The notes under the pieces are model-generated. The model saw only the letters and a list, made by a program, of their open reading frames with translations, searched no databases and was not told where the DNA came from. A stretch of DNA of 64,000 bases from Pseudobdellovibrionaceae bacterium (GTDB taxonomy: Bacteria; Bdellovibrionota; Bdellovibrionia; Bdellovibrionales; Bdellovibrionaceae). Where the stretch lies: the NCBI GenBank assembly GCA_016785955.1, contig JAEUWH010000087.1, forward strand, positions 62,001 through 126,000, written 5' to 3'. Position 1 is the stretch's first letter. Every line of letters begins with the position of its first letter. Of this stretch, positions 1 through 64,000 are shown piece after piece. Position numbers and translations under genes: made by a program.

Positions 1-3000
1 GTCGTGGGAAATCGGACCGCATCCTTGAATGTCTTGATAAGCGCGCGTGAGGCTATTTAGAAACATTGCCATGTCCTGGGCAGAGCCCATTGCACCAGCC
101 GCAAACGCGGGAAAAATCAATCGGCTTGAAGGTACTTCCTTTTGCTCATCAAAGTATCCAGTTGCATAGTGTTTACCAGGAATATTTTTTTGTTGAAACG
201 TCAAATTAGAAAGGCCGAGTTTCTTAAAAAACGTTGTGGTGATATCAGAAATTGATTTTTTCTCGAGGCATTCAATTAGATACTCCAACACTAAAAATCC
301 GCCACCGGAATAGCTAAACTGAGTGCCCGGCTTATTAATTACCGAGATATCTTTTAGAATCTGCGGCCATTCAGGAATCGATTGGTCCAGCGGGTAACCA
401 TTTACATAGTGCCCACTTAAAGCTGTGTGATTAAGCAAGTGTTCAATTTGCACGGCATCTGAACTTAAACGAAATGAGGAGCCGGCTTTTGCCAACAATG
501 AATTCACGGAGGTTTCGAGTGGAATATTTTTGTCTTTGAAATATTCCAAACAAAATGCACTGGCAATGGGTTTACTTAACGAAGCAATTTCAAATAATGT
601 ATTGTCTTGAACGACATCTTGCCCCAGGCAGGCATGTCCAAAAGATAAAGCTTGTGTTTCATTGTCAGAATTAATTGCTATGCTGGCGCCGGTGATCTTG
701 TGTCCAGTCAAAAGTTGCGTGACTGCATTTTTGAAATTGTCTGATGGATTTCCAGTAAGGCGTTTGTGAGTTATGTCCCACAGGGCTTCCCGCGCAGCGG
801 TCATTTCTTGGTCGCGACTTTGCTGTAAACGATTTTTAAGTATTGTCAGCAGTTCCTGTGCGGTTTTATTTTTTGCAGAAACTAAAAATTTAAAACCAAA
901 TTTTTTTTTGTATTGGTTCCCCAGATCCAAAAGTTCTTGGCGTGTGACTTCATCGCTGCCGAAGACGTTTTGTTGTTCAGAAGCGGCTTGGGCATCCAGG
1001 GTTTTCTTGGCCTCGCCAATATCGCCGTGAAAAGACGCTGACTCTAGAAGTTCGTCTAAAGAGAATCCAAGTATAGTCTTTTTGGCCAAGTCCAAATCTA
1101 AAATCGGACCGCGGGCCATTGTTTTTGCAAAATTTAAACTGCCGCAGGCTTCGAAATAATAATTTAGTCGTTCGACGTGCTTAGGCAGCTGATAGTGCCG
1201 AGGCGTTAGTTCATTGACCGTTTTCCAAGGATCTTCAGATTTTCGAATAGATTCAATGGTAAATGGTAATAACAATTCGGACGCAAACTCCACGGGATTC
1301 TTGTCGGTCATTAATTGCAGCATGATTTTCAGGGCGATAGGATACCATTTGGCCGTGTCGTTCGTATATTTAACTTGAACAAGTTTATCCGGCCTAGACA
1401 AATCTTTTCTGATAAAATGCATTTCTTGATGTACGATCTTGATAAACTCGTCGATTGGAAATCTGCCATGATATAGCTCGTGCCACACTTCCCACCTCGA
1501 ACGCTCTGCCGTTGCGAGATCGTCCATTACTCTAACGGAAACGCCGTTAACATGTGCGGGCAGAGCGACACAGCCATTTCCGCAAAGCCAATCTGTCAAA
1601 TATTGGAGTGATTGAAATACATTGTATCTAATTTCCTCAGGATGATTGTTCGCGATAAAATCTGATTCTTTGATATCTGCGACAATGAGCGAGCGGACAA
1701 AATTTTTATCAGTGCTTTTTAAACCTTCAATATCAGGTCCATGAATAAAGTTTAAGATAGCAGAGTGATGCTCGGGCAAAAGAAGCTGTTTTACAAGTTC
1801 TTCTAGGCCACCAGATTGACCGTTTCTATGTTGTCTCCAGCCTTCAACCAGAGCGATACCTAGACGTACAAAATCGGGGTGGGCGACCCAAAATCCAGAC
1901 AGATCACGCTTCATTTGCGTGATGACATCTTTGAAAAAACCAACCAAAGTCATCTGAAATGAAGGCGAGTATGGATCGGAATCTAGTGGCAGAATACCGT
2001 ACATGCCACCCACTTTCACACCGCCACGTCCACCCACAACATCGGCTAACAAGTGATGAGAGGCTTTAATATATTTTATAACAATATTTGGATCGGCTTT
2101 GACGGGAATTCTGTAGTGAGAATCTTCTTTAAAAATTCGGGCGGTTGAAGCCAAGAAATCATGCCATCCCAAAGAGGCGCCGACAAAGTAAGGATAGAGA
2201 TTATCGATAATTTCGTTGGTTCGCAAGATCGCACGGGGGTTTTCCAGCACCACCATCAGGCGCACTGAACCCAGTTTATAAGAAGAAAAGCGTTGCTGAA
2301 TCATTTTTTCCGCTGTGGAAATCATTTTTGCGATGTATGTGGCCTCTTCTTCGTTTTCGAGTTTGGGTATATAGAAGCATAGGGCTTGATTAATATTCCA
2401 ATTTCTAAAAAGATGAAGTGCAAAATCGTACAGATGCAGCGGGATTGGGTTATCATCTTGAAACAGGAACGTGCAGGGTAAAGCTAGGCCCGGGAAACGT
2501 TTGATGGGTGTGGCAAGGTGTTCCTTTTCCAGTTCATACGTCTTCAAGTTTTCATCAACTCTTAGCTTGCCCTCAAAGCAAGCCGTCAAATTTATACCGG
2601 CATCTAATAAATCAGCGTGAATAGGAGTTTTGGAGTCTTCATCATCGGCACCCCATTTTGGATTGTAGGTCACAGCCTGTAGTAGTTCCTCAACAATCTT
2701 AGGTTCGTTTTTTATTTTACGATGATATGAATTCATCGCGTTGATAGCCATCTTCGCACTGTCCGGCGGACCAAATAGTGTTACATGAGGCCCTTGAAGA
2801 TATTCGGGAATTGCGGCAATGGGTGCATCAATTTTAGGTGTCATGAATTCAGGTTGCAGGGGGCCTAAAACCACACGCCCTTCGTGGTCTTCTAAACCAA
2901 TGATAGTTTTATAGTCGGGGTCGGTGATTTCTTGCTGTAAACTGGAGTTAAATTCGGCACAGGCTCGTGTTCGCTCGTCGATAAACTTTCGATCGATACG

Positions 3001-3213
3001 ACGTTGCTGCAAGATTTTTCGCAGGTCGTTTTTGATGGCCAAGTATAGTTCAGAAAGAAACTTTAAAGAATCAGCAGTTTCTAAACCTTTACTGTTACCA
3101 ACTTCTTTTAGGCCTTGGATACCATGTACGGATTGAGCATTTTTTAGTAAATGTTCGGCCAGCGAGGGGGGAATATAGTCGTGATAGTAATCAATTTCGA
3201 AAAAGGGCTTCAT
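1..3213 (-). CDS. Malate synthase / OHCU decarboxylase / beta-lactamase-like trifunctional fusion (3' end outside window)
   Basis: The reading frame is open from the ATG at 3213 to the window edge (1071 codons), so the C-terminus is missing. Residues ~1-665 are malate synthase: metal-binding candidates E334 and D352, the GGM and FWVAHPDF motifs (~402-448), and the C-terminal plug MDDLATAERSR (563-573) carrying the catalytic Asp. Residues ~680-820 match OHCU decarboxylase (URAD): His729, SEQ at 745-747, a KFGF motif at 771-774 and a terminal RL. Residues ~825-1071+ match a class C beta-lactamase/serine hydrolase with SLSK at 878-881 and YSG at 968-970. It starts 3 nt after hiuH, the enzyme that makes the URAD substrate. 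URAD makes S-allantoin from OHCU; malate synthase would condense glyoxylate, a later purine product, with acetyl-CoA. The role of the third domain is unknown. The domain calls are firm; joint function is inferred. Confidence 0.88.
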   Translation of the reverse strand, partial: MKPFFEIDYYHDYIPPSLAEHLLKNAQSVHGIQGLKEVGNSKGLETADSLKFLSELYLAIKNDLRKILQQRRIDRKFIDERTRACAEFNSSLQQEITDPDYKTIIGLEDHEGRVVLGPLQPEFMTPKIDAPIAAIPEYLQGPHVTLFGPPDSAKMAINAMNSYHRKIKNEPKIVEELLQAVTYNPKWGADDEDSKTPIHADLLDAGINLTACFEGKLRVDENLKTYELEKEHLATPIKRFPGLALPCTFLFQDDNPIPLHLYDFALHLFRNWNINQALCFYIPKLENEEEATYIAKMISTAEKMIQQRFSSYKLGSVRLMVVLENPRAILRTNEIIDNLYPYFVGASLGWHDFLASTARIFKEDSHYRIPVKADPNIVIKYIKASHHLLADVVGGRGGVKVGGMYGILPLDSDPYSPSFQMTLVGFFKDVITQMKRDLSGFWVAHPDFVRLGIALVEGWRQHRNGQSGGLEELVKQLLLPEHHSAILNFIHGPDIEGLKSTDKNFVRSLIVADIKESDFIANNHPEEIRYNVFQSLQYLTDWLCGNGCVALPAHVNGVSVRVMDDLATAERSRWEVWHELYHGRFPIDEFIKIVHQEMHFIRKDLSRPDKLVQVKYTNDTAKWYPIALKIMLQLMTDKNPVEFASELLLPFTIESIRKSEDPWKTVNELTPRHYQLPKHVERLNYYFEACGSLNFAKTMARGPILDLDLAKKTILGFSLDELLESASFHGDIGEAKKTLDAQAASEQQNVFGSDEVTRQELLDLGNQYKKKFGFKFLVSAKNKTAQELLTILKNRLQQSRDQEMTAAREALWDITHKRLTGNPSDNFKNAVTQLLTGHKITGASIAINSDNETQALSFGHACLGQDVVQDNTLFEIASLSKPIASAFCLEYFKDKNIPLETSVNSLLAKAGSSFRLSSDAVQIEHLLNHTALSGHYVNGYPLDQSIPEWPQILKDISVINKPGTQFSYSGGGFLVLEYLIECLEKKSISDITTTFFKKLGLSNLTFQQKNIPGKHYATGYFDEQKEVPSSRLIFPAFAAGAMGSAQDMAMFLNSLTRAYQDIQGCGPISHD

Positions 3214-3216
3214 GAA

Positions 3217-3540
3217 TTAGCTGCCTCGGTATGTGCTGTATCCATATGGACTTAGTAAAAGCGGAACGTGATATTTTCTTTTGGTATCCGTGATATTGAA
3301 TGCGACAGGGATGGCCAAGAAGAAAGGAGTTAAGTTCTGCTTTTTCAAATAGTCTTCAATGTCGAAAGTCAGCCGATATTGTCCAGGCTCATAAGGGCAG
3401 TCAAATTGTATGCGCCCATCAGCGTTTGTTTTATCAGCTTTCAACAGCGACCAGGTTTGGCCCACATATTTTTCTAATGTGACTTGTACGGCCTGCGCGG
3501 GGATACCTAAATTTATATCTAGAATATGTGTGCTGATCAT
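3217..3540 (-). CDS. hiuH: 5-hydroxyisourate hydrolase
   Basis: This 107-residue protein is a transthyretin-like hydrolase that opens 5-hydroxyisourate, the product of urate oxidase, to OHCU. It has the family's normal length, the N-terminal THILD motif (residues 4-8) and the C-terminal signature YRGS. Its ATG overlaps the xdhC stop as ATGA, so translation is probably coupled. The next gene starts 3 nt downstream and carries the OHCU decarboxylase that uses its product. No signal peptide is seen, so it should act in the cytoplasm. Confidence in the function is high because both motif and context agree. Confidence 0.93.
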   Translation of the reverse strand: MISTHILDINLGIPAQAVQVTLEKYVGQTWSLLKADKTNADGRIQFDCPYEPGQYRLTFDIEDYLKKQNLTPFFLAIPVAFNITDTKRKYHVPLLLSPYGYSTYRGS

Positions 3541-4316
3541 TTCCCTGTCCTTTTTGATTTATAAGTTAACAGCTGGGCCGCAATGCTGATGGCGATCTCG
3601 GGTGGTGTGTTGTCACCAATTTCAAGACCGATCGGGCAGTGTAGACGTTCGATGGCTTGCTCGGAAACGCCTCGTTGACGCAATTCTGATTTAATTTTTT
3701 CGCCTTTCATTGCCGAGCCAATCACGCCCAAAAAAACAAATCGCTCATGTTGCTTCAATGCCGCTTCTAGAACTGGCACATCAGCCGAGTGGCCTTGAGT
3801 CAACGACATCAAGTACGTTCCTTGAGGAAGCGACTCTACATGCTGAGCCATGTTTTCAGTCAGCGTAGGATGAATGTTAGGCGATGCGGGCAATTTATCG
3901 AGCCATTCTTTTCGCGTTTCAAAAACACGGATCTGGCATGACCAAGTTTGCATGACTCGGCAGAGTTCTTGAGAAACGTGACCGCCTCCAAAAATAGCCA
4001 CTGACCAGCGCGAAAAAAATTGAGTGTCGAAAAACAAAGTCACTTCTCCACCACAGGTCATTCCAATGTCTTTTTGTAAGTTATAGGTGTGAATCTGTGG
4101 ATTAGCTTTGTTTTCCAACATTTCGGCCGCGACTTTTAAACAGTGTGCTTCGATTTTACCACCACCGACCGTTCCATAGACAAGCTTTGATGAGGTCACT
4201 AACATTTTAGCACCAATTTCTTGGGGGGCACTGCCTCGAGCGTTCACGAGTGTGACAATGATATGATCCGTTAAGTTGCGTGTAACGTCGTTCAAATATT
4301 CGAGCCACTGGTTCAT
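3537..4316 (-). CDS. xdhC: Xanthine dehydrogenase accessory protein XdhC
   Basis: 259 residues. XdhC-family proteins bind the molybdenum cofactor, promote its sulfuration and insert it into the XdhB subunit. The N-terminal half has the family motifs NARGSAPQ and GTVGGGKIE; residues from ~115 form a Rossmann-like XdhC_C domain with IFGGGHVS. The frame is open further upstream, but the ATG at 4316 overlaps the xdhB stop (4313-4315) as ATGA, and the domain starts right there, so I chose it over the longer version. Its own stop overlaps the hiuH start. Position and motifs both support the call. Confidence 0.9.
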   Translation of the reverse strand: MNQWLEYLNDVTRNLTDHIIVTLVNARGSAPQEIGAKMLVTSSKLVYGTVGGGKIEAHCLKVAAEMLENKANPQIHTYNLQKDIGMTCGGEVTLFFDTQFFSRWSVAIFGGGHVSQELCRVMQTWSCQIRVFETRKEWLDKLPASPNIHPTLTENMAQHVESLPQGTYLMSLTQGHSADVPVLEAALKQHERFVFLGVIGSAMKGEKIKSELRQRGVSEQAIERLHCPIGLEIGDNTPPEIAISIAAQLLTYKSKRTGK

Positions 4317-6655
4317 ACAGAAGTCTCTTTCATTTTCATGTAAATTTGCTCTTGAGTTGCCGGAATTCTTAGTTTGATCACTGATTTTGATTTCTTGTAA
4401 TAGCTGAGTGCATTCTTGGTCGCCGCCCAAACAGAAATTGCGAGCAGTAAAGGCGGCTCGCCAACAGCTTTGCTGGCGCGAACGTTACGCGTATTTATAT
4501 TGTTATCAAGCAAGCGGCAGTGGAATACGCGTGGAATATCATGTACGCTGGGAATTTTGTATGTACTAGGAGAGTTCGAAACCAGACGACCATTTTTGTA
4601 AAACAAATTTTCGGTCGTTACCCAACCCATGCCCTGAACAAATGCGCCAGTTACTTGCCCATGGTCAACGGCTTCATTGATGGGTCGCCCCAGATCCATC
4701 AAGATTTCAGAACGTAGAACTTTTAGTTCTCCTGTCCATCGATCAATGGATACTTCGCTGGCGGCAACTCCGTTAGTATAGTAAAAAAACGGCGTCCCTT
4801 GGCCGGTCTCTTTGTTATAAAAAATTCCAGGGTATTTAAAGTAGCCATGCTGACTCAGTGATTGGCGATTTAAATAAGCTTCCAAGACAAGTTCGCTGAA
4901 GGTGATGGTTTCTTTTGGATTTGATTTATCAAATATCTGACCGCTTTGAAATTCAATGCTTTGCCAATCGGTAACGGTCTCAATTTGTATTTCAGGCACT
5001 GTGCCGGCGCCAGCCATCGGTTTTCCGCGCCATTCTTTTGGGCGGGCCAGAACGGCTTTGGCCACTTTTGATAGACGTTCGCGAATTCCTTGTGCGGCTG
5101 TCAGCGCTGCCTGGGCGTTGATATCACTTCCGCTGGACGCTGCTGTTGCGGATGTGTTGGGAATTTTTTCTGTTGAGGTGGTCATGACTTTGACATCTTC
5201 TATAGGAATAGAAAAACATTCTGCAACAACTTGTGCTATTTTAATATTCACACCCTGACCCATCTCGGTGGCCCCAGTCGAGACTTGGATGGACCCATCC
5301 ATATGGACATTCACCAAAGCGCTGCCTTGATTTAGAAAACGAGTGGTAAATGAAATGCCGAATTTTACGGCCGTTACGGACAACCCTCGATATGTTGAGT
5401 GATTGCCGGCGTTGTGCGTTTCAATATCTTGTCGCCATTTTTTATACTGAGTGTGCGTTTCAATTTCTGAAAACAATTGTGGCAAGACGTTGTCTTCAAT
5501 TTTTTGTCCATATGGCGTTGTTTGCTCTTTTTGATATGCATTAAGCTTACGAATTTCGAGAGAATCTTTTTTTAGTTGAACGGCGATGTCCTCGATAATG
5601 GACTCAATGGTAGCGACTCCTTTGGGCCCGCCAAAACCACGAAAAGCCGTGTTCGGCGGTGTGTGCGTTTTACAAACTTGACCATCGACTTTGAAATTCG
5701 GAATAAAATAGGCATTATCAAGATGAAGCATGGCGCGTTCCATGATCGCCGTCGACAAGTCGGCATAAGCACCACCATCCGAGAAAAGTTCTGCTTTTAG
5801 AGCCAGAATTTTTCCCTGACGATCAAACCCGACTTCATAGAAATTTTTAAAAGGATTGCGCTTTCCGGTCATGACCATATCATCGTCTTTGGTCAAAATT
5901 ATGCGCGCAGGTCGATTCAGTTTCTGCGCCACCAAGGCTGCAAACACAGCAAAAGGAGCCGCTTGAGATTCTTTCCCACCAAATGCGCCGCCCATACGCT
6001 TTACGACACACACGACTTGATGATGACGTAGACCTAATGCTTCCGCGACTAAATGCTGAACTTCAGTCGGGTGCTGAGACGACGAATGAATTTCTATTTG
6101 TTGGTCTTCTTTTGGGTAGGCAATCGAAGCTTGTGATTCCAGATAAAAATGTTCTTGCCCGGCAATTTCGATATCACCCTTAAGGCGATATTCCGCTGTG
6201 GCCAGCGCCGTATCGACATCTCCACGCTGAATCGTTCGCTTGGGTCCAATGAAGAATTTGGAATTAATAGCTTTTTGTAAATCGAGAGTTGGTTCAAGTT
6301 CCTCGACCTCGAGTTTAATTTTGGACTTAGCGAGATGAAAGATATCTCGTTTTGTGGCTGCAATAACGGCGATGGGTTCGCCTACAAATTGAACTTGCTC
6401 GGCTGCAAGAAAAACTTGATCATGAAAAATTGAACCCCACAGATTGTGCTTCAAATCTTTGTACGTATAAACACCTAAAACTTCTGGCAAGGCCAGGCAT
6501 TGGCTGACATCTAGGGACTTGATTTTTCCGTGTGCAATGGGGCTGTAGAACACATCGACAAATACTTCACCTTGCACAAGAGGTCGGTCGTCGACATATT
6601 CGGCGGAACCGGTGACATAGCTGCGGCCGGAATCGTGGTAAGCCGACTTATTCAT
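4313..6655 (-). CDS. xdhB: Xanthine dehydrogenase, molybdenum-binding subunit
   Basis: 780 residues, the normal length for the large subunit of bacterial two-subunit xanthine dehydrogenase. It hydroxylates hypoxanthine and xanthine to urate. Visible family motifs are GGAFGGKES, the RNPF segment, AFRGFGGPKG, the Moco-contacting GATEMGQG, and GEPPL near the end, where Glu733 is the catalytic base. The ATG at 6655 overlaps the last codons of xdhA (stop 6648-6650); an upstream in-frame ATG at 6676 would lie deeper in xdhA and is less likely. It is cytoplasmic and assembles with XdhA, with XdhC as its maturation factor encoded next. Confidence 0.93.
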   Translation of the reverse strand: MNKSAYHDSGRSYVTGSAEYVDDRPLVQGEVFVDVFYSPIAHGKIKSLDVSQCLALPEVLGVYTYKDLKHNLWGSIFHDQVFLAAEQVQFVGEPIAVIAATKRDIFHLAKSKIKLEVEELEPTLDLQKAINSKFFIGPKRTIQRGDVDTALATAEYRLKGDIEIAGQEHFYLESQASIAYPKEDQQIEIHSSSQHPTEVQHLVAEALGLRHHQVVCVVKRMGGAFGGKESQAAPFAVFAALVAQKLNRPARIILTKDDDMVMTGKRNPFKNFYEVGFDRQGKILALKAELFSDGGAYADLSTAIMERAMLHLDNAYFIPNFKVDGQVCKTHTPPNTAFRGFGGPKGVATIESIIEDIAVQLKKDSLEIRKLNAYQKEQTTPYGQKIEDNVLPQLFSEIETHTQYKKWRQDIETHNAGNHSTYRGLSVTAVKFGISFTTRFLNQGSALVNVHMDGSIQVSTGATEMGQGVNIKIAQVVAECFSIPIEDVKVMTTSTEKIPNTSATAASSGSDINAQAALTAAQGIRERLSKVAKAVLARPKEWRGKPMAGAGTVPEIQIETVTDWQSIEFQSGQIFDKSNPKETITFSELVLEAYLNRQSLSQHGYFKYPGIFYNKETGQGTPFFYYTNGVAASEVSIDRWTGELKVLRSEILMDLGRPINEAVDHGQVTGAFVQGMGWVTTENLFYKNGRLVSNSPSTYKIPSVHDIPRVFHCRLLDNNINTRNVRASKAVGEPPLLLAISVWAATKNALSYYKKSKSVIKLRIPATQEQIYMKMKETSV

Positions 6656-8078
6656 AGGTAAAATTCTCCTGCACAAAACGATCGAATAAGTCCAAGCATT
6701 GCTGTGAGCGAAAATCGGCCGAGCCGCGAAGATCGGTTATCGGGGTTATACGTGTGGAAATCATCTGCTTTATTTTGTCGACTAAGGCGGTGTTTAGCTC
6801 TTGCCCTTCGATGGCTTTTTCGACGTCAAATAAACGTAAGGCTTTGGGGCCGACGCCACCATAGGCAATTTTTGCTTTTTCAATTTTTTTATTATGAGTC
6901 TGAAAAATAAAACAAGAATTAACGCTCGAAATATCCAAGTCCCGACGTTGAGAAACTTTAAACAAGCCTATTTTGATTTTTGCCGGGTTGGGCAGTTTAA
7001 ATCGAATGCTAGTAATAAATTCGTCGTCTTTCAAGTCAAACGATTTGTAACCTTTTATAAAATCAGTCAACAGCAGAGATCGCTTGCCCAAGGAGCCTTG
7101 CATATCGACCATAGCATCGACGGTCAGCAAGAAAGGAGTCGTGTCCGCAATTGGGGACCCGTTCGCCAAATTTCCCACAAGGGTGGCCGTGTTTTTAATT
7201 TGTGGAGATGCAAAAATATTTAAAAAATCTGCAAACTGCGATTGTTTTCTTTCGAGATATTTTTGCAAGGCGTGCAAACTGACACGTGCGCCAATAACTG
7301 TAAAGTCGCCTTCTTGTCTAATTTCATAAAGCGAGGGAATTAGATGTAGACTCATCAGTTTATTGCCGGGATTTTTGCCTTTGTTAATCTGTACGCCAAT
7401 ATCGGTGGCGCCAGAGAAAATACGGGCTTCGGGGTTTTTACTCTTGTATTCAGCGGCCATTTCTAAAGTTGTTGGGGCGAAAAACTCTTTTTCACTGAGG
7501 GTTATTTTGATGGGTCGTTGCTTTTCAGAATCGAAATCATGTTCGGCTCGGGAATAGTCGTACTGCCTAGCCAATGGCTTTATTTTGGTGGTATCTACTG
7601 CTAGTGCGGCATTAATGATTGGCTGATATCCAGTGCAACGACATAGATTTCCCGTGAGGTAGTTTTTTACTTTTTGTTCGGTTGCTTGCTTGTGATTTTC
7701 GTACAAGTTGGTGAGGGACATGACAAAACCAGGAGTGCAAAAGCCACATTGGCCGCCAAAATTTTTAATCATCGAGTCTTGAATTTCGGAAAGGTGATTT
7801 TGCGAAGCAAGCCCCTCGACTGTGATGATGTGATTCATATCCATCAAAAACGAAGTGCTTATACATGAATTCAGAGACTGAAATCTTTCACTTGAGAATT
7901 GGTGGCGACGAAATAAAACTGTGCAGGCCCCACAATCACCTTCGGCGCAGACGACCTTCGTCCCGGTTAAGCCCAATTCGTAGCGCAGCAAACTGCTAAG
8001 AGGCAGAAATGCGTGTTCGCCCTTAATTTTGTGCATTTGCCCATTGATTGTTAAAAGTATGTAGTCTCGGGTTTCCAT
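6648..8078 (-). CDS. xdhA: Xanthine dehydrogenase, Fe-S/FAD subunit
   Basis: 476 residues. The N-terminal plant-type [2Fe-2S] domain has Cys44, 49, 52 and 72. The second, helical [2Fe-2S] domain has Cys111, 114, 146 and 148 (CGFC and CRC motifs). An FAD-binding CO-dehydrogenase-flavoprotein-type domain follows from ~175, including the FSGATDIGVQ motif, then the CODH flavoprotein C-terminal domain. This subunit carries electrons from the molybdenum centre to FAD and NAD+. It lies 14 nt after guaD and overlaps xdhB. All eight cluster cysteines are present, so the subunit looks intact. Confidence 0.94.
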   Translation of the reverse strand: METRDYILLTINGQMHKIKGEHAFLPLSSLLRYELGLTGTKVVCAEGDCGACTVLFRRHQFSSERFQSLNSCISTSFLMDMNHIITVEGLASQNHLSEIQDSMIKNFGGQCGFCTPGFVMSLTNLYENHKQATEQKVKNYLTGNLCRCTGYQPIINAALAVDTTKIKPLARQYDYSRAEHDFDSEKQRPIKITLSEKEFFAPTTLEMAAEYKSKNPEARIFSGATDIGVQINKGKNPGNKLMSLHLIPSLYEIRQEGDFTVIGARVSLHALQKYLERKQSQFADFLNIFASPQIKNTATLVGNLANGSPIADTTPFLLTVDAMVDMQGSLGKRSLLLTDFIKGYKSFDLKDDEFITSIRFKLPNPAKIKIGLFKVSQRRDLDISSVNSCFIFQTHNKKIEKAKIAYGGVGPKALRLFDVEKAIEGQELNTALVDKIKQMISTRITPITDLRGSADFRSQQCLDLFDRFVQENFTYE

Positions 8079-8092
8079 TTTACTCGTTTGTT

Positions 8093-8581
8093 TTAGTAGC
8101 TTATTTTATCTACTTTGGTTGACCAAAGTTTAAAAACGGTCAGAGCTTCGTCCCGCAACATGCCTTCCATGGGGATTTTTCGTTTATCTAAAGCTTTGGG
8201 TATTTCTTGATAGATGAAATCATCATCGAAATGAATTTCTGCGGCATCAACCTTGGTGTTTGCGTAATAAATTTTTCCAATACGCGCCCAGTAGATTGCC
8301 GAAAGGCACATCGGGCAGGGTTCGCAACTGGTGTAAATTTCGCAGTCTTCTAAATTGAAAGTAGAAAGCTTTTGGCAGGCTTGTCGAATCGCTTCGACCT
8401 CGGCGTGTGCCGTGGGATCATTGTTAGTGGTGACTTTGTTCCAACCCTCGCCGACAATGACGTTATCTTTGACGATGACGGCTCCGAAAGGACCACCGTT
8501 TAGAGCAACCACATTATTCTTAGAGAGCGCAATCGCGCGTCTCATAAATTCAAATTTTTTCTGTTTATCAGTAGAGTTCAT
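8093..8581 (-). CDS. guaD: Guanine deaminase (cytidine-deaminase fold)
   Basis: 162 residues, like the Bacillus-type GuaD of the CDA superfamily rather than the long amidohydrolase type. The zinc site is complete: HAE at 59-61 with catalytic Glu61, and PCPMC with Cys89 and Cys92. The C-terminal IYYANTKVDAAEIHFDD segment matches guanine deaminases better than tRNA adenosine deaminases. It would turn guanine into xanthine, the XDH substrate, which fits its place directly upstream of xdhA. The 79-nt gap before it is the likely site of an operon promoter, although I see no convincing boxes. Confidence 0.88.
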   Translation of the reverse strand: MNSTDKQKKFEFMRRAIALSKNNVVALNGGPFGAVIVKDNVIVGEGWNKVTTNNDPTAHAEVEAIRQACQKLSTFNLEDCEIYTSCEPCPMCLSAIYWARIGKIYYANTKVDAAEIHFDDDFIYQEIPKALDKRKIPMEGMLRDEALTVFKLWSTKVDKISY

Positions 8582-8660
8582 AATCTACTGATTTCTGCAC
8601 TGGAATTGCCGTTTTTCAAGGAAAATCTAACGGATATCTTGTAAAAAACAGCAATATTCC

Positions 8661-9956
8661 TTACTTAGCCACGACCGCGGTTAAGTTTGATGGCTCGGAT
8701 TGGGTAATCAAGATATCGTCTTCGATACGCACGCCGCCGATATTTAGCCATTTTTCTGCTTCAGAAAAATTAATCATATCTTTGAATTTTTCTCGATTCG
8801 TAGAATCATTAATTAATGTAGGAATAAAATAACAACCAGGTTCGACGGTGATCAGCATGTTTTCTTTCAGTGGCAAGTCGACGCGTATACGAGTGCCGGC
8901 ATAGGATCTAGGACTAATATTCTCTTCCTGGCCCGTGTCGCGCACTCTAAGGCCGACCAAGTGGCCAACACCATGGGGATAGAATACAGAAATAGCAGCT
9001 GTTTCCAGCAAGCCGTCCACAGATCCTTTCATTATCCCCAAAGACACAAGTCCTTCTGCAATGATTCGTGCCGTGGTCAAGTGAACTTGACTCCATTCTT
9101 GTCCGACACGACACATGTTGATCGCATGTTTTTGCGCTGCAAAGACCAGGTCATATAAAGATTGTTGTTGGTTAGAAAACTTACCGGAAACTGGAAGCAC
9201 ACGTGTGATGTCGACGCAGTAGTCCTCAATATCCGCTCCGGCATCGATCAGCACGAGTTCGCCTTCTTTCACTTTTTTAAGTGTGGGGATGGCGTGTAAA
9301 ACGGCGGCATTGGGACCCGAGCCGACAATTGTATCATAAGGCAATTTCTGGGCGCCATGTCTTTGAATCTCTGCTTCGTATTCAATTTGAATTTCTCGCT
9401 CGGTTACGCCGGGACGGATGAAGGACCTAATTTTTTTATAGCCCATGTTTGCAATATCCGCCAATTGGGACACTCGTTTTACTTCGTCAGCATCTTTAAT
9501 TCGACGGCATTGATCAAATTTTTCCTTCAGTTGCTTTGCCAGTGGTGTGTCCGTTGATACCGCGTAGTCGGTGCGTACGGGGATTTGTCCTAGCGCAATG
9601 ACGTTCTTAAATTTGTGTTGAGACAAAAAATCGTTAAGTGTTTTAACATCAAGGCCATTGAAGGCGAAGGGAAGCATGCCTTCCCAAATGCTTTCATCTT
9701 TTGTGACAGGTAAAATAAAATCTTTCCATCCATGTTCTTTAGAGTAAAACACCACGCCGTGAACGCGGCGATAGCCAGAAAGCCAGTAGTATGAAGGATG
9801 AGGAATAAACGGGTAGGTTTGATCCAAACCACCTGGTCTGGTGTGGGGTTCACCACAAAAAACCAACACACAGTCATCGGCAGACAATAAGTTTTTCCAT
9901 TCGGGTTCTAGGCGTTGGCGGCGTTGAGAAATTGTTTTTTCACTAAATATCATCAT
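8661..9956 (-). CDS. M24-family metallopeptidase (Xaa-Pro aminopeptidase-like)
   Basis: 431 residues. It has an N-terminal aminopeptidase-P domain (~1-165) and a C-terminal pita-bread M24 domain. The five metal ligands can be assigned: Asp in DAGAD, Asp in the following DITR, His in HGVGHLVGL, Glu in VEPGCY and Glu in RIEDD. Full length and intact motifs make it an active proline-specific aminopeptidase or dipeptidase candidate; I cannot separate PepP from PepQ. It precedes guaD on the same strand with a 79-nt gap, so co-transcription with the purine genes is possible but not shown. Either of two adjacent ATG codons could be the start. Confidence 0.85.
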   Translation of the reverse strand: MMIFSEKTISQRRQRLEPEWKNLLSADDCVLVFCGEPHTRPGGLDQTYPFIPHPSYYWLSGYRRVHGVVFYSKEHGWKDFILPVTKDESIWEGMLPFAFNGLDVKTLNDFLSQHKFKNVIALGQIPVRTDYAVSTDTPLAKQLKEKFDQCRRIKDADEVKRVSQLADIANMGYKKIRSFIRPGVTEREIQIEYEAEIQRHGAQKLPYDTIVGSGPNAAVLHAIPTLKKVKEGELVLIDAGADIEDYCVDITRVLPVSGKFSNQQQSLYDLVFAAQKHAINMCRVGQEWSQVHLTTARIIAEGLVSLGIMKGSVDGLLETAAISVFYPHGVGHLVGLRVRDTGQEENISPRSYAGTRIRVDLPLKENMLITVEPGCYFIPTLINDSTNREKFKDMINFSEAEKWLNIGGVRIEDDILITQSEPSNLTAVVAK

Positions 9957-10069
9957 AATATTTTTTCCTTCGCTATGGACTCTGTTGAATGAGAGTTTAT
10001 TCTATGCCGAAATCAAATCTAGATCTTAGTAGAGTATCCTTTTTATAGGCACTGATTTAGAATGATATT

Positions 10070-10690
10070 ATGATTCATGCAATATTTGTTTTGATATTTT
10101 CTTTTGCGATTGGTCAGTTGATCATCATGAAGACCAACGAGAAATTTTCGGTGCGCCGGGATCCTGCGGCTATTAGGCAAAACTATGATTTCACCAACCT
10201 GCGTGGCACGGCACTGGATATCGCAGTTAAACACAAGATGCTAGGAGACCTGGAAGTTGTTAAGACCGCAGATAATTTTGGAGTTTCATTTGGCCATTTT
10301 GCATTTTCAACATCGGATGGACAAAAGTTCTTAGGGTGTGAATATTATGAAAAGGTTGTCGCTGTATTTGAAGCGGAAGGTTCGGCAACCAGTGGTCAGA
10401 AGTCAACCATGGAGATTTCGGGACCGTGCAAATACACAGAAAATTTGGCTAAAATTCAACCAGCCTTAATTCCCATTAAAAAAATTATGGCCGAACTTCC
10501 TCAAGACGGCGAGATGAGTTTTCAGGGCGAGCTTCCGGTGAATATCAAGTTTCAAAATTTAACGGATTCGTGGCCGACCCAGTGGAGTTTGGTGAATGTT
10601 CGCATGGAAGCGCCACAATTTGTTTTTATTATTGATCGTAATGAAATCACTAAAATAATGGGCCAGCCCTTGCTGATATCTGTTCGATAA
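10070..10690 (+). CDS. Hypothetical exported or membrane-anchored protein
   Basis: 206 residues of unknown function. Residues ~3-19 form a hydrophobic N-terminal segment without a lipobox or a clear signal-peptidase site, so I expect a membrane anchor. The rest is soluble, with two cysteines and alternating beta-rich stretches. The ATG has only a weak Shine-Dalgarno. It ends 13 nt before the YheT-like hydrolase and is probably co-transcribed with it. It is divergent from the M24 peptidase across a 113-nt gap that must hold both promoters. I recognise no family. Confidence 0.7.
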   Translation: MIHAIFVLIFSFAIGQLIIMKTNEKFSVRRDPAAIRQNYDFTNLRGTALDIAVKHKMLGDLEVVKTADNFGVSFGHFAFSTSDGQKFLGCEYYEKVVAVFEAEGSATSGQKSTMEISGPCKYTENLAKIQPALIPIKKIMAELPQDGEMSFQGELPVNIKFQNLTDSWPTQWSLVNVRMEAPQFVFIIDRNEITKIMGQPLLISVR

Positions 10691-10703
10691 GTTAAAAAAA
10701 AAT

Positions 10704-11684
10704 ATGATTTTTCCCAGCATTCAACCACCATATTGGGCACCTGAAGGTCATTCGCAGACGTTGATTGGGCATTTAACTGGACCAAAAGTAATTTTTTATG
10801 ATGAAAGCAAAAAGTTAATTCCTTGTGAAGGTGATGATGATCAGCTGCTGATTAAGTATCATGAACGGGACACCGGGAAGTGGATTCTATTAGCTCATGG
10901 TCTTGCTGGCAGTAGTGAATCTGGCTATATCAAACGTTTAACAAAATTGGCTCTGGAACGAAATTTTTCTGTTTTGCGATTTAATCATCGTAATTGTGGT
11001 GATTCCGTTGGGTACGCAAAAAAAACATATCATGCCGGGCGAGGCGAAGATATTTATGCGGCAGCGAATTGGATTCGTAGTCATTATCCACAGAGTGAAA
11101 TCATTGTGGTGGGGTTTTCGCTAAGCGGAAATACAGTTTTAGATATGTTAGTGCGATATGAAAACAGAATCGATATTAAAAAAACCATTGCGGTCAATGC
11201 ACCGATTGATTTAACAGCTGCGGCGATCCAAATTGGTAGGCCAGAAAATTCGATATACAATCAGTATTTTGTTCAGGTGCTTAGGTTATTTAATTTTAAT
11301 GTTGCCCGAAAAATATCGGAAGGTTTAGGACAGTCGATTCGAGAGACAAAAGTACCCGTATTTGCATCGCTTACGGACTACGATCAGCTATTTGTGGCCC
11401 CTTTGTGTGGTTATAAAGATGCTTGGGAATATTACGAGCAGTGTTCGACGGTTAAACGATTATCTCAAATTAAATCATCTGTAACGTTGCTCACTTCGAA
11501 AGATGATCCTATTGTGCCTGCGCGAGTCTATGAAGGCAAAAAATTTGGTGCGAATGTTCATTTTCGTATGGAAAAAACAGGTGGGCATTTGGGTTATTTG
11601 TCTAAAAGTAAAACGCCACTCAATGATAGTCGATGGATGGATTGGTATTTGATTGAACACATCCAAGAGGCGTTTAGAAAATAA
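10704..11684 (+). CDS. YheT-like alpha/beta hydrolase
   Basis: 326 residues of the YheT/ABHD1-3 family (COG0429). Family features are the N-terminal PPYWAPEGHSQT motif, the oxyanion-region LLAHGLAGSSES, RFNHRNCGDS, the nucleophile elbow GFSLSGN with Ser139, an Asp in a DDPIVP segment, and the terminal GGHLGY with the catalytic His. The catalytic triad is therefore complete. Bacterial members are esterases of unknown natural substrate. The frame runs 11 nt into the 3' end of the convergent gene, so the two stops overlap tail to tail. No signal peptide is present. Confidence 0.87.
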   Translation: MIFPSIQPPYWAPEGHSQTLIGHLTGPKVIFYDESKKLIPCEGDDDQLLIKYHERDTGKWILLAHGLAGSSESGYIKRLTKLALERNFSVLRFNHRNCGDSVGYAKKTYHAGRGEDIYAAANWIRSHYPQSEIIVVGFSLSGNTVLDMLVRYENRIDIKKTIAVNAPIDLTAAAIQIGRPENSIYNQYFVQVLRLFNFNVARKISEGLGQSIRETKVPVFASLTDYDQLFVAPLCGYKDAWEYYEQCSTVKRLSQIKSSVTLLTSKDDPIVPARVYEGKKFGANVHFRMEKTGGHLGYLSKSKTPLNDSRWMDWYLIEHIQEAFRK

Positions 11685-12552
11685 TTCCGTCGGGGTTTAG
11701 TTCTTCAGCTTGTTTTCGCTCTTCATCGTTCAGTACAGGGCCGATTAAAACATATTTTTTGCGACGTTTCATTTCTGTCACAAGTGATTCGTTAATCATG
11801 GGCCGATTAAGGTAAGAAATGGGGGCAATAAAGACATCTCCGCGCACAGAAATTGCTGCTTCCAGCCCTAATGTGGAAAAAGATTTTACTCTTGAGGCTT
11901 CAGGAATGGACGTTCCGTATATCCACATTGGTTTTTGCTCTTTAATAGATTTGATAACGACATCAATAGTTGAGTTGATAAGAACGTGATCGCTGAGCTT
12001 GTTCGTTTCAATAAATTCGACCACGTCTTTGTGGACATTAGTTTCATTGGTTAAAATGTTAAGAACAAATTGATGACCGGGAAAGCTTTTGATGACTTCG
12101 TCCAAAGTGGTGATGGGCGTGACGGATTCTGTGATTTCCGCCAAGGTGTAATTATGAACAAATTTGCCTTTGAATTTGTTTTGGGCGCGCTGTTTTTCCA
12201 TGAAAGTGTCCACATTAAATCCAAAATCGGAAATTAATTTTCGATCGCTGGTCAGATACACATTTATCCACAAAACCAATCGCGCAGGCTCGTGCAGTTT
12301 GAACTTGAATGCATGCGTTTGAGCGGGCGGCGTTTTGGTCACCGATGTGGGATCAGTCAGGGAGCCAGTCACTAACTCGAAATGTTGTTCATTCAAAACA
12401 GGGATCGACAGCGGCTGAGAATCGATTTGGGTGGTTTGAAAAAATGGATGTTCGAATTTTTTATAGGGCAGTGATAAACCCCAAAATCGAGCAATCAAGC
12501 CTATCATGAGCGTAATTCCCAGTGTACCTAAGCTTATTAAAAATAACTTCAT
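11674..12552 (-). CDS. Degenerate glycerophosphodiester phosphodiesterase-like protein
   Basis: 292 residues with an N-terminal transmembrane or signal segment (~3-22). Parts of the sequence track the GDPD TIM barrel: a VYLTSDRK strand-loop, the ITTLDEVIKSFP helix, VLNIL, and a terminal DGIIF. The usual catalytic HRG is not seen, and the conserved E-x-D before the VxLT strand reads W-I-N here, so metal binding and catalysis look lost. I read it as a membrane-anchored pseudoenzyme of the GDPD fold. The fold assignment is by eye and moderate. It converges with the YheT-like gene and overlaps its last 11 nt. Confidence 0.6.
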   Translation of the reverse strand: MKLFLISLGTLGITLMIGLIARFWGLSLPYKKFEHPFFQTTQIDSQPLSIPVLNEQHFELVTGSLTDPTSVTKTPPAQTHAFKFKLHEPARLVLWINVYLTSDRKLISDFGFNVDTFMEKQRAQNKFKGKFVHNYTLAEITESVTPITTLDEVIKSFPGHQFVLNILTNETNVHKDVVEFIETNKLSDHVLINSTIDVVIKSIKEQKPMWIYGTSIPEASRVKSFSTLGLEAAISVRGDVFIAPISYLNRPMINESLVTEMKRRKKYVLIGPVLNDEERKQAEELNPDGIIF

Positions 12553-12654
12553 TTATCACCATTTGAATTTATGTATATGAAATAATTATCATTTTTAAAA
12601 ACTAAATATATCTATGACAAAAATTAATATACGTTAAAAAAAGACGTATTTAGG

Positions 12655-12676
12655 TTGAAAATTAACTGATTTTCAA
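12655..12676. promoter_or_regulatory. Inverted repeat upstream of suf operon, candidate operator
   Basis: TTGAAAAT and ATTTTCAA form a perfect 8-bp inverted repeat around a TAACTG spacer. It lies ~95 nt before the Rrf2-family gene that heads the suf operon. Overlapping it, a second imperfect dyad (CTGA...TCAG, flanked by AATTA and TAATT) spans about 12660-12693. IscR/SufR-type regulators often control their own promoters, so an autoregulatory site is plausible. It could also be chance in AT-rich DNA. Confidence 0.4.
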
Positions 12677-12717
12677 TTAGTTTTCAGCTAATTCGTAAAC
12701 CAAAGTTTCAACGTTGG

Positions 12718-12731
12718 CGCTAGGTTTAGCG
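12718..12731. promoter_or_regulatory. Short GC-containing dyad before rrf2/sufB
   Basis: CGCTA and TAGCG form a perfect 5-bp inverted repeat around GGTT, ~40 nt before the first start codon of the suf operon. It is the only GC-containing dyad in an otherwise AT-rich leader, so it is a second operator or leader-structure candidate. Confidence 0.3.
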
Positions 12732-12771
12732 AAATTTAAATTATTTAGCAATTTATTTAAGGGGTATTTGT

Positions 12772-13233
12772 TTGATTCGATTGAGTCGTAAAATGGAGTA
12801 CGCATTAGTCGCGCTGAAATACATGGCGGGAAAAATTCCGGGCGAGCTGACCTCGGCCAAGGAAATTTCTGATAAATTTCGTACGCCTTTTGATGTCACC
12901 GCTCGCGTGATGCAGACATTGACCCAAAAGGGATTGTTGAAATCCGAACATGGACCTCAAGGGGGCTATGCTATTGCCAAAGATTTAAACCGGGTTTCAT
13001 TTAATGACTTGTTGGAAATAATCGAAGGGCCCACACGAATTGTAAAATGCTTACAAAAGGATGAAGCCTGTGATGTTCAAGCCCATTGTAATATCGTGTC
13101 CCCTGTTCAAACGTTAAATCAAAAATTAATTCTATTTTATTCCGGCCTGAAGTTGAAAGATCTTGTTGTGGGTGGAAATCCCGTCAGTTCTTCACCATTC
13201 AGTGAGATTAGCGAGGCCATTTATGGACAATAA
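12772..13233 (+). CDS. Rrf2/IscR-family Fe-S-responsive transcriptional regulator
   Basis: 153 residues. The winged helix-turn-helix occupies residues 1-75, starting with the typical [10 protein letters not shown]. Cys93, Cys100 and Cys106 form a C-x6-C-x5-C triad at the place where IscR holds its [2Fe-2S] cluster (C-x5-C-x5-C in E. coli). The start is TTG with AAGGGG just upstream; the next ATG would delete the first turn of the conserved DNA-binding helix. Its last 11 nt overlap sufB, so it heads the suf operon and very likely senses Fe-S status for it. Whether it represses or activates cannot be read from sequence. Confidence 0.87.
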
Positions 13234-14668
13234 AAAAACTAGCCCTTTGCAAGACGATTATAATTATAAATATGGCTTTGAAACAAATATCGAAGTGGAC
13301 GCTGTTCAAAAAGGCCTTAACGAAGAGATCATCCGTTTGATCTCTTCAAAAAAAGAAGAGCCCGAGTGGATGCTTGAATATCGCCTGAAAGCATTTCGTC
13401 ATTGGCAAACGATGGTGGAACCAAAATGGTCGGGGTTGAAATATCCTGAAATTAATTTTCAAGATATTCGGTACTATTCGGCGCCCAAGAAAAAAGCGGA
13501 TGGCCCAAAATCACTTGACGAGCTTGATCCCGAGTTGATCAAAACATTTGAAAAACTTGGAATTCCATTGACCGAGCAAAAACGTATTTCGGGCGTGGCC
13601 ATGGATGTGGTGTTTGACTCGGTCTCGGTAGCGACTACGCACAAGGAAGAACTTGATAAAGTCGGCGTGGTGTTTTGTTCCATCAGCGAAGCTATTAAAA
13701 CTCATCCCGAATTAGTAAAAAAATATCTGGGATCAGTTGTACCTTATGCGGATAATTTCTATGCAGCGCTGAATGCGGCTGTTTTTACGGATGGTTCGTT
13801 TTGTTATATTCCCAAAGGGGTCCGTTGTCCGATTGATTTATCTACCTACTTCAGAATTAATGCCAAAGATACTGGGCAGTTCGAGCGTACTTTGTTAGTG
13901 GCCGACGAGGGGTCATTTGTTAATTATTTAGAAGGCTGTACGGCCCCTCAGCGGGATGAAAATCAATTGCATGCGGCCGTCGTGGAACTGATCGCGCTGG
14001 AAAACGCCGAAATTAAATACTCCACCGTTCAGAACTGGTACACGGGCGACAAGGAAGGCCGTGGGGGAATTTATAATTTTGTCACTAAGCGCGGAAAATG
14101 CGCGGGCAAACGGTCTAAGATTTCTTGGACGCAAGTGGAGTCGGGTTCGGCGATCACCTGGAAATATCCTTCGGTGATCTTACTGGGCGATGAATCCGAA
14201 GGCTCATTCTATTCGGTGGCGTTGACTCATGATTACATGCAGGCTGATACAGGAACGAAAATGATTCATATTGGAAAAAACACGAAGAGCACAATTATTT
14301 CCAAAGGTATTTCGACTGATAAATCGTCGAATGCATATCGCGGCCAAGTTAAAATCATGCCATCGGCCCAAAATGCACGAAATTATTCGCAGTGTGATTC
14401 AATGTTGGTGGGCGCGCAGTCTTCGGCGCACACCTACCCGTACATTGATGTAAAAAACAAAACGGCTCATATCGAGCACGAAGCGACAACCTCGCGTATC
14501 AGTGAAGATCAGATTTTCTATTTACAATCACGCGGGCTAAATATGGAGAAATCAATTTCCATGTTGGTCAATGGCTTTTGCAAAGATGTCTTCAAACAAC
14601 TGCCTTTGGAGTTTTCAGTAGAAGCAGTAAAGCTAATTGAAATGAAATTAGAAAATTCAGTCGGCTAA
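13223..14668 (+). CDS. sufB: SufB Fe-S cluster scaffold subunit
   Basis: 481 residues, the normal SufB length. SufB pairs with SufD and the ATPase SufC to build [4Fe-4S] clusters. The core shows the expected [18 protein letters not shown] and the C-terminal beta-helix region with [20 protein letters not shown]. The ATG at 13223 lies inside the end of the rrf2 frame and is the family start; a longer frame from 13163 lacks homology in its first 20 codons. The gene is followed by an unusual 151-nt gap before sufC. Confidence 0.95.
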
Positions 14669-14718
14669 CTGAATGAACCAAATACCGAAACAACAGGATG
14701 GTGGAGTCGTTGGATCAG

Positions 14719-14810
14719 GATAATAAGATAGTTAAGATGCAAGCTAACAAGAGATAATAAGATAATAGAATACTACTAAGATAACAGGATACAAAGCTAG
14801 TTAAGATAAC
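14719..14810 (+). repeat. Purine-rich direct repeats between sufB and sufC
   Basis: GATAATAAGATA occurs at 14719-14730 and again at 14753-14764. GTTAAGAT and AAGATAAC variants recur up to the sufC ribosome-binding site. Every other suf junction overlaps or abuts, so this repetitive 151-nt spacer stands out. The sufB stop lies in a small TTCAGT/ACTGAA dyad (14656-14673). It could be a processing, attenuation or mRNA-stability element, or simply slippage-expanded sequence. Confidence 0.55.
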
Positions 14811-14819
14811 GGAGAAGCA

Positions 14820-15572
14820 ATGTTAGAAATAAAAAATCTAAAAGCAGAAGTGGATGGCAAAGAAATTTTAAAAGGTTTAAATTTGAAAGTGAATCCGGGC
14901 GAAGTTCATGCGATCATGGGACCCAATGGATCGGGAAAAAGCTCGCTGTCAAAAGTTATTTCGGGACATCCTTCTTACACAGTCACCGACGGTGAAATTT
15001 TGTTCGATGTTAACTTTGAACCCAAAAACATTATTCATATGGAACCCGACGAACGCGCCAAAGAGGGGATCTTCTTAGCGTTCCAGTACCCTGTCGAAGT
15101 TCCAGGCGTAAGCAATTTTAATTTCTTGATGACTTCGTTCAACTCGGTTTTGGAACATCAAGGGTCGGAACCGTTAACGGAAGACGAGTTTAGAAATTAT
15201 CTAAAGAAAAAAATGGAAATCATTTCCTTACGACCAGACTTTTTAGAACGCGGAGTGAATTCTGGTTTTTCGGGCGGCGAAAAAAAGAAAAACGAAATAT
15301 TGCAGATGGCAGTGCTGGCGCCGCGATTGTCGATTTTGGACGAGACAGATTCGGGCTTGGACATTGATGCGTTGAAAGTGGTTTCCGAAGGGGTGAATAA
15401 AATCAGATCTAAAAACAATGCGATCGTGCTTATCACGCACTATCAGCGTCTTTTGGATTACATTAAGCCTGATTTTATTCATGTGCTGTACCAGGGGCGC
15501 ATCGTTAAAACAGGTGGGCCCGAGCTGGCCCTAGAGCTAGAGAAAAATGGCTACGATGGGTTTTTACAATGA
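14820..15572 (+). CDS. sufC: SufC ATPase of the SUF complex
   Basis: 250 residues, an ABC-type ATPase. The Walker A motif is GPNGSGKSS, the signature is [10 protein letters not shown] as in SufC proteins, and Walker B is [12 protein letters not shown] with the catalytic Glu. SufC drives conformational change in SufBCD during cluster assembly in the cytoplasm. Its stop overlaps the sufD start as ATGA. A GGAG Shine-Dalgarno lies just upstream of the ATG. Confidence 0.96.
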
Positions 15573-16861
15573 ATATACTCAGCTCTTTTGATCACTTTTT
15601 AAACGAAGCCAAAAAAAATCAATCGGGAGTTGATTGGGACGCCAAGCGACTCGCGAAAGAAAGTCTTTCTTCAAAAGGCTTGCCCTCTCGCAAAGAAGAA
15701 TCTTGGCGGAATACGTCCTTGAAATTTTTAAGTGATGTTGTTTTTACGCCGGTCAGCCATATGGCCACAGCGCTGCCCGAACACATCATCACGTTGATTC
15801 AGGAAAAGCAAATTCCCGGTGCCGATGTTCTGGTGCTAGCTAATGGTTTTTATATCGCCTCGCTGTCTAAAATAAGTGAATCCGCCGTGACAGTAGAAAT
15901 GCAACAATCGCCGACGTCATTTCAATATCACGGCGACGAGGGCAGTGAAGCCATTCACTGGCTGAACAAGATCTATAATTTGCATGCCTTGGAAATCAAC
16001 ATCACCAAAGACTTAACAAAGCCACTGCAAATTTTGAATGTCGCCTATGTGCCGACAGGGGCAGCGGTGATTTCGTCTCCTCGGGTACAGATCTCTTTGC
16101 ACGCGAATAAAGAAGCCAAACTTGTCTTGACGAACATGGGCGAGAAAAATGCGACGTATTTTGCCAACGGACACTTCGCGTTCACCGTCGCTAAAGACGC
16201 TCGTTTGGAAATAGTGAATCACGTCAATCAAAGCGCCAATGCTTACCATTTTGATTTTGTAGGCATTCGGGCCGAGGCGGCTTCGACGGTGAGGTACTTC
16301 GAACTGAACATGAATGGACAACTTACGCGTCACGAGATGGTCATCGAACTGAATGGCGAAAATATTCAATCTGAAATTTTGGGCGCGTCTTATTTAAGAG
16401 AAAAACAGCATTGTGATAGCCAAACATTTATTAATCATAACCATGGTCACTGTCGATCCGAACAAATCTACAAAGCCGTTCTGGATAACGAGGCTCGCAG
16501 CGTGTTTTCAGGCACAGTATATATTGCGCCCGGCATCGCTAAAACTGATTCTGCTCAGCTGAATCAAAATTTGTTGTTATCAGATCATGCCGAGGTGAAC
16601 AGCAATCCGATTCTTCGTATTTTCGCGGACGATGTAAAAGCAAGTCATGGATCAACCATTGGTCAAGTCAGCGAAGATGAAATCTTTTACCTGCAATCAC
16701 GCTGTATCAACCGAACGAAAGCGATCGAACTTTTAGGCCAAGGCTTTTTAAATGAAATTATTTTTAAAATAGGCTCAGACCAGCTGCGCGCTTATTTCAC
16801 GGCTCAAGTTTTGCGAGAAATGCACCAGCCGCGAAAGCCTCAGTTAAAGGCTGTGAATTAA
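15569..16861 (+). CDS. sufD: SufD Fe-S assembly subunit
   Basis: 430 residues. It shares the SufB/SufD beta-helix core, including [14 protein letters not shown] and, near the end, [21 protein letters not shown], which is the SufD version of the SufB terminal motif. It lacks the SufB YIPKG segment. SufD forms the SufBC2D scaffold and is needed for iron acquisition in other bacteria. It overlaps sufC by 4 nt and ends 1 nt before sufS. Confidence 0.94.
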
Positions 16862-16862
16862 A

Positions 16863-18086
16863 ATGGCGTTAAATGATATCAAACAAATTAAATCCTTGTT
16901 TCCGACTCTTCACCAAAAAGTGAATGGTGCAGATTTAGTTTACCTGGACAGCGCGGCCACGACGATGAAGCCAAAATCGGTGATCGATCGCATCACTCGT
17001 TATTACACCTTAGACAACTCGAACGTTCATCGAGGCGCTCACTATTTAAGTCAACGAGGTACGGACGAATACGAAAAGGCACGGCAGACGGTCGCACGGT
17101 TTATCAATGCACAAAGTGAATCAGAGATCGTATTCACTCGGGGCACGACGGAATCAATCAATCTGATTGCACACTCTTACGGTAAAACATTTCTCAAAGC
17201 GGGTGACGAAGTGATCGTATCGATCATGGAGCATCATGCAAATCTGGTCCCTTGGCATGTTTTAAAAAATGAACTGGGCATTGTTTTAAAATTTGTTTAT
17301 TTGAATCAAGAAGGTGATTTGGATCTGGTGCAAATGAAAAACCTGGTGACCTCGAAAACCAAGTTAATCTCCATTACGGGTTGTTCAAATACGCTAGGCA
17401 CATTCACAGATTTGAAATTTATCTCGGCCCTGGCTAAATCTGTGTCGGCCAAGTTGTTAGTGGATGCGGCGCAATTGGTGTCTCAAAAATTAGTAGATGT
17501 GCAATCCATCGATTGTGATTTTTTAGTATTTTCTGGGCATAAACTGTTTGGTCCAACAGGTATTGGCGTTATGTACGCTAAAAAAGAAATTTTGCAACAG
17601 ATGCCTCCCTACCAAACCGGTGGGTCGATGATATCCCAGGTGAGCGAGCAGAGCACAACATTCAATCAAGCGCCTTTTCGATTCGAAGCCGGTACCCCGC
17701 ATATCGAAGGGGTTGTGGGTTTGATGACCGCGATTGAATTTTTTAACTCGGTTGACAAAGAATGGCTGCGCACTCAGGAAGATCATCTTTTAACAGTGGC
17801 GACGCGCGAACTGCTTGAAATCGGCGGCGTTATTGTTTACGGAAGCCAGGTCCATAAATCACCGATTATTTCTTTTAATATAGAAGGTGTGCATCACTCG
17901 GATGTTGCCGCTTTATTGGATCAACAAGGTGTGGCCGTCAGGTCAGGTCACCACTGTACCCAACCTTTGATGAACTATTTAAAGACTTCAGGTACGGTGC
18001 GCGCGTCGTTTTCTATTTATAACGATTTATCGGATGTGGAAAAGTTTGTGGCCAGTGTGAAAAAAGCAAAGGATATACTTTTATGA
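16863..18086 (+). CDS. sufS: SufS group II cysteine desulfurase
   Basis: 407 residues. A PLP enzyme that takes sulfur from cysteine for cluster assembly. The PLP lysine lies in the FSGHKLFGP motif and the active cysteine is Cys365 in RSGHHCTQPLM. That is the SufS-type context with a short loop, not the long IscS loop. No sufE gene is visible in the window, so the sulfur acceptor is unknown; the downstream Nfu protein is a possible but unproven partner. It overlaps the nfu start as ATGA. Confidence 0.95.
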   Translation: MALNDIKQIKSLFPTLHQKVNGADLVYLDSAATTMKPKSVIDRITRYYTLDNSNVHRGAHYLSQRGTDEYEKARQTVARFINAQSESEIVFTRGTTESINLIAHSYGKTFLKAGDEVIVSIMEHHANLVPWHVLKNELGIVLKFVYLNQEGDLDLVQMKNLVTSKTKLISITGCSNTLGTFTDLKFISALAKSVSAKLLVDAAQLVSQKLVDVQSIDCDFLVFSGHKLFGPTGIGVMYAKKEILQQMPPYQTGGSMISQVSEQSTTFNQAPFRFEAGTPHIEGVVGLMTAIEFFNSVDKEWLRTQEDHLLTVATRELLEIGGVIVYGSQVHKSPIISFNIEGVHHSDVAALLDQQGVAVRSGHHCTQPLMNYLKTSGTVRASFSIYNDLSDVEKFVASVKKAKDILL

Positions 18087-18646
18087 GTGAACATGCAGAT
18101 CTATTAATTCGTATTCAAGAGACACCGAATCCGAACGCTTGGAAATTCGTTTTGAACCAAACCGTGTTAAACGAAGGCAAAGCGACCTACGTGGAACCGA
18201 AGGAAGCAGAAAATAATTTATTGGCGCGCAGTTTGTTTGAAATTCAGGGAATCAAGCAAGTTCATTTTTTTCAGAATGTGGTGACGATCACCCATACATT
18301 TGATTCAGAGCCCGTCGAAATTCATAAAAGTGTATCCTCGGTATTGCAAACACGCATGCCGGCGCATAATCCAAATCAAACAAAAGTCGATGAAAAAAAA
18401 CTGGCGCGAACCCAGTTGTCGCCCGAACTTCAGCGAATCGAGGCCATTCTTGATGAAACTATTCGTCCCGGTTTACAAGGTGACGGAGGCGATATCGCAG
18501 TGGTGAAATACGAGGATAACAAATTGTACGTGTTCTACGAAGGCGCCTGTGGCACCTGTCCCAGTTCCACCTCGGGAACTTTGATGGCCATCGAAGGTAT
18601 TTTGCGCGAGCAATACAACGATAAAATTGAAGTCGTTCCCGTATAA
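18083..18646 (+). CDS. Nfu-type Fe-S carrier protein
   Basis: 187 residues with two domains. An N-terminal Nfu_N domain (~8-95) starts with the typical ETPNPNAWKF motif. A C-terminal NifU-like domain (~110-187) carries the cluster-binding CxxC in EGACGTCPSS. Such proteins receive clusters from the SUF scaffold and pass them to apo-enzymes. It is the last gene of the suf operon and is followed by a 74-nt convergent gap without an obvious strong terminator. Confidence 0.91.
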   Translation: MSEHADLLIRIQETPNPNAWKFVLNQTVLNEGKATYVEPKEAENNLLARSLFEIQGIKQVHFFQNVVTITHTFDSEPVEIHKSVSSVLQTRMPAHNPNQTKVDEKKLARTQLSPELQRIEAILDETIRPGLQGDGGDIAVVKYEDNKLYVFYEGACGTCPSSTSGTLMAIEGILREQYNDKIEVVPV

Positions 18647-18720
18647 AAACGGACTCTGAAGTATTCATTGAAAAACCTGAATGATCGTCAGAATTTACAA
18701 TCTTAACGTTATTTGCCATC

Positions 18721-19146
18721 TTAGCGCTTTTTCTGGGCAAGACGGTTAATCAATTCGACGATCTCGTGAATTTCGTCACTTTGTCGCACTTTCAGACTGG
18801 GCGGGTTTTCGTTCTTTAAATGCGCATCGATAAAACGTTTAATCGAAACATACGGTCCAACAAAACGGTGAGTGATATAGATCATCAATCCAAATGCGAC
18901 CGTAAAGCCAATCACGATTCCATAAAGTGCGGCATCCAGCATGTAGTCATCCAGCACCAAAGTCATCTTCGAGATCGTGTTCCAGTCCAAAGCATGTTCC
19001 CAATGATGATTCTTTAGCTTTTGATTAATGAACAACAACGTAGACACATTTATCACGCTAAAACATAGTCCAATCAAGAAGGCATACTTCGCCTGTTTCC
19101 AAGGATGAGACAAAAAAGATCTAAATAACACTTTATTTTTTGACAT
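18721..19146 (-). CDS. Small two-TM membrane protein with HAMP-like tail
   Basis: 141 residues. Two hydrophobic segments (about 20-42 and 73-95) enclose a short extracytoplasmic loop, and the second is followed by a HAMP-like region (VGPYVSIKRFIDAHL...SDEIHEIVELINRLA). No kinase, cyclase or methyl-accepting domain is attached. It starts 9 nt after the adenylate cyclase gene and is the last member of that operon. It may modulate the cyclase by HAMP-HAMP contact; this is inference from position only. Confidence 0.75.
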   Translation of the reverse strand: MSKNKVLFRSFLSHPWKQAKYAFLIGLCFSVINVSTLLFINQKLKNHHWEHALDWNTISKMTLVLDDYMLDAALYGIVIGFTVAFGLMIYITHRFVGPYVSIKRFIDAHLKNENPPSLKVRQSDEIHEIVELINRLAQKKR

Positions 19147-19155
19147 GGTTCCTTT

Positions 19156-21012
19156 CTAAGCGACAACTTTAACTTTGTCGGCATCCCCTTTTTCATAATC
19201 TGAATACGGAGTCTTCACTTCGATGATTTCACCGGATTCAGTGATGTACCCCTTAACTTTATACATTCTTAGCGGCTCGGTTTTACCCTTTACTTCCGCA
19301 GCACCTGCAAATTCGAGGTGGAATTTGTGTTTGATTTGTTCGGCCGTTTCATGACTGATCAATAGATCTGTTCCAAATGCCTTGGTCGATGCCTCGATCC
19401 GTGATGTTTGATTTACGGTATCACCAATAACAGTGTATTCCATACGCTCATCAGATCCAATCGTGCCCGAGATCGCCTTGCCAGAATGAACCCCCATACC
19501 AATCATGATCGGAGTCTGCCCGCGACCGTTGCGAACGTTATTCAATTCCGCCAACGCCGTTCGCATTTCCAAACTGGCCTTGATGCACCAATATGAATCT
19601 TGGCCCGTGGATTTGGGCGCACCCCAAACCGCCATGATCGCATCACCAATAAATTTGTCGACAATCCCGTGATTGGCATTGATGATTCTGACCATAATAC
19701 CAAAATATTCGTTCAACATTTCGACGACTTCTTCGGGCGAGTGCCCTTCCGAGAACGCAGTAAAGCCACGCACATCACTGAAGAAAACCGTGATTTCTTT
19801 GTTCGCTCCTTTGACGCCGATTTCCCCTTGGATCATTTCTTCAGCCACGCTGGATCCATGGAATTTGCTGAATAGTGTTTTTACCTTGTCACGCTCGCGC
19901 AGGCCATCGACCATCTCGTCAAATGCAGCCGCCAGCTCGCCCACTTCGTCTTTAGAGCGAATTTGATTTTGCGCTTTGAAATCAAACTGACCTTTTTTGA
20001 TTTGTTTTGTCAATTCAGACAAAATCTCAATGGGATTGGTGATAGATACAGAAAAAAAGAAAATAACCAATAACATGAACGAGATCAAAAGTCCCGCAAT
20101 GTAGATGGACTGACGCTTGACCTGCTTGATTGGCAGCAGTACAGATCTTTCCGAAACTTCACTGACGAATACCAGATTCAAAGAACTTTTCGTGTAGGCG
20201 CTGAGATAAACGTCTTTTTTGTCCTGGGTTTCGTAACGAACTTGCTTTTTCGGAGTGGGATCGGAAATGGCCTTCAAGACGGTCGGGTGGTCTTTGAAAT
20301 TTGTCCGGCTCAAAGTGATTTTGTCATCCGAGTGAGCAATCAATTGACCATCCAGCTTGGCGACGAATAGTCGCCGTTGTCCTTGGGTTAGTAGAATACT
20401 TTGGACCTTACGAATATCCAAATAGCTGACGACGAAATAGTCGGTTTGTCCCTGAGGATTGTTGGATAAAGGGGCCGCCATCACGACCAAGCGTAAGTCT
20501 TTATCTTGAATAATGTTTTGAATAAAGAACTCACCGGCGACCACATCCGAAAACGTAAGGCCCTCTTTCTTTTTAATTTTTTCTATGAACGTAGAATCTA
20601 TTTTTAGTTCTTTGAACTTGGCTTCTTGCGCTTGACGTTTCAGCAGCACCGCCGAATTATTTTCGACATGATAAAGCTCAATCGCCCATAAATCTTTGTC
20701 CAAACGGAGTATGTCTTCGATGGCTTGCGTATCTTGGGCGGCGGAATCTGCGAACGGCAAGAAGGGGTTCACTTGCGCTTGGATTTCTTTCAGCATGAAT
20801 GACCCGACCGTCTTGGCTTTGTCGATCGTATTGATGAACAGACCTTCGAATTCTTGTGATTTGTTCGACGAGTAGCTCAGGTTCAAGTCTTCTGCAGAAC
20901 GACGTGCCGAAGTTTCGAAAATCATCGTCGATTTTTGCGTGATTGGAAATACCGTTATGACCAGAATCCCAATAATGACAAGCGTAAGCTTGATGAAAAT
21001 TGAAATTTTCAT
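19156..21012 (-). CDS. Membrane class III adenylate cyclase with CACHE-like sensor and HAMP
   Basis: 618 residues. TM1 (~7-24) is followed by an extracytoplasmic dCACHE-like sensor (~30-295), TM2 (~303-324), HAMP (~325-378) and a class III cyclase domain (~400-575). The catalytic set is complete: metal Asp413 and Asp457, adenine-specifying Lys453 and Asp531, and Asn534/Arg538 for the transition state. It should make cAMP. Its start overlaps the preceding gene as ATGA. The operon pairs it with a FecR-domain protein and a barrel protein, so its signal may come from the outer envelope. Confidence 0.92.
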   Translation of the reverse strand: MKISIFIKLTLVIIGILVITVFPITQKSTMIFETSARRSAEDLNLSYSSNKSQEFEGLFINTIDKAKTVGSFMLKEIQAQVNPFLPFADSAAQDTQAIEDILRLDKDLWAIELYHVENNSAVLLKRQAQEAKFKELKIDSTFIEKIKKKEGLTFSDVVAGEFFIQNIIQDKDLRLVVMAAPLSNNPQGQTDYFVVSYLDIRKVQSILLTQGQRRLFVAKLDGQLIAHSDDKITLSRTNFKDHPTVLKAISDPTPKKQVRYETQDKKDVYLSAYTKSSLNLVFVSEVSERSVLLPIKQVKRQSIYIAGLLISFMLLVIFFFSVSITNPIEILSELTKQIKKGQFDFKAQNQIRSKDEVGELAAAFDEMVDGLRERDKVKTLFSKFHGSSVAEEMIQGEIGVKGANKEITVFFSDVRGFTAFSEGHSPEEVVEMLNEYFGIMVRIINANHGIVDKFIGDAIMAVWGAPKSTGQDSYWCIKASLEMRTALAELNNVRNGRGQTPIMIGMGVHSGKAISGTIGSDERMEYTVIGDTVNQTSRIEASTKAFGTDLLISHETAEQIKHKFHLEFAGAAEVKGKTEPLRMYKVKGYITESGEIIEVKTPYSDYEKGDADKVKVVA

Positions 21013-22571
21013 TCAAACTCCCAATTGTAGTCAAAATTAAAATAGTGCCCGGTCAAATCGATTTTATTCTGATCAAAATTTGGTTTGGGCGAGGCATATT
21101 CATAGAACTCTGTTTTGTATCGGTATCCGAAAGAATAAATTTTATTTTTTTCAAAACGGTAAGAACCGCCCACGCCCAGCGAAATTTCAGCACCGTTCTT
21201 TAGAGAGGTGCCAAAGCCAGAAGTTCCCGACATAGGCATAGAGTACGTGAAGTAAGTCTTAACGCCCCAAAAGCCGTACACGGCTCGCCAATAGTCCGCA
21301 CCCAAATTTAAACCATAGACTTTGCTCAGCTTGACTTCATTTTTAATTCCAGACAGAGAGATATGAGTTTCTGGAATTTCGTTATAATAAAGACCCATAA
21401 AAATTCGGCTGTCCGAGACGTCCGACATTTGTTGTCGGTACAGTCCGTTGACTTCAAATCGAATAAGCACGTAGTCACTCTTGTCAATGACCATTCCGCC
21501 CAAGCTGGCTTGGGTACGCACACCATAATTTGGTGAAAACAAACCTTCCCAGCCGCCACTTAAGGTTCCTGTGACGGCGTCAAATGAACTTGCCGAATTT
21601 AAATAGGGAGTCGTCGTCTTGTACGATATTTGCGACAGTATATAATTGAAAAAAACGCCCGAAACATTTTGCCGTTTGAATAAACTTTCCATGATCACCT
21701 TGTTTTCCGAGGCGATCGTGCGACTGCCTGTGCGCACTGGAAATTCGATCATTTCTTTCTCTGAAATGGCTTTATTGTCTTTCTTTGCAAGAAGTTCCAG
21801 ACGATATTGGCCGCCATCCCATTCCGCAGGGAAAACAAAACTAGTCTCTGAGACGTTTACTTTTTCAAAAATTTTTTTCCATGTTTGTGTGTCCTCGTCG
21901 ACTTTCCATACAAACATGTCGACGGCGTCGCTGGATTTTTCACGATTCCATTTCAACTGGCGGACAAAGTCGCTTGTGGGCTTTATGATTTCCGGCTTCG
22001 CGTAGTTTTTTCCCAGCACAGTGAACTGCGATTCGCTGATGGGTGACAAAAGACCTTTAGCTTTGCTTTGCACCGACCAGTTGAACGTTTCGCCAACGGG
22101 TACAACCACCGTAAGCTCTGTGGACTCGGTTTCTTGTGCAAAATCAAACGAGGATGAAATTGATTTCACCTTGACCTTGTAACCCTCGGCCCCTTGAGAC
22201 TGGCTCCACTTGAACGTGATTTCAACCTTGTCGCTTTCTTGAATTATTTTTTCCCAGTTTTTTGGCGGGTGAATCAGTTTTACGGTGCCCACCTTGACGC
22301 CCAGGTTTTCGTAGCCGCTCCAGGGACCGGCGACACCCCGTTTGTCTTTGGCGCGGATGCGGAAAAGATATTCTCCTGGCGGTAAATTAATTTTAATTTT
22401 TGCTTCGGAACTGATTTTATAGGCAATCGGTTTTCTTTTGGTATCGCTGATTTCAAGATCATAGGTCACAGCCTTATCGATCTGCTCCCATTCCAGCGTG
22501 ACACTGCGGGTGCTTTGTTGGGCTGTTGCAATTTCAAATAAAAATAAGAAAATCAAGAGAGGTCGAATCAA
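21009..22571 (-). CDS. Exported FN3-repeat protein with C-terminal beta-barrel-like domain
   Basis: 520 residues. A signal peptide (cleavage after ~ATA at 15-17) is followed by several fibronectin-III-like units (~20-290) with the WEQ/WSQ pattern and LPPGEYLFRI-type strands. From ~300 the sequence is rich in alternating aromatic/glycine strands and ends in WEFE, which fits an outer-membrane beta-barrel of about 200 residues. Start and stop both overlap its neighbours as ATGA. I read it as the outer-membrane component of a FecR-cyclase signalling operon; the barrel call needs structure prediction. Confidence 0.72.
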   Translation of the reverse strand: MIRPLLIFLFLFEIATAQQSTRSVTLEWEQIDKAVTYDLEISDTKRKPIAYKISSEAKIKINLPPGEYLFRIRAKDKRGVAGPWSGYENLGVKVGTVKLIHPPKNWEKIIQESDKVEITFKWSQSQGAEGYKVKVKSISSSFDFAQETESTELTVVVPVGETFNWSVQSKAKGLLSPISESQFTVLGKNYAKPEIIKPTSDFVRQLKWNREKSSDAVDMFVWKVDEDTQTWKKIFEKVNVSETSFVFPAEWDGGQYRLELLAKKDNKAISEKEMIEFPVRTGSRTIASENKVIMESLFKRQNVSGVFFNYILSQISYKTTTPYLNSASSFDAVTGTLSGGWEGLFSPNYGVRTQASLGGMVIDKSDYVLIRFEVNGLYRQQMSDVSDSRIFMGLYYNEIPETHISLSGIKNEVKLSKVYGLNLGADYWRAVYGFWGVKTYFTYSMPMSGTSGFGTSLKNGAEISLGVGGSYRFEKNKIYSFGYRYKTEFYEYASPKPNFDQNKIDLTGHYFNFDYNWEFE

Positions 22572-24262
22572 TCAACCTCCAGCTTCTTGATTTTTGGTGC
22601 TATCATTTTATTTTCATCCGGGACGACTAAGGTGATCGCTCTGGATTTTTCTCCTTCGCGTCCAAATTGGTCGATGGCGGCGACGATAATTTTATAACTT
22701 CCTGGCAACAAGTCGGTGAAATCAATGGCGCTTTCTTTAATAGACTCTTGCTTTTGCACATCCCCTTTCCCGTTCATCACGGTCAGACGATAGCTAAACG
22801 CCTTTTCTTGGTTTTCCCATTCAATGTGCGCGTTGCCGGCTTCGTCACTGGTGACGACATAGTCGGGGATATTGATGTATCTCACTGGGGCCAGTATAGG
22901 CAGCGGCTTCAGATCAAACGCTCGGGGAGGCAAATAGGCGATGCGTTCTCCTTCGTCATCCAAAGCCTCGATCGAGGCGACATAGCGTCCCGGGGTTTTC
23001 ATTTTCCTAAAAAATTTATTTTCTTTGCTGATTTCAAACGGAGCAGTTTTGAGTTCGGCCTCGCTTTTGGCGAGACGGATTTTAAATGCTTTAAATGCCG
23101 GGTGTTTAACTTCGTTCCATAAGACGTTCAGCAGAGGTTGATCGCCTAAAAAGTATTGGGTGGTTTCGGTCTTGTCGTCCCAGCTCATGCTTAAATTGAC
23201 TTTAACTTTTTCGGCCAACGTGAAATTGTATACCGAGCTGACGACGGGTGCGTCGTCCTTTTTGGGAATTCCTTTTAGACGCCAGAAATATTGGCCCGGG
23301 AACAGTGCTTCGGATTTGTATTCGTGACCACGAGTGATTTCATCTGCCTGAATCAGCTGAGACATGTCAGGCGTATTAGAGATCTCAATCGATACTTTTT
23401 CATAGGGAAAATTTTGGCGCCAAGAAAAGGTAATTGCTTCCGATGGATTTTTGGTTTTGATATAAGCAGCTAAAGTGGGATAGACGGGTTGCGGGGCATT
23501 TCGTTGCAGGACTTTAAATCGATAGACGTCTGAAACAGTTTTACGATTGTTTTTATCAAAGCCGATGATTTGCCAGAAGAACTGGCCGGGCTGCATATTC
23601 ACATTAAGATTTGTATGTGTACTAGAGCCCTGTTTGCTGAGTGACTTGCGGGAACTGCCAAGCCAAATTTCATAGTGACTCTGTCCGGCGTCTTCCCAAG
23701 AAATGTTCAGCATTGATTTTTCCTCGGGATTCCAAAAAACTTCGGCCTCGGGAGAGGGAGAGATTGGTTTGAGGACCACACTGGCGTTCTGTTTGTCGGC
23801 CGCATTGTCCTCATCTGATTTTTGATTGATGATGAAGTCATTGACTGAGCCCGGCGTGGCACCGGTATTGGCGTCTTTCTTCACCAGAAGTTTTCCTTCC
23901 AACACATCCAAGGAGATCTTGCCGGCGTTTTCCTGTAAGATGAAATGAGAATCCGGTTCGATCTCGATATTTTGATTTTTCTTCAAGAACGAGATGATCA
24001 ACACGCCTTCGGTTGCTGTGCGGATGGAATCACCGACATAAAGTTGGTCGCCGGCGTACAATTCAGTCCACAATTCACTACTGGCATTTTTCCGCACATT
24101 TCCAATTTGCGTTTGAATGACAATGGCAATCGCTTCTCCCAGCTCGGAGTCATTGATTTCAGGTTTGGTTAAATAGTATGTCACCTCATTGATTGCGGTG
24201 AATACAATGAACAAACCAAGAATAAAAAGAAACTTTTTCCAGTTTCGACGAAGAGAATCCAT
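22568..24262 (-). CDS. FecR-domain protein with FN3-like repeats
   Basis: 564 residues. An N-terminal TM anchor (~10-32) precedes a FecR domain (~45-130) with the usual pattern: GDQLYVGDSIRTA, then a strand-rich segment ending in LEGKLLVKK. From ~170 to the end there are about four FN3-like repeats (for example FWNPEEKSMLNISW and NAHIEWENQEKAFSYRL). No sigma factor gene lies beside it, unlike classical FecIR systems. It is the first gene of the operon with the barrel protein, cyclase and HAMP-like protein, and is probably anchored in the inner membrane facing the periplasm. Confidence 0.83.
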   Translation of the reverse strand: MDSLRRNWKKFLFILGLFIVFTAINEVTYYLTKPEINDSELGEAIAIVIQTQIGNVRKNASSELWTELYAGDQLYVGDSIRTATEGVLIISFLKKNQNIEIEPDSHFILQENAGKISLDVLEGKLLVKKDANTGATPGSVNDFIINQKSDEDNAADKQNASVVLKPISPSPEAEVFWNPEEKSMLNISWEDAGQSHYEIWLGSSRKSLSKQGSSTHTNLNVNMQPGQFFWQIIGFDKNNRKTVSDVYRFKVLQRNAPQPVYPTLAAYIKTKNPSEAITFSWRQNFPYEKVSIEISNTPDMSQLIQADEITRGHEYKSEALFPGQYFWRLKGIPKKDDAPVVSSVYNFTLAEKVKVNLSMSWDDKTETTQYFLGDQPLLNVLWNEVKHPAFKAFKIRLAKSEAELKTAPFEISKENKFFRKMKTPGRYVASIEALDDEGERIAYLPPRAFDLKPLPILAPVRYINIPDYVVTSDEAGNAHIEWENQEKAFSYRLTVMNGKGDVQKQESIKESAIDFTDLLPGSYKIIVAAIDQFGREGEKSRAITLVVPDENKMIAPKIKKLEVD

Positions 24263-24535
24263 CTCATTCTGGATCGGTATTTTGTCAAAAAGTTATACAG
24301 ACTTTTGGGGAATTGCTTGGAAAAAAAAATAGAAAAATACTAGCAATCAAAATCCAGTTGGACAAAAGTTTTAGGAACTGCCGAACTTGAGTGTGTGTTT
24401 TTATAGATATTATTGAGTTATTTTAATAGGTTGTGGTTGATTTTGTAACAATTGTGGCAAAGTGTAAGTTAACTATTTAAAATTAATAGCTATTTTTTAA
24501 CGAAAGGCACACACAAGTGACTCAGTTCCTAAGTT
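24263..24535. other. Intergenic region between giant lipoprotein and FecR operon
   Basis: This 273-nt AT-rich gap follows the giant lipoprotein stop and precedes the FecR operon, both on the minus strand. It contains a TTGACA box (minus strand, 24288-24283) and a TATAAC box just upstream of it, but no pair with standard spacing. No open frame of interest is seen. A T-rich, weakly dyadic stretch near 24465-24500 may end the lipoprotein transcript. Confidence 0.35.
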
Positions 24536-27500
24536 TTAATAAACTGTGAACGGCATTTTATCAAAAAACCGACCGACGACGGACAAGTCTTTACCACTTT
24601 CTGGAATACAATAAAAATGACCATCTGCACGTTTTACGCAAACGGCTTCGGAGGTTCCCCAAAAGTCTGTGACGTTGGTGAATTTTTCAGTGAATGTAAT
24701 GCCGCTAGTGGGTGCTACATAAAGTTTGTTATCAGTTTTTAAAACAAAAATACGTCCCGTACTATCCATTTTAACTTTTAAAACACCCGCCATCATCAAG
24801 CGAGCCATTGGTGCCAGCGCTGTGCCGGCCGAATCGATATTGGCACCCCAGCAATAAAGTTCGCCTGCATTTGTACGTGCGCACGATCGACTTCCGCCCG
24901 TGGCTGTATCAACGACATCTGTCAGCTGGGTGTCGGTGGTCACCAGAGGAGTTTTAAGGACATTGTTGGCTCCTGTCAGTAGATTGTCTCCCAGTTGGCC
25001 CGCACTGATTCCGGCAGAGTTCGTGGCGCCACACTTGGCGGTTCCACCGAGGGCAGGAAAACAATAGTGATAGCTGCCATTGTTAATCGTGTTCGCAGGG
25101 GTCATCGTGACCGATTGTTTTGCTGGTAAGGTGGCCGTCGTGTAATTATAAAACCCATCGGCCGTCGTGGCTTGGTAGGATGTACTTGTGGTCTTGGTGC
25201 TGGCAACGTTTTGAAAGTTATTGCCTACACCAAATGTTTGCATGCTTGTGGGCGATGAATTGGTGGCTTGGATCAGATTGTCTAAACTGTCAATAAAGGC
25301 GAATGAGTAATAGCCCAATGCAATTTTTTTCACTGTGCTGGGTATTTTTGTTTCAAGTAAAGAAGTGAATGAACTGGTACTGGGCTTTCCCAGTACAAAC
25401 TGATTTTGGCTGCGACACTGGTAATACGAAGACGTCGGCGTTTCCAGGCAGAAATAGCCATCATCGGTCATTTTATTTAATTCCGAACTTGTATAAGTGA
25501 TCGTTGATTCGGTGACGTCTGTCGTGCCAAATCCAAATCGGCTGGAGTCCCAATTGCCGGCGCATGCTAAATGACCGCTGTAGATAAAACAATAATAGTT
25601 ACCCACTTCGCTCATTTTGAATTTGGTTACACCGGACGAGGGCCAAGTGCCTTTTTGCGTAGAAGCACACGCGGAGCCCAGACACAGCAACCCATTCGAA
25701 GATGTTTGGATGATGGCATAGCCTGACCCTGGATAAAAAGAGTTAAAGGTCCCAGCGGCTAATTGCTGTGTTGGCGCATTAGTGAAGCCGTTTCCCCAGC
25801 ACCATAAAGTGCCATCGGTTTTTTTTGCGCAGACCGTGCTGTTCCCCAAACGTAAATCATCGACAGATGAAATAGAAATGCCGACGGTCGCGCCGGGTGC
25901 GATTTGATTTGTACCTGTGGGACCTAAACCCAAACGTCCCGAGCTGTTTGAACCCCAGCATTTAATTTCTAGTCCGGTGGTGCCGGCCTCATAATTACCA
26001 ACGGCGCAGGCATAAATGGGCATAAAATAAACTTTTTCCGTATTTTCAAAACCAGGAATTTCTTTCGGGGTATATTCCATCGCATTTGTGTAACCCAGCA
26101 CATAAGAGGATGATGCTGCCGATCCCCAGCAGGCGACTTCGTATCCAGGTTTACCCACATCAAAGTCTCCGTAGGTGCAGAAACCGCGAGTCATGGCGGC
26201 GATATCCATCACTTGTGGAGTCATCAATAAAGTGGGGATTCGTATCTGTGTGGTGCCTAGGCCAGAGAGAGCGCTTGTGCCCTCTCCCCAGCAATAGGCT
26301 GGGTACCCGTCGCTGCTGTCACCATCGTCTATTAAGGCACATCGACCGAGTGAGCTGGTGTTTGTAGCTGAACTTTCGATTGTCTTAATGTAATTATTAA
26401 TTGTGGCGACGACAGAGGACGGTGCGGTCACAAGGGAACTTGCGGAATTGATACCGGCCAATCCGGCCGCGTTTTCACCCCAACATTTTGTTCCCACTCC
26501 GTTATCGTAACTGCATGTCAGACTGAATCGGGACAACGTCACCAAGCTGGGATTCGTACCAATTCCCGAGACTTTGTACGGAGACGTGTGGTTTGCACCC
26601 GTCGTCGATCCAATCGCGTACTTCCCACCATAGCCCCAACAATAAATTCCATCCGCCGCTTTAGCGCAGTAGTGATTCAAACTAGACTCGTGTGTCATCA
26701 ACTGAGTAACCCCAGATAAAGATCCAATTTTGGCTGGCAGTGGGCGGGTTTCAGCGGCTGTTCCAAGTCCAAGTTCTCCGGATTCGCCTCGGCCAAAGCA
26801 ATAAACACGGCCATTAGTTGTATAAAAACACGTATCATTGCTTCCCATCGCAAAATCTACGACAGCTCCGTCGTCGGGTGTTTCGTCATCATGAATGGTT
26901 CCCGTGATAGTCTTGGTTCCAAAGTGTCCGTGTTTAATTTTGCGCAGGTCAACGGCCACACCGCGAAGTCCGTCCATCGTGCTGTTGTTGATTCCTGTCA
27001 CCGTAACTAACTTATAAGTTTGTCCTGCCGTGATGGTGTCATTGCCCGTGATGAGATTTTTAGTCAGACCGTCCAGGGTGTATGTCTCAACTTGATAAGT
27101 AAAATTCAAATTCACAGAGATTGCCGAGTCGACAGACACCTTGAAAGAGATTTGATTGCTGGACTCAAGAAAATAGTCCGTCGTTGCCCAACTGACGGAA
27201 ACGTTGGGATTTTCATTGTAGGCTTGGACACCTGGATTTGTCAGGTTTCCTGTAACGGCGCCACTATTCGTGATTAAAGAATTTCCGGCTTTGTCTTTGA
27301 TGAAACCACCGGTCGGCAGGTTGAGCTGGTTACCATATCCAAAATTTCCAGTATCGCCGGCGACCACTTTATATAAAAATTCCAGTTTAGTGTCAGAGAT
27401 ACGTCGGTAAAACTGTGCGGTTCGGTTGAGTGCTCCGCCGTTGAGTCTGATTTCTGCGGAACGGGTTCCTGCGGCCGTTGGGTCTAGCACGACCTCTTCA

Positions 27501-29485
27501 TTGAAATTCACGCCAAAAATCAGATCGTCGCCGATCAAATAGTTATCAGCGGGTGGGAAATCAATACTGGTTACGGTTGCTGGCTGAGTGTCACGAAGAA
27601 AGTCGTATTTTGTTTCCAGCGAGAGAGGCTGTTCGGTCAGGCTTCCGCTATTTCGTCCAATCACGCACAACCGTACACTTGAACCATGATTTACCGTGGT
27701 GACGCTGGCGGTGATATTAGTGCTTGTGGAAATCCAACCTATGTATCCGGTACCCGAGGTGCAGTCGGTGGATGCGGCGTTACCCACTTTGTATTTGTAT
27801 TGGTCTATCAGATAACCTGTTACGGTCACATTTAGAGCGGTGATGTTTGATATGGCCGAGGGCAGGGTATTAGTCACAAGGGTTGCTTGCAGACTGCTGG
27901 TATTTTTGGTCCATGTATAGGCGGTAGGAGATGCTTGCTCGTTCAGGGCTTGGTCGCGGCCATACACACAAAGAGTCGTGTTGCCATCGACAAGGGCCGT
28001 GATATCCAAGTTTTGTGAGGGTTGGCTGGCTAATCTGATCCAATTCGAGTAACCAACGGTCTTATCAGAGCACGTGGTCGTTGCGGCAGTGCCGATCTTA
28101 AATTTATATTCATATAAATCGGATCCATAGATGGTTTCAGTCCACGCCGCAACGTTGCTGGCAGCGGTGGGATGGCCAGTACTCAAGGCTGTAGGTGGCA
28201 GGCGATCCAATTTGTATATATACAGCGGGCCGTTGCATTCTAACCAGTTTGTGGCGGCATCGCGAATACGTACAAAGTATTGATAATTTCCATCGGTGAG
28301 CAAAGTTGGGAAATAAAAGGTCGACGTTCCTGATAAAATCCAAGAGTACAAAGGCTGAGTGCATGTGCCATCACCATACAGTTCAAGTTGATCCCCGATG
28401 GATAACCCCGTCATTTGAAATCCGGGTAGTGGAGACTGGCCAGGATTGCTGCCATTAATTAAGGTCATGATGGGTACAGAGGGTGCCAAGTTGTCATGAG
28501 TATAATTGGCCGCCAAGCAACCGGACTCATTATGTGCTTGATCTCTAAATTTAATCGAGACGGGGTTTAAGCCGTTGGGGAAGCCGACAGTCCAATTATT
28601 TTTCAGGGTAGCATAGTTTTCCCAATCGCCCCCAATACAAATGGGACTATTGGAAATTTTCATTTCGAACGGATCGCCATTGGCGAGAATGTTCATACTG
28701 ATGGTCGGCAAATTTGTTAAATTTGTGGCGGGAAACCCGACGAATGACAGCTGGCTTGCCACTGGTGCCGTATTGTCGTGATAAGTGCTGGCCGAGGTAC
28801 ACTCTGATTCGGTCAGGCCGGCATCACGAAATTTCATGTACACCTGATTGATGTCATTTGATTTCTTCAGCGTCCAAGGCATTTCATTTTTGAAAATTTC
28901 CCAGTGACCTCCGGCCGTGCAGCCGGGGAGGTCGGTGATGTAAATTTCGGAAGGTTGATGTGATTGTCCATTCTTATAGGAAAACTGTGCGCGACCTTGA
29001 ACGTTCACGTGAAGCGTGTTGGTGAATCCGGAAAAATCTGTAATAGAGGCACTTGCAGACGAAATCATATATCGGCTTATCGCGACGCCTTTTTCGATGG
29101 GATCGCTGTAGCCTTTCTCGCTTACAAATCGGAACTCGATAAGATTCAGGACGTGTTCGCTGAGCTCGATATTTAAATTTTTTAAATCGATCCAGAAAAA
29201 AGTGTCGGCTTCAGAACAGCTGACCGTAGTGCCTTTGAGCCACTCGTCGGTGCCTTTTTTGCGAATTTCGACGGCCGAGTATTCTTCGGTGCATGTGATT
29301 TTAAAGCGTAAAATACGCGAGTCTTTGTTTACTTCCAGAAAATCATTTTGAGAACCACTTTGTTTCAGTGAAACGCTTTCTAAAGTAAGGCCCAAAGAAT
29401 TTACCAGGACATCTCCGCCCGTGCAGGCAGATAAAAGCGTCAAGGATAAAAGCCATAGGAAAAGCATAATGAGTTTTGATTTCAT
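24536..29485 (-). CDS. Giant RCC1-repeat surface lipoprotein
   Basis: 1649 residues. The lipobox LLSAC sets the lipidated cysteine at 21. The N-terminal half has repeated beta-sandwich units marked by DNTAP and similar joints, followed by a Calx-beta-like or cadherin-like region (~640-870). From ~875 to the end there are about a dozen RCC1-type repeats, recognisable by recurring CWG/CFG, GxLGLG and YCW motifs, which should form one or two seven-bladed propellers. The repeats are cysteine-rich for a bacterial protein. Probable role: adhesion or binding at the cell surface, by analogy with large repeat lipoproteins. The ligand is unknown. Confidence 0.85.
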   Translation of the reverse strand: MKSKLIMLFLWLLSLTLLSACTGGDVLVNSLGLTLESVSLKQSGSQNDFLEVNKDSRILRFKITCTEEYSAVEIRKKGTDEWLKGTTVSCSEADTFFWIDLKNLNIELSEHVLNLIEFRFVSEKGYSDPIEKGVAISRYMISSASASITDFSGFTNTLHVNVQGRAQFSYKNGQSHQPSEIYITDLPGCTAGGHWEIFKNEMPWTLKKSNDINQVYMKFRDAGLTESECTSASTYHDNTAPVASQLSFVGFPATNLTNLPTISMNILANGDPFEMKISNSPICIGGDWENYATLKNNWTVGFPNGLNPVSIKFRDQAHNESGCLAANYTHDNLAPSVPIMTLINGSNPGQSPLPGFQMTGLSIGDQLELYGDGTCTQPLYSWILSGTSTFYFPTLLTDGNYQYFVRIRDAATNWLECNGPLYIYKLDRLPPTALSTGHPTAASNVAAWTETIYGSDLYEYKFKIGTAATTTCSDKTVGYSNWIRLASQPSQNLDITALVDGNTTLCVYGRDQALNEQASPTAYTWTKNTSSLQATLVTNTLPSAISNITALNVTVTGYLIDQYKYKVGNAASTDCTSGTGYIGWISTSTNITASVTTVNHGSSVRLCVIGRNSGSLTEQPLSLETKYDFLRDTQPATVTSIDFPPADNYLIGDDLIFGVNFNEEVVLDPTAAGTRSAEIRLNGGALNRTAQFYRRISDTKLEFLYKVVAGDTGNFGYGNQLNLPTGGFIKDKAGNSLITNSGAVTGNLTNPGVQAYNENPNVSVSWATTDYFLESSNQISFKVSVDSAISVNLNFTYQVETYTLDGLTKNLITGNDTITAGQTYKLVTVTGINNSTMDGLRGVAVDLRKIKHGHFGTKTITGTIHDDETPDDGAVVDFAMGSNDTCFYTTNGRVYCFGRGESGELGLGTAAETRPLPAKIGSLSGVTQLMTHESSLNHYCAKAADGIYCWGYGGKYAIGSTTGANHTSPYKVSGIGTNPSLVTLSRFSLTCSYDNGVGTKCWGENAAGLAGINSASSLVTAPSSVVATINNYIKTIESSATNTSSLGRCALIDDGDSSDGYPAYCWGEGTSALSGLGTTQIRIPTLLMTPQVMDIAAMTRGFCTYGDFDVGKPGYEVACWGSAASSSYVLGYTNAMEYTPKEIPGFENTEKVYFMPIYACAVGNYEAGTTGLEIKCWGSNSSGRLGLGPTGTNQIAPGATVGISISSVDDLRLGNSTVCAKKTDGTLWCWGNGFTNAPTQQLAAGTFNSFYPGSGYAIIQTSSNGLLCLGSACASTQKGTWPSSGVTKFKMSEVGNYYCFIYSGHLACAGNWDSSRFGFGTTDVTESTITYTSSELNKMTDDGYFCLETPTSSYYQCRSQNQFVLGKPSTSSFTSLLETKIPSTVKKIALGYYSFAFIDSLDNLIQATNSSPTSMQTFGVGNNFQNVASTKTTSTSYQATTADGFYNYTTATLPAKQSVTMTPANTINNGSYHYCFPALGGTAKCGATNSAGISAGQLGDNLLTGANNVLKTPLVTTDTQLTDVVDTATGGSRSCARTNAGELYCWGANIDSAGTALAPMARLMMAGVLKVKMDSTGRIFVLKTDNKLYVAPTSGITFTEKFTNVTDFWGTSEAVCVKRADGHFYCIPESGKDLSVVGRFFDKMPFTVY

Positions 29486-29679
29486 CAGGTGATTATTCGG
29501 AATATTAGTAGTATTTCTTCAGGATAAGAGTGTTTCATTTTAAGAAAAGATAAAAAATCTAGATGTCCAAAATTATTACAAATTGTGAAATCTACATGGA
29601 ATTGGTGTCTGAATTATGACAGTGGTTTTGTAATCGAAAATAGTTTAAAACGTTTTCTTACTTGCGGGAGGAGATCGGC

Positions 29680-30405
29680 ATGAAAGCGTGTTTGAAAATT
29701 CTTTTAATATCAATTTTAAGTGTTTCATCGTTGGCATGGGCACAAACTGACGATGAAGAGGTTGTCTTGGTTGATCGGACCAAGCGTGAAATTTATGACG
29801 ACTCCAGCGAAGCTCAGCGTCTTGGACGCAAGTATGCGGTTCATTATACACTGCTTGGCATCTCGCCTAATTTCGGTCCGGCCTCAAATATTTCTGCAGG
29901 TTACTTTATTGATCGTAACCGGCAAGTGTTCATAGAGATTGGCTCTGGCGATGGTGTGTTGACGCACTCCCTGACGGAGCGGAGCATGGGGGAAACGCGA
30001 TCGATGTCGTCAAAGATTCACGTGGTTCAAGCGGGCGCGCACTATAAACAATTTTTAGGAAATTCGTTTTATTTTCGCGGTGGGGCTCATTACCAAACGG
30101 TCGAATACAAGTATGATTTATCAAATTCGCTTTATGAAAGTCGTCGTGAAATTTCGACCTTCAAAGGTGAGTCTATTGTTGGGAGTGTTGCGATCGGGAA
30201 TCAGTGGCAGTACAAATATTTAACGATCGGTTGTGACTGGATTGGCTTCGCTCAACCGATATCTTATAAAATATATTCGGCGCAAGCTCCGTCGAAGGGT
30301 TCTTTCGTTGATTTAGATCAAGAAACTTTTGAAGAACAAAAGAAGAACTACGTGACGGGGAGTTCGGTCATTGCCCTGAGACTCTATCTGGGTGCTAGTT
30401 TTTAA
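29680..30405 (+). CDS. Small outer-membrane beta-barrel protein
   Basis: 241 residues from the ATG at 29680, chosen because GGGAGGAG lies 6-8 nt upstream; an in-frame TTG at 29662 would put that Shine-Dalgarno inside the gene. A clear signal peptide (cleavage after AWA, ~21) is followed by an acidic segment and then about eight amphipathic strands with Gly/Tyr-rich turns, ending GASF. This fits a small OmpA/OmpW-like barrel. It is divergent from the giant RCC1 lipoprotein across 194 nt, so the two may share regulatory DNA. I cannot name the family. Confidence 0.7.
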   Translation: MKACLKILLISILSVSSLAWAQTDDEEVVLVDRTKREIYDDSSEAQRLGRKYAVHYTLLGISPNFGPASNISAGYFIDRNRQVFIEIGSGDGVLTHSLTERSMGETRSMSSKIHVVQAGAHYKQFLGNSFYFRGGAHYQTVEYKYDLSNSLYESRREISTFKGESIVGSVAIGNQWQYKYLTIGCDWIGFAQPISYKIYSAQAPSKGSFVDLDQETFEEQKKNYVTGSSVIALRLYLGASF

Positions 30406-30558
30406 GCAGCGAGGACTTTTGGTCATTCATATACAATAGATCCGACCGGAGTAGGCGCAAATTCCTGTTTAGGGTGGTATAAGTTAGAGTCGAAGGCTAG
30501 GCTAGGCACTGCATATAATCAGCCCCTGGTGGTCTCTCTAGCCCTGCAACTTGTTTTG

Positions 30559-30573
30559 TGTCCTTACCAACCT
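30559..30573 (-). repeat. GTTGGTAAGGACAC element, copy 1
   Basis: On the minus strand GTTGGTAAGGACAC directly follows the TAG of the 103-residue protein gene. The same 14-mer occurs after another gene near 58432-58445, and close variants occur at 40213-40225 and 58401-58427. All copies are non-coding. The rest of the gap up to 30406 shows a GGCTAGGCTAGGC mini-repeat and no gene. Confidence 0.45.
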
Positions 30574-30883
30574 ATTTTGAGCAAACAACGAGTGCATCTG
30601 TGACGAGTGAGGCCTGATAACCCTCATGCGCAGTAGCTGTTACTTTATATAAAAGGGCTTCACACGTTTTTGCTTCAGTAATAAATTCAACTTTGACCAT
30701 ATTGTTGTTCGAGGAAATACTTTTAATAGTCCAAAACATGAGGCCAGTATCGACCCTGATGGCATTAAATACAGCTGTTACTGTGTTTAAGCTCATTTGA
30801 ATAGGCGTTTGCAATCCACCCGAAGTGGCAATTTGTGCGGTCGCCATTTGGGCAACGAAGAAAGCGGTTATTAAATATTTCAT
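30572..30883 (-). CDS. Small secreted protein, unknown
   Basis: 103 residues. A signal peptide (residues 1-16, cleavage after ATA) leaves a mature protein of ~87 residues with two cysteines (in KTCEALL and VVCSK) that could form one disulfide. It starts 14 nt after the stop of the TIGR02147-type regulator gene and is clearly in its operon. Small secreted proteins beside TIGR02147 regulators are common in Bdellovibrio-like genomes, but I know of no function. No lipobox is present. Confidence 0.68.
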   Translation of the reverse strand: MKYLITAFFVAQMATAQIATSGGLQTPIQMSLNTVTAVFNAIRVDTGLMFWTIKSISSNNNMVKVEFITEAKTCEALLYKVTATAHEGYQASLVTDALVVCSK

Positions 30884-30897
30884 TTATTCCTCCTAAG

Positions 30898-31686
30898 TTA
30901 TTGTTTATTGAGTTTAAAAAATTGAAATCCAGCATGGTAAACCATGTTTCTCTTACGTGCCTTTTTGCTGACTTGAACAAGTTTTCCCATAAACTCAGCG
31001 GCCAAAGCATTTACCTCGTCCAAGTCGTTTTCATTAAAAGCTAAAGTTTCTGTACGAATGACTTTTTCAGCAGTTGTTTGTTCTTCGATAGAGTCCAGGG
31101 CTTTAGAAAGCATTTGTTTATGATATTTTCTGAGAGCTAAATTCGGTACCTTGGCCGACACCATTGGATGACCAATAGATGTTCGATAAACACCTTCTTG
31201 GCCTTGAACAAGGCGAATATCTTCTAACCGAGACAAAGCCGTTTTGACTTCATAAATGGAAATACCCAAGGACTTTGCGATAGACTTTTCATTCCATATG
31301 CCTTCTGTTTTTAAAAGAGCCAATATTGCATTGTGATGCCAATCAGAAATGATTTCGAAAAGACTTTGTTCAAATGCTAATCTCGAGTCGTCACTAATTT
31401 TTTCACTCATAGCATCGGAAAGTCTTTGTTTAAGATGGGGATTCTTTATGGCGTCAATTTTTACTAAATTTAAAAAATTTTCTTTTTGCGAGGGACTCAT
31501 TTCTAAATATAAGGCCATTTTTTCAGCTGTTTCCAACGAGCAAGAACGTTTATTATTCAAAATATCAGAAAGTGTGGATGCCGATACTCCAATACGAATG
31601 GCCATAGCTCGTAAAGAATATTTTGAATTTTTAGCAATTCGAGCACTTAGCTCTGATTTAAGTAGTTTTCTAAAATCTTGAACCAT
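30898..31686 (-). CDS. TIGR02147-family transcriptional regulator
   Basis: 262 residues. The N-terminal Cro/C1-type helix-turn-helix (~20-75) has the pattern YSLRAMAIRIGVSASTLSDILNNKR. The remainder matches the TIGR02147/DUF4423 domain, with a winged-helix region (~115-165, KSLGISIYEVKTALSRLEDIRLV) and the conserved helix around the HKQMLSKALDSIEE segment. Such regulators are expanded in Bdellovibrionota and Fibrobacter. The gene is followed at 14 nt by a secreted-protein gene, its likely target and operon partner. An inverted repeat 45 nt upstream may be its operator. Confidence 0.82.
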   Translation of the reverse strand: MVQDFRKLLKSELSARIAKNSKYSLRAMAIRIGVSASTLSDILNNKRSCSLETAEKMALYLEMSPSQKENFLNLVKIDAIKNPHLKQRLSDAMSEKISDDSRLAFEQSLFEIISDWHHNAILALLKTEGIWNEKSIAKSLGISIYEVKTALSRLEDIRLVQGQEGVYRTSIGHPMVSAKVPNLALRKYHKQMLSKALDSIEEQTTAEKVIRTETLAFNENDLDEVNALAAEFMGKLVQVSKKARKRNMVYHAGFQFFKLNKQ

Positions 31687-31730
31687 GACCGTGTTTGTCT
31701 CAGTTTTTTTTCACTATGTAAATAGACTCA

Positions 31731-31747
31731 CAGAACAAACCGTTCTG
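31731..31747. promoter_or_regulatory. Inverted repeat upstream of TIGR02147 gene, candidate operator
   Basis: CAGAAC and GTTCTG form a perfect 6-bp dyad around AAACC. A further AGAAC half-site follows at 31753-31757. The dyad lies 45 nt upstream of the regulator's start codon, in the expected promoter zone, so autoregulation is plausible. Confidence 0.45.
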
Positions 31748-31826
31748 CGAAAAGAACACAATGTATTTACTACAGTTATAGATTGGTTGGTAATGACAAT
31801 TGAGTTGTGAAGTTGGCTTTATTTGA

Positions 31827-31944
31827 GTTCGCCGTTAACGAGACGGCTGAACCGAAAGTTTTGTTGCCAGGCGATCTTCGGGATCTAGTGCCACTTTCAG
31901 GTGCCGCTTTTAGGGGGGTGGCCTAATAAGTTTAAAGCCACTGT
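31827..31944. other. Structured non-coding stretch with strong hairpin
   Basis: No credible gene lies in 31687-31944. At 31827-31852 GTTC-GCCGT and ACGGC-(T)-GAAC form a nine-pair stem with one bulge; in the + orientation it is followed by CGAAAGTTTTG, as in a weak terminator. A GATC/GATC hairpin follows at 31873-31885, and alternative GTGGC/GCCAC pairings span 31890-31940. The stretch is more GC-rich than the flanking gap. It could be a small structured RNA or the 3' UTR of the gene ending at 31945. Confidence 0.35.
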
Positions 31945-32571
31945 TTATTTTTGGATTTTTTCTACGCCTTCTGGGGATACCAGAGCGGGGGGGCTTTCGC
32001 TGGACAGTTCTAATTTTTCCAGCTTGTCTAATTTTTCGCGATCATATTTTTGTTTAGCGATGTACTCGTGTGAATCTTCGGGACGGCTGGAAATCAATGC
32101 TACGTTACTGAACGACGTATCGCCCACGTTCGTATTTGCAGATAATGTGAGTAGTTTCTTTTCATATCTAGAGTATCCTGAAACTTTGATTTTTACTTCC
32201 ACGGGTTGTTCAATTTGTACGGAATCAAATTGACCGTCTTTTGTTCCGTCTACGATTTGTACACCTTCGGGCAGTATCCATTGATAGCGGACAGAGTTAC
32301 TCGTTGTTTTAAGCAGTGTGATATAACCTGTGATCTCTGCAATGTCGTTAGGATTTTCAGGAATTGCATTGGCTTCTAGTTGCACATTCACGAATGACAA
32401 AGATTTTCCCATCTTTGCGTTCATCAGAATTGACGCGAAAGAAGTGCTTTGGACTTCTTTATTTGGAAAGATCATGTAGTCGGCGGACACATAACCGAGG
32501 CCAAACATCGCGCAAAAGACGATGGCAAATTTTAGAAGGGGAGTCTTTAGTGTAATTAATTTTGTGGACAT
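31945..32571 (-). CDS. Hypothetical membrane-anchored periplasmic protein
   Basis: 208 residues. An N-terminal TM or uncleaved signal segment (~11-30) is followed by a beta-rich domain (~50-160) whose strand pattern (YQWILPEGVQIV, VEVKIKVSGY) resembles Ig-like or DUF11-type folds, and then a charged, probably helical tail (KYDREKLDKLEKLEL). Its start lies inside the end of the metallopeptidase lipoprotein gene (16-nt overlap), so the two are co-translated. No family is recognised. It may be an accessory to the peptidase. Confidence 0.66.
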   Translation of the reverse strand: MSTKLITLKTPLLKFAIVFCAMFGLGYVSADYMIFPNKEVQSTSFASILMNAKMGKSLSFVNVQLEANAIPENPNDIAEITGYITLLKTTSNSVRYQWILPEGVQIVDGTKDGQFDSVQIEQPVEVKIKVSGYSRYEKKLLTLSANTNVGDTSFSNVALISSRPEDSHEYIAKQKYDREKLDKLEKLELSSESPPALVSPEGVEKIQK

Positions 32572-34469
32572 AAATCCCTCTGCGTTGATCCGGAAATTTT
32601 TTGTACGCGGTATTTTGCATTCACACCAACCGCGGACGATGTTTTTCCATAAGTATTTGCTTTCACATTAAGTAAATAGACCCCGGGAGTCAGTTGTCCC
32701 AGCGAAATGGATTCAGAACCGGATTCGATAGATCCATAAGGCCGCGCACTTTTCTTTACGATATCCTGGCTTTGTTGTCCCGATTCTCTTTCTTTGTGCT
32801 CGTCGAAATAGATGTAACCTTGTTTGTATAAATATAAATCAAGGTCAACATTTGTAGCTGTTGAGCAATTTGGATCCGAGGGGCCGGTCGGTGTGATATT
32901 AGCAAAACATTGAAAATACGATAACTGAATTGTGGTATTTGAATCAATATCTGATTGGGAAATATCTAATCTGTAGAAGTCGTTCGAACGCATTTGATGC
33001 GACATTTTATAGATTGGACAGCTAGATCCATAGCATGTCGTTTTGTCAACTACCGGCGATAGGTCTCGATATCCGCATGTGTTTGAAGTCGTCTCTGAAA
33101 ATGTGTTGTTATACTCTTTAAAATTTTTGTCTTGTTTTTCATTGTTGAGGACACCATTCCAGAAAGCTGCACTGCCAGAGTATGACGCCGAAATTATTTG
33201 ATCAAGACGAGAGGTGAGCAAATGCATAGTGCGGAATACTTTCCCAGAGGAGTGAAATCCACTGACAGGATCTGTAAAGATATTCCAAATTTCTTTGAAC
33301 GGAATCCCGGCGCCATACGGGTGCGAGCTTGAAGCGGCAGAAACAATTTTGAAAAGTGTTCGAGTGATGGATAACTCGCGAAAGTTTCCCTCGCCCGAGG
33401 CTAAAGAGCGATCGTAGAGAGTACTTGTACCGTCTTCAAACAATCGAAAATAAACATTTTGAGCGCAGGTGCCACTTTCTTTCGAGTCGTTGCAAAAGCC
33501 GGCGGTATCCACATAGTAGTTTGTATTTTGAGAAGCGGCTTGAAAAAAATTTGCAAAGCCTTCGCTCCAGGCTAGGCGTGGATCAATGACGGCGTCACCG
33601 TTATGGTAGCCTCCCGGAGAATCTGTTTTACCGTAAACATCTTCCAAGAAGTGACCATACTCATGAAGAACGACGCTTGTGTCGAAATGATCGGTGTCGG
33701 CTTCACTGACATTTCCGTCTTTTCCACCAAGTATAAAAAGTTTGCGTTCGCCGGGTTTATAAAATGAAAGCAAATTGTTGGGATAACCAAAATATGAGTA
33801 GGGATTAAAACCGGCCTTCCAGAATACGGTGACTTTTTCGGCAACCCAGTTAGCGTCATTGGTTTGTGCTCGAATATATTGATTTGCTTTATAGATCGAA
33901 GCAAAGATGTGAAAAGCGCCGCCCTCTAATTTTGAGCTTTCGGATTGCCGAGCAAAGGCGGTTAAAGTAAGGCCCCCGACATCGGTGCCTTCAGAATTGA
34001 AAGAGGCTTCGATGGCGTAGGGTTGGTTCATGTTGGTTTCTTCCAGGACACTGGCCTTAATTTTAGAATTAAATGCCCTGGATAGAACGCGAACTCGCAG
34101 AGGCCCCATATCTTTATCTACTTGAAACGAGAAATTACCACTTGCATCTGTATTACTGCATTGGACAATATCGCTATTGCTGTTTAAAACTTCAATTTCC
34201 GCGTAAGGAATACCAGTTGAAACGGGGTTTCCAGAAAGAACTAATATAGTTCCTTGACCAGAGACCATTGTCGAGCTAACAGGTCGGTAGTAATAGTGAG
34301 CATTTCCGGAAACTGTAATTGGGTTTCCATAGCCTTTAAGCTCGAGACAATTTGGGGTCTCGCTTGCTGATGGAGCTGCGGAACCTTGATCGCCACCACG
34401 ACTTTTAGCACACGATACTAGCACAGATACAGACAATAGTAATACAGAGCTCAGTATGTTTTTCAGCAT
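32556..34469 (-). CDS. Lipoprotein zinc metallopeptidase with C-terminal PPC-like domain
   Basis: 637 residues. The lipobox VLVSC gives lipidated Cys20. A carboxypeptidase-regulatory-like beta domain follows (~75-130). The catalytic region has HEYGH at 269-273, and E303 in WSEGFANFF is the likely third zinc ligand (gluzincin arrangement, ~30 residues after HExxH). The C-terminal ~130 residues resemble a pre-peptidase (PPC) beta-sandwich. It is therefore an exported, probably outer-membrane-attached protease of a secreted-metalloprotease type. A predatory or nutritional role is inference. The following 208-residue gene overlaps its end. Confidence 0.78.
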   Translation of the reverse strand: MLKNILSSVLLLSVSVLVSCAKSRGGDQGSAAPSASETPNCLELKGYGNPITVSGNAHYYYRPVSSTMVSGQGTILVLSGNPVSTGIPYAEIEVLNSNSDIVQCSNTDASGNFSFQVDKDMGPLRVRVLSRAFNSKIKASVLEETNMNQPYAIEASFNSEGTDVGGLTLTAFARQSESSKLEGGAFHIFASIYKANQYIRAQTNDANWVAEKVTVFWKAGFNPYSYFGYPNNLLSFYKPGERKLFILGGKDGNVSEADTDHFDTSVVLHEYGHFLEDVYGKTDSPGGYHNGDAVIDPRLAWSEGFANFFQAASQNTNYYVDTAGFCNDSKESGTCAQNVYFRLFEDGTSTLYDRSLASGEGNFRELSITRTLFKIVSAASSSHPYGAGIPFKEIWNIFTDPVSGFHSSGKVFRTMHLLTSRLDQIISASYSGSAAFWNGVLNNEKQDKNFKEYNNTFSETTSNTCGYRDLSPVVDKTTCYGSSCPIYKMSHQMRSNDFYRLDISQSDIDSNTTIQLSYFQCFANITPTGPSDPNCSTATNVDLDLYLYKQGYIYFDEHKERESGQQSQDIVKKSARPYGSIESGSESISLGQLTPGVYLLNVKANTYGKTSSAVGVNAKYRVQKISGSTQRDLCPQN

Positions 34470-34580
34470 GAGTAACTTATCGGACTAATGCCCTAGGACC
34501 TAAGTGCTTTGTTTGTTTTATTTTGAGATGACGTTGGATAATTTTAACCTGATTCTAGAGTGGTTGAACTGGTATAGGAT

Positions 34581-36224
34581 ATGAGCCAAAATTTGACTAA
34601 AAAATATTCGGTTTACAGGGAAATTTTGCTTGAAACTCGAAGCCGTTCTTATTTGGGAATTGCGATTAATATTGTATTTTCCTTAGCGCTTCTTATTACA
34701 GTTTACAGCTTATATGGCTTTCAGCTTAAATATTTTGGGTTTGTTTATTTAATCTTATTCTTCAGTCTTATTCGTTGGATTCATGTTATCATGTTTGATT
34801 TGATGACTATCAAGACATGGCACACGACTTTTAGCAGTTTGACAACAATTATAGGAACTTTGTGGTCAGGCTTAATTTATTTTACATTGGACATGTACCA
34901 TACGGACATAAAAATTGTGACATTGATTCACATGATTTTTTCGGGAATGATGGCCACTGCGTCTTACAGCTTGGCTCTTTTGAACCGTGATTATTATTTG
35001 TTTGGCTCGCAGATTGTTTTAGCGCCCCTTTTGTTTTTTATATTCAACGGTGATATTGGATTGGACAGCGGGTTTATTGTTGCGACCTTAACGATGTTTT
35101 CAATCTTAATTTCTTTAGTGCGTCGAGATTATTCAGAACAATGGTTTAATGTCTTAAATCAAAAAAATGAGCTGAGATTAATTATTAATTCATTTCCGGG
35201 TGGCGTGTCGCTTATCAAAGACAGCAAGTACATATATGTAAATGACATGGTTTCGCAATTTACGGGTATCGAGCCCCATCAATTTGTTGATCAGCCGGTT
35301 GGTTTTGGGAAGAATGATCATTCTTTTTCGAGCGTGTACAATCATTTTGAAAAATCGAACTTAAAGAGCCTTACTCAAGAAGTATTTTTGACAGTGAGTG
35401 GTGTGTCGAAGCTGTTTTTGATGATTCTTAAGCGCATGGACGAAGATGATTCTATTGTCATTGCGATTACTTTGGATATTCATGACCAGCGGCAAAACGA
35501 AATGGCTTTACAATCTGCGGCCAAGATGGCTGCGTTAGGCGAGATGGCCAGCAGTTTGGCGCACGAAATTAACAATCCGTTGGCGGTTATTTCGGCGCAG
35601 GTCATTCAGTTGATGAAGTCAATTGAATCGACGGCTTTTCCCTCGTCGGAGAGAGGTCGTTTTGACGTAGGATTGCAAAGAATTTACAAAACAGTATTCC
35701 GAATTTCCGAGATTATTAAAGGTTTAAGGCAAATTGCTCGAAATGACATTTTGGATCCGAAGCAGATTTCAAAAATCCAAGATGTGGTGAATGAAACGCT
35801 TTCGCTGTGTGAAACAAAATGTCGCAATTATGGGATAGACCTTAGATGCCATATTGATGGAGAACCTGCGTGGGTATGTTGTCATCCGGCGCAATTGTCT
35901 CAAGTAATTTTGAATCTGCTTAACAATTCAATATACGCCGTCGAGACTTTATCCGAGAAATGGATCGAAATTTCTGTCGAGAAAATACAATCACGAGCCA
36001 TCTTGAAGGTTCGGGACAGTGGGCCCGGTATTCCAGAGAATGTTGTTGATAAAATCATGACGCCATTTTTTACCACTAAACCAACCGGAAAGGGTACGGG
36101 ACTTGGGTTAAGCATTTCAAAGTCTATCATTGAGCAGCATCAAGGTGATTTTTATTATGATCGTGAGCAAAAAAATACGACGTTTGTAATCAGTTTACCT
36201 ATATCGACAGAAGTGACTAACTAA
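34581..36224 (+). CDS. Orphan sensor histidine kinase (6-TM, PAS)
   Basis: 547 residues. About six TM helices fill residues 25-180, then a PAS-like domain (~195-305), HisKA with phospho-acceptor His328 in SSLAHEINNPL, and HATPase_c (~420-545) with N-box, DSGPGIP and GKGTGLGLS. All kinase motifs are intact. No response regulator is nearby. The gene ends 4 nt inside the convergent TPR/propeller gene. The multi-TM input domain resembles the MASE-type membrane sensors, but I cannot assign one by eye. Confidence 0.88.
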   Translation: MSQNLTKKYSVYREILLETRSRSYLGIAINIVFSLALLITVYSLYGFQLKYFGFVYLILFFSLIRWIHVIMFDLMTIKTWHTTFSSLTTIIGTLWSGLIYFTLDMYHTDIKIVTLIHMIFSGMMATASYSLALLNRDYYLFGSQIVLAPLLFFIFNGDIGLDSGFIVATLTMFSILISLVRRDYSEQWFNVLNQKNELRLIINSFPGGVSLIKDSKYIYVNDMVSQFTGIEPHQFVDQPVGFGKNDHSFSSVYNHFEKSNLKSLTQEVFLTVSGVSKLFLMILKRMDEDDSIVIAITLDIHDQRQNEMALQSAAKMAALGEMASSLAHEINNPLAVISAQVIQLMKSIESTAFPSSERGRFDVGLQRIYKTVFRISEIIKGLRQIARNDILDPKQISKIQDVVNETLSLCETKCRNYGIDLRCHIDGEPAWVCCHPAQLSQVILNLLNNSIYAVETLSEKWIEISVEKIQSRAILKVRDSGPGIPENVVDKIMTPFFTTKPTGKGTGLGLSISKSIIEQHQGDFYYDREQKNTTFVISLPISTEVTN

Positions 36225-37849
36225 ATTTTTATTTGGTTTTTCAAGTATTCAGTAATTAAAAACACCGAAACCGAATTGCCACCTTGAGAATCTTTTCCTT
36301 GCGACGTTACCCATAAATATTTGCCATCAGGTGAAATCGAAAGCCCCACCGGGTACGAGTCCACAGGTACGCGACCTAAAACTGAGAGATCCGAAGATTT
36401 TGCTATAATTATCTCGCTCCCATTGTTAGAGGTTAGAAATAGGTAGTCAAATTTTGGGTGAACCTTGAAGCTGCGCACCCCTAAGCCAATAAATTTTTTT
36501 ATAAATTTAAAATCTGTATCGTTGATATCAATCGTTTTAGATACATTCTTTTCAAATAAATTGACAAAATTTTCCAAAGAAATTTTGGCGATTGTTCCTG
36601 ACGAGTTACAGCCAATAAAAATATCTTTCCCGTCTTTTGAAAAATGGATATCGCGTGGGCCGGGCTGCAAGCCCATGGCAGTGCCGAAAAGTTCAAATTT
36701 ATTTGCAGATCCTTTTTTGAAGATGGAAATGCCTCCGCCTTTCATTCGAGTGACGAAAAGATACTGACTGTCGGGGCTGAACGCCAGACCGCGTACGCAA
36801 AATCCACAATCTTTATCTCGATTTGATTTTAAATTTTTTAAAGAATGTTTTTTTTCGACGATTAGTAGTTGATGTTCTTTAAATTCGCTCGCCGTAGTGC
36901 CCGAGATATTATAAATGCCGACGGTGTTATCACCCCAGTTAGAAATGGCAAGCCATTTTTGATCGGGTGATTTTTCAACATATTTCGAGATTGGACCGGT
37001 TCCCATTACACGAACGATTTTTTTTTCGGGAATATCGATGATTGCCACTGCCGAGGTCTGTTGTCCTAGCTCGTCATAGTTTTTCCTATAGTACGTTGTC
37101 CAAAGGTATTTACCATCGTGAGTGACTATGCTTTCTACAGGTTTGCCGGTAAACCCCTGAAACATTTTGGGATCGTTCTTGTAAGTAAATGTTTGCTTTC
37201 TGTCGACAAGTTCTTTGACAGATTTTTTATCAAACTGATGTTTGATAGTCGCCATTTTTTCCGATCCATCACTTTTAAAAAATAATGTTTTTGCACCTTC
37301 TAGTGATTGCACAAATGCTATGTCTCCGGCTTCGGAAAACGAGACCGATTTCGGGGAAAATATGTCTTGGTCATAGTGATCATTTTTGAATTCGGGTTTG
37401 GCATTATAGGATTGCCAGCGATGAACCAAACTCAATTTTACTGGTGATTCTTCGGGAAGAGACTGGCTAAACAAGTCGACGTTTTTGCGAAACTGATTGG
37501 TTTTTGCACCGCTGCTGACGATTTTCAAATTGTCTTTAGCTGCGGGCATAAACTGAGGAATCAGTTTGTGATTGGGTTTCAGTTTTAGGGCCGATTCCCA
37601 ATGAGTGACGACCTTTTGCCATTCGCCTAATTTCCAAAAAGACCAACCAATTTCGTACAACACGTCGGCGCAGTTAGGGTCTAATGTCATGGCCGCGGTG
37701 TACAAATCCACCGCTTCCAGGGTGCGATTTCCTGCTTGAGCGACATAACCAAGTTGCACTTTTTCATCCGCTTTTTTATTTTCACATCGAGGAGTTTCCG
37801 CCGACCAGGCCATGTGGCTGGCAATGAATAGAAAAACTAACGAGCGCAT
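36221..37849 (-). CDS. Exported TPR and YVTN-type beta-propeller protein
   Basis: 542 residues. A signal peptide (cleavage after ~SA, 16-17) is followed by two or three TPR units (~28-110) and then a propeller (~150-535) built from YVTN/WD-like repeats, seen as recurring SPDxxxLWVT/FVTR motifs (LAFSPDSQYLFVTR, LSISPDGKYLWVTS). A CxxC pair sits in KDCGFCVRGL. Such proteins are periplasmic or surface scaffolds. Its ATG lies inside the end of the upstream 231-residue gene, so the two are coupled. The exact partner is unknown. Confidence 0.8.
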   Translation of the reverse strand: MRSLVFLFIASHMAWSAETPRCENKKADEKVQLGYVAQAGNRTLEAVDLYTAAMTLDPNCADVLYEIGWSFWKLGEWQKVVTHWESALKLKPNHKLIPQFMPAAKDNLKIVSSGAKTNQFRKNVDLFSQSLPEESPVKLSLVHRWQSYNAKPEFKNDHYDQDIFSPKSVSFSEAGDIAFVQSLEGAKTLFFKSDGSEKMATIKHQFDKKSVKELVDRKQTFTYKNDPKMFQGFTGKPVESIVTHDGKYLWTTYYRKNYDELGQQTSAVAIIDIPEKKIVRVMGTGPISKYVEKSPDQKWLAISNWGDNTVGIYNISGTTASEFKEHQLLIVEKKHSLKNLKSNRDKDCGFCVRGLAFSPDSQYLFVTRMKGGGISIFKKGSANKFELFGTAMGLQPGPRDIHFSKDGKDIFIGCNSSGTIAKISLENFVNLFEKNVSKTIDINDTDFKFIKKFIGLGVRSFKVHPKFDYLFLTSNNGSEIIIAKSSDLSVLGRVPVDSYPVGLSISPDGKYLWVTSQGKDSQGGNSVSVFLITEYLKNQIKI

Positions 37850-38532
37850 AGTTGGCCTTCAGTTGAAAAATCAAAAAATTTTTTCCATTTAGCACGAAAC
37901 ATCTTTTCGTTGTCGTGGAGATGCCTTTTGGCAAAGGCAATTTGTCTTGTGACGTTTTTTTTCATTCTTGCGGCAACGCTTTCTTTAGGGGGCGTCCCAG
38001 CGAGTAGTTTTTTATTGGGATCGATTCTTAAATGATGTCCTAGTAACTCCGTTTGTGCGACCAATTCTTTGATTCGTAAACAGTCCTGAATAAATTTACT
38101 AAAACTTTCATTCTCGTGCTCAAGTATCGATTTGAATTCTTTAAGTTGGTTCAAAATAATTGCCTCCTTTTTCTGTGCCAGCAGAAGCGAGTCAAAAATT
38201 TGTGAAGAACCGATGTATATTGGGTACAGCTGTTGTCGGTACGAATAAAAAATTGAATTTTGAAATTCTGAATCTTGGTGTTGTTCGCATTGATTCAAAA
38301 CTGTTGTTTCGGAGGAAGATACTATTTTTTTTTCGATATACTCAAACCGTGCCATTGGGAATTGGAGAGGGAGCATGCCTTTCAGTTTGGTGAGTCGATT
38401 TTGTTTTATTTGCTCTGTAGGCTGTAAAATGAAGGTGCATGCGAGGTTGTTGTGAATATGCTGGCGTTCAACTTTATAAAAATAAGTCGTAAAAAATCCT
38501 AACAGAGACAAAGCCAAGGCAACTCGGAGCAT
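37837..38532 (-). CDS. Hypothetical membrane-anchored helical protein
   Basis: 231 residues. A hydrophobic N-terminal segment (~3-19) is a signal or anchor; the rest is largely helical with coiled-coil-like stretches (~118-165). Four cysteines occur (in LACTF, NQCEQ, QDCLR and QLCAR), suggesting disulfides outside the cytoplasm. It overlaps the TPR/propeller gene by 13 nt and is divergent from a histidine kinase across 82 nt. I recognise no family; a working partnership with the propeller protein is likely. Confidence 0.66.
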   Translation of the reverse strand: MLRVALALSLLGFFTTYFYKVERQHIHNNLACTFILQPTEQIKQNRLTKLKGMLPLQFPMARFEYIEKKIVSSSETTVLNQCEQHQDSEFQNSIFYSYRQQLYPIYIGSSQIFDSLLLAQKKEAIILNQLKEFKSILEHENESFSKFIQDCLRIKELVAQTELLGHHLRIDPNKKLLAGTPPKESVAARMKKNVTRQIAFAKRHLHDNEKMFRAKWKKFFDFSTEGQLCAR

Positions 38533-38614
38533 ATTTTAATTTCGGTATATTTGGACAGATAAAAACTAGACTTTTGACTAAAGAAAGAACCTAGCGGAAT
38601 TCCGATAATAAATT

Positions 38615-40111
38615 ATGAAATTAAGCCTCAAAGATTTTACGGGTATTTCTAATCTTTTCGCCGTGCCTATTTTGATTGTTGACCCTCAATCATACGAAGT
38701 GGCCTATTGTAACGAATATTTTGAAGAGCTTACCGGGAAAACGGTAGATCAAGTTAAGGGTGAAGAAGTTTATGATCTGTTTGTTTCCAAAAGTCGAAAA
38801 AAAATAGATGCAATTATTTCCCTGGCGAACGGTGAAAAAAATCGTATTCGCATCGGCGAGAAAGATCTTGAAATTAAACGTCGTTCTGGAAGACGAAGCC
38901 CGGTGGATGTCTTTTGCAAGGCCGTAAGTCTGGTGAAAGGTAAGGTTCTGGTCTTTTCCTTGATCGATTTATCAGAGGTGAAAGAAAAACAGCAAGAGCG
39001 AGAATTTCTTATCAATCAAAATTTGAGATCTGCGAAGCTGGCGGATTTGGGACGTCTGGCTCAGGGTATCGCGCATGAACTGAACAATCCGTTGAGTGTC
39101 ATTGTTGGCAATGTCGATGTCTTAAACAGTTTGAAAACGAAACAAGAATTTAGTTCTGAAATTGCGCAAAAGAGCTTGGCGTCGATAGCTAAGAATTCTC
39201 AAAGAATGAGTGCCGTTGTTCGCAAACTTCTAAATTTTTATAAGACGGAAGATGTCAATTTTAAAGAGGTAAGCAGCATTGAGGTCATTCGTGAAATTAT
39301 TAACGAAAGCGAATACTACCTTAACTATAATAAAATCAGTCTCTATATTGATCTAACCAATATTAGTATTGTTTGTGATCGTCTTTATATTAAACAGGTT
39401 CTTGCTAATTTAATTAAAAATGCTATCACGGCTATTGAAAGTCAAAAGACGCCAAGAATGATCACTGTTAAATCTGAAGATGTTGTGGGCGAGTACGTAA
39501 TTTCGGTCAACAACAATGGTTCTCCTATGAGTGACGAGGTGATGAATAAAATATTCACACCATTTTTTACGACAAAAGATGTTGGTGAAGGTGTCGGCCT
39601 AAGTTTGTATTTGTCCGAAAAAATAATGAAAATTCATCATGGCAGTATTTCATTTGAAAGTAATTTCAAGTCGGGGACTACATTTTTTTTACATTTTCCC
39701 AAATCTAGTCCGAACCTTAGTGTCGAGCCTGAGGCCAAAGTTCTTATCGTTAGTACGGAAACGTCATTTCGAACATTTCTTGCTAATAAGTTAGAAAATG
39801 ACAATTTTAAAATTGTTGTTGCGCAAACATTGAGTGATTCGAAAAACTATTTTCATCATCCATTTTCAGCGATGGTTATTGACGCCAGCGACCCCGGACT
39901 TTTTAAAAGCTCAATGTTTGCAGATCTTATTGAGTTGAGTCCTGCATTTCCCATTATTCTGTTTTATCCACCTGAGTTTGATCTCAAGCTTAAGTTTTTG
40001 AAAATGAACAATCTTTATTTTTATCCTAAGCCGATTAGGAAGACGGATTATGAAGATATGGTCCATTTGATTAAAGAACGACGAGTGCGTGGAAATAAGA
40101 AAGTCTCATAG
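38615..40111 (+). CDS. Soluble PAS histidine kinase with degenerate receiver
   Basis: 498 residues without TM segments. A PAS domain (~10-125) leads to HisKA with His154 (AQGIAHELNNPLS), HATPase_c (~235-362, with GEGVGLSL), and a receiver-like domain (~374-490). In the receiver, Asp423 and Lys472 are at the phospho-Asp and conserved-Lys positions, but the N-terminal acidic pair that binds Mg2+ is replaced by Ser380-Thr381. Phosphorylation of this domain is therefore doubtful and it may act as a regulatory pseudo-receiver. No partner regulator is adjacent. Confidence 0.87.
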   Translation: MKLSLKDFTGISNLFAVPILIVDPQSYEVAYCNEYFEELTGKTVDQVKGEEVYDLFVSKSRKKIDAIISLANGEKNRIRIGEKDLEIKRRSGRRSPVDVFCKAVSLVKGKVLVFSLIDLSEVKEKQQEREFLINQNLRSAKLADLGRLAQGIAHELNNPLSVIVGNVDVLNSLKTKQEFSSEIAQKSLASIAKNSQRMSAVVRKLLNFYKTEDVNFKEVSSIEVIREIINESEYYLNYNKISLYIDLTNISIVCDRLYIKQVLANLIKNAITAIESQKTPRMITVKSEDVVGEYVISVNNNGSPMSDEVMNKIFTPFFTTKDVGEGVGLSLYLSEKIMKIHHGSISFESNFKSGTTFFLHFPKSSPNLSVEPEAKVLIVSTETSFRTFLANKLENDNFKIVVAQTLSDSKNYFHHPFSAMVIDASDPGLFKSSMFADLIELSPAFPIILFYPPEFDLKLKFLKMNNLYFYPKPIRKTDYEDMVHLIKERRVRGNKKVS

Positions 40112-40157
40112 CGTAGGCAGGAAAATCTGCTTATTGAGGCCATACTCATGAGACAAT

Positions 40158-40190
40158 AAAAAAAGCGCTTTATCTGCGCTTTTTGTTTAT
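40158..40190 (+). terminator. Rho-independent terminator after histidine kinase gene
   Basis: AAAAAGCGC and GCGCTTTTT pair around TTTATCT and are followed by TGTTTATT. The upstream 3' UTR also has a GTCTCAT/ATGAGAC long-range pair (40103-40109 with 40148-40154) that encloses a GCAG/CTGC hairpin, so the whole transcript end is structured. Confidence 0.8.
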
Positions 40191-40198
40191 TCATAGAT

Positions 40199-40217
40199 CC
40201 ACCAGCAAAGCTGGTGG
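40199..40217. repeat. Perfect 8-bp hairpin joined to GGTAAGGACA element
   Basis: CCACCAGC and GCTGGTGG pair around AAA, directly followed by TAAGGACA. The trailing GGTGGTAAGGACA matches the recurring element seen at 30559 and 58400-58445. It lies between two terminators of convergent genes. Confidence 0.5.
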
Positions 40218-40246
40218 TAAGGACAACATATCTTTAGTAGCTATTC

Positions 40247-40274
40247 AAAGTGCTTAATTTAGATTAAGCACTTT
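40247..40274 (-). terminator. Hairpin spanning the clpX stop codon
   Basis: A perfect 12-bp inverted repeat (AAAGTGCTTAAT / ATTAAGCACTTT, 4-nt loop) covers the last codons and stop of clpX. It has no U-run after it, so it may protect the 3' end or act as a weak terminator. Confidence 0.5.
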
Positions 40275-41556
40275 CTGCAGGATCTGTATTGGATTTACTT
40301 TTTTTAATCTCATCGTCTGTTTTGAAAACCAAAGCGGGGGCTGCTTTTGAGAAGATTACGTTGTCGTCGATCAAAACTTCTTTTAGATTAGTTTTAGATG
40401 GAACGTCGAACATAATGTCTAGCATGGCAGTTTCCAGCACGGCGCGCAGACCACGGGCACCCGTGCGGCGTTTGATTGCGGTCTGGGCGATCGCTTTTAA
40501 AGCCTTGTCTGTAAATTTCAAATCAATACCTTCATATGTGAACAATTTTTGGTATTGTTTTGTAATCGCATTTTTTGGGCGGACAAGGATGTCGATTAAA
40601 GCATCTTCAGATAATGGATCAAGCACTGCCATCACTGGTAGACGACCTATAAATTCAGGGATCATACCGAAGCGGACTAAATCATCTGGCTCAACACTTT
40701 GTAAAATGTTGACCGAATCGTCCTTTTCTTTATTTGTCTTGATATCCGCCGCAATACCCATGGTTCTGTTCGATGTGCGGTTTTCGATGACTTTTTCCAA
40801 GCCAACGAAGGCGCCTCCACAGATAAATAAAATATTTGAAGTATCGACTTGGATAAATTCTTGTTGAGGATGTTTTCGACCACCTTTGGGGGGTAAATTC
40901 GCAACGGTTCCTTCTAAGATTTTCAATAGTGCTTGCTGTACGCCTTCGCCCGAGACGTCTCGGGTGATAGACGGATTTTCTGATTTTCTCGAGATTTTGT
41001 CGATCTCATCGATGTAGATCACACCTTTTTGGCAACGTTCGACATCATAGTCGGCAGCTTGTAGCAAGTTTAGAACTACATTTTCTACGTCCTCGCCGAC
41101 ATAGCCAGCTTCCGTTAGCGTCGTCGCATCGGCCATAGCAAAAGGCACATTCAGCACTTTGGCAATCGTTTGCGCCAAGAGCGTTTTGCCGGAACCTGTG
41201 GGTCCGATGAGCATGATATTCGACTTTTGCAGTTCAATATCGGTGTTTTTCTTTCCGCCAGTCATATTGTTGATGCGTTTATAGTGATTGTGAACAGCGA
41301 CAGCCAAAGATTTTTTTGCCTGCATCTGACCAATAACATAGTCATCTAAATGTGTTTTGATATCTAAAGGTTTGGGAACTTTAAAGACACCTTTGGTGGA
41401 CGTCTCTCGTTCCTTTTCTTCGTCGATGATATCATTACACAGGTCGATACACTCGTCGCAAATGTACACACCAGGACCAGCAATCAGTTTTTTAACTTCC
41501 TTCTGACCTTTTCCACAAAAACTACAACGTAAACTGCCTTGAGCTGTTGACGACAT
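40264..41556 (-). CDS. clpX: ClpX, ATPase subunit of ClpXP protease
   Basis: 430 residues, normal length. The N-terminal zinc-binding domain (CSFC ... CDEC) is followed by a AAA+ module with Walker A GPTGSGKT, Walker [10 protein letters not shown], the IGF-type protease-docking loop (IGR in PEFIGRLPV is the neighbouring sensor region) and arginine finger RRTGARGLR. ClpX unfolds tagged substrates and feeds ClpP in the cytoplasm. It starts 4 nt after the clpP stop, so they form one operon. Its stop lies in a 12-bp hairpin. Confidence 0.97.
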
Positions 41557-41560
41557 TCAA

Positions 41561-42172
41561 TTATCCTTTGTTAAGGCTCATTTTTCTTGGTTCTACGATA
41601 TGATCCACTAGTCCAAATTCTTTTGCGTCTGTTGGACTCATAAAATTGTCTCTTTCCATCGCGGCATAAAGTTTATCATAACTTTGTCCCGTGTGTGTTT
41701 GATAAATTTTAGTCAGTTTCTCTTTCGTTTTCACTAATTCCCGAGCATGAATTTCAATATCTGTTACTTGTCCACCTAATCCGCCGCCTCCCAAATGAGG
41801 TTGGTGAATCATGATGCGTGTATTAGGCAGCGAGTATCGCTTACCTTTAGCGCCACCAGCTAACAGTAAAGAGCCCATGCTTGCGGCCATACCCATACAG
41901 TACGTGGCTACGTCACACTTTACAAATTGCATAATATCATACAAAGCCATACCGCTGGACACGCTTCCACCAGGCGAATTAATATATAAGTGGATGTCTT
42001 TTTCTGGATTGTCTACTTCTAGAAATAACATTTGTGCAATGATGGCATTGGCGACGTCGTCAGTTACGGCGGAACCCAAGATGATAATTCGATCTTTCAA
42101 AAGACGCGAATAGATATCGTATGAGCGCTCACCCTTAGAGGTTTGTTCGATTACGTATGGAATTAAAGCCAC
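41561..42172 (-). CDS. clpP: ClpP serine protease subunit
   Basis: 203 residues from the GTG at 42172. The catalytic triad is visible: Ser in MGMAASMGS, His in MIHQPHLGG, and Asp in the [14 protein letters not shown] region. An open frame extends upstream to 42256, but I chose the GTG because AGGAG sits 7 nt before it, the protein then starts [10 protein letters not shown] as ClpP proteins do ([10 protein letters not shown]), and the length becomes standard. The extra 28 residues of the longer version have no family counterpart. It is co-transcribed with clpX and divergent from pepA; no tig gene is adjacent. Confidence 0.95.
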
Positions 42173-42355
42173 GTGGTTTCTCCTGGTATGGAGTTCGATT
42201 AGAAACTCAATGTTTCCATTCGCACTTCCGTTTTCACTTAGTTCTCTATCGGACAATTCCAGAAGTACTTTATTTAAAAAGGCCTTGAAGAATCAATTAA
42301 CTATGATACGACTAAAGTGCAAATTTCAACCAGCTTTGAACCATGGAGTCATAAA

Positions 42356-43873
42356 ATGACAATCGATTTAATTTCTCAAGACCTTGAGTCAGTCATCACT
42401 CAGAAATCCAATACCGCATTAGTTGTTTTCTCAAGCGTAAGCGACGATAAAGACAAAACTCCCGTGTTGCATAATAAATCCATGGCGAAACAACTTGAGA
42501 CAAATCTGGAAGAAAAGTCTATTTCTGGAAAGGCGGGTGAAACTGTTTTATTCAGAGATTTTGCAAATGGCATTTGCCGGCATCTTTTGGTTGTTGGTCT
42601 AGGTTCGTTGAAAGATCTTACGCATGAATCATTCCGAGTCTGTGCGGCCGCTGTTTATGATTCGGCAAAAGCGCTGAACGCTGGGGAAACGTTTGTCGAT
42701 TTTGACTCTTTGGCGGCAAAACTGAAAAATGTGGATAATTTGCAAGCGTTTGTTGAGGGGTTGGTATTGACCTCTTACGAGTTTAACGAACTAAAATCTA
42801 AAAAGGACAAGAAGGATAAAACGTCTTTGTCTTTTCACATTGCTCTTAAAGAGGCAAAAAATGTGGCCTACAAGAATGCATTTTCCGAAGCATTGTCACT
42901 GGCCGATTCCGTAAATTTTGCCCGTTTCTTGGGTGATATGCCTGGTAATTTGATGACGCCGACAATTTTGGCGGACAAAGCGGCGGAAGCGGGCAAAGAA
43001 GCCAAAGTCAAAGTGACTATTTGGAATAAAGATCGCATAAGAAAAGAAAAAATGGGTGGTTTGTTGGGTGTTTCCATGGGCTCTGATCAAGAGCCTCGTT
43101 TGATTATCATGGAATACAATGGGGCTGCTAAAACTAAAAAGCCGGTGGCATTTGTTGGGAAAGGCCTGACATTCGACACGGGTGGTATCAGCATTAAACC
43201 GTCGGCGGCGATGGAAGAAATGAAATATGATATGTGTGGTGGTGCGAACGTGATCGCAACCATACTGGCCGTGGCCAAATTGAAATTGAAAGTGAATGTT
43301 ATTGGAATTATTCCTTCGACGGAAAATATGCCGGGGCCTTCGGCGACTAAGCCGGGTGATATTCATACAGCACGTAATGGCAAGACGTTTGAAGTGAACA
43401 ATACGGATGCTGAGGGTCGCTTGATTCTGAGCGATGCGCTTGTGTACGCCAGTGAACAGCAGCCAGAAGCTATCATTGATGCCGCGACGTTAACCGGTGC
43501 AATGGTTGTAGCGTTGGGTAATATCCATACGGGATATTTCACACGTAATGAAAAATTAAAGAAAACGATCGAAGAGGCGGCCAAAGCGTCCGGCGAATGG
43601 GTATGGAATATGCCTCTGTGTGATTTTCATGTTCAAGATATGAAGGGTACTTACGCCGATCTTTCCAACATGTCGTCGGGAAAGGGCGCGGGTTCGGCAA
43701 CGGCTGCCGCGTTCTTAGAACAGTTTGTTGGCGAGGGTATTCCTTGGGCGCATTTTGATATTGCCGGTACAGGTTGGTCTGTAGGCAACCGTCTGAAATA
43801 CGCGCCTAAGAAAGGCGCCAGTGGCGCTATGGTCAGAACATTTGTGGAGATTGCTAGAAGCTACGCTCGCTAG
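42356..43873 (+). CDS. pepA: Leucyl aminopeptidase (M17)
   Basis: 505 residues from the ATG at 42356, which has GGAG with 7-nt spacing; an in-frame GTG at 42317 lacks one. The N-terminal macro-like domain (~1-170) precedes the M17 catalytic domain with GKGLTFDTGG, the signature NTDAEGRL and the terminal WAHFDIAG motif, so the two-metal site is intact. It releases N-terminal residues from peptides and forms hexamers in related bacteria. It is divergent from clpP and followed 11 nt later by an ABC exporter, an arrangement that suggests peptide turnover but not a shared pathway. Confidence 0.95.
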   Translation: MTIDLISQDLESVITQKSNTALVVFSSVSDDKDKTPVLHNKSMAKQLETNLEEKSISGKAGETVLFRDFANGICRHLLVVGLGSLKDLTHESFRVCAAAVYDSAKALNAGETFVDFDSLAAKLKNVDNLQAFVEGLVLTSYEFNELKSKKDKKDKTSLSFHIALKEAKNVAYKNAFSEALSLADSVNFARFLGDMPGNLMTPTILADKAAEAGKEAKVKVTIWNKDRIRKEKMGGLLGVSMGSDQEPRLIIMEYNGAAKTKKPVAFVGKGLTFDTGGISIKPSAAMEEMKYDMCGGANVIATILAVAKLKLKVNVIGIIPSTENMPGPSATKPGDIHTARNGKTFEVNNTDAEGRLILSDALVYASEQQPEAIIDAATLTGAMVVALGNIHTGYFTRNEKLKKTIEEAAKASGEWVWNMPLCDFHVQDMKGTYADLSNMSSGKGAGSATAAAFLEQFVGEGIPWAHFDIAGTGWSVGNRLKYAPKKGASGAMVRTFVEIARSYAR

Positions 43874-43884
43874 CTCTGTTGTCG

Positions 43885-45642
43885 ATGTCAGAGTCACGGC
43901 TTCTGCGGAGGCCTCTTCGTTATTTCATATCTAAAAATAAAAAGTCGTTTGGCATGGGTTTGACATTATTGTTGATCACCAATGCCTTGGACTCATCGAC
44001 GCCACTGGTTTTAAAAATGGCGATTGATACGATTTCGGCCGGCCGTTTTGAATCAGCCGAAATGCTTAAGATCGCTGGATTGTTTTTTCTGTTGATGTTG
44101 GTCCTGGCCAGTTCACGCTATGGGTGGCGGGTCTTTTGGAGTCATTATCACACGTCGGCGGCAGATGAGCTGCGGAACAAGATATTTCATCACTATTCGA
44201 TGATGGGTCCTAGATTTTTCACGAAAACTCCGGTTGGCAATATGATGAGCTTGATCGTTAATGATGTTCAATTTTTCAGGAACGGCATTGGTCCGGGCCT
44301 GCTGATCATTATTGATGGTGTAAGCCTGATTTTAATGATCATCCCGGCGATGTTGTACTTAAGTCCCAGTTGGACGTGGAAATGTTTGATTTTTATAGCG
44401 CTGACCCCGTTCTTTATCCATGCCATCACAAAAAAAATTGGATCATTGTCAAAAGAGCAGCAAGAACTGTTGGCACGTCTGACGAGCTTCACCCAAGAGC
44501 TTGTATCCGGAGTGAAAATTATAAAAATTTTTTCGATGGAAAAGCAACGCTCGCAGAAGTATCAGGAAATCAGTGAAGACTTTTTAAAGAAATCGAACCA
44601 TTTGAATCGTGTGGACTCGTTGTTCGGGCCGCTCATGCAAGTGGCCGTCGCTTCGGGTACCGTATTGCTTCTGTATGTTGGTGGTGGCGAGGTCATTGCT
44701 GGGGCGGCTACTTTGGGATCGTTTGTGGCGTTTCAGCGATATATAAATAAAATCATTTGGCCGTTTTCGGCATTGGGATACGGACTATCACAAATACAAA
44801 AAGGAAAAAGTGCATTCGAACGCATTCGCGCGGTTTTGCAACAACCAAAAGAGTTTCCCGAACTGTATGCCACACGAACTGATAGCGATTTAAGAGAAGT
44901 CGAGTCTATTGAGTTTAAGAATGTCGGATTTAAGTATGGAGAGATTGAAGTCTTAAAGCACATCAGTTTTGAAATGAAAAAGGGCGAATTCATTGGGGTT
45001 ATGGGGCCTGTAGGCTCGGGAAAATCGACGCTTCTTCATTTGATAGCGAATTATTTAGGACACTATTCGGGACAGATTTATATTAACGGCAAAGATTATG
45101 CTCAATTCCCGAAATCAGAAATTTGGAACGTGGTCAAAATCGTTCCTCAAGAGCCTTTTTTGTTCAGCGCTTCGGTGAAAGATAATGTTGTGTTATCGAC
45201 GCCGATGGAAGCAAATGATTTAGAGCAAATCATAGCGTTGATTGATTTTGATCGTGACCTTTCGGCCTTGAAATATGGAATTGAAACTCCGGTGGGGGAA
45301 AAAGGCGTGCAGTTGTCGGGTGGTCAAAAGCAACGCCTGACATTGGCGCGCGGTGTTTTTGCTAAACCTGGTGCTATTCTGCTGGATGATACGCTGAGTG
45401 CGTTGGACACGCGAACGGAAGCCAATGTTCGAGAGCATTTGTTTAAATCGAACGCGAATCAGATTCGTGTCATCGTGGCGAATAAAGTTCAATCCCTAAT
45501 GAACGCGGACAGAATCATTGTCCTGAACGAGGGTGAAATAGAAGCCATCGGGACTCACCAGCAATTGTTGGTGAAATCAAAATTTTATTCTAGGCAGTGG
45601 CAATTGCAGCGTATGGTCGAGGTGCAAAGTGATTCCGTCTAG
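43885..45642 (+). CDS. ABC exporter half-transporter, degenerate-site subunit
   Basis: 585 residues: six TM helices (~20-310) and an ATPase domain (~335-575). The Walker A motif is GPVGSGKST and the signature is the canonical LSGGQKQR. After Walker B the catalytic Glu is Asp (LLDDTLSALD). That is the pattern of the MdlA-type subunit of heterodimeric exporters such as MdlAB and TM287/288. An in-frame TTG at 43879 is an alternative start. The next gene overlaps it by 14 nt and supplies the partner. The exported substrate cannot be told from sequence. Confidence 0.9.
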   Translation: MSESRLLRRPLRYFISKNKKSFGMGLTLLLITNALDSSTPLVLKMAIDTISAGRFESAEMLKIAGLFFLLMLVLASSRYGWRVFWSHYHTSAADELRNKIFHHYSMMGPRFFTKTPVGNMMSLIVNDVQFFRNGIGPGLLIIIDGVSLILMIIPAMLYLSPSWTWKCLIFIALTPFFIHAITKKIGSLSKEQQELLARLTSFTQELVSGVKIIKIFSMEKQRSQKYQEISEDFLKKSNHLNRVDSLFGPLMQVAVASGTVLLLYVGGGEVIAGAATLGSFVAFQRYINKIIWPFSALGYGLSQIQKGKSAFERIRAVLQQPKEFPELYATRTDSDLREVESIEFKNVGFKYGEIEVLKHISFEMKKGEFIGVMGPVGSGKSTLLHLIANYLGHYSGQIYINGKDYAQFPKSEIWNVVKIVPQEPFLFSASVKDNVVLSTPMEANDLEQIIALIDFDRDLSALKYGIETPVGEKGVQLSGGQKQRLTLARGVFAKPGAILLDDTLSALDTRTEANVREHLFKSNANQIRVIVANKVQSLMNADRIIVLNEGEIEAIGTHQQLLVKSKFYSRQWQLQRMVEVQSDSV

Positions 45643-47422
45643 TGGTCTGTCCGAAGACAAGGAAACTACAGACAAGGAAACTACGCATCTTAACTATCGT
45701 CAGCTTTTTCAAAAGCTGAGTCCGTTCCTAAGTAATCGCAAAAGACATATACTGGGGGTTGTTTTTTTGGTGCTTGTGGCCGCTTTAAGTGGTCGGTTTA
45801 TTCCTTTTTTCATTGGCTACACCATCGACCATGCGATTCTTCAAAAAGATTGGGATTTGCTTGTGTATTGCACGCTTGGCTACGCATTTTTAGAGCTGCT
45901 GAATGCGGGGCTTGAGTTCATGCAGGTATTTTATTTTCAAAAACTAGGCAATCAAATCTTGCTGGATATTCGTGCCAAGATTTTGTTCGTTATTCAGCGG
46001 ATCCCCATGACTTATTTTAATAAAACCCCGGCGGGTCGTATCGTCACGCGTGCGACGAACGATGTTTCGCAGATTGGGGAAATTTTCAGTGATGGAGTGG
46101 TCAAGGTATTCATTCAATTCATCGTTTTGATTTCGATCGTTGTATCGATGATGTTGATTTCCGTTAAACTGACATTGATTTGTTTGATCACGACGCCGCT
46201 ATTTTTCTTTTTAGGTATCAAGGTGACCAATCGTATCCGTGAAACTCTGCGAACTTCTAAAATTGCAACTTCGGCGTTGAACTCGTTCATTGCCGAAAGT
46301 CTCAGTGGTATGAAAATCATCCAGATGTACCAGCTTTCAAAAAGGAAGATGCACGAGTTTCAAAAACTGTCAGATGATTTAAAGATTGTGTCTTTAAAAT
46401 CTGTAAAAAATTATGCGTTGATGATGCCGATCCTTAATATTTTCAATGGTTTGATTTTGGCAAGTGCTTTGTACTTTGGTGGATTTCTGGGGCAAGAGGA
46501 CGGTCTGAAGGTTGGCTTGATTGTTACGTTTTTTTTGCACGCTTTGGATTTTGTTCATCCGTTTCGTGAAATCATCGAAAAGTACCAGCAGTTTCAAAAC
46601 AGTTTAACCAGTGCCGAACGAGTCTTTACTCTTCTGGAAGAGCCAATCGAGCCGGGCTACACTATCGTGGAGGTGGTGCCACAAATGAATAGTTCGATTG
46701 AACTAAAGCATTTGGATTTTAGATACAGTGAAAATTCTCCAGCAATTTTAAAAGGTATTTCACTGGTGATTCCCCAGCGGCAATCTGTTGGGGTGGTCGG
46801 CAGAACGGGGGCTGGCAAATCCACGTTGGTGAATTTGCTTTTGAATCTGTATCCGCCGCCAAAGGATAAAGTTTTTATTGGTGGTCAGCCTATTGAATCC
46901 ATTCCGTTAAACCAACTCAGAAAACAGATCAATTGCGTGCAGCAGGATTTGTTTTTATTCAAAGGCACTGTTATGGAAAATTTAACTCTGGGCTCGGCCG
47001 AAATTCCGGTGGAACGGGTAGAACGTGTCGCCAGCGAAATTGGTTTGACGTCCTATTTGGCCAAGACGAATCGAAGTTTATCTTATATAGTCGAAGAGTC
47101 TGGGGCTAATTTAAGCACGGGTGAAAAACAACTGATATCTTTTGCACGTATTTTAATTTTTGATCCCGAGATCGTTATTCTTGACGAGGCGACCTCAAAT
47201 ATTGATTCTCATTTAGAGCAATTGTTACAGGCCGCTTCTAGAAAATTGATACAAAACCGTACGTCCATCGTCATTGCCCACAGGCTATCTACAATTTTTA
47301 ATTGTGATCGCATTGTGGTGCTAGACGACGGCCGAGTGATCGAAGATGGATCGCCACAAAAATTAGTATCCGAAGATTCCGTGTTTAAGCAAATGCTGGC
47401 AGATCAATCGTATCAAGAATAG
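45629..47422 (+). CDS. ABC exporter half-transporter, catalytic-site subunit
   Basis: 597 residues: six TM helices (~38-320) and an ATPase domain (~355-590) with Walker A GRTGAGKST and Walker B VILDEATSNID, which keeps the catalytic Glu. Its signature motif is LSTGEKQ, not LSGGQ. Paired with the upstream protein this makes one consensus and one degenerate ATP site, as expected for an MdlAB-like heterodimer. The GTG start overlaps the upstream gene and has GAGG six nt before it. A strong hairpin follows the stop. Confidence 0.9.
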   Translation: MIPSSGLSEDKETTDKETTHLNYRQLFQKLSPFLSNRKRHILGVVFLVLVAALSGRFIPFFIGYTIDHAILQKDWDLLVYCTLGYAFLELLNAGLEFMQVFYFQKLGNQILLDIRAKILFVIQRIPMTYFNKTPAGRIVTRATNDVSQIGEIFSDGVVKVFIQFIVLISIVVSMMLISVKLTLICLITTPLFFFLGIKVTNRIRETLRTSKIATSALNSFIAESLSGMKIIQMYQLSKRKMHEFQKLSDDLKIVSLKSVKNYALMMPILNIFNGLILASALYFGGFLGQEDGLKVGLIVTFFLHALDFVHPFREIIEKYQQFQNSLTSAERVFTLLEEPIEPGYTIVEVVPQMNSSIELKHLDFRYSENSPAILKGISLVIPQRQSVGVVGRTGAGKSTLVNLLLNLYPPPKDKVFIGGQPIESIPLNQLRKQINCVQQDLFLFKGTVMENLTLGSAEIPVERVERVASEIGLTSYLAKTNRSLSYIVEESGANLSTGEKQLISFARILIFDPEIVILDEATSNIDSHLEQLLQAASRKLIQNRTSIVIAHRLSTIFNCDRIVVLDDGRVIEDGSPQKLVSEDSVFKQMLADQSYQE

Positions 47423-47423
47423 C

Positions 47424-47455
47424 AACGGTTTTCGTGCCGACACTCGAAAACCGTT
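47424..47455. terminator. Bidirectional hairpin between convergent genes
   Basis: AACGGTTTTCG and CGAAAACCGTT form a perfect 11-bp stem around a 10-nt loop. It begins 1 nt after the ABC exporter stop and lies 6 nt from the stop of the AAA-M41 gene on the other strand. U-runs are weak on both sides, so it may rely on stem strength. Confidence 0.65.
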
Positions 47456-47461
47456 TGCATC

Positions 47462-50400
47462 TTATTTTACGCTTGCTCCGTAGAATCGCTTACACATCAA
47501 ATGATTGTTTGTCGTGACTTTTTCGACTTTATTAAGTTTGACAATTTGGTCGAATCGCATTTCATTGATTTCGCCTTTTTCCATTAATTCATCAGCGACA
47601 CGAACAACATCTGCCCAGCGCTCGGTGAGCGTTTTTTTAGCTAGGTCCATTCCTTCTTTGATAAGCTCCGTACGAGCGGTCTCCAGTTGTCGTCTCAGGG
47701 CTTCGCTCACGACGGGGTTGCCTTCGGAATTGATTTCAATGCCATAGAAGCGGTCATCAAGACCCATTTGAGTCAGTGCCTGATTGGCGAGAAGTCGGAT
47801 TTTCTTTAAGTCATTTGACCAACCACCCGTCATTTCATAACCCGCCATAGATTCCGCAATCGCTCCCGCCGCTAAACGAGCGATCTTGGCCACCACGATT
47901 GAACGTGTAAGGGCAACGTAGCCTTTGATCGGTTTCGGTCGGGCATAGCCAAGATATTGTATTTTTTCAGAACCGGTACCGCTTGTTCCACCACGGATCG
48001 TGATATAAGCGACTTTTTCACCCGTTATCTCCATAATATTCCCAACGGCGTGACCGGCTTCGTGGACGGCAGTGGTGTGTGCTGTCTTTTTATTCATCAA
48101 AACTTGTTCTTGTGCAAATTCAGTGACGTTTACATTCTTTCTGTAAACGGGTTTCGCATTCGACGGCGCATCTTTCCTGCTGATTTCAACTACGACATTG
48201 ACTTCACGGGGCGGCGTATTGTCGTCTAAATATGGTTTTTTTGTTTTGTTGTCCTCAATTTTAATTTCAAGGTTGTAGTCATCCATACGGCTCAAATCCA
48301 GGTCGCTTTCCAACAAGGCCAATTGAACTGCGCTACCTAGACGTTTATCAACAAACGTGCGAATTGATCGTACTCCACGAGAATGGGAAAAAAAACTTTC
48401 ACCCAATGAGGACACCAGTTCCGGTGAATACTTTATTTTAAGACCTTTATACTGTTCTTCTAGTGGTCTTATTTTACCTTGCAACATTTTAATTGAGATC
48501 TTTGTTAATTCAGATCTTAAAAGTGGTTTTGTAAGAAGGATGGCTGCTAAGCGACCCATCAGCGCCTCAGGAATTCCTTGTTCGATCAAATGTTCATGAA
48601 GGATTTCTTCCTTGTTTTTTGATTTCCAAATTTCTAAACGATCCTCGTCGGCAGAAGACCCAGCAAAAAAATGTTCACCATCATTGCCAGTCAATTGAAT
48701 AATGTGGTTAGTGAGGTCATATTCTTTGCCAGTCACGGGGCTGGTCCACGTGCCCCGATCTAGAATAGCGTAAAGCTTTTTAAATAGTTGGTTCTTCATG
48801 GCGCGATCTCGTCCACCCATATTCGAAGCTTCATCAAGTATCAATACACTGCCATCGGGATTGTTTCGCAGATATTTTTCAAACTCACTTTCTGCGCCGT
48901 CCAGGCCTTGCTGGAATTTAAGTGTAAAGTGATAGTCTGATGAAACATCGCCTAGATCCATAATGCCTGCGCGGTCAGGCGAGCCGAATACGCTTTCGGC
49001 AATGGCCAGACCCGTTTCCGTTTTCCCAGTCCCGGTTGTACCAATTGTCATGAAGGTAGTCGGATAATATCGAACCCCCTGAGCCATGTGATCCACTACC
49101 AGTTGATGGATGTTGTCTATCATTTCCTCTTGCCCGATAACTCGAGCAGTTAAGTTCTTGCGTAGGTCCTTCACTATTTTTCTTATTTTGGGATCGGCAA
49201 GGGGATTGCTGCTGATCGGTTGAGGCACATCAACATACACATCGTTGTTGATCACAAAATACCATTTATGGTCTTTGCTTTCTTTAAGTTCGACGTTAAG
49301 CTCTTGGACCAAATGAGGAAGCCACTTTCTGGAGATCAGGGCTTTGGCAACCCCGTCGACTAAGTCTTTAAATACGCCTTCGGCTCTTCGGTTCATCAAT
49401 CGACCATGGCTGTGAATGTTTACATTCACGGTGGCTAAGTAATCAATCGCTGCGTCAGAGATATTAAATTTAACACCGTTGTATTTTTTGGCCACGTCAT
49501 CATTTCGAAAGGCAATAGCCGAGCGCAGAATTCTTTTCAGTACAGGCTTAGTTAAAGGGCTTGAAAGTAGAAAGTCATCTATACGATTTAAAATTTCTTC
49601 CGGTAACAAATCGTTGTCGCCCGCTTTTTGTTTGGTTGTGAAAACTCTTTTTACTTCATCGGAAGTTACCTTTGCCATATAGTCGCGCAGTTGTTCATCC
49701 GTCCAATTTTTTGCATTTTCGGGGATCAATTGACGTGCCCCGCGATTGCTGGTGAGGACGATCAGTGTCTGACGGCCATTCAATTTTTCTCCGTTGCCGG
49801 CCGTGATTTCCCCTTTGTCGAAGAACTCCATCAAACGAGTGTAAATATACGGGTGCATTTTCTCGGCTTCGTTGAAAATGACGACACCGCGGCCGCCAGT
49901 TCGTCTCAGAAACTCGGTTAGCTCGCCTTTCTGATCGCCTTTCCACGCTTTTTCGGCATCTAAAAGTTTATGTGCCATTACCGAAGCCATTTCTTTATCT
50001 CCGGCGGCGTAGTCGTTACCATCGATCGTTAGAATAAACTGGGGATCGGCTAGTTTTTCTTTCGCCAGTTGTTCGGCAACAAACGATTTTCCCACACCAG
50101 ACGTTCCCGTGATCATAACGATTCTAGGCCGCGTCGAATTTTTGTCATCTAAAACGTGGGCATTACGAACCAATGCTTTCACTAAATGTTCTTGTCCAAA
50201 GACTTTTTGATTTAATTTTTCTTCTAACGCAGAATTCGCCGAGTATTCTCCCATCAATGATTCTAAACCCAGTTGAAAACCACTTTTCACAAGAACGAGG
50301 GCATGGGAAGAAGATTTTGAATCAAGCACTGCCGATGTTGTCGCCGAGCCCTGACCGATACGTCGGTAATGTTCGCCCACTTTTCCTAGAAATAAATGAG

Positions 50401-51013
50401 GATCCGTCACGGGTTTTATCTCTGAATAACCATCATTTGCTTCAAAGCGATTGAGGTCGATTTTAAGTTTACTTGGGTCAAACACAAAAGATTGTGGGCT
50501 TTGATCCAAGTACTTAGGCGTGGTGATGCGAATGCGATGACCGTCCGAGGCTCGCGTAATAATAACAGAGCTTTCACGAGGACTTTTTGCATGGAATGAA
50601 GTCACGGCATACAATTGTCCACTATCTTGAAAAACGGAATAGCTCCAGGCAACAACGCTTTGAAAACTGACCGGAAGTGGGACGATATAGCCTTCCTGCA
50701 TGACAAGAAAGCGGCGAATAGCTTTGTGATCAAGTTCATCTTCCACGATTACAGCCTCTATTTTTGCCTGGTTTGGACGGATCATTTTTATCGTGTCCTT
50801 AGACAGCAGCGGATAGAGCTTGTCACTGCTATCTTTAAAAGTGAATTCGTCAACGGTCAGCTTGATGGATGAGGCATTCAAAAATTTCGCGTAATTGAGG
50901 TACTCAATTTCTGCTAGCACCAAATTTGATAACATTAATATGGTCACCACGATCCACATTGGGAGGGAACTATGGCTATATATAGTACTGTTGTTACGAA
51001 CTGCTAACGTCAC
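47462..51013 (-). CDS. Double HSP100-type AAA+ / M41 metalloprotease chimera with N-terminal export or anchor signal
   Basis: 1183 residues. Residues ~18-34 form one hydrophobic segment with a possible signal-peptidase site (VLA before EIEY); ~35-240 is an unrecognised beta-rich domain. AAA1 (~270-500) has GTSGVGKS (303-310) and VVIFNEAE (377-384), where Asn replaces the Walker B Asp. AAA2 (~620-880) has GTTGTGKT (658-665) and VLILDEAS (723-730). Both resemble the D2 module of ClpA/ClpB. An FtsH-type M41 domain (~975-1150) follows, with HEAGH (984-988) and the third zinc ligand Asp1068 in GGWSNDL. The GTG at 51013 has AAGGAG six nt upstream; a GTG at 51028 would place it inside the gene. Domain calls are strong; location and role are open. 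Confidence 0.88.
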   Translation of the reverse strand: MTLAVRNNSTIYSHSSLPMWIVVTILMLSNLVLAEIEYLNYAKFLNASSIKLTVDEFTFKDSSDKLYPLLSKDTIKMIRPNQAKIEAVIVEDELDHKAIRRFLVMQEGYIVPLPVSFQSVVAWSYSVFQDSGQLYAVTSFHAKSPRESSVIITRASDGHRIRITTPKYLDQSPQSFVFDPSKLKIDLNRFEANDGYSEIKPVTDPHLFLGKVGEHYRRIGQGSATTSAVLDSKSSSHALVLVKSGFQLGLESLMGEYSANSALEEKLNQKVFGQEHLVKALVRNAHVLDDKNSTRPRIVMITGTSGVGKSFVAEQLAKEKLADPQFILTIDGNDYAAGDKEMASVMAHKLLDAEKAWKGDQKGELTEFLRRTGGRGVVIFNEAEKMHPYIYTRLMEFFDKGEITAGNGEKLNGRQTLIVLTSNRGARQLIPENAKNWTDEQLRDYMAKVTSDEVKRVFTTKQKAGDNDLLPEEILNRIDDFLLSSPLTKPVLKRILRSAIAFRNDDVAKKYNGVKFNISDAAIDYLATVNVNIHSHGRLMNRRAEGVFKDLVDGVAKALISRKWLPHLVQELNVELKESKDHKWYFVINNDVYVDVPQPISSNPLADPKIRKIVKDLRKNLTARVIGQEEMIDNIHQLVVDHMAQGVRYYPTTFMTIGTTGTGKTETGLAIAESVFGSPDRAGIMDLGDVSSDYHFTLKFQQGLDGAESEFEKYLRNNPDGSVLILDEASNMGGRDRAMKNQLFKKLYAILDRGTWTSPVTGKEYDLTNHIIQLTGNDGEHFFAGSSADEDRLEIWKSKNKEEILHEHLIEQGIPEALMGRLAAILLTKPLLRSELTKISIKMLQGKIRPLEEQYKGLKIKYSPELVSSLGESFFSHSRGVRSIRTFVDKRLGSAVQLALLESDLDLSRMDDYNLEIKIEDNKTKKPYLDDNTPPREVNVVVEISRKDAPSNAKPVYRKNVNVTEFAQEQVLMNKKTAHTTAVHEAGHAVGNIMEITGEKVAYITIRGGTSGTGSEKIQYLGYARPKPIKGYVALTRSIVVAKIARLAAGAIAESMAGYEMTGGWSNDLKKIRLLANQALTQMGLDDRFYGIEINSEGNPVVSEALRRQLETARTELIKEGMDLAKKTLTERWADVVRVADELMEKGEINEMRFDQIVKLNKVEKVTTNNHLMCKRFYGASVK

Positions 51014-51361
51014 ACGATTCTCCTTCACTCAACTTTTTCATTCAAAACTTCACTCAGCGTCTTTCACTGAAATTTGTCTCTGCTGTCTAAGAATTAGCCA
51101 GTTTACAAGGCTCACACGCTGTATAGAGTTTTAGATCAATGACAAAATAGACGTTGCGAAAATAATTCCACAACTGTCGTTTATGCATACAATTAGTATT
51201 TGTTATTTAGTCTGCTCTTTAGTCTGTTATCTATCTCTGGTGGAATTGAGCGATGGGGATTGAGCGATAAATTGCGGAGTAGCACGCTTGAGGTGTTGAT
51301 TAAAAGATGACTCAGTCGATACAGTTTCATACTTCAATAGCAAATAACGGCGCAATTTTTA
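51014..51361. other. 348-nt gap upstream of AAA-M41 gene with short direct repeats
   Basis: No gene is supported here. ATTGAGCGAT is repeated at 51245-51254 and 51259-51268 (14-nt period), and TTTAGTCTG at 51206-51214 and 51218-51226 (12-nt period). CTTCACTCA-like triplicates lie near 51024-51070, next to the ribosome-binding site. The region must hold the promoter of the AAA-M41 gene, but I see no boxes with good spacing. The repeats are the only notable structure and could be binding sites for an activator. Confidence 0.45.
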
Positions 51362-52108
51362 TCAGATGAAGCGATGGCTGTACCAATTTTTTTCTTTGGC
51401 AATTTGTTGAAGATTGTACTCTGTTTTATAAAGACGATCTTCACGATTGGCGGCGCTGACCGCCAGTTTTATGTGAGTTGCGTACTCCAAGAGTTCAACG
51501 TCACCTTCCGAATTACCGGCGGCCAAAAAAGGCGTGATCGTGTTGTTTTGTTGGTAGCCTTGTACTTTGCCAGCTCGATATGTAATCACTCCATTTTTTT
51601 GGTCTGTAATGATTCCCTGATTTACGATTGTTTCTACGCCAATCACGGCAGAGTTGTCCAAGCCCAGTGCTCGGGCGCCGGGTTGAACCGCCCACGTGAT
51701 AGAAGCCGTGATGATTTTGATTGTGACGTTATTTTGTTTTAGAAGATCGATCAGTTTTTTCTGTTCCTCGAAAATGGGAAATGGCACCAAGCTGTTTAAA
51801 GCTTGATCGGCCCATGTCTGTATTTGGGTCAGTGGAAGACCTTTGTATATTTGCGCCAACCAAAGATAGGCGTCTTTTGGATCTCCATTCTTTTTCTTGA
51901 GTTCCAAGTAATGTTTCCAGGGGTTTGGGGGCAATGGAACTAGACGATTGTCTATTGTGTAGTGGAATAGATTTTCACCCAGATCGGTATCCCAAAGCGT
52001 TCCATCGGCGTCAAAGAGTGCAACTAAAGGAGATCGATTTTTCTTGAGTTCCGCTAAAGTTTCATTTAACTGTTCCCAAAACGTTTGGGGATAAGATTTA
52101 TATTTCAT
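51362..52108 (-). CDS. HAD-superfamily phosphatase (phosphoserine-phosphatase-like)
   Basis: 248 residues. Motif I is FDADGTLW with nucleophile Asp33 and acid/base Asp35; motif II is the ITASI segment; motif IV is GNSEGDVELLE. The helical cap between motifs I and II is like the HAD-IB (SerB-type) group. It should hydrolyse a small phosphorylated compound; the substrate is not evident. It is separated by 348 nt from the AAA-M41 gene downstream and is divergent from the GNAT-like gene across 61 nt. Confidence 0.82.
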   Translation of the reverse strand: MKYKSYPQTFWEQLNETLAELKKNRSPLVALFDADGTLWDTDLGENLFHYTIDNRLVPLPPNPWKHYLELKKKNGDPKDAYLWLAQIYKGLPLTQIQTWADQALNSLVPFPIFEEQKKLIDLLKQNNVTIKIITASITWAVQPGARALGLDNSAVIGVETIVNQGIITDQKNGVITYRAGKVQGYQQNNTITPFLAAGNSEGDVELLEYATHIKLAVSAANREDRLYKTEYNLQQIAKEKNWYSHRFI

Positions 52109-52169
52109 TAATTGAAACCCTAGCGTAGTTTTAGTACACTGTCCATAAATTGAAATTACGAGAGTAACG

Positions 52170-52643
52170 ATGAGCTTTTACTGCCGAGTTCTGCAACGAG
52201 AAGATATTGATGAGCTTCTTGATTTTGAAAATAAAAAACTGATTGAAATTGAGCCCAATGAAATGGAGCGAGAGTTTATTAAATGGAATTCTCGTTGGCG
52301 CAAAGAATCTCTAGAGCATTATGCAAACTTGGGGTGGAGTTTTGTGGCCCGAAACTCTGAGATTAGATCTAGTTTTTCATCGGAAGGGTTGCTTGTTGGT
52401 TATTTTACCGCGCAGCCGTTATTGTTTTTAGACGGCCAGACTCAGTCGTTATGGGTAGAACATTTATCCTATTCCACATTGCAAGCACGTGATGAGCTTG
52501 TAGAGCTTGCTTATCGTTTAGCCCGAGATAAACATTTTCAACGGGTTTACTTTTTGAACAATCAGGGTGTTGTGAACTCGGTGAATGCGTTCAAACCAGA
52601 ATCTTGGAATTCTCAAATGATATATGTGAAGACAACCAAATGA
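52170..52643 (+). CDS. GNAT-like acyltransferase domain protein
   Basis: 157 residues. The pattern fits a GNAT fold: an N-terminal strand-helix pair (YCRVLQREDIDELLDFE), a central strand with LLVGYFTA, then WVEHLSYS and an alpha4-beta5 stretch of the RVYFLNNQGV kind. The acetyl-CoA pyrophosphate loop (Q/RxxGxG/A) is not clear, so activity is uncertain. Its TGA overlaps the glpD start as ATGA, so the two are translated together. What it would modify is unknown. Confidence 0.55.
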   Translation: MSFYCRVLQREDIDELLDFENKKLIEIEPNEMEREFIKWNSRWRKESLEHYANLGWSFVARNSEIRSSFSSEGLLVGYFTAQPLLFLDGQTQSLWVEHLSYSTLQARDELVELAYRLARDKHFQRVYFLNNQGVVNSVNAFKPESWNSQMIYVKTTK

Positions 52644-54250
52644 ATCCATTAGGCCGGGATCAACGAAATCAAAATCTGATGCGCATGGGCCGTGAGATGT
52701 TTGATTTGCTAGTGATTGGCGGTGGTATTACGGGTGCGGGCGTGGCTCGCGATGCCAGTTCTCGGGGGATGAGGGTGGCGCAGGTCGAAGCCAATGACTT
52801 TGCCTCCGGTACTTCGTCTCGATCAAGCAAACTCATTCATGGTGGAATTCGTTACCTGGAAAATATGGAATTCAAATTGGTTTTTGAAGCTCTTTCCGAG
52901 CGAAAAACTCTTTTTGAAATTGCACCGCACTTGGTTCATCCGATGCGTTTTATGATTCCCATTTTTAAAGAGTCTCGGGTGACATTCTTTAAAATGGGTC
53001 TTGGCATGTGGTTATACGATCTTCTTTCTTTGTTTCAAGCTCCGGAAATTCATAAAAAACTGGCGGCGGAACAAACGCTATCGACTCAGAAAGAATTGAA
53101 ATCCAACAGTCTGGTCGGCTCATATATATACTACGATGCGTATATGGATGATGATCGTTTAACAATTGAAACGATTCGTTCAGCGGCTCATTTTGGCGCG
53201 GCCGTTGGTAATTATATTCGCGTCTTATCAATAGAAAAAATGCCGGATCATTACCAAGTGGATGTTGTTGACGAAGTTACGCAAACCCAGATTTCTATTC
53301 GCACTCGGCAAATTGTCAGTTGCACTGGCCCATGGACCGATATTTTTGGTTCGGGGATTGAAAAAGGATGGAAGAAAAAATTGCGTCCAACAAAAGGGAT
53401 TCATATCATTCTTCCTCGAAACAAGTTGCCCTTGCATCAAGCGATTGTGATGGGGGCCGAAAAAAGCAACCGTATTATTTTTGGTATCCCCCGGGGCGAC
53501 TATCTGATTGTCGGCACGACAGACACCGATTTTCCTGAGAATCCGAGTGGTGTTCATTCCGACAAAGCCGATATCGATTATTTGCTACAGGTTTTAAAAT
53601 CGTATTTTCCAGAGTCGTCGATTGCGGCAAGTGATATCATATCTTCGTATTCGGGTGTCCGCCCCCTGGTGAAAGATGATTCCGATACGCCCAATACCAC
53701 CAGTCGTGAGCATTTAATATTCAAAGACCAGATGGGAATCGTACATGTTACGGGCGGCAAATACACGACGTACCGGAAGATGGCCGAAGACGCCGTGCTT
53801 GAGGTGATCAAAGATCTGCCTTATGAAAAACGTTACGAATATAAAAATTCGCGAACGCATGAACCGATCAATGATTTGGTGAACGAATCAAATTATCGAG
53901 ATTTTATTTCACAGGATCGGAATATTGAAGAGACAAAATTAGCCGAACGTTATGGCCCGGAGGCTTTAAAAATTATAAAACCTTTGAAGACCTACAGCTT
54001 ATTGCAGCGAGAGGTGGCTTTTCATATCGACAATACCATGTGCTTGACGATACCAGATTTTTTCCTACGCCGTTCAGGATTGTTTCTTTACCATCGCGAT
54101 CATGGCCTCAGTAAATTCCAAGAAATCTCTAAAGTGTTTCGAGACAAGCTTAATTACTCGGAAAAACAAGTTGGCGAGGATCTAAATACCATCCACGAAG
54201 CGATTAAAAAAGAAATGGGTTGGAAGAACGCCTCGACGACGTCGAGCTAG
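52640..54250 (+). CDS. glpD: Aerobic glycerol-3-phosphate dehydrogenase
   Basis: 536 residues. The FAD-binding motif is VIGGGITGAGVARDASSRG, followed by GTSSRSSKLIHGGIRYLE, which is diagnostic of GlpD/GlpA. A C-terminal GlpD-type helical domain is present from ~390. It oxidises glycerol-3-phosphate to DHAP at the inner membrane and passes electrons to quinone. The ATG at 52640 overlaps the upstream stop as ATGA and is preferred to an in-frame start at 52604 that lies well inside the GNAT-like gene. No glpK or glpF is adjacent. Its 3' end carries a CTCGAC/GTCGAG dyad near the stop. Confidence 0.94.
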   Translation: MNPLGRDQRNQNLMRMGREMFDLLVIGGGITGAGVARDASSRGMRVAQVEANDFASGTSSRSSKLIHGGIRYLENMEFKLVFEALSERKTLFEIAPHLVHPMRFMIPIFKESRVTFFKMGLGMWLYDLLSLFQAPEIHKKLAAEQTLSTQKELKSNSLVGSYIYYDAYMDDDRLTIETIRSAAHFGAAVGNYIRVLSIEKMPDHYQVDVVDEVTQTQISIRTRQIVSCTGPWTDIFGSGIEKGWKKKLRPTKGIHIILPRNKLPLHQAIVMGAEKSNRIIFGIPRGDYLIVGTTDTDFPENPSGVHSDKADIDYLLQVLKSYFPESSIAASDIISSYSGVRPLVKDDSDTPNTTSREHLIFKDQMGIVHVTGGKYTTYRKMAEDAVLEVIKDLPYEKRYEYKNSRTHEPINDLVNESNYRDFISQDRNIEETKLAERYGPEALKIIKPLKTYSLLQREVAFHIDNTMCLTIPDFFLRRSGLFLYHRDHGLSKFQEISKVFRDKLNYSEKQVGEDLNTIHEAIKKEMGWKNASTTSS

Positions 54251-54273
54251 CTAAGCCCATTTTATCGTCGTCT

Positions 54274-55629
54274 TTAGGCAATGAACGTTTTATGAAGCCG
54301 CTTAAGTGCCTCTTCCGCCTGAGTGTCTTTCACTAAAAAGCAAAAATTGTGTTTACTGGCGCCCAGGCAAATCATGCGAACATTGATTTCGGGAATCGAT
54401 TCAAAGATCTTCTTTGCTAGGCCCGAGGTGTGAATGATGTTATTGCCGATCAGTGAAACCAGGGACAATCCGTCCTCGATGTGAACTTCCGCAATGGCTT
54501 CTAGTTTTTTGAAGAGATCTTTGTTTTGTAACGTGGTCTCGTCCAGGGTCATCGAAACAGAAATTTCAGATGTCGTGATGGCATCGACAGAAACTTTGTG
54601 ATCATTGAAAATTGTGAAGACATGAAATAAAAAACCATGTGTTTGCAGCATTTCCGGCGTGGACAATGTCACCAGAACCTGCTTTCGTCGCAGTGCCATC
54701 GCGCGGATAAGTGGTTGCAGCTCGACGTCTTTGCGAACCCATGTTCCGCCTTTGTTGGCATCAAAGCTTGAACCTACAAATACGGGGATGTTTTTGCGAA
54801 TGGCTGGCAGCAATGTGGCGGGATGAAGAACCTTGGCGCCGAAGGTTGCCAGCTCGGAGGCTTCCTTGAAGGAAATTTCGTTAATGACTTTGGCTTCTTT
54901 GACTAGGCGGGGATCCGTCGTCAAAATTCCGGTCACGTCTGTCCATATTTCCAGAATATCGGCGTTGATGCCTTCGGCCAGAATTGCGGCCGAGAAATCA
55001 CTGCCTCCGCGCCCCAGCGTGGTGGTGTGCCCATCTACAGTCGAGCCGATAAAACCTTGGGCAACACCGACATCATTTGTTTTCAATACGGCGGAAAAAA
55101 AATCAGGTGCGTGCTGATTGATCCATTCTTGGTTTGGTTTTGCCTTTCCAAATAAGTCATCGGTTTTCAAAATTTCGCGAGCATCATACAAAATAGCTCG
55201 GCGATTTTGGCTGGCCAGTTCGTTGGCCATGGCCTGGGTAAACAGGACCGAAGACATGCGCTCGCCCAGACTTTGCAGGGTATCTAAAGCTTTCAGTGAT
55301 AAGTCTTTCAGATAAAAGACACCTTTGACGATTGATTCCAGTTCCTGAAATAAATTGGTCAGAGCGGTATGGCCTTTGGTTTCAAGTTTTAGCTCGTCCG
55401 CAATGACGAGGTGACGTTTGCGGATGTCTGCAATAAGGCTTTCCAGTTGTGGCCATTCGTAGCTAAGCGCTTTGTGGCCCAGGGCTATTAGAAGATTAGT
55501 CGTGCCTGATGTCGCCGACACGACAACGAGACTGGCATTTTGGCTGAGGCTGACTTGAGCACTGCGTTTCATACATTGAGCATCGCCCATAGAAGTACCG
55601 CCAAATTTAGAGACTACAATTTTTTTCAT
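54274..55629 (-). CDS. lysC: Aspartate kinase (monofunctional, ACT-regulated)
   Basis: 451 residues from the ATG at 55629, chosen because GGAG lies 8 nt upstream; an in-frame start at 55644 has none. The kinase domain starts with KFGGTSMGDA and has the LGRGGSDFSA motif. The last ~150 residues form two ACT domains for feedback control. The length and the missing dehydrogenase domain make it the monofunctional type. It makes aspartyl phosphate for lysine, threonine and methionine synthesis. It stands alone, convergent with glpD and divergent from mreB. Confidence 0.92.
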   Translation of the reverse strand: MKKIVVSKFGGTSMGDAQCMKRSAQVSLSQNASLVVVSATSGTTNLLIALGHKALSYEWPQLESLIADIRKRHLVIADELKLETKGHTALTNLFQELESIVKGVFYLKDLSLKALDTLQSLGERMSSVLFTQAMANELASQNRRAILYDAREILKTDDLFGKAKPNQEWINQHAPDFFSAVLKTNDVGVAQGFIGSTVDGHTTTLGRGGSDFSAAILAEGINADILEIWTDVTGILTTDPRLVKEAKVINEISFKEASELATFGAKVLHPATLLPAIRKNIPVFVGSSFDANKGGTWVRKDVELQPLIRAMALRRKQVLVTLSTPEMLQTHGFLFHVFTIFNDHKVSVDAITTSEISVSMTLDETTLQNKDLFKKLEAIAEVHIEDGLSLVSLIGNNIIHTSGLAKKIFESIPEINVRMICLGASKHNFCFLVKDTQAEEALKRLHKTFIA

Positions 55630-55750
55630 AAAATTCTCCAGCAAGGTCTGTTTATAACGAATTTTTTTTGGGACGTGAATTTCCGAGTCAAATGATGCTA
55701 AGCGTTTTTTTCATGATCAAGTGACAAACTAAATTGCATAAATATCTGCA

Positions 55751-55779
55751 TTGACTCTTGTTTTGTCGAAACCTACACT
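55751..55779 (+). promoter_or_regulatory. Sigma-70-like promoter of mreB
   Basis: TTGACT at 55751-55756 and TACACT at 55774-55779 are separated by exactly 17 nt. The mreB start lies about 70 nt downstream, leaving a leader of roughly 60-65 nt. It is the best-matched promoter I see in the window. Confidence 0.65.
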
Positions 55780-55838
55780 CTTTATATTACGTCAAAAAAT
55801 TTGGCCCTTTTCGCCAATTTGACTCAACATAATTTTAG

Positions 55839-56900
<1,062 letters not shown>

Positions 56901-56915
56901 TCGAGAGGAAAACCA

Positions 56916-57401
56916 GTGGTGGATCTGTCGACACGAACGCGGCCGGATCATAACCTGAAAAATGATCCCGTAGACATCAAGTCTCTGGTTCGTCCTTTGT
57001 CGTTGTTCTTTTTTTTTTCGTTGATGAACGAAACTAAATCGATCCACTTTACGATTAAAACCATCGAGAAATTAAAAAAGCTAAAGCCAGGTTCAGATTT
57101 GAATGGGATGATGATCAAATTTGCCACCGAGTTATTTTTAAAAAATGAAAATACTGAAGTTTACATCACGAAAAATGTAGGTGAGTTTTGGGTTTTACCG
57201 CGCGATCTGGAGCTGGGTCCGTGGAAAGAGTTCCATAAAAAGATTTCTAAAAAAGAATTGGTGTCGTTACTGTGGGGATTAGTTATTAAAATTCCTGAAA
57301 CCGAAATTTTAAAAGCTCTTGATGTTTCCCAAGGGACGCATCGATTTCGAGTTGCCAGTGCGTTGAAAAAATTGGGATCAAATACCTTTTTACTTAAATA
57401 A
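56916..57401 (+). CDS. Putative sigma-region-4-like DNA-binding protein
   Basis: 161 residues from a GTG with AGAGG seven nt upstream. I recognise no full family. The C-terminal ~45 residues (ELVSLLWGLVIKIPETEILKALDVSQGTHRFRVASALKKLG region) resemble the helix-turn-helix of sigma-70 region 4, with EILKALDVSQGTHRFRVASAL in place of the usual EIAxxLGVSxGTVKSRLxRAL. No sigma region 2 is evident. It sits between mreB and a single-TM protein that looks like an anti-sigma factor (12 nt gap), which supports a sigma/anti-sigma reading but does not prove it. Confidence 0.5.
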   Translation: MVDLSTRTRPDHNLKNDPVDIKSLVRPLSLFFFFSLMNETKSIHFTIKTIEKLKKLKPGSDLNGMMIKFATELFLKNENTEVYITKNVGEFWVLPRDLELGPWKEFHKKISKKELVSLLWGLVIKIPETEILKALDVSQGTHRFRVASALKKLGSNTFLLK

Positions 57402-57413
57402 CGGGATAATCGA

Positions 57414-58397
57414 GTGGAGTTTATTAAACTTAAAAAACATAAAAGCCGAGAGATAAGCGATTTTGTCGCTAGCCATCTGCTTTTTGAATATGCTCGTAAT
57501 ACTTTAGATCCCGAACGCAAGAAGGCTGTCGAGAAGGTTTTGGAAACGACGCCCGAGATTCAGAATGAATTTATCCGTTTGATCAATGGAATGCAGTATT
57601 GTGAAAAACTGAGTGAAACATTAGTGAATGATATGGCCATTAAACAAATTGAACTGCAATCGTCTCAGGTCAATTTTATTGTGAATCGTTTACGGTGGCA
57701 TCAATGGCCACTCGGTTTTAAATGGCTTATTGAGGCGGGTATCGTGACATTGATGTTAGTATTGGTTTTGAATGTTTTGCCACTCAATAGAATAATTCAC
57801 TTAGGTGATGGAGTTGATAGTCAAAATATTATTGCGGAAGTCGATCGAAAAAAGAGAGATTTAGGTGCGGATGGCCCGATGGCCAACGAAGAAAAACCAG
57901 ACTTTGCTGACGAGGAGCCAAGAAAACCCGAAACTACAGTAGCCACGCACTCGGCTCCTGTTGCAGAGACAAAACCAAAAGATGAGCCTAAAAAGCCGAT
58001 GGCTTCGCAGGTCAAGACAGCTGCGACCTCGACGTCAGCCGCTTCATCAGCGGTGTTGCCGGAAAAATCGGCTCAAGCTAAAACTACGGGGCAGATTTTT
58101 CGGGGGCAGTTTTTGGTTACGAATGCGGAAATGGTATCGCCTAAAATTAAGGATAAGATCAAAGAGCTTGGGGGGCAAAAAGCAGGGGGGGTAGAAATTG
58201 GTTGGTTGAAAACTCCCAACGTCTATTATTTCCATTTTACAATTCCAGAAGCGAAGTTAGGCGAACTCGAGGTTTTATTGAAAGAATATTCCGCGGGTAG
58301 ACTATTAAAAGAGACTCATCCTCGTGTAATGCCTGATGGAATTATTCGTCTTCTTTTTACAGTTGAAGAAAATCCGGAGCCTAAGGGTTCTCCCTAG
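57414..58397 (+). CDS. Single-TM protein, putative anti-sigma-like
   Basis: 327 residues from GTG. Residues 1-100 are cytoplasmic and helical, with a layout like anti-sigma N-domains but without the HxxxCxxC zinc motif. A TM helix (~103-122) follows, then a long low-complexity linker rich in Pro, Lys, Ala and Glu (~150-225), then a ~100-residue domain (GQIFRGQFLVTNAEMVSPKI... to the end) outside the membrane. This architecture and the upstream sigma-like gene suggest a transmembrane signal relay. No known C-terminal family is recognised by eye. Confidence 0.55.
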   Translation: MEFIKLKKHKSREISDFVASHLLFEYARNTLDPERKKAVEKVLETTPEIQNEFIRLINGMQYCEKLSETLVNDMAIKQIELQSSQVNFIVNRLRWHQWPLGFKWLIEAGIVTLMLVLVLNVLPLNRIIHLGDGVDSQNIIAEVDRKKRDLGADGPMANEEKPDFADEEPRKPETTVATHSAPVAETKPKDEPKKPMASQVKTAATSTSAASSAVLPEKSAQAKTTGQIFRGQFLVTNAEMVSPKIKDKIKELGGQKAGGVEIGWLKTPNVYYFHFTIPEAKLGELEVLLKEYSAGRLLKETHPRVMPDGIIRLLFTVEENPEPKGSP

Positions 58398-58399
58398 AC

Positions 58400-58445
58400 G
58401 GGTTGGTAAGGGCAGTTGGTAAGGACAGGGCAGTTGGTAAGGACA
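58400..58445 (+). repeat. Tandem repeat carrying the ribosome-binding site of the kinase gene
   Basis: Three imperfect ~18-bp units: GGGTTGGTAAG (short), then GGCAGTTGGTAAGGACA and GGGCAGTTGGTAAGGACA. The last copy's AAGGA lies 7 nt before the ATG of the following histidine kinase, so the repeat unit itself contains a Shine-Dalgarno. Copies of the core also occur at 30559 and 40213. Confidence 0.75.
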
Positions 58446-58449
58446 CTAG

Positions 58450-60384
58450 ATGAGGAAGATAATTTTAAAACGTAAAAAGCCTAAACGTTCGATAAGAACA
58501 ATCATTATTTTTTGGTTTTTGCTATTGTCTTTGCTGCCATTAATGTTTGTTGCGTACTATTCATCTATTAAGTACGAACAAGCCATTGATAAAGAGTTAC
58601 TACAGCGACTATCTGTCAACGCTCGTGAAATTGAAGTCATCGTCGCCGATTTTAAATCAGGACTTCAAGCTCGCCGAGATCGGTACCTGAAAGATCCTTA
58701 TTTGGTGTATAGTTTGTCTATCGGTGACAGTCAAAGTCTGAGCCAGCTTGGTCAGGAGTATATTCTTCAAGAGTCTTCATCGGAACTGGTTTTTTTTAAT
58801 CGTGAGGCTCGGCAAATTGCAAAAATTGTAAAAAACGATAAGAACGAAGTCGTGTCTTTGTCAAATCGAGACGAGGCCACGTTTTTGTCAGAAAAATATA
58901 TTGCGGCATTAAAATCCAGCAAAGATATACCAATTCTAGAGTATGGCAGTGATCGGATTATACTGACATTACTTTCGCGGGTACAAAACCAGGGCCGGAA
59001 AACAATCGGCTATTTGCAACAAAAAATTTATCTCGATTCGACATTTATTGGCCGATTGAAAAATCGTTTAAAGCTGGAGTTTGTTTTAGGTAAGGAAGAC
59101 AGTACAATTATTTTGTCTAGTTTCAAATCGACACAAAATATAAGTATTTTTAACAAAATTCAGTCTGTGGCATATTCAAAAGAACCAATCGTAGAAGTTC
59201 CAATTAAAAATATTCCGTATGGATTCTATGTTTCGTTCATGGATTGGGGACATTCACGATTTTTATTGTCATTGGGAGTGTCGAAATCAGATTCTCAAGC
59301 TGTTTTAAAAAATATTAATCTAGCGTATTTTAGTGTTGTTGGTGTGGTCATTATATTTTTGATAATTACGGTCATTATTACCAGTAAATGGATTTTGGCT
59401 CCGTTAAATAATTTGGTTGAAGCGTTGCAGTCATTTGAAACTCAGGAACAGGCTGTCACGATTCCAGTCAAGAGTGATACTGAAATTGGTATTCTGACAG
59501 GAAGTTTCAACCAGATGAGTATTAATATTTCTCAAGCCCGGAATGATTTAAAGAAAAAGGTGCAAGAGCTTGAGGAGGCCAATAAAGAATTGAAAGAGAC
59601 GCAAAAAAAACTGGTTCATTCAGCAAAAATGATATCTTTGGGTGAACTGGTCGCTGGGGTTGCCCACGAATTAAATAATCCGATTAGTTTTATATATAGC
59701 AACATGAGTTATTTGCGGGATTATTCCAGCAAATTGATCGATTTAGTTCGCACGAGCAGTCAGGACATGGAGGCTTTAGAAAAGAAAAAAATAGACTACG
59801 AGTTTGACTATATCGTGACGGACCTTCCCAAATTAATTTCTTCATGTGAAGAGGGGGCTCGACGTACGCGTGATATCGTTCTTGGCCTCAGAAATTTTTC
59901 ACGTATTGATGAGTCTCAGATAAAAGAAGTGGATCTACGTGAAACGATTGATACCACCCTGAATTTGCTGCAGGGGGAGTTAAAAAACAAAATTGAAGTT
60001 AAAAAAGACTATGAGCCTATTCCAAATATTAAATGTTTTGCGAGTCAAATTAGCCAAGTATTCGTAAATTTGTTGTCCAACGCAATTCAGGCTATTGCTG
60101 GTAGTGGAACGATTTGGATTCATACGAGTTTGATTAGGGAAAAAGAAAATTGGGTCCAGATTTCGATTCAAGACAGTGGCAGTGGAATTCCAGCAGAAAA
60201 TTTAGACAAAATCTTTGATCCTTTTTTCACTACAAAGGGTGTTGGGCAAGGCACTGGACTGGGCTTAAGTATCACTTATGGCATAGTTCAAAAACATGGT
60301 GGAGATATTCAAGTTAAGTCGCAGGTGAATGTCGGTACCGAGTTTATAATTCAACTGCCTATCGAGCCACGACTAGGTAAATAG
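58450..60384 (+). CDS. CACHE-HAMP sensor histidine kinase
   Basis: 644 residues. TM1 (~18-38), an extracytoplasmic CACHE-like sensor (~45-285), TM2 (~290-313), HAMP (~314-367), a coiled coil (~365-392), HisKA with His406 in [11 protein letters not shown], and HATPase_c (~510-640) with DSGSGIP and GQGTGLGLS. All catalytic motifs are intact. It lies 52 nt after the anti-sigma-like gene and its ribosome-binding site is in a tandem repeat. No response regulator is nearby, so it is an orphan or phosphorelay kinase at the end of the mreB gene cluster. Confidence 0.88.
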
Positions 60385-60537
60385 CTGTTTCCAGGCCTTA
60401 ATTTTCTCAATTTAAAACCGAATATGCGGGATACGAACGGTGTTCATATTGAACGACAGTCTCGTATTGAGAAAACAGTTTCAAATATTTAGAAATTTGC
60501 AAATGAAGGCATATTTTTGTGTTAAACTAGAGGTCAA

Positions 60538-61161
60538 ATGAAAGTGCATAAAAAGAAAGAAGATAACAAAAATGCATTTCTTATAGGAATCTTTTTTTTG
60601 ATTTCATCAGTATTTTTCGGAGTCTATGTTTCTTCTGAAGATCATTTAAGTATCAAGGAAGGCCAAACAGATTTTTCCTCTATAACACAATCAAATCAAT
60701 TGGATCAGATTAACGATCATTTAAAAACTACGAACGACAAGATGGAACTTCAAAAATTGAAAGCCCTAGTGGCTAATTTGAAAGTGGAACACGAGCTGAC
60801 CAAATCAGAAAATCTCAAGAGCCAATATGAGGCAAAAGAGCCGATTATTAATTTTGATGAAGACCCACGTGAACGCCGCTTGGCCGAAGATCTTGGGCGC
60901 ACTAATCAACTTAAAAAGGTACCTTTGGATCCTCGGTCTCAGGTGTATAATTCAGTTTTAGAAGATCGGCAGGCGCACAAGCGGCAGGAAGAAGAGCGAC
61001 GAAGGCAGGCACAAAAATTTGTTGCTGACGCTCGTAAAGATGGATGGGTTGTTCGGCTCGACGACAAACACCAAATTAAATCATATAGACGTATCGACTC
61101 CAGCGAAGAGGTGGATCCCGAAAATATTGATTACCGTGGTTTTAGTGTTGTTCCTAAATAA
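60538..61161 (+). CDS. Membrane-anchored coiled-coil protein, unknown
   Basis: 207 residues. A basic N-terminus precedes one TM helix (~14-32), so the bulk is probably periplasmic. Residues ~50-105 and ~140-165 are charged and helical, likely coiled coil (EDRQAHKRQEEERRRQAQKF). The C-terminus ends in a tyrosine/proline-rich tail. I recognise no family. The gene stands alone: 153 nt of AT-rich DNA precede it and a strong terminator follows. Confidence 0.68.
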   Translation: MKVHKKKEDNKNAFLIGIFFLISSVFFGVYVSSEDHLSIKEGQTDFSSITQSNQLDQINDHLKTTNDKMELQKLKALVANLKVEHELTKSENLKSQYEAKEPIINFDEDPRERRLAEDLGRTNQLKKVPLDPRSQVYNSVLEDRQAHKRQEEERRRQAQKFVADARKDGWVVRLDDKHQIKSYRRIDSSEEVDPENIDYRGFSVVPK

Positions 61162-61202
61162 TTTCTTGTTAAAAAGCCAAGACTTTAAGTCTGTAAGACC
61201 TT

Positions 61203-61233
61203 AAAAGACGTTTCATTAAACGAAACGTCTTTT
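61203..61233. terminator. Strong 12-bp terminator hairpin
   Basis: AAAAGACGTTTC and GAAACGTCTTTT pair perfectly around ATTAAAC. The stem's 3' arm ends in TTTT. It closes the transcript of the 207-residue protein gene. The rest of the gap to 61364 has no recognisable gene. Confidence 0.82.
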
Positions 61234-61363
61234 GTAACACTTTGATTTATTGTCTATTTACGCGAATCGTTAGCTAATGAGTCAACCCTTCGGTTGTCAT
61301 CATCCAACAATCACTATAAACTTGTGGTGATATTGTTCATTTTATCCATCATGGGAGCAAAGT

Positions 61364-61957
61364 ATGAAATTGAATGTTCTATTGTTGTTAGCGATCAGTT
61401 TTTTTATCACGCAATGTGGGCCAAAGGCTTTTGTGAAAGGCAAATACGATGACGTTGAGAAAGAAAATTTGCTAAATGACCAATGGTCAGAAACAGATAT
61501 GCAAAATGCGGTAAAAGATTTGGTTGCGAGTGCTGTGTCTCACCCTTCGATTGCAAATGCAAAGACGCCTCCGGTAGTTATGGTCACTCAATTACAAAAT
61601 AAGACCAGTGAGCACATTGATACTCAAAGCATAATGGACATGTTGCGAGTTGAGTTAATGAATTCTGGTCGAGTGGAATTTATAGATAAAGAAGCGCGTG
61701 AAGACATCAAAGACGAATACAACTACCAAAACTCAGGAATGGTTTCGGATGAAACGAAAAAGGGGCCGGGCGGCCAAACAGGTGCGGATTTTATACTGAA
61801 TGGTCGTATGGATTCTATTGTTCAAGAAGTTGGTAAAGATAAAACAGTTTATTATAAAATGACTTTGAATTTGACTAACTTGAAAACATCGAAAATTGTA
61901 TGGTCAAACTATAAACAAATGCGAAAACAATTTAAAAAGAAATCTGTTGGGTTGTAA
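61364..61957 (+). CDS. LpoB-like lipoprotein (penicillin-binding-protein activator family)
   Basis: 197 residues. The lipobox ITQC gives lipidated Cys18. The mature part follows the LpoB/CsgG-like fold: PPVVMVTQLQNKTSEHIDT (strand and NxTxEHID motif), MLRVELMNSGRVEFID, and GADFILNGRMDSI. E. coli LpoB is an outer-membrane lipoprotein that stimulates PBP1b; family membership is clear here but the PBP target is unknown. GGGAGC precedes the ATG. It is followed 32 nt later by a COG3014-type lipoprotein, and the pair probably acts together. Confidence 0.85.
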   Translation: MKLNVLLLLAISFFITQCGPKAFVKGKYDDVEKENLLNDQWSETDMQNAVKDLVASAVSHPSIANAKTPPVVMVTQLQNKTSEHIDTQSIMDMLRVELMNSGRVEFIDKEAREDIKDEYNYQNSGMVSDETKKGPGGQTGADFILNGRMDSIVQEVGKDKTVYYKMTLNLTNLKTSKIVWSNYKQMRKQFKKKSVGL

Positions 61958-61989
61958 CCCTTATTGTTTTATTTTTGGCAATCAACTAT

Positions 61990-63246
61990 ATGAAACCTAT
62001 TCGAATGATTTTGAAATTTTCAGTCATAGTTGGTTGTCTGCTTACGGGCAGTTGTGCCACTTATCAGAGTAAAGTCTTTAAGTCCCGTGAACTGGTCGAG
62101 TCGGGGCAAATTTCTGAAGCCGTTAAAAATCTTAAAACTTTTGCTGATCAGCCAGGCGATGACCAGCTGATTTATGTGCTCGACTATGCGACGTTGCTGC
62201 AATACTCCGGTGATTTGACGGAAAGTAATCAGTATTTTTTCAAAGCCTTGAAACTAATTGATCAGTTTGACTATCAATCTATTAGTCGTGTAACGGGGTC
62301 ATTACTTTTTAATGAAGAAATGGTTCAATATAAGGGTGACACGTTCGAGAAGATATTTGTGAATGCCTATTTAGCGCTTAATTTTTTAGAACTCAATGAC
62401 TTGGACTCGGCTTTGGTGGAATCACGTCGAATCAATCAAAAATATCAAGTGTATCGACAAGAAGAAAAAAAGAATTTTGAGATGAATTCTTTTGCCAGTT
62501 ATTTATCGGCGATGATTTGGGAGGCTGATAAAAAATATGATGATGCTTATTTGGCGTTTCTTGAAGCGTATAAGATAGATTCTAATGTAGGGCAGATTCA
62601 CGAAGATCTGATTCGTACGGCTCGTAAAGCGCAGAGAATGGATGAGTACAAGAAATGGAAAAGCCAATTCCCACAAGTGAAAGAGGATCCGCGTTGGTAT
62701 GATTCGTCTTTAGCAGATGTAATCATTATTTTTCAAAATGGTTGGGGTGCGCGAAAGGATTTCAATCCACAGAGTCCTCGGTTTCCAATTCTAAAATCAG
62801 TTTATTCGGAAAGTCGCAATGCCCGTATTAGCATCGAGCCCCTAGGTAAAAATGGAACACCTTATCTAGATCAAACGGCGTTTGTATACAGTGTTGACGA
62901 TGCCTCCATACGAACATTAGTTGAAGATCAGGGGTCGCTAGTTGCCCGTCGCTTAACTGGTGTCGTTGCGAAAGAGGTCGCGGCTGATCAGATTCGCCAA
63001 AAAAACGAATTACTTGGATTGGTGGCACAAATTGCTATGCATGCTTCTGATCGTGCGGATTTGCGTCAGTGGTCATTTCTTCCCAGGGAATTTCAAATGG
63101 CCCGTATTCGCGTAAAGCCAGGTAAATACAATTTAAGATTAACGACACAAAATCGTTATTCAGAAACCGCAGCTGGTGGTTTGTCTGAAAAAGAATTTGA
63201 AATCAAAGCGGGCAAAACACGATTTTTTAATTGGCGTCGATTTTAG
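61990..63246 (+). CDS. COG3014-type TPR lipoprotein
   Basis: 418 residues from the ATG at 61990, which puts the lipobox LTGSC (Cys22) at the right distance; a TTG at 61975 is possible but not needed. The N-terminal half is helical with TPR-like repeats (~35-210); the C-terminal half is a beta-rich domain (~225-418) with the family-typical GTPYLDQTAFVYSVDDASIRTLVEDQGSLVARRL region. COG3014 proteins are uncharacterised and often encoded beside LpoB-like genes. Its stop is 2 nt from that of the convergent barrel-like gene. Confidence 0.78.
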   Translation: MKPIRMILKFSVIVGCLLTGSCATYQSKVFKSRELVESGQISEAVKNLKTFADQPGDDQLIYVLDYATLLQYSGDLTESNQYFFKALKLIDQFDYQSISRVTGSLLFNEEMVQYKGDTFEKIFVNAYLALNFLELNDLDSALVESRRINQKYQVYRQEEKKNFEMNSFASYLSAMIWEADKKYDDAYLAFLEAYKIDSNVGQIHEDLIRTARKAQRMDEYKKWKSQFPQVKEDPRWYDSSLADVIIIFQNGWGARKDFNPQSPRFPILKSVYSESRNARISIEPLGKNGTPYLDQTAFVYSVDDASIRTLVEDQGSLVARRLTGVVAKEVAADQIRQKNELLGLVAQIAMHASDRADLRQWSFLPREFQMARIRVKPGKYNLRLTTQNRYSETAAGGLSEKEFEIKAGKTRFFNWRRF

Positions 63247-63248
63247 TA

Positions 63249-63782
63249 TTATTCAAATCGATATCGCAAAGACACTCCAGAGGAAATATAATACTGTAAA
63301 TCTTTATTTGAATTGTTGAGTACCGCGACCAGTCCCGAATCAATTATTCGTACTAGGTATGCCAGTTCAAACCGGGTCGACCAGAACGTCAAAGCAGAGC
63401 CAAATTCAAATCCCCAGCGCAATCGCGTTTCATCATAGTAGTTTTTTTCTGGATATTGAGATGGTGATTCCAAGAAATAAGCTTTGTAATCTAGGGTTCT
63501 GGTAGTGAATATTCCCATTTGCAACGGGTGCAAAGTTTTATCATCGATATTGTACTGCCAACGCGAATAACGATATCCGAAATTGACTTGAGTATAATGC
63601 CGACCTTCATTTGAATACATACCAAGTCCGAACTCCAATGCATGACGAGGATTCCATTCGTGGATTGCTCCTAAAGAAAATCTCCCCAGAAAACCAGTAC
63701 GCCCCACGACTCCCAGCCATTCTGCGAAGGCACTCGAGGAAATAAAAACAAGTATAAGTATTAGTTTTTTAGTGAAATGGAT
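63249..63782 (-). CDS. Exported beta-barrel-like protein, probable AUC start
   Basis: 177 residues if read from the ATC at 63782. The frame has no ATG, GTG or TTG upstream of 63707, yet the codons 63782-63723 encode a very good signal peptide (basic KK, hydrophobic LILILVFISS, cleavage after AFA). AGGAG lies 7 nt before that ATC. A GTG at 63707 would drop the signal peptide and has a Shine-Dalgarno only 2 nt away. The mature part has alternating Tyr/Gly-rich strands and ends LRYRFE, as small outer-membrane barrels do. It overlaps the upstream metallophosphoesterase gene by 22 nt. Confidence 0.62.
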   Translation of the reverse strand: MHFTKKLILILVFISSSAFAEWLGVVGRTGFLGRFSLGAIHEWNPRHALEFGLGMYSNEGRHYTQVNFGYRYSRWQYNIDDKTLHPLQMGIFTTRTLDYKAYFLESPSQYPEKNYYDETRLRWGFEFGSALTFWSTRFELAYLVRIIDSGLVAVLNNSNKDLQYYISSGVSLRYRFE

Positions 63783-64000
63783 GTTGCTTCTCCTGTAGCC
63801 ATTTGTTTAATAAGTGCTTGATTGTTTTCTATCTCCAATTGCAGCCATTGTGTTTGTTCGACTCGGGGACTTTGAAGAAGAGTGGTATTATTGTCGTTAC
63901 CTAACCAATAAACGTGATTATGGCCATTGATGACCATTTTTACTTTTGCATTTTTAATTACTTCGTCGAAATTTATGGCGTCTTTTTCGAAATATCTTTC
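63761..64000 (-). CDS. Metallophosphoesterase, C-terminal part (5' end outside window)
   Basis: Only the last 79 residues are inside the window. The segment MVINGHNHVYWLG carries the GHxH metal-binding motif typical of calcineurin-like phosphoesterases, near the C-terminus as usual. A Gln/Asn-rich tail follows and the stop is at 63763-63761. The last 22 nt overlap the barrel-like gene, which probably uses translational coupling. Substrate and export status cannot be seen from this fragment. Confidence 0.7.
   Translation of the reverse strand, partial: ERYFEKDAINFDEVIKNAKVKMVINGHNHVYWLGNDNNTTLLQSPRVEQTQWLQLEIENNQALIKQMATGEATSISLKN

Follow-up and report, generated by a model that had tools for sequence, protein, structure and literature searches.

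Does a protein that joins two Clp-type AAA+ modules and an FtsH-type zinc protease on one chain act outside the cytoplasm of the cell that makes it? The gene that raises this question lies on the minus strand of the window (the whole stretch of DNA analyzed, 64,000 nucleotides), where 1,183 open codons run from 51013 to 47462, a length that sets the ORF apart from a chance frame. The mechanically called longest ORF opens at GTG 51028, upstream of the in-frame GTG 51013; the latter is the better start because a perfect AAGGAG lies 6 nt before it. The features of the gene and its product are the following:

47462 to 51013, minus strand: coding sequence of the predicted exported AAA-AAA-M41 protein (an open frame of 1183 aa and a stop, opened by GTG; the family occurs in 35 of 369 Bdellovibrionota genomes)
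51020 to 51025, minus strand: Shine-Dalgarno sequence AAGGAG, 6 nt ahead of GTG 51013, read from the sequence
50912 to 51013, minus strand: putative Sec-type signal segment, residues 1-34, predicted cleavage VLA^EIEY (hydropathy and rule-based scan with controls)
50441 to 50911, minus strand: N-terminal beta-rich domain, residues ~35-191 (AlphaFold models, moderate confidence)
49229 to 50248, minus strand: AAA1, ClpB-D2-like, residues ~256-595, Walker A GTSGVGKS, Walker B IFNEAE with Asn for Asp (Pfam, structure superposition, alignment)
48167 to 49195, minus strand: AAA2, ClpB-D2-like, residues ~607-949, Walker A GTTGTGKT, Walker B LILDEA, sensor Asn and Arg finger (Pfam, profile, structure superposition, alignment)
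47543 to 48097, minus strand: peptidase M41 domain, residues 973-1157 (Pfam 2e-16; FtsH structures by profile 6e-19)
48050 to 48064, minus strand: HEAGH zinc-binding and catalytic motif, residues 984-988 (zinc His in 52/53 and Glu in 53/53 family cores)
47810 to 47812, minus strand: third zinc ligand Asp1068, in GGWSNDL (present in 51/53 family cores)
47477 to 47497, minus strand: C-terminal cysteine tag MCKRFYG, residues 1173-1179 (52/52 members have a Cys among their last 31 residues; CxxFY[GSR] terminal in 23/24 own-genome matches)

Pfam finds two AAA_2 domains (4e-26), with ClpB_D2-small at 833-905, followed by Peptidase_M41 (PF01434; 60.6 bits against a curated cut-off of 29.9). Together with matches to Clp and FtsH structures, this bears out the initial annotation, which had read two AAA+ modules and an M41 protease on a single chain. 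The first part of a profile of the AAA2 plus M41 core matches ClpC/ClpB D2 structures (7e-41), and its last part matches FtsH structures. Structurally, the AlphaFold model has a mean pLDDT of 76, with the AAA and M41 parts mostly at 80-90. Superposition with VIA-align places residues ~265-953 (1188 numbering) on ClpC/ClpB with Z 25-29 (best 28.7) and AAA2 alone on ClpB D2 with Z 28 and an rmsd of 2.6 Å. Clp chains fill the matches listed by the fold search, and the M41 identity comes from sequence (Pfam, profile). NCBIfam likens the protein to the second module of ClpB/ClpV. The ClpB equivalog model gives 147.6 bits against a cut-off of 1232, the best AAA1 stretch fitting the D2 part of that model, and the FtsH equivalog TIGR01241 gives 52.6 bits against a cut-off of 600, matched only at 968-1151. 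The genome carries a single AAA-AAA-M41 copy, plus ordinary ClpB-, ClpA- and FtsH-like genes. The N-terminal beta-rich domain is followed by a low-confidence linker (residues ~192-252, AlphaFold); Foldseek gave no match for the domain at E<=0.001, and no known fold was found.

The active sites are conserved in both catalytic parts. Across the aligned cores of the family, both zinc histidines are present in 52/53, the catalytic Glu in 53/53 and the distal Asp in 51/53. In the last AAA module, the Walker A Lys is found in all 51 cores with letters at that position, and the Walker B Glu, sensor-1 Asn and Arg finger are each found in 53/53. Because both centers are conserved across cores, the ATPase and the protease of the family both look to be under selection. 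The initial annotation had described an intact M41 site, and HEAGH and Asp1068 do align to the M41 site. It had also allowed that the M41-like region might align to a non-protease, or that close homologues might have lost the HEAGH-Asp set; the region aligns with true FtsH proteases, and HExxH plus Asp is kept in close and distant relatives alike. An M41 look-alike or pseudoenzyme is ruled out by the match to FtsH structures together with the HExxH/Asp conservation. The contrast it drew between an Asn in the AAA1 Walker B and a canonical AAA2 is confirmed as well, with the qualification that the Asn is a common clade feature rather than a local defect: it occupies the penultimate-AAA Walker B in most of the tree around this protein, some members having Asp instead. 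One family member (L159) is a clear exception in which the M41 triad is absent, and another (L198) has an alignment gap at the distal Asp position.

With a core profile of AAA2 plus M41 at E<=1e-70, the 35 Bdellovibrionota genomes that encode the family are spread over several families and more than one class. Two relatives carry names: 'Bdellovibrionales bacterium clean15', from the order of the source genome, and 'Oligoflexia bacterium SJ240', from its class. In a set of 100 relatives, about a dozen genomes other than the source genome have long matches to the protein, most of them spanning both AAA modules and M41, and full-length relatives occur at 60% identity; these relatives and the large family rule out both a chance or frameshift artefact and a unique chimera produced by misassembly. 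An all-GTDB pattern scan returned three long family matches among the matches listed, the others lying mostly over the Clp-type part. Import from other phyla was rejected: at E<=1e-50 there is no core match in 297 genomes of the phylum of an Acidobacteria MAG (L078) or in 398 genomes of the phylum of Mesorhizobium (L106), and the same profile does match Bdellovibrionota.

Module number varies within the family, with one (L046, 865 aa), two (the protein described here) or three AAA modules before M41. The three-AAA forms consist of a ClpB-D1-like module, a D2-like module and the last AAA, then M41. In the core tree (FastTree, midpoint-rooted, without support values), the two-AAA clade nests among these forms, so loss of the first AAA module is the simpler reading. 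A second, diverged subgroup of 1250-1450 aa conserves the last AAA (often G-x-S-S-T-G-K-T) and M41, and has no recognizable Walker A in the region ahead of the last AAA. By these searches, AAA-M41 proteins are a family found so far in Bdellovibrionota alone, with one to three AAA+ modules. Even genomes of one genus differ in whether they have such a protein: in the best-sampled genus (g6), most of those sampled show ClpB-type matches only, which marks the AAA-M41 protein as accessory, a point counted against the export reading.

Two partly independent lines, a signal segment and a tag common to classical exported enzymes, predict an extracytoplasmic location. A hydropathy scan finds a hydrophobic segment at residues ~17-34, with Arg6 ahead of it and VLA^EIEY after it, and no second TM segment in the whole chain. 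The initial annotation's single segment thus stands, as does its prediction that the ATPase lies outside the cytoplasm. It had left the choice between a signal and an anchor sequence; the hydrophobic segment and the possible cleavage site are there, and an anchor is the less apt description, since the signal segments of relatives finish in AxA-type sites and the N-terminus therefore looks like a cleavable signal peptide more than an anchor. Under a strict home-made rule (N-terminal net positive charge, hydrophobic core and small-x-small site), which does not bear on actual cleavage, 34/47 family members have signal-type N-termini. Several of the remainder have an evident signal on inspection (L045, L049, L188) or are fragmentary. 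Among control Clp- and FtsH-type ORFs, the rule called 1/29, an FtsH with a real TM. Most members have no further TM segments, with weak extra hits in L038, L047 and L051.

Gene neighborhoods elsewhere in the family contain further signal-bearing proteins, their signal peptides being assigned with that simple rule or on inspection: SpoVR with DUF444 (L053), a circularly permuted ATP-grasp protein and a weak PrkA match (both L186), and an AAA_2 protein (L047). These neighbors point the same way, toward NTP-type enzymes that may be exported together. In the source genome no exported partner gene adjoins the AAA-AAA-M41 gene, which was counted against the export reading.

The second line comes from the C-terminus. 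Cys1174 is the sole Cys of the protein, and 52/52 separate family members (one fusion, L181, left out) have a Cys within their last 31 residues, which in 35/52 is the only Cys past residue 70. The tag sequence varies by genome (CxxFYG, SCKSLF, CADLL). Within a genome, it can recur on a neighboring exported protein, as with ASCKSLF/GSCKSLF in L178 and CADLLK in L179; in L040, NRCADLLS stands at the protease C-terminus and again at the N-terminal end of the mature form of the protein encoded next to it. The companions of L040 and L042 (with an FGE-sulfatase domain) and of L178 have no Cys besides that of the tag, and in L181, where an AAA-AAA-AAA-M41 protein is fused to its companion, the junction has no Cys. 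Such observations are compatible with an intermolecular link between tags but fall short of proof. The initial annotation had missed the C-terminal Cys tag, a partly independent argument for export.

In the source genome, the pattern C-x-x-F-Y-[G/S/R] has 24 in-frame matches in ORFs of at least 100 aa, of which 23 are terminal, compared with ~7 of 24 expected by position alone. Twelve are found no more than 75 residues from the ORF start, nearly all of them behind a signal peptide, 11 lie within 16 residues of the C-terminus, and one lies elsewhere, in a membrane protein. For ORFs of at least 200 aa, 20/21 matches are terminal against 4 expected, and a million simulations reached 14 at most. 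The control pattern CxxYF gave 0/2 terminal matches, both internal (30 of 52 sites read). The CxxFY[GSR] pattern was picked after viewing the protease tags of the clade and before reading the other matches, nearly all of which were read in context; some short tagged ORFs, e.g. L308, are doubtful. The tag (C-x-x-F-Y-G) is thus found at the C-terminus or mature N-terminus of ~20 other predicted exported proteins. Those with Pfam matches include S8 (L354), S41 with PDZ (L328), GDPD (L327), ABC1 kinase with M48 (L332), UDPGP (L315) and an AAA+ protein (L356); the remaining tagged proteins have no Pfam match of note. A tag confined to the gene neighborhood of the protease is overturned for this genome by the whole-genome search. 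A loose motif (C..h) showed no enrichment at termini in 370 kb, only the genome-specific CxxFY[GSR] doing so, and a 398-kb sample of a protease-less g6 genome contained no such tag, only lipoprotein-like and scattered cases.

Taken with the conserved active sites, we lean toward an exported ATP-dependent unfoldase-protease that acts outside the producer's cytoplasm, most plausibly in a prey-derived compartment, with the tag as a docking, delivery or linking signal. The signal peptide would carry the chain over the inner membrane and then be cut off. By homology, the mature protein would be a hexamer in which two stacked ClpB-D2-like AAA+ rings sit on an M41 zinc-protease ring; unfolding by the former and cutting in the latter would follow from the known families. 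AAA2 would hydrolyze ATP and thread substrates into the M41 chamber, and AAA1 would bind ATP and, given the Asn in its Walker B, may hydrolyze it slowly. Outside the producer's cytoplasm, ATP and proteins leaking from dying prey would be at hand, so that prey proteins could be digested or prey machines disarmed at the expense of prey ATP. The tag may serve the exported partners in common, possibly through an intermolecular disulfide.

The prey compartment is the most plausible ATP source in view of three reports on Bdellovibrio. In B. bacteriovorus a Sec signal peptide is all that NanoLuc needs to reach the culture supernatant (PMC12622784). One published description has Bdellovibrio release the contents of its prey into the prey periplasm (PMC4289276), and a Bdellovibrio ATP transport system has been reported (Ruby & McCabe 1986, as cited in PMC4834554). 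A search for TLC-type ATP/ADP translocases (plastid/Rickettsia-type, PF03219) gave no match, the controls being equally without match. That the source organism is predatory is presumed from its order, which contains a named Bdellovibrionales MAG.

The same evidence for export and activity would serve a quality-control protease of the producer's own envelope, comparable to an i-AAA protease or SKD3, which would work in the periplasm with ATP arriving by an unspecified route and have no role in prey. SKD3 structures match AAA1, and human CLPB/SKD3, a disaggregase of the Clp type, is active in the intermembrane space (PMC9934407). We nevertheless regard this reading as rather doubtful: unlike a housekeeping factor, the family is an accessory one, scattered even among genomes of a single genus, and bacteria are not known to have a periplasmic ATP supply. 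Abundant ATP would instead be available to a membrane-anchored protease facing the cytoplasm, with the hydrophobic segment as an uncleaved anchor and the N-terminus outside, and the closest relative of the M41 domain is indeed FtsH. This arrangement is unlikely, however, given a single TM segment with positive charge N-terminal to it and an AxA-type site, recurring in diverged relatives, where FtsH has two (as does the FtsH of this genome, L058). The tag common to S8, S41 and GDPD proteins behind signal peptides, and the near absence of Cys other than that of the tag, also speak against it.

A further reading dispenses with a motor outside the cell, the AAA modules doing no more than scaffold the oligomer of an M41 protease that needs no ATP. 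The Asn in the AAA1 Walker B and the second subgroup's missing Walker A would suit it, but practically all members with the relevant positions keep the AAA2 Walker A, Walker B, sensor-1 Asn and Arg finger, a conservation not expected without ATP use, which makes the scaffold reading highly improbable. The export of an active unfoldase-protease remains the reading we prefer.

Compared with FtsH and the i-AAA and m-AAA proteases (M41, MEROPS), the protein has in common the M41 domain (HExxH plus a distal Asp ligand), the union of AAA+ and protease in a single chain, and a membrane-targeting N-terminus. Unlike FtsH, which has one classical AAA directly before M41, it has two AAA_2/ClpB-D2-type modules. 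FtsH places two N-terminal TM segments around a periplasmic domain and keeps its catalytic part inside, whereas here one cleavable-looking segment would leave the catalytic part outside; the terminal Cys tag is a further distinction. With the HSP100 proteins ClpB, ClpC and ClpA it shares a pair of AAA+ modules alignable to the ClpB-type D2. ClpA, ClpC and ClpX engage separate ClpP through an IGF/IGL loop; in contrast to ClpB/ClpC/ClpA, for which the protease is a separate ClpP, this protein has its protease fused in cis, a predicted signal peptide, and modules that are both D2-like. Human CLPB/SKD3 (intermembrane space) and Plasmodium HSP101 in PTEX, both among the structural matches, are likewise Clp-type motors outside the cytosol. 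They are eukaryotic and lack a protease domain, and their compartments get ATP from the mitochondrion or the host. As for the tag, encapsulation or cargo-loading peptides (which may occupy either end of a protein), MYXO-CTERM and PEP-CTERM are short terminal peptides that mark a protein set for one destination; the Cys tag differs in that tagged proteins also bear Sec-type signals and that it has one Cys, no TM helix and a genome-dependent sequence.

The domains are known; new, as far as the searchable and incomplete literature goes, is their combination as a predicted exported, phylum-restricted family. Literature searches, which cover subscription papers incompletely and are weak evidence of novelty, turned up no account of either the architecture or the tag. 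The initial annotation's view of the domain order as undescribed holds to that extent, and the protein is no one-off, belonging as it does to a phylum-restricted family. We also raise, tentatively, an undescribed Bdellovibrionota terminal address system: a one-Cys tag, set by the genome and placed at either end of Sec-exported proteins including ATP/NTP machines, that might dock or disulfide-link them extracytoplasmically, or deliver them into prey to run on prey ATP. If it holds, the tag system would be of a new kind, the AAA-M41 protein itself being a variant of AAA+ proteases. Such ATP-dependent unfoldase-proteases are assumed to act in the compartment that contains the ATP of the producing cell. 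A family that has kept both motor and protease sites intact behind predicted signal peptides, in a phylum known for life in or on bacteria, makes AAA+ machines outside their own cytoplasm a testable idea, and the common Cys tag would offer a handle on which exported proteins belong together, predicting candidate predation or envelope factors in each genome.

The gene for the predicted exported AAA-M41 protease is flanked in the window by transporter and phosphatase genes, and none of its neighbours there encodes an exported companion:

43879-47422, plus strand: two ABC-transporter half genes, convergent with the protease gene
51362-52108, minus strand: HAD phosphatase gene

In some Bdellovibrionota relatives, the protease is adjoined by a companion carrying an FGE-sulfatase domain; a nucleotidyltransferase-like GG...DxD motif was recognized by eye in this companion. 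Genome G012 holds several copies; the window's genome has none at E<=1e-6.

L040:12459-15629, L042:11823-15131 and L043:3049-6195: FGE-sulfatase companion
L181:4742-11731: companion fused to the protease

Two large AAA proteins akin to the protease family have a diverged M41 part, in which pattern search found no plain HExxH; the zinc-ligand Asp position is a gap in L198. Despite this divergence, both retain the Cys of the short terminal tag. A similar tag, SCSRYFH, ends a signal-bearing ClpB-like protein lacking the M41 domain.

L192:7435-12102 and L198:5471-10171: AAA proteins with diverged M41
L059:8927-11581: ClpB-like tagged protein

The bacterium's own genome encodes ∼20 predicted exported proteins bearing C-x-x-F-Y-[G/S/R], either C-terminally or directly after the signal peptide (L299, L301, L312, L315, L318, L320, L327, L328, L332, L334, L342-L346, L353-L356). 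Their mature part contains a single Cys in most, and an additional close Cys pair in others. One, of 1728 aa, has an ABC1/UbiB-type kinase domain on the same chain as a region matching Peptidase_M48.

L332:188-5371: M48/ABC1-UbiB-type kinase protein, tag YCKKFYG

Diverged members of the protease family, forming a second subgroup, are adjoined by further signal-bearing proteins:

L053:2683-5844: SpoVR+DUF444 protein
L186:7398-10595: ATP-grasp protein
L186:17438-19900: PrkA-like protein (weak match)
L047:15696-18464: AAA protein

These neighbours belong to families that are normally cytoplasmic and here appear to be exported.
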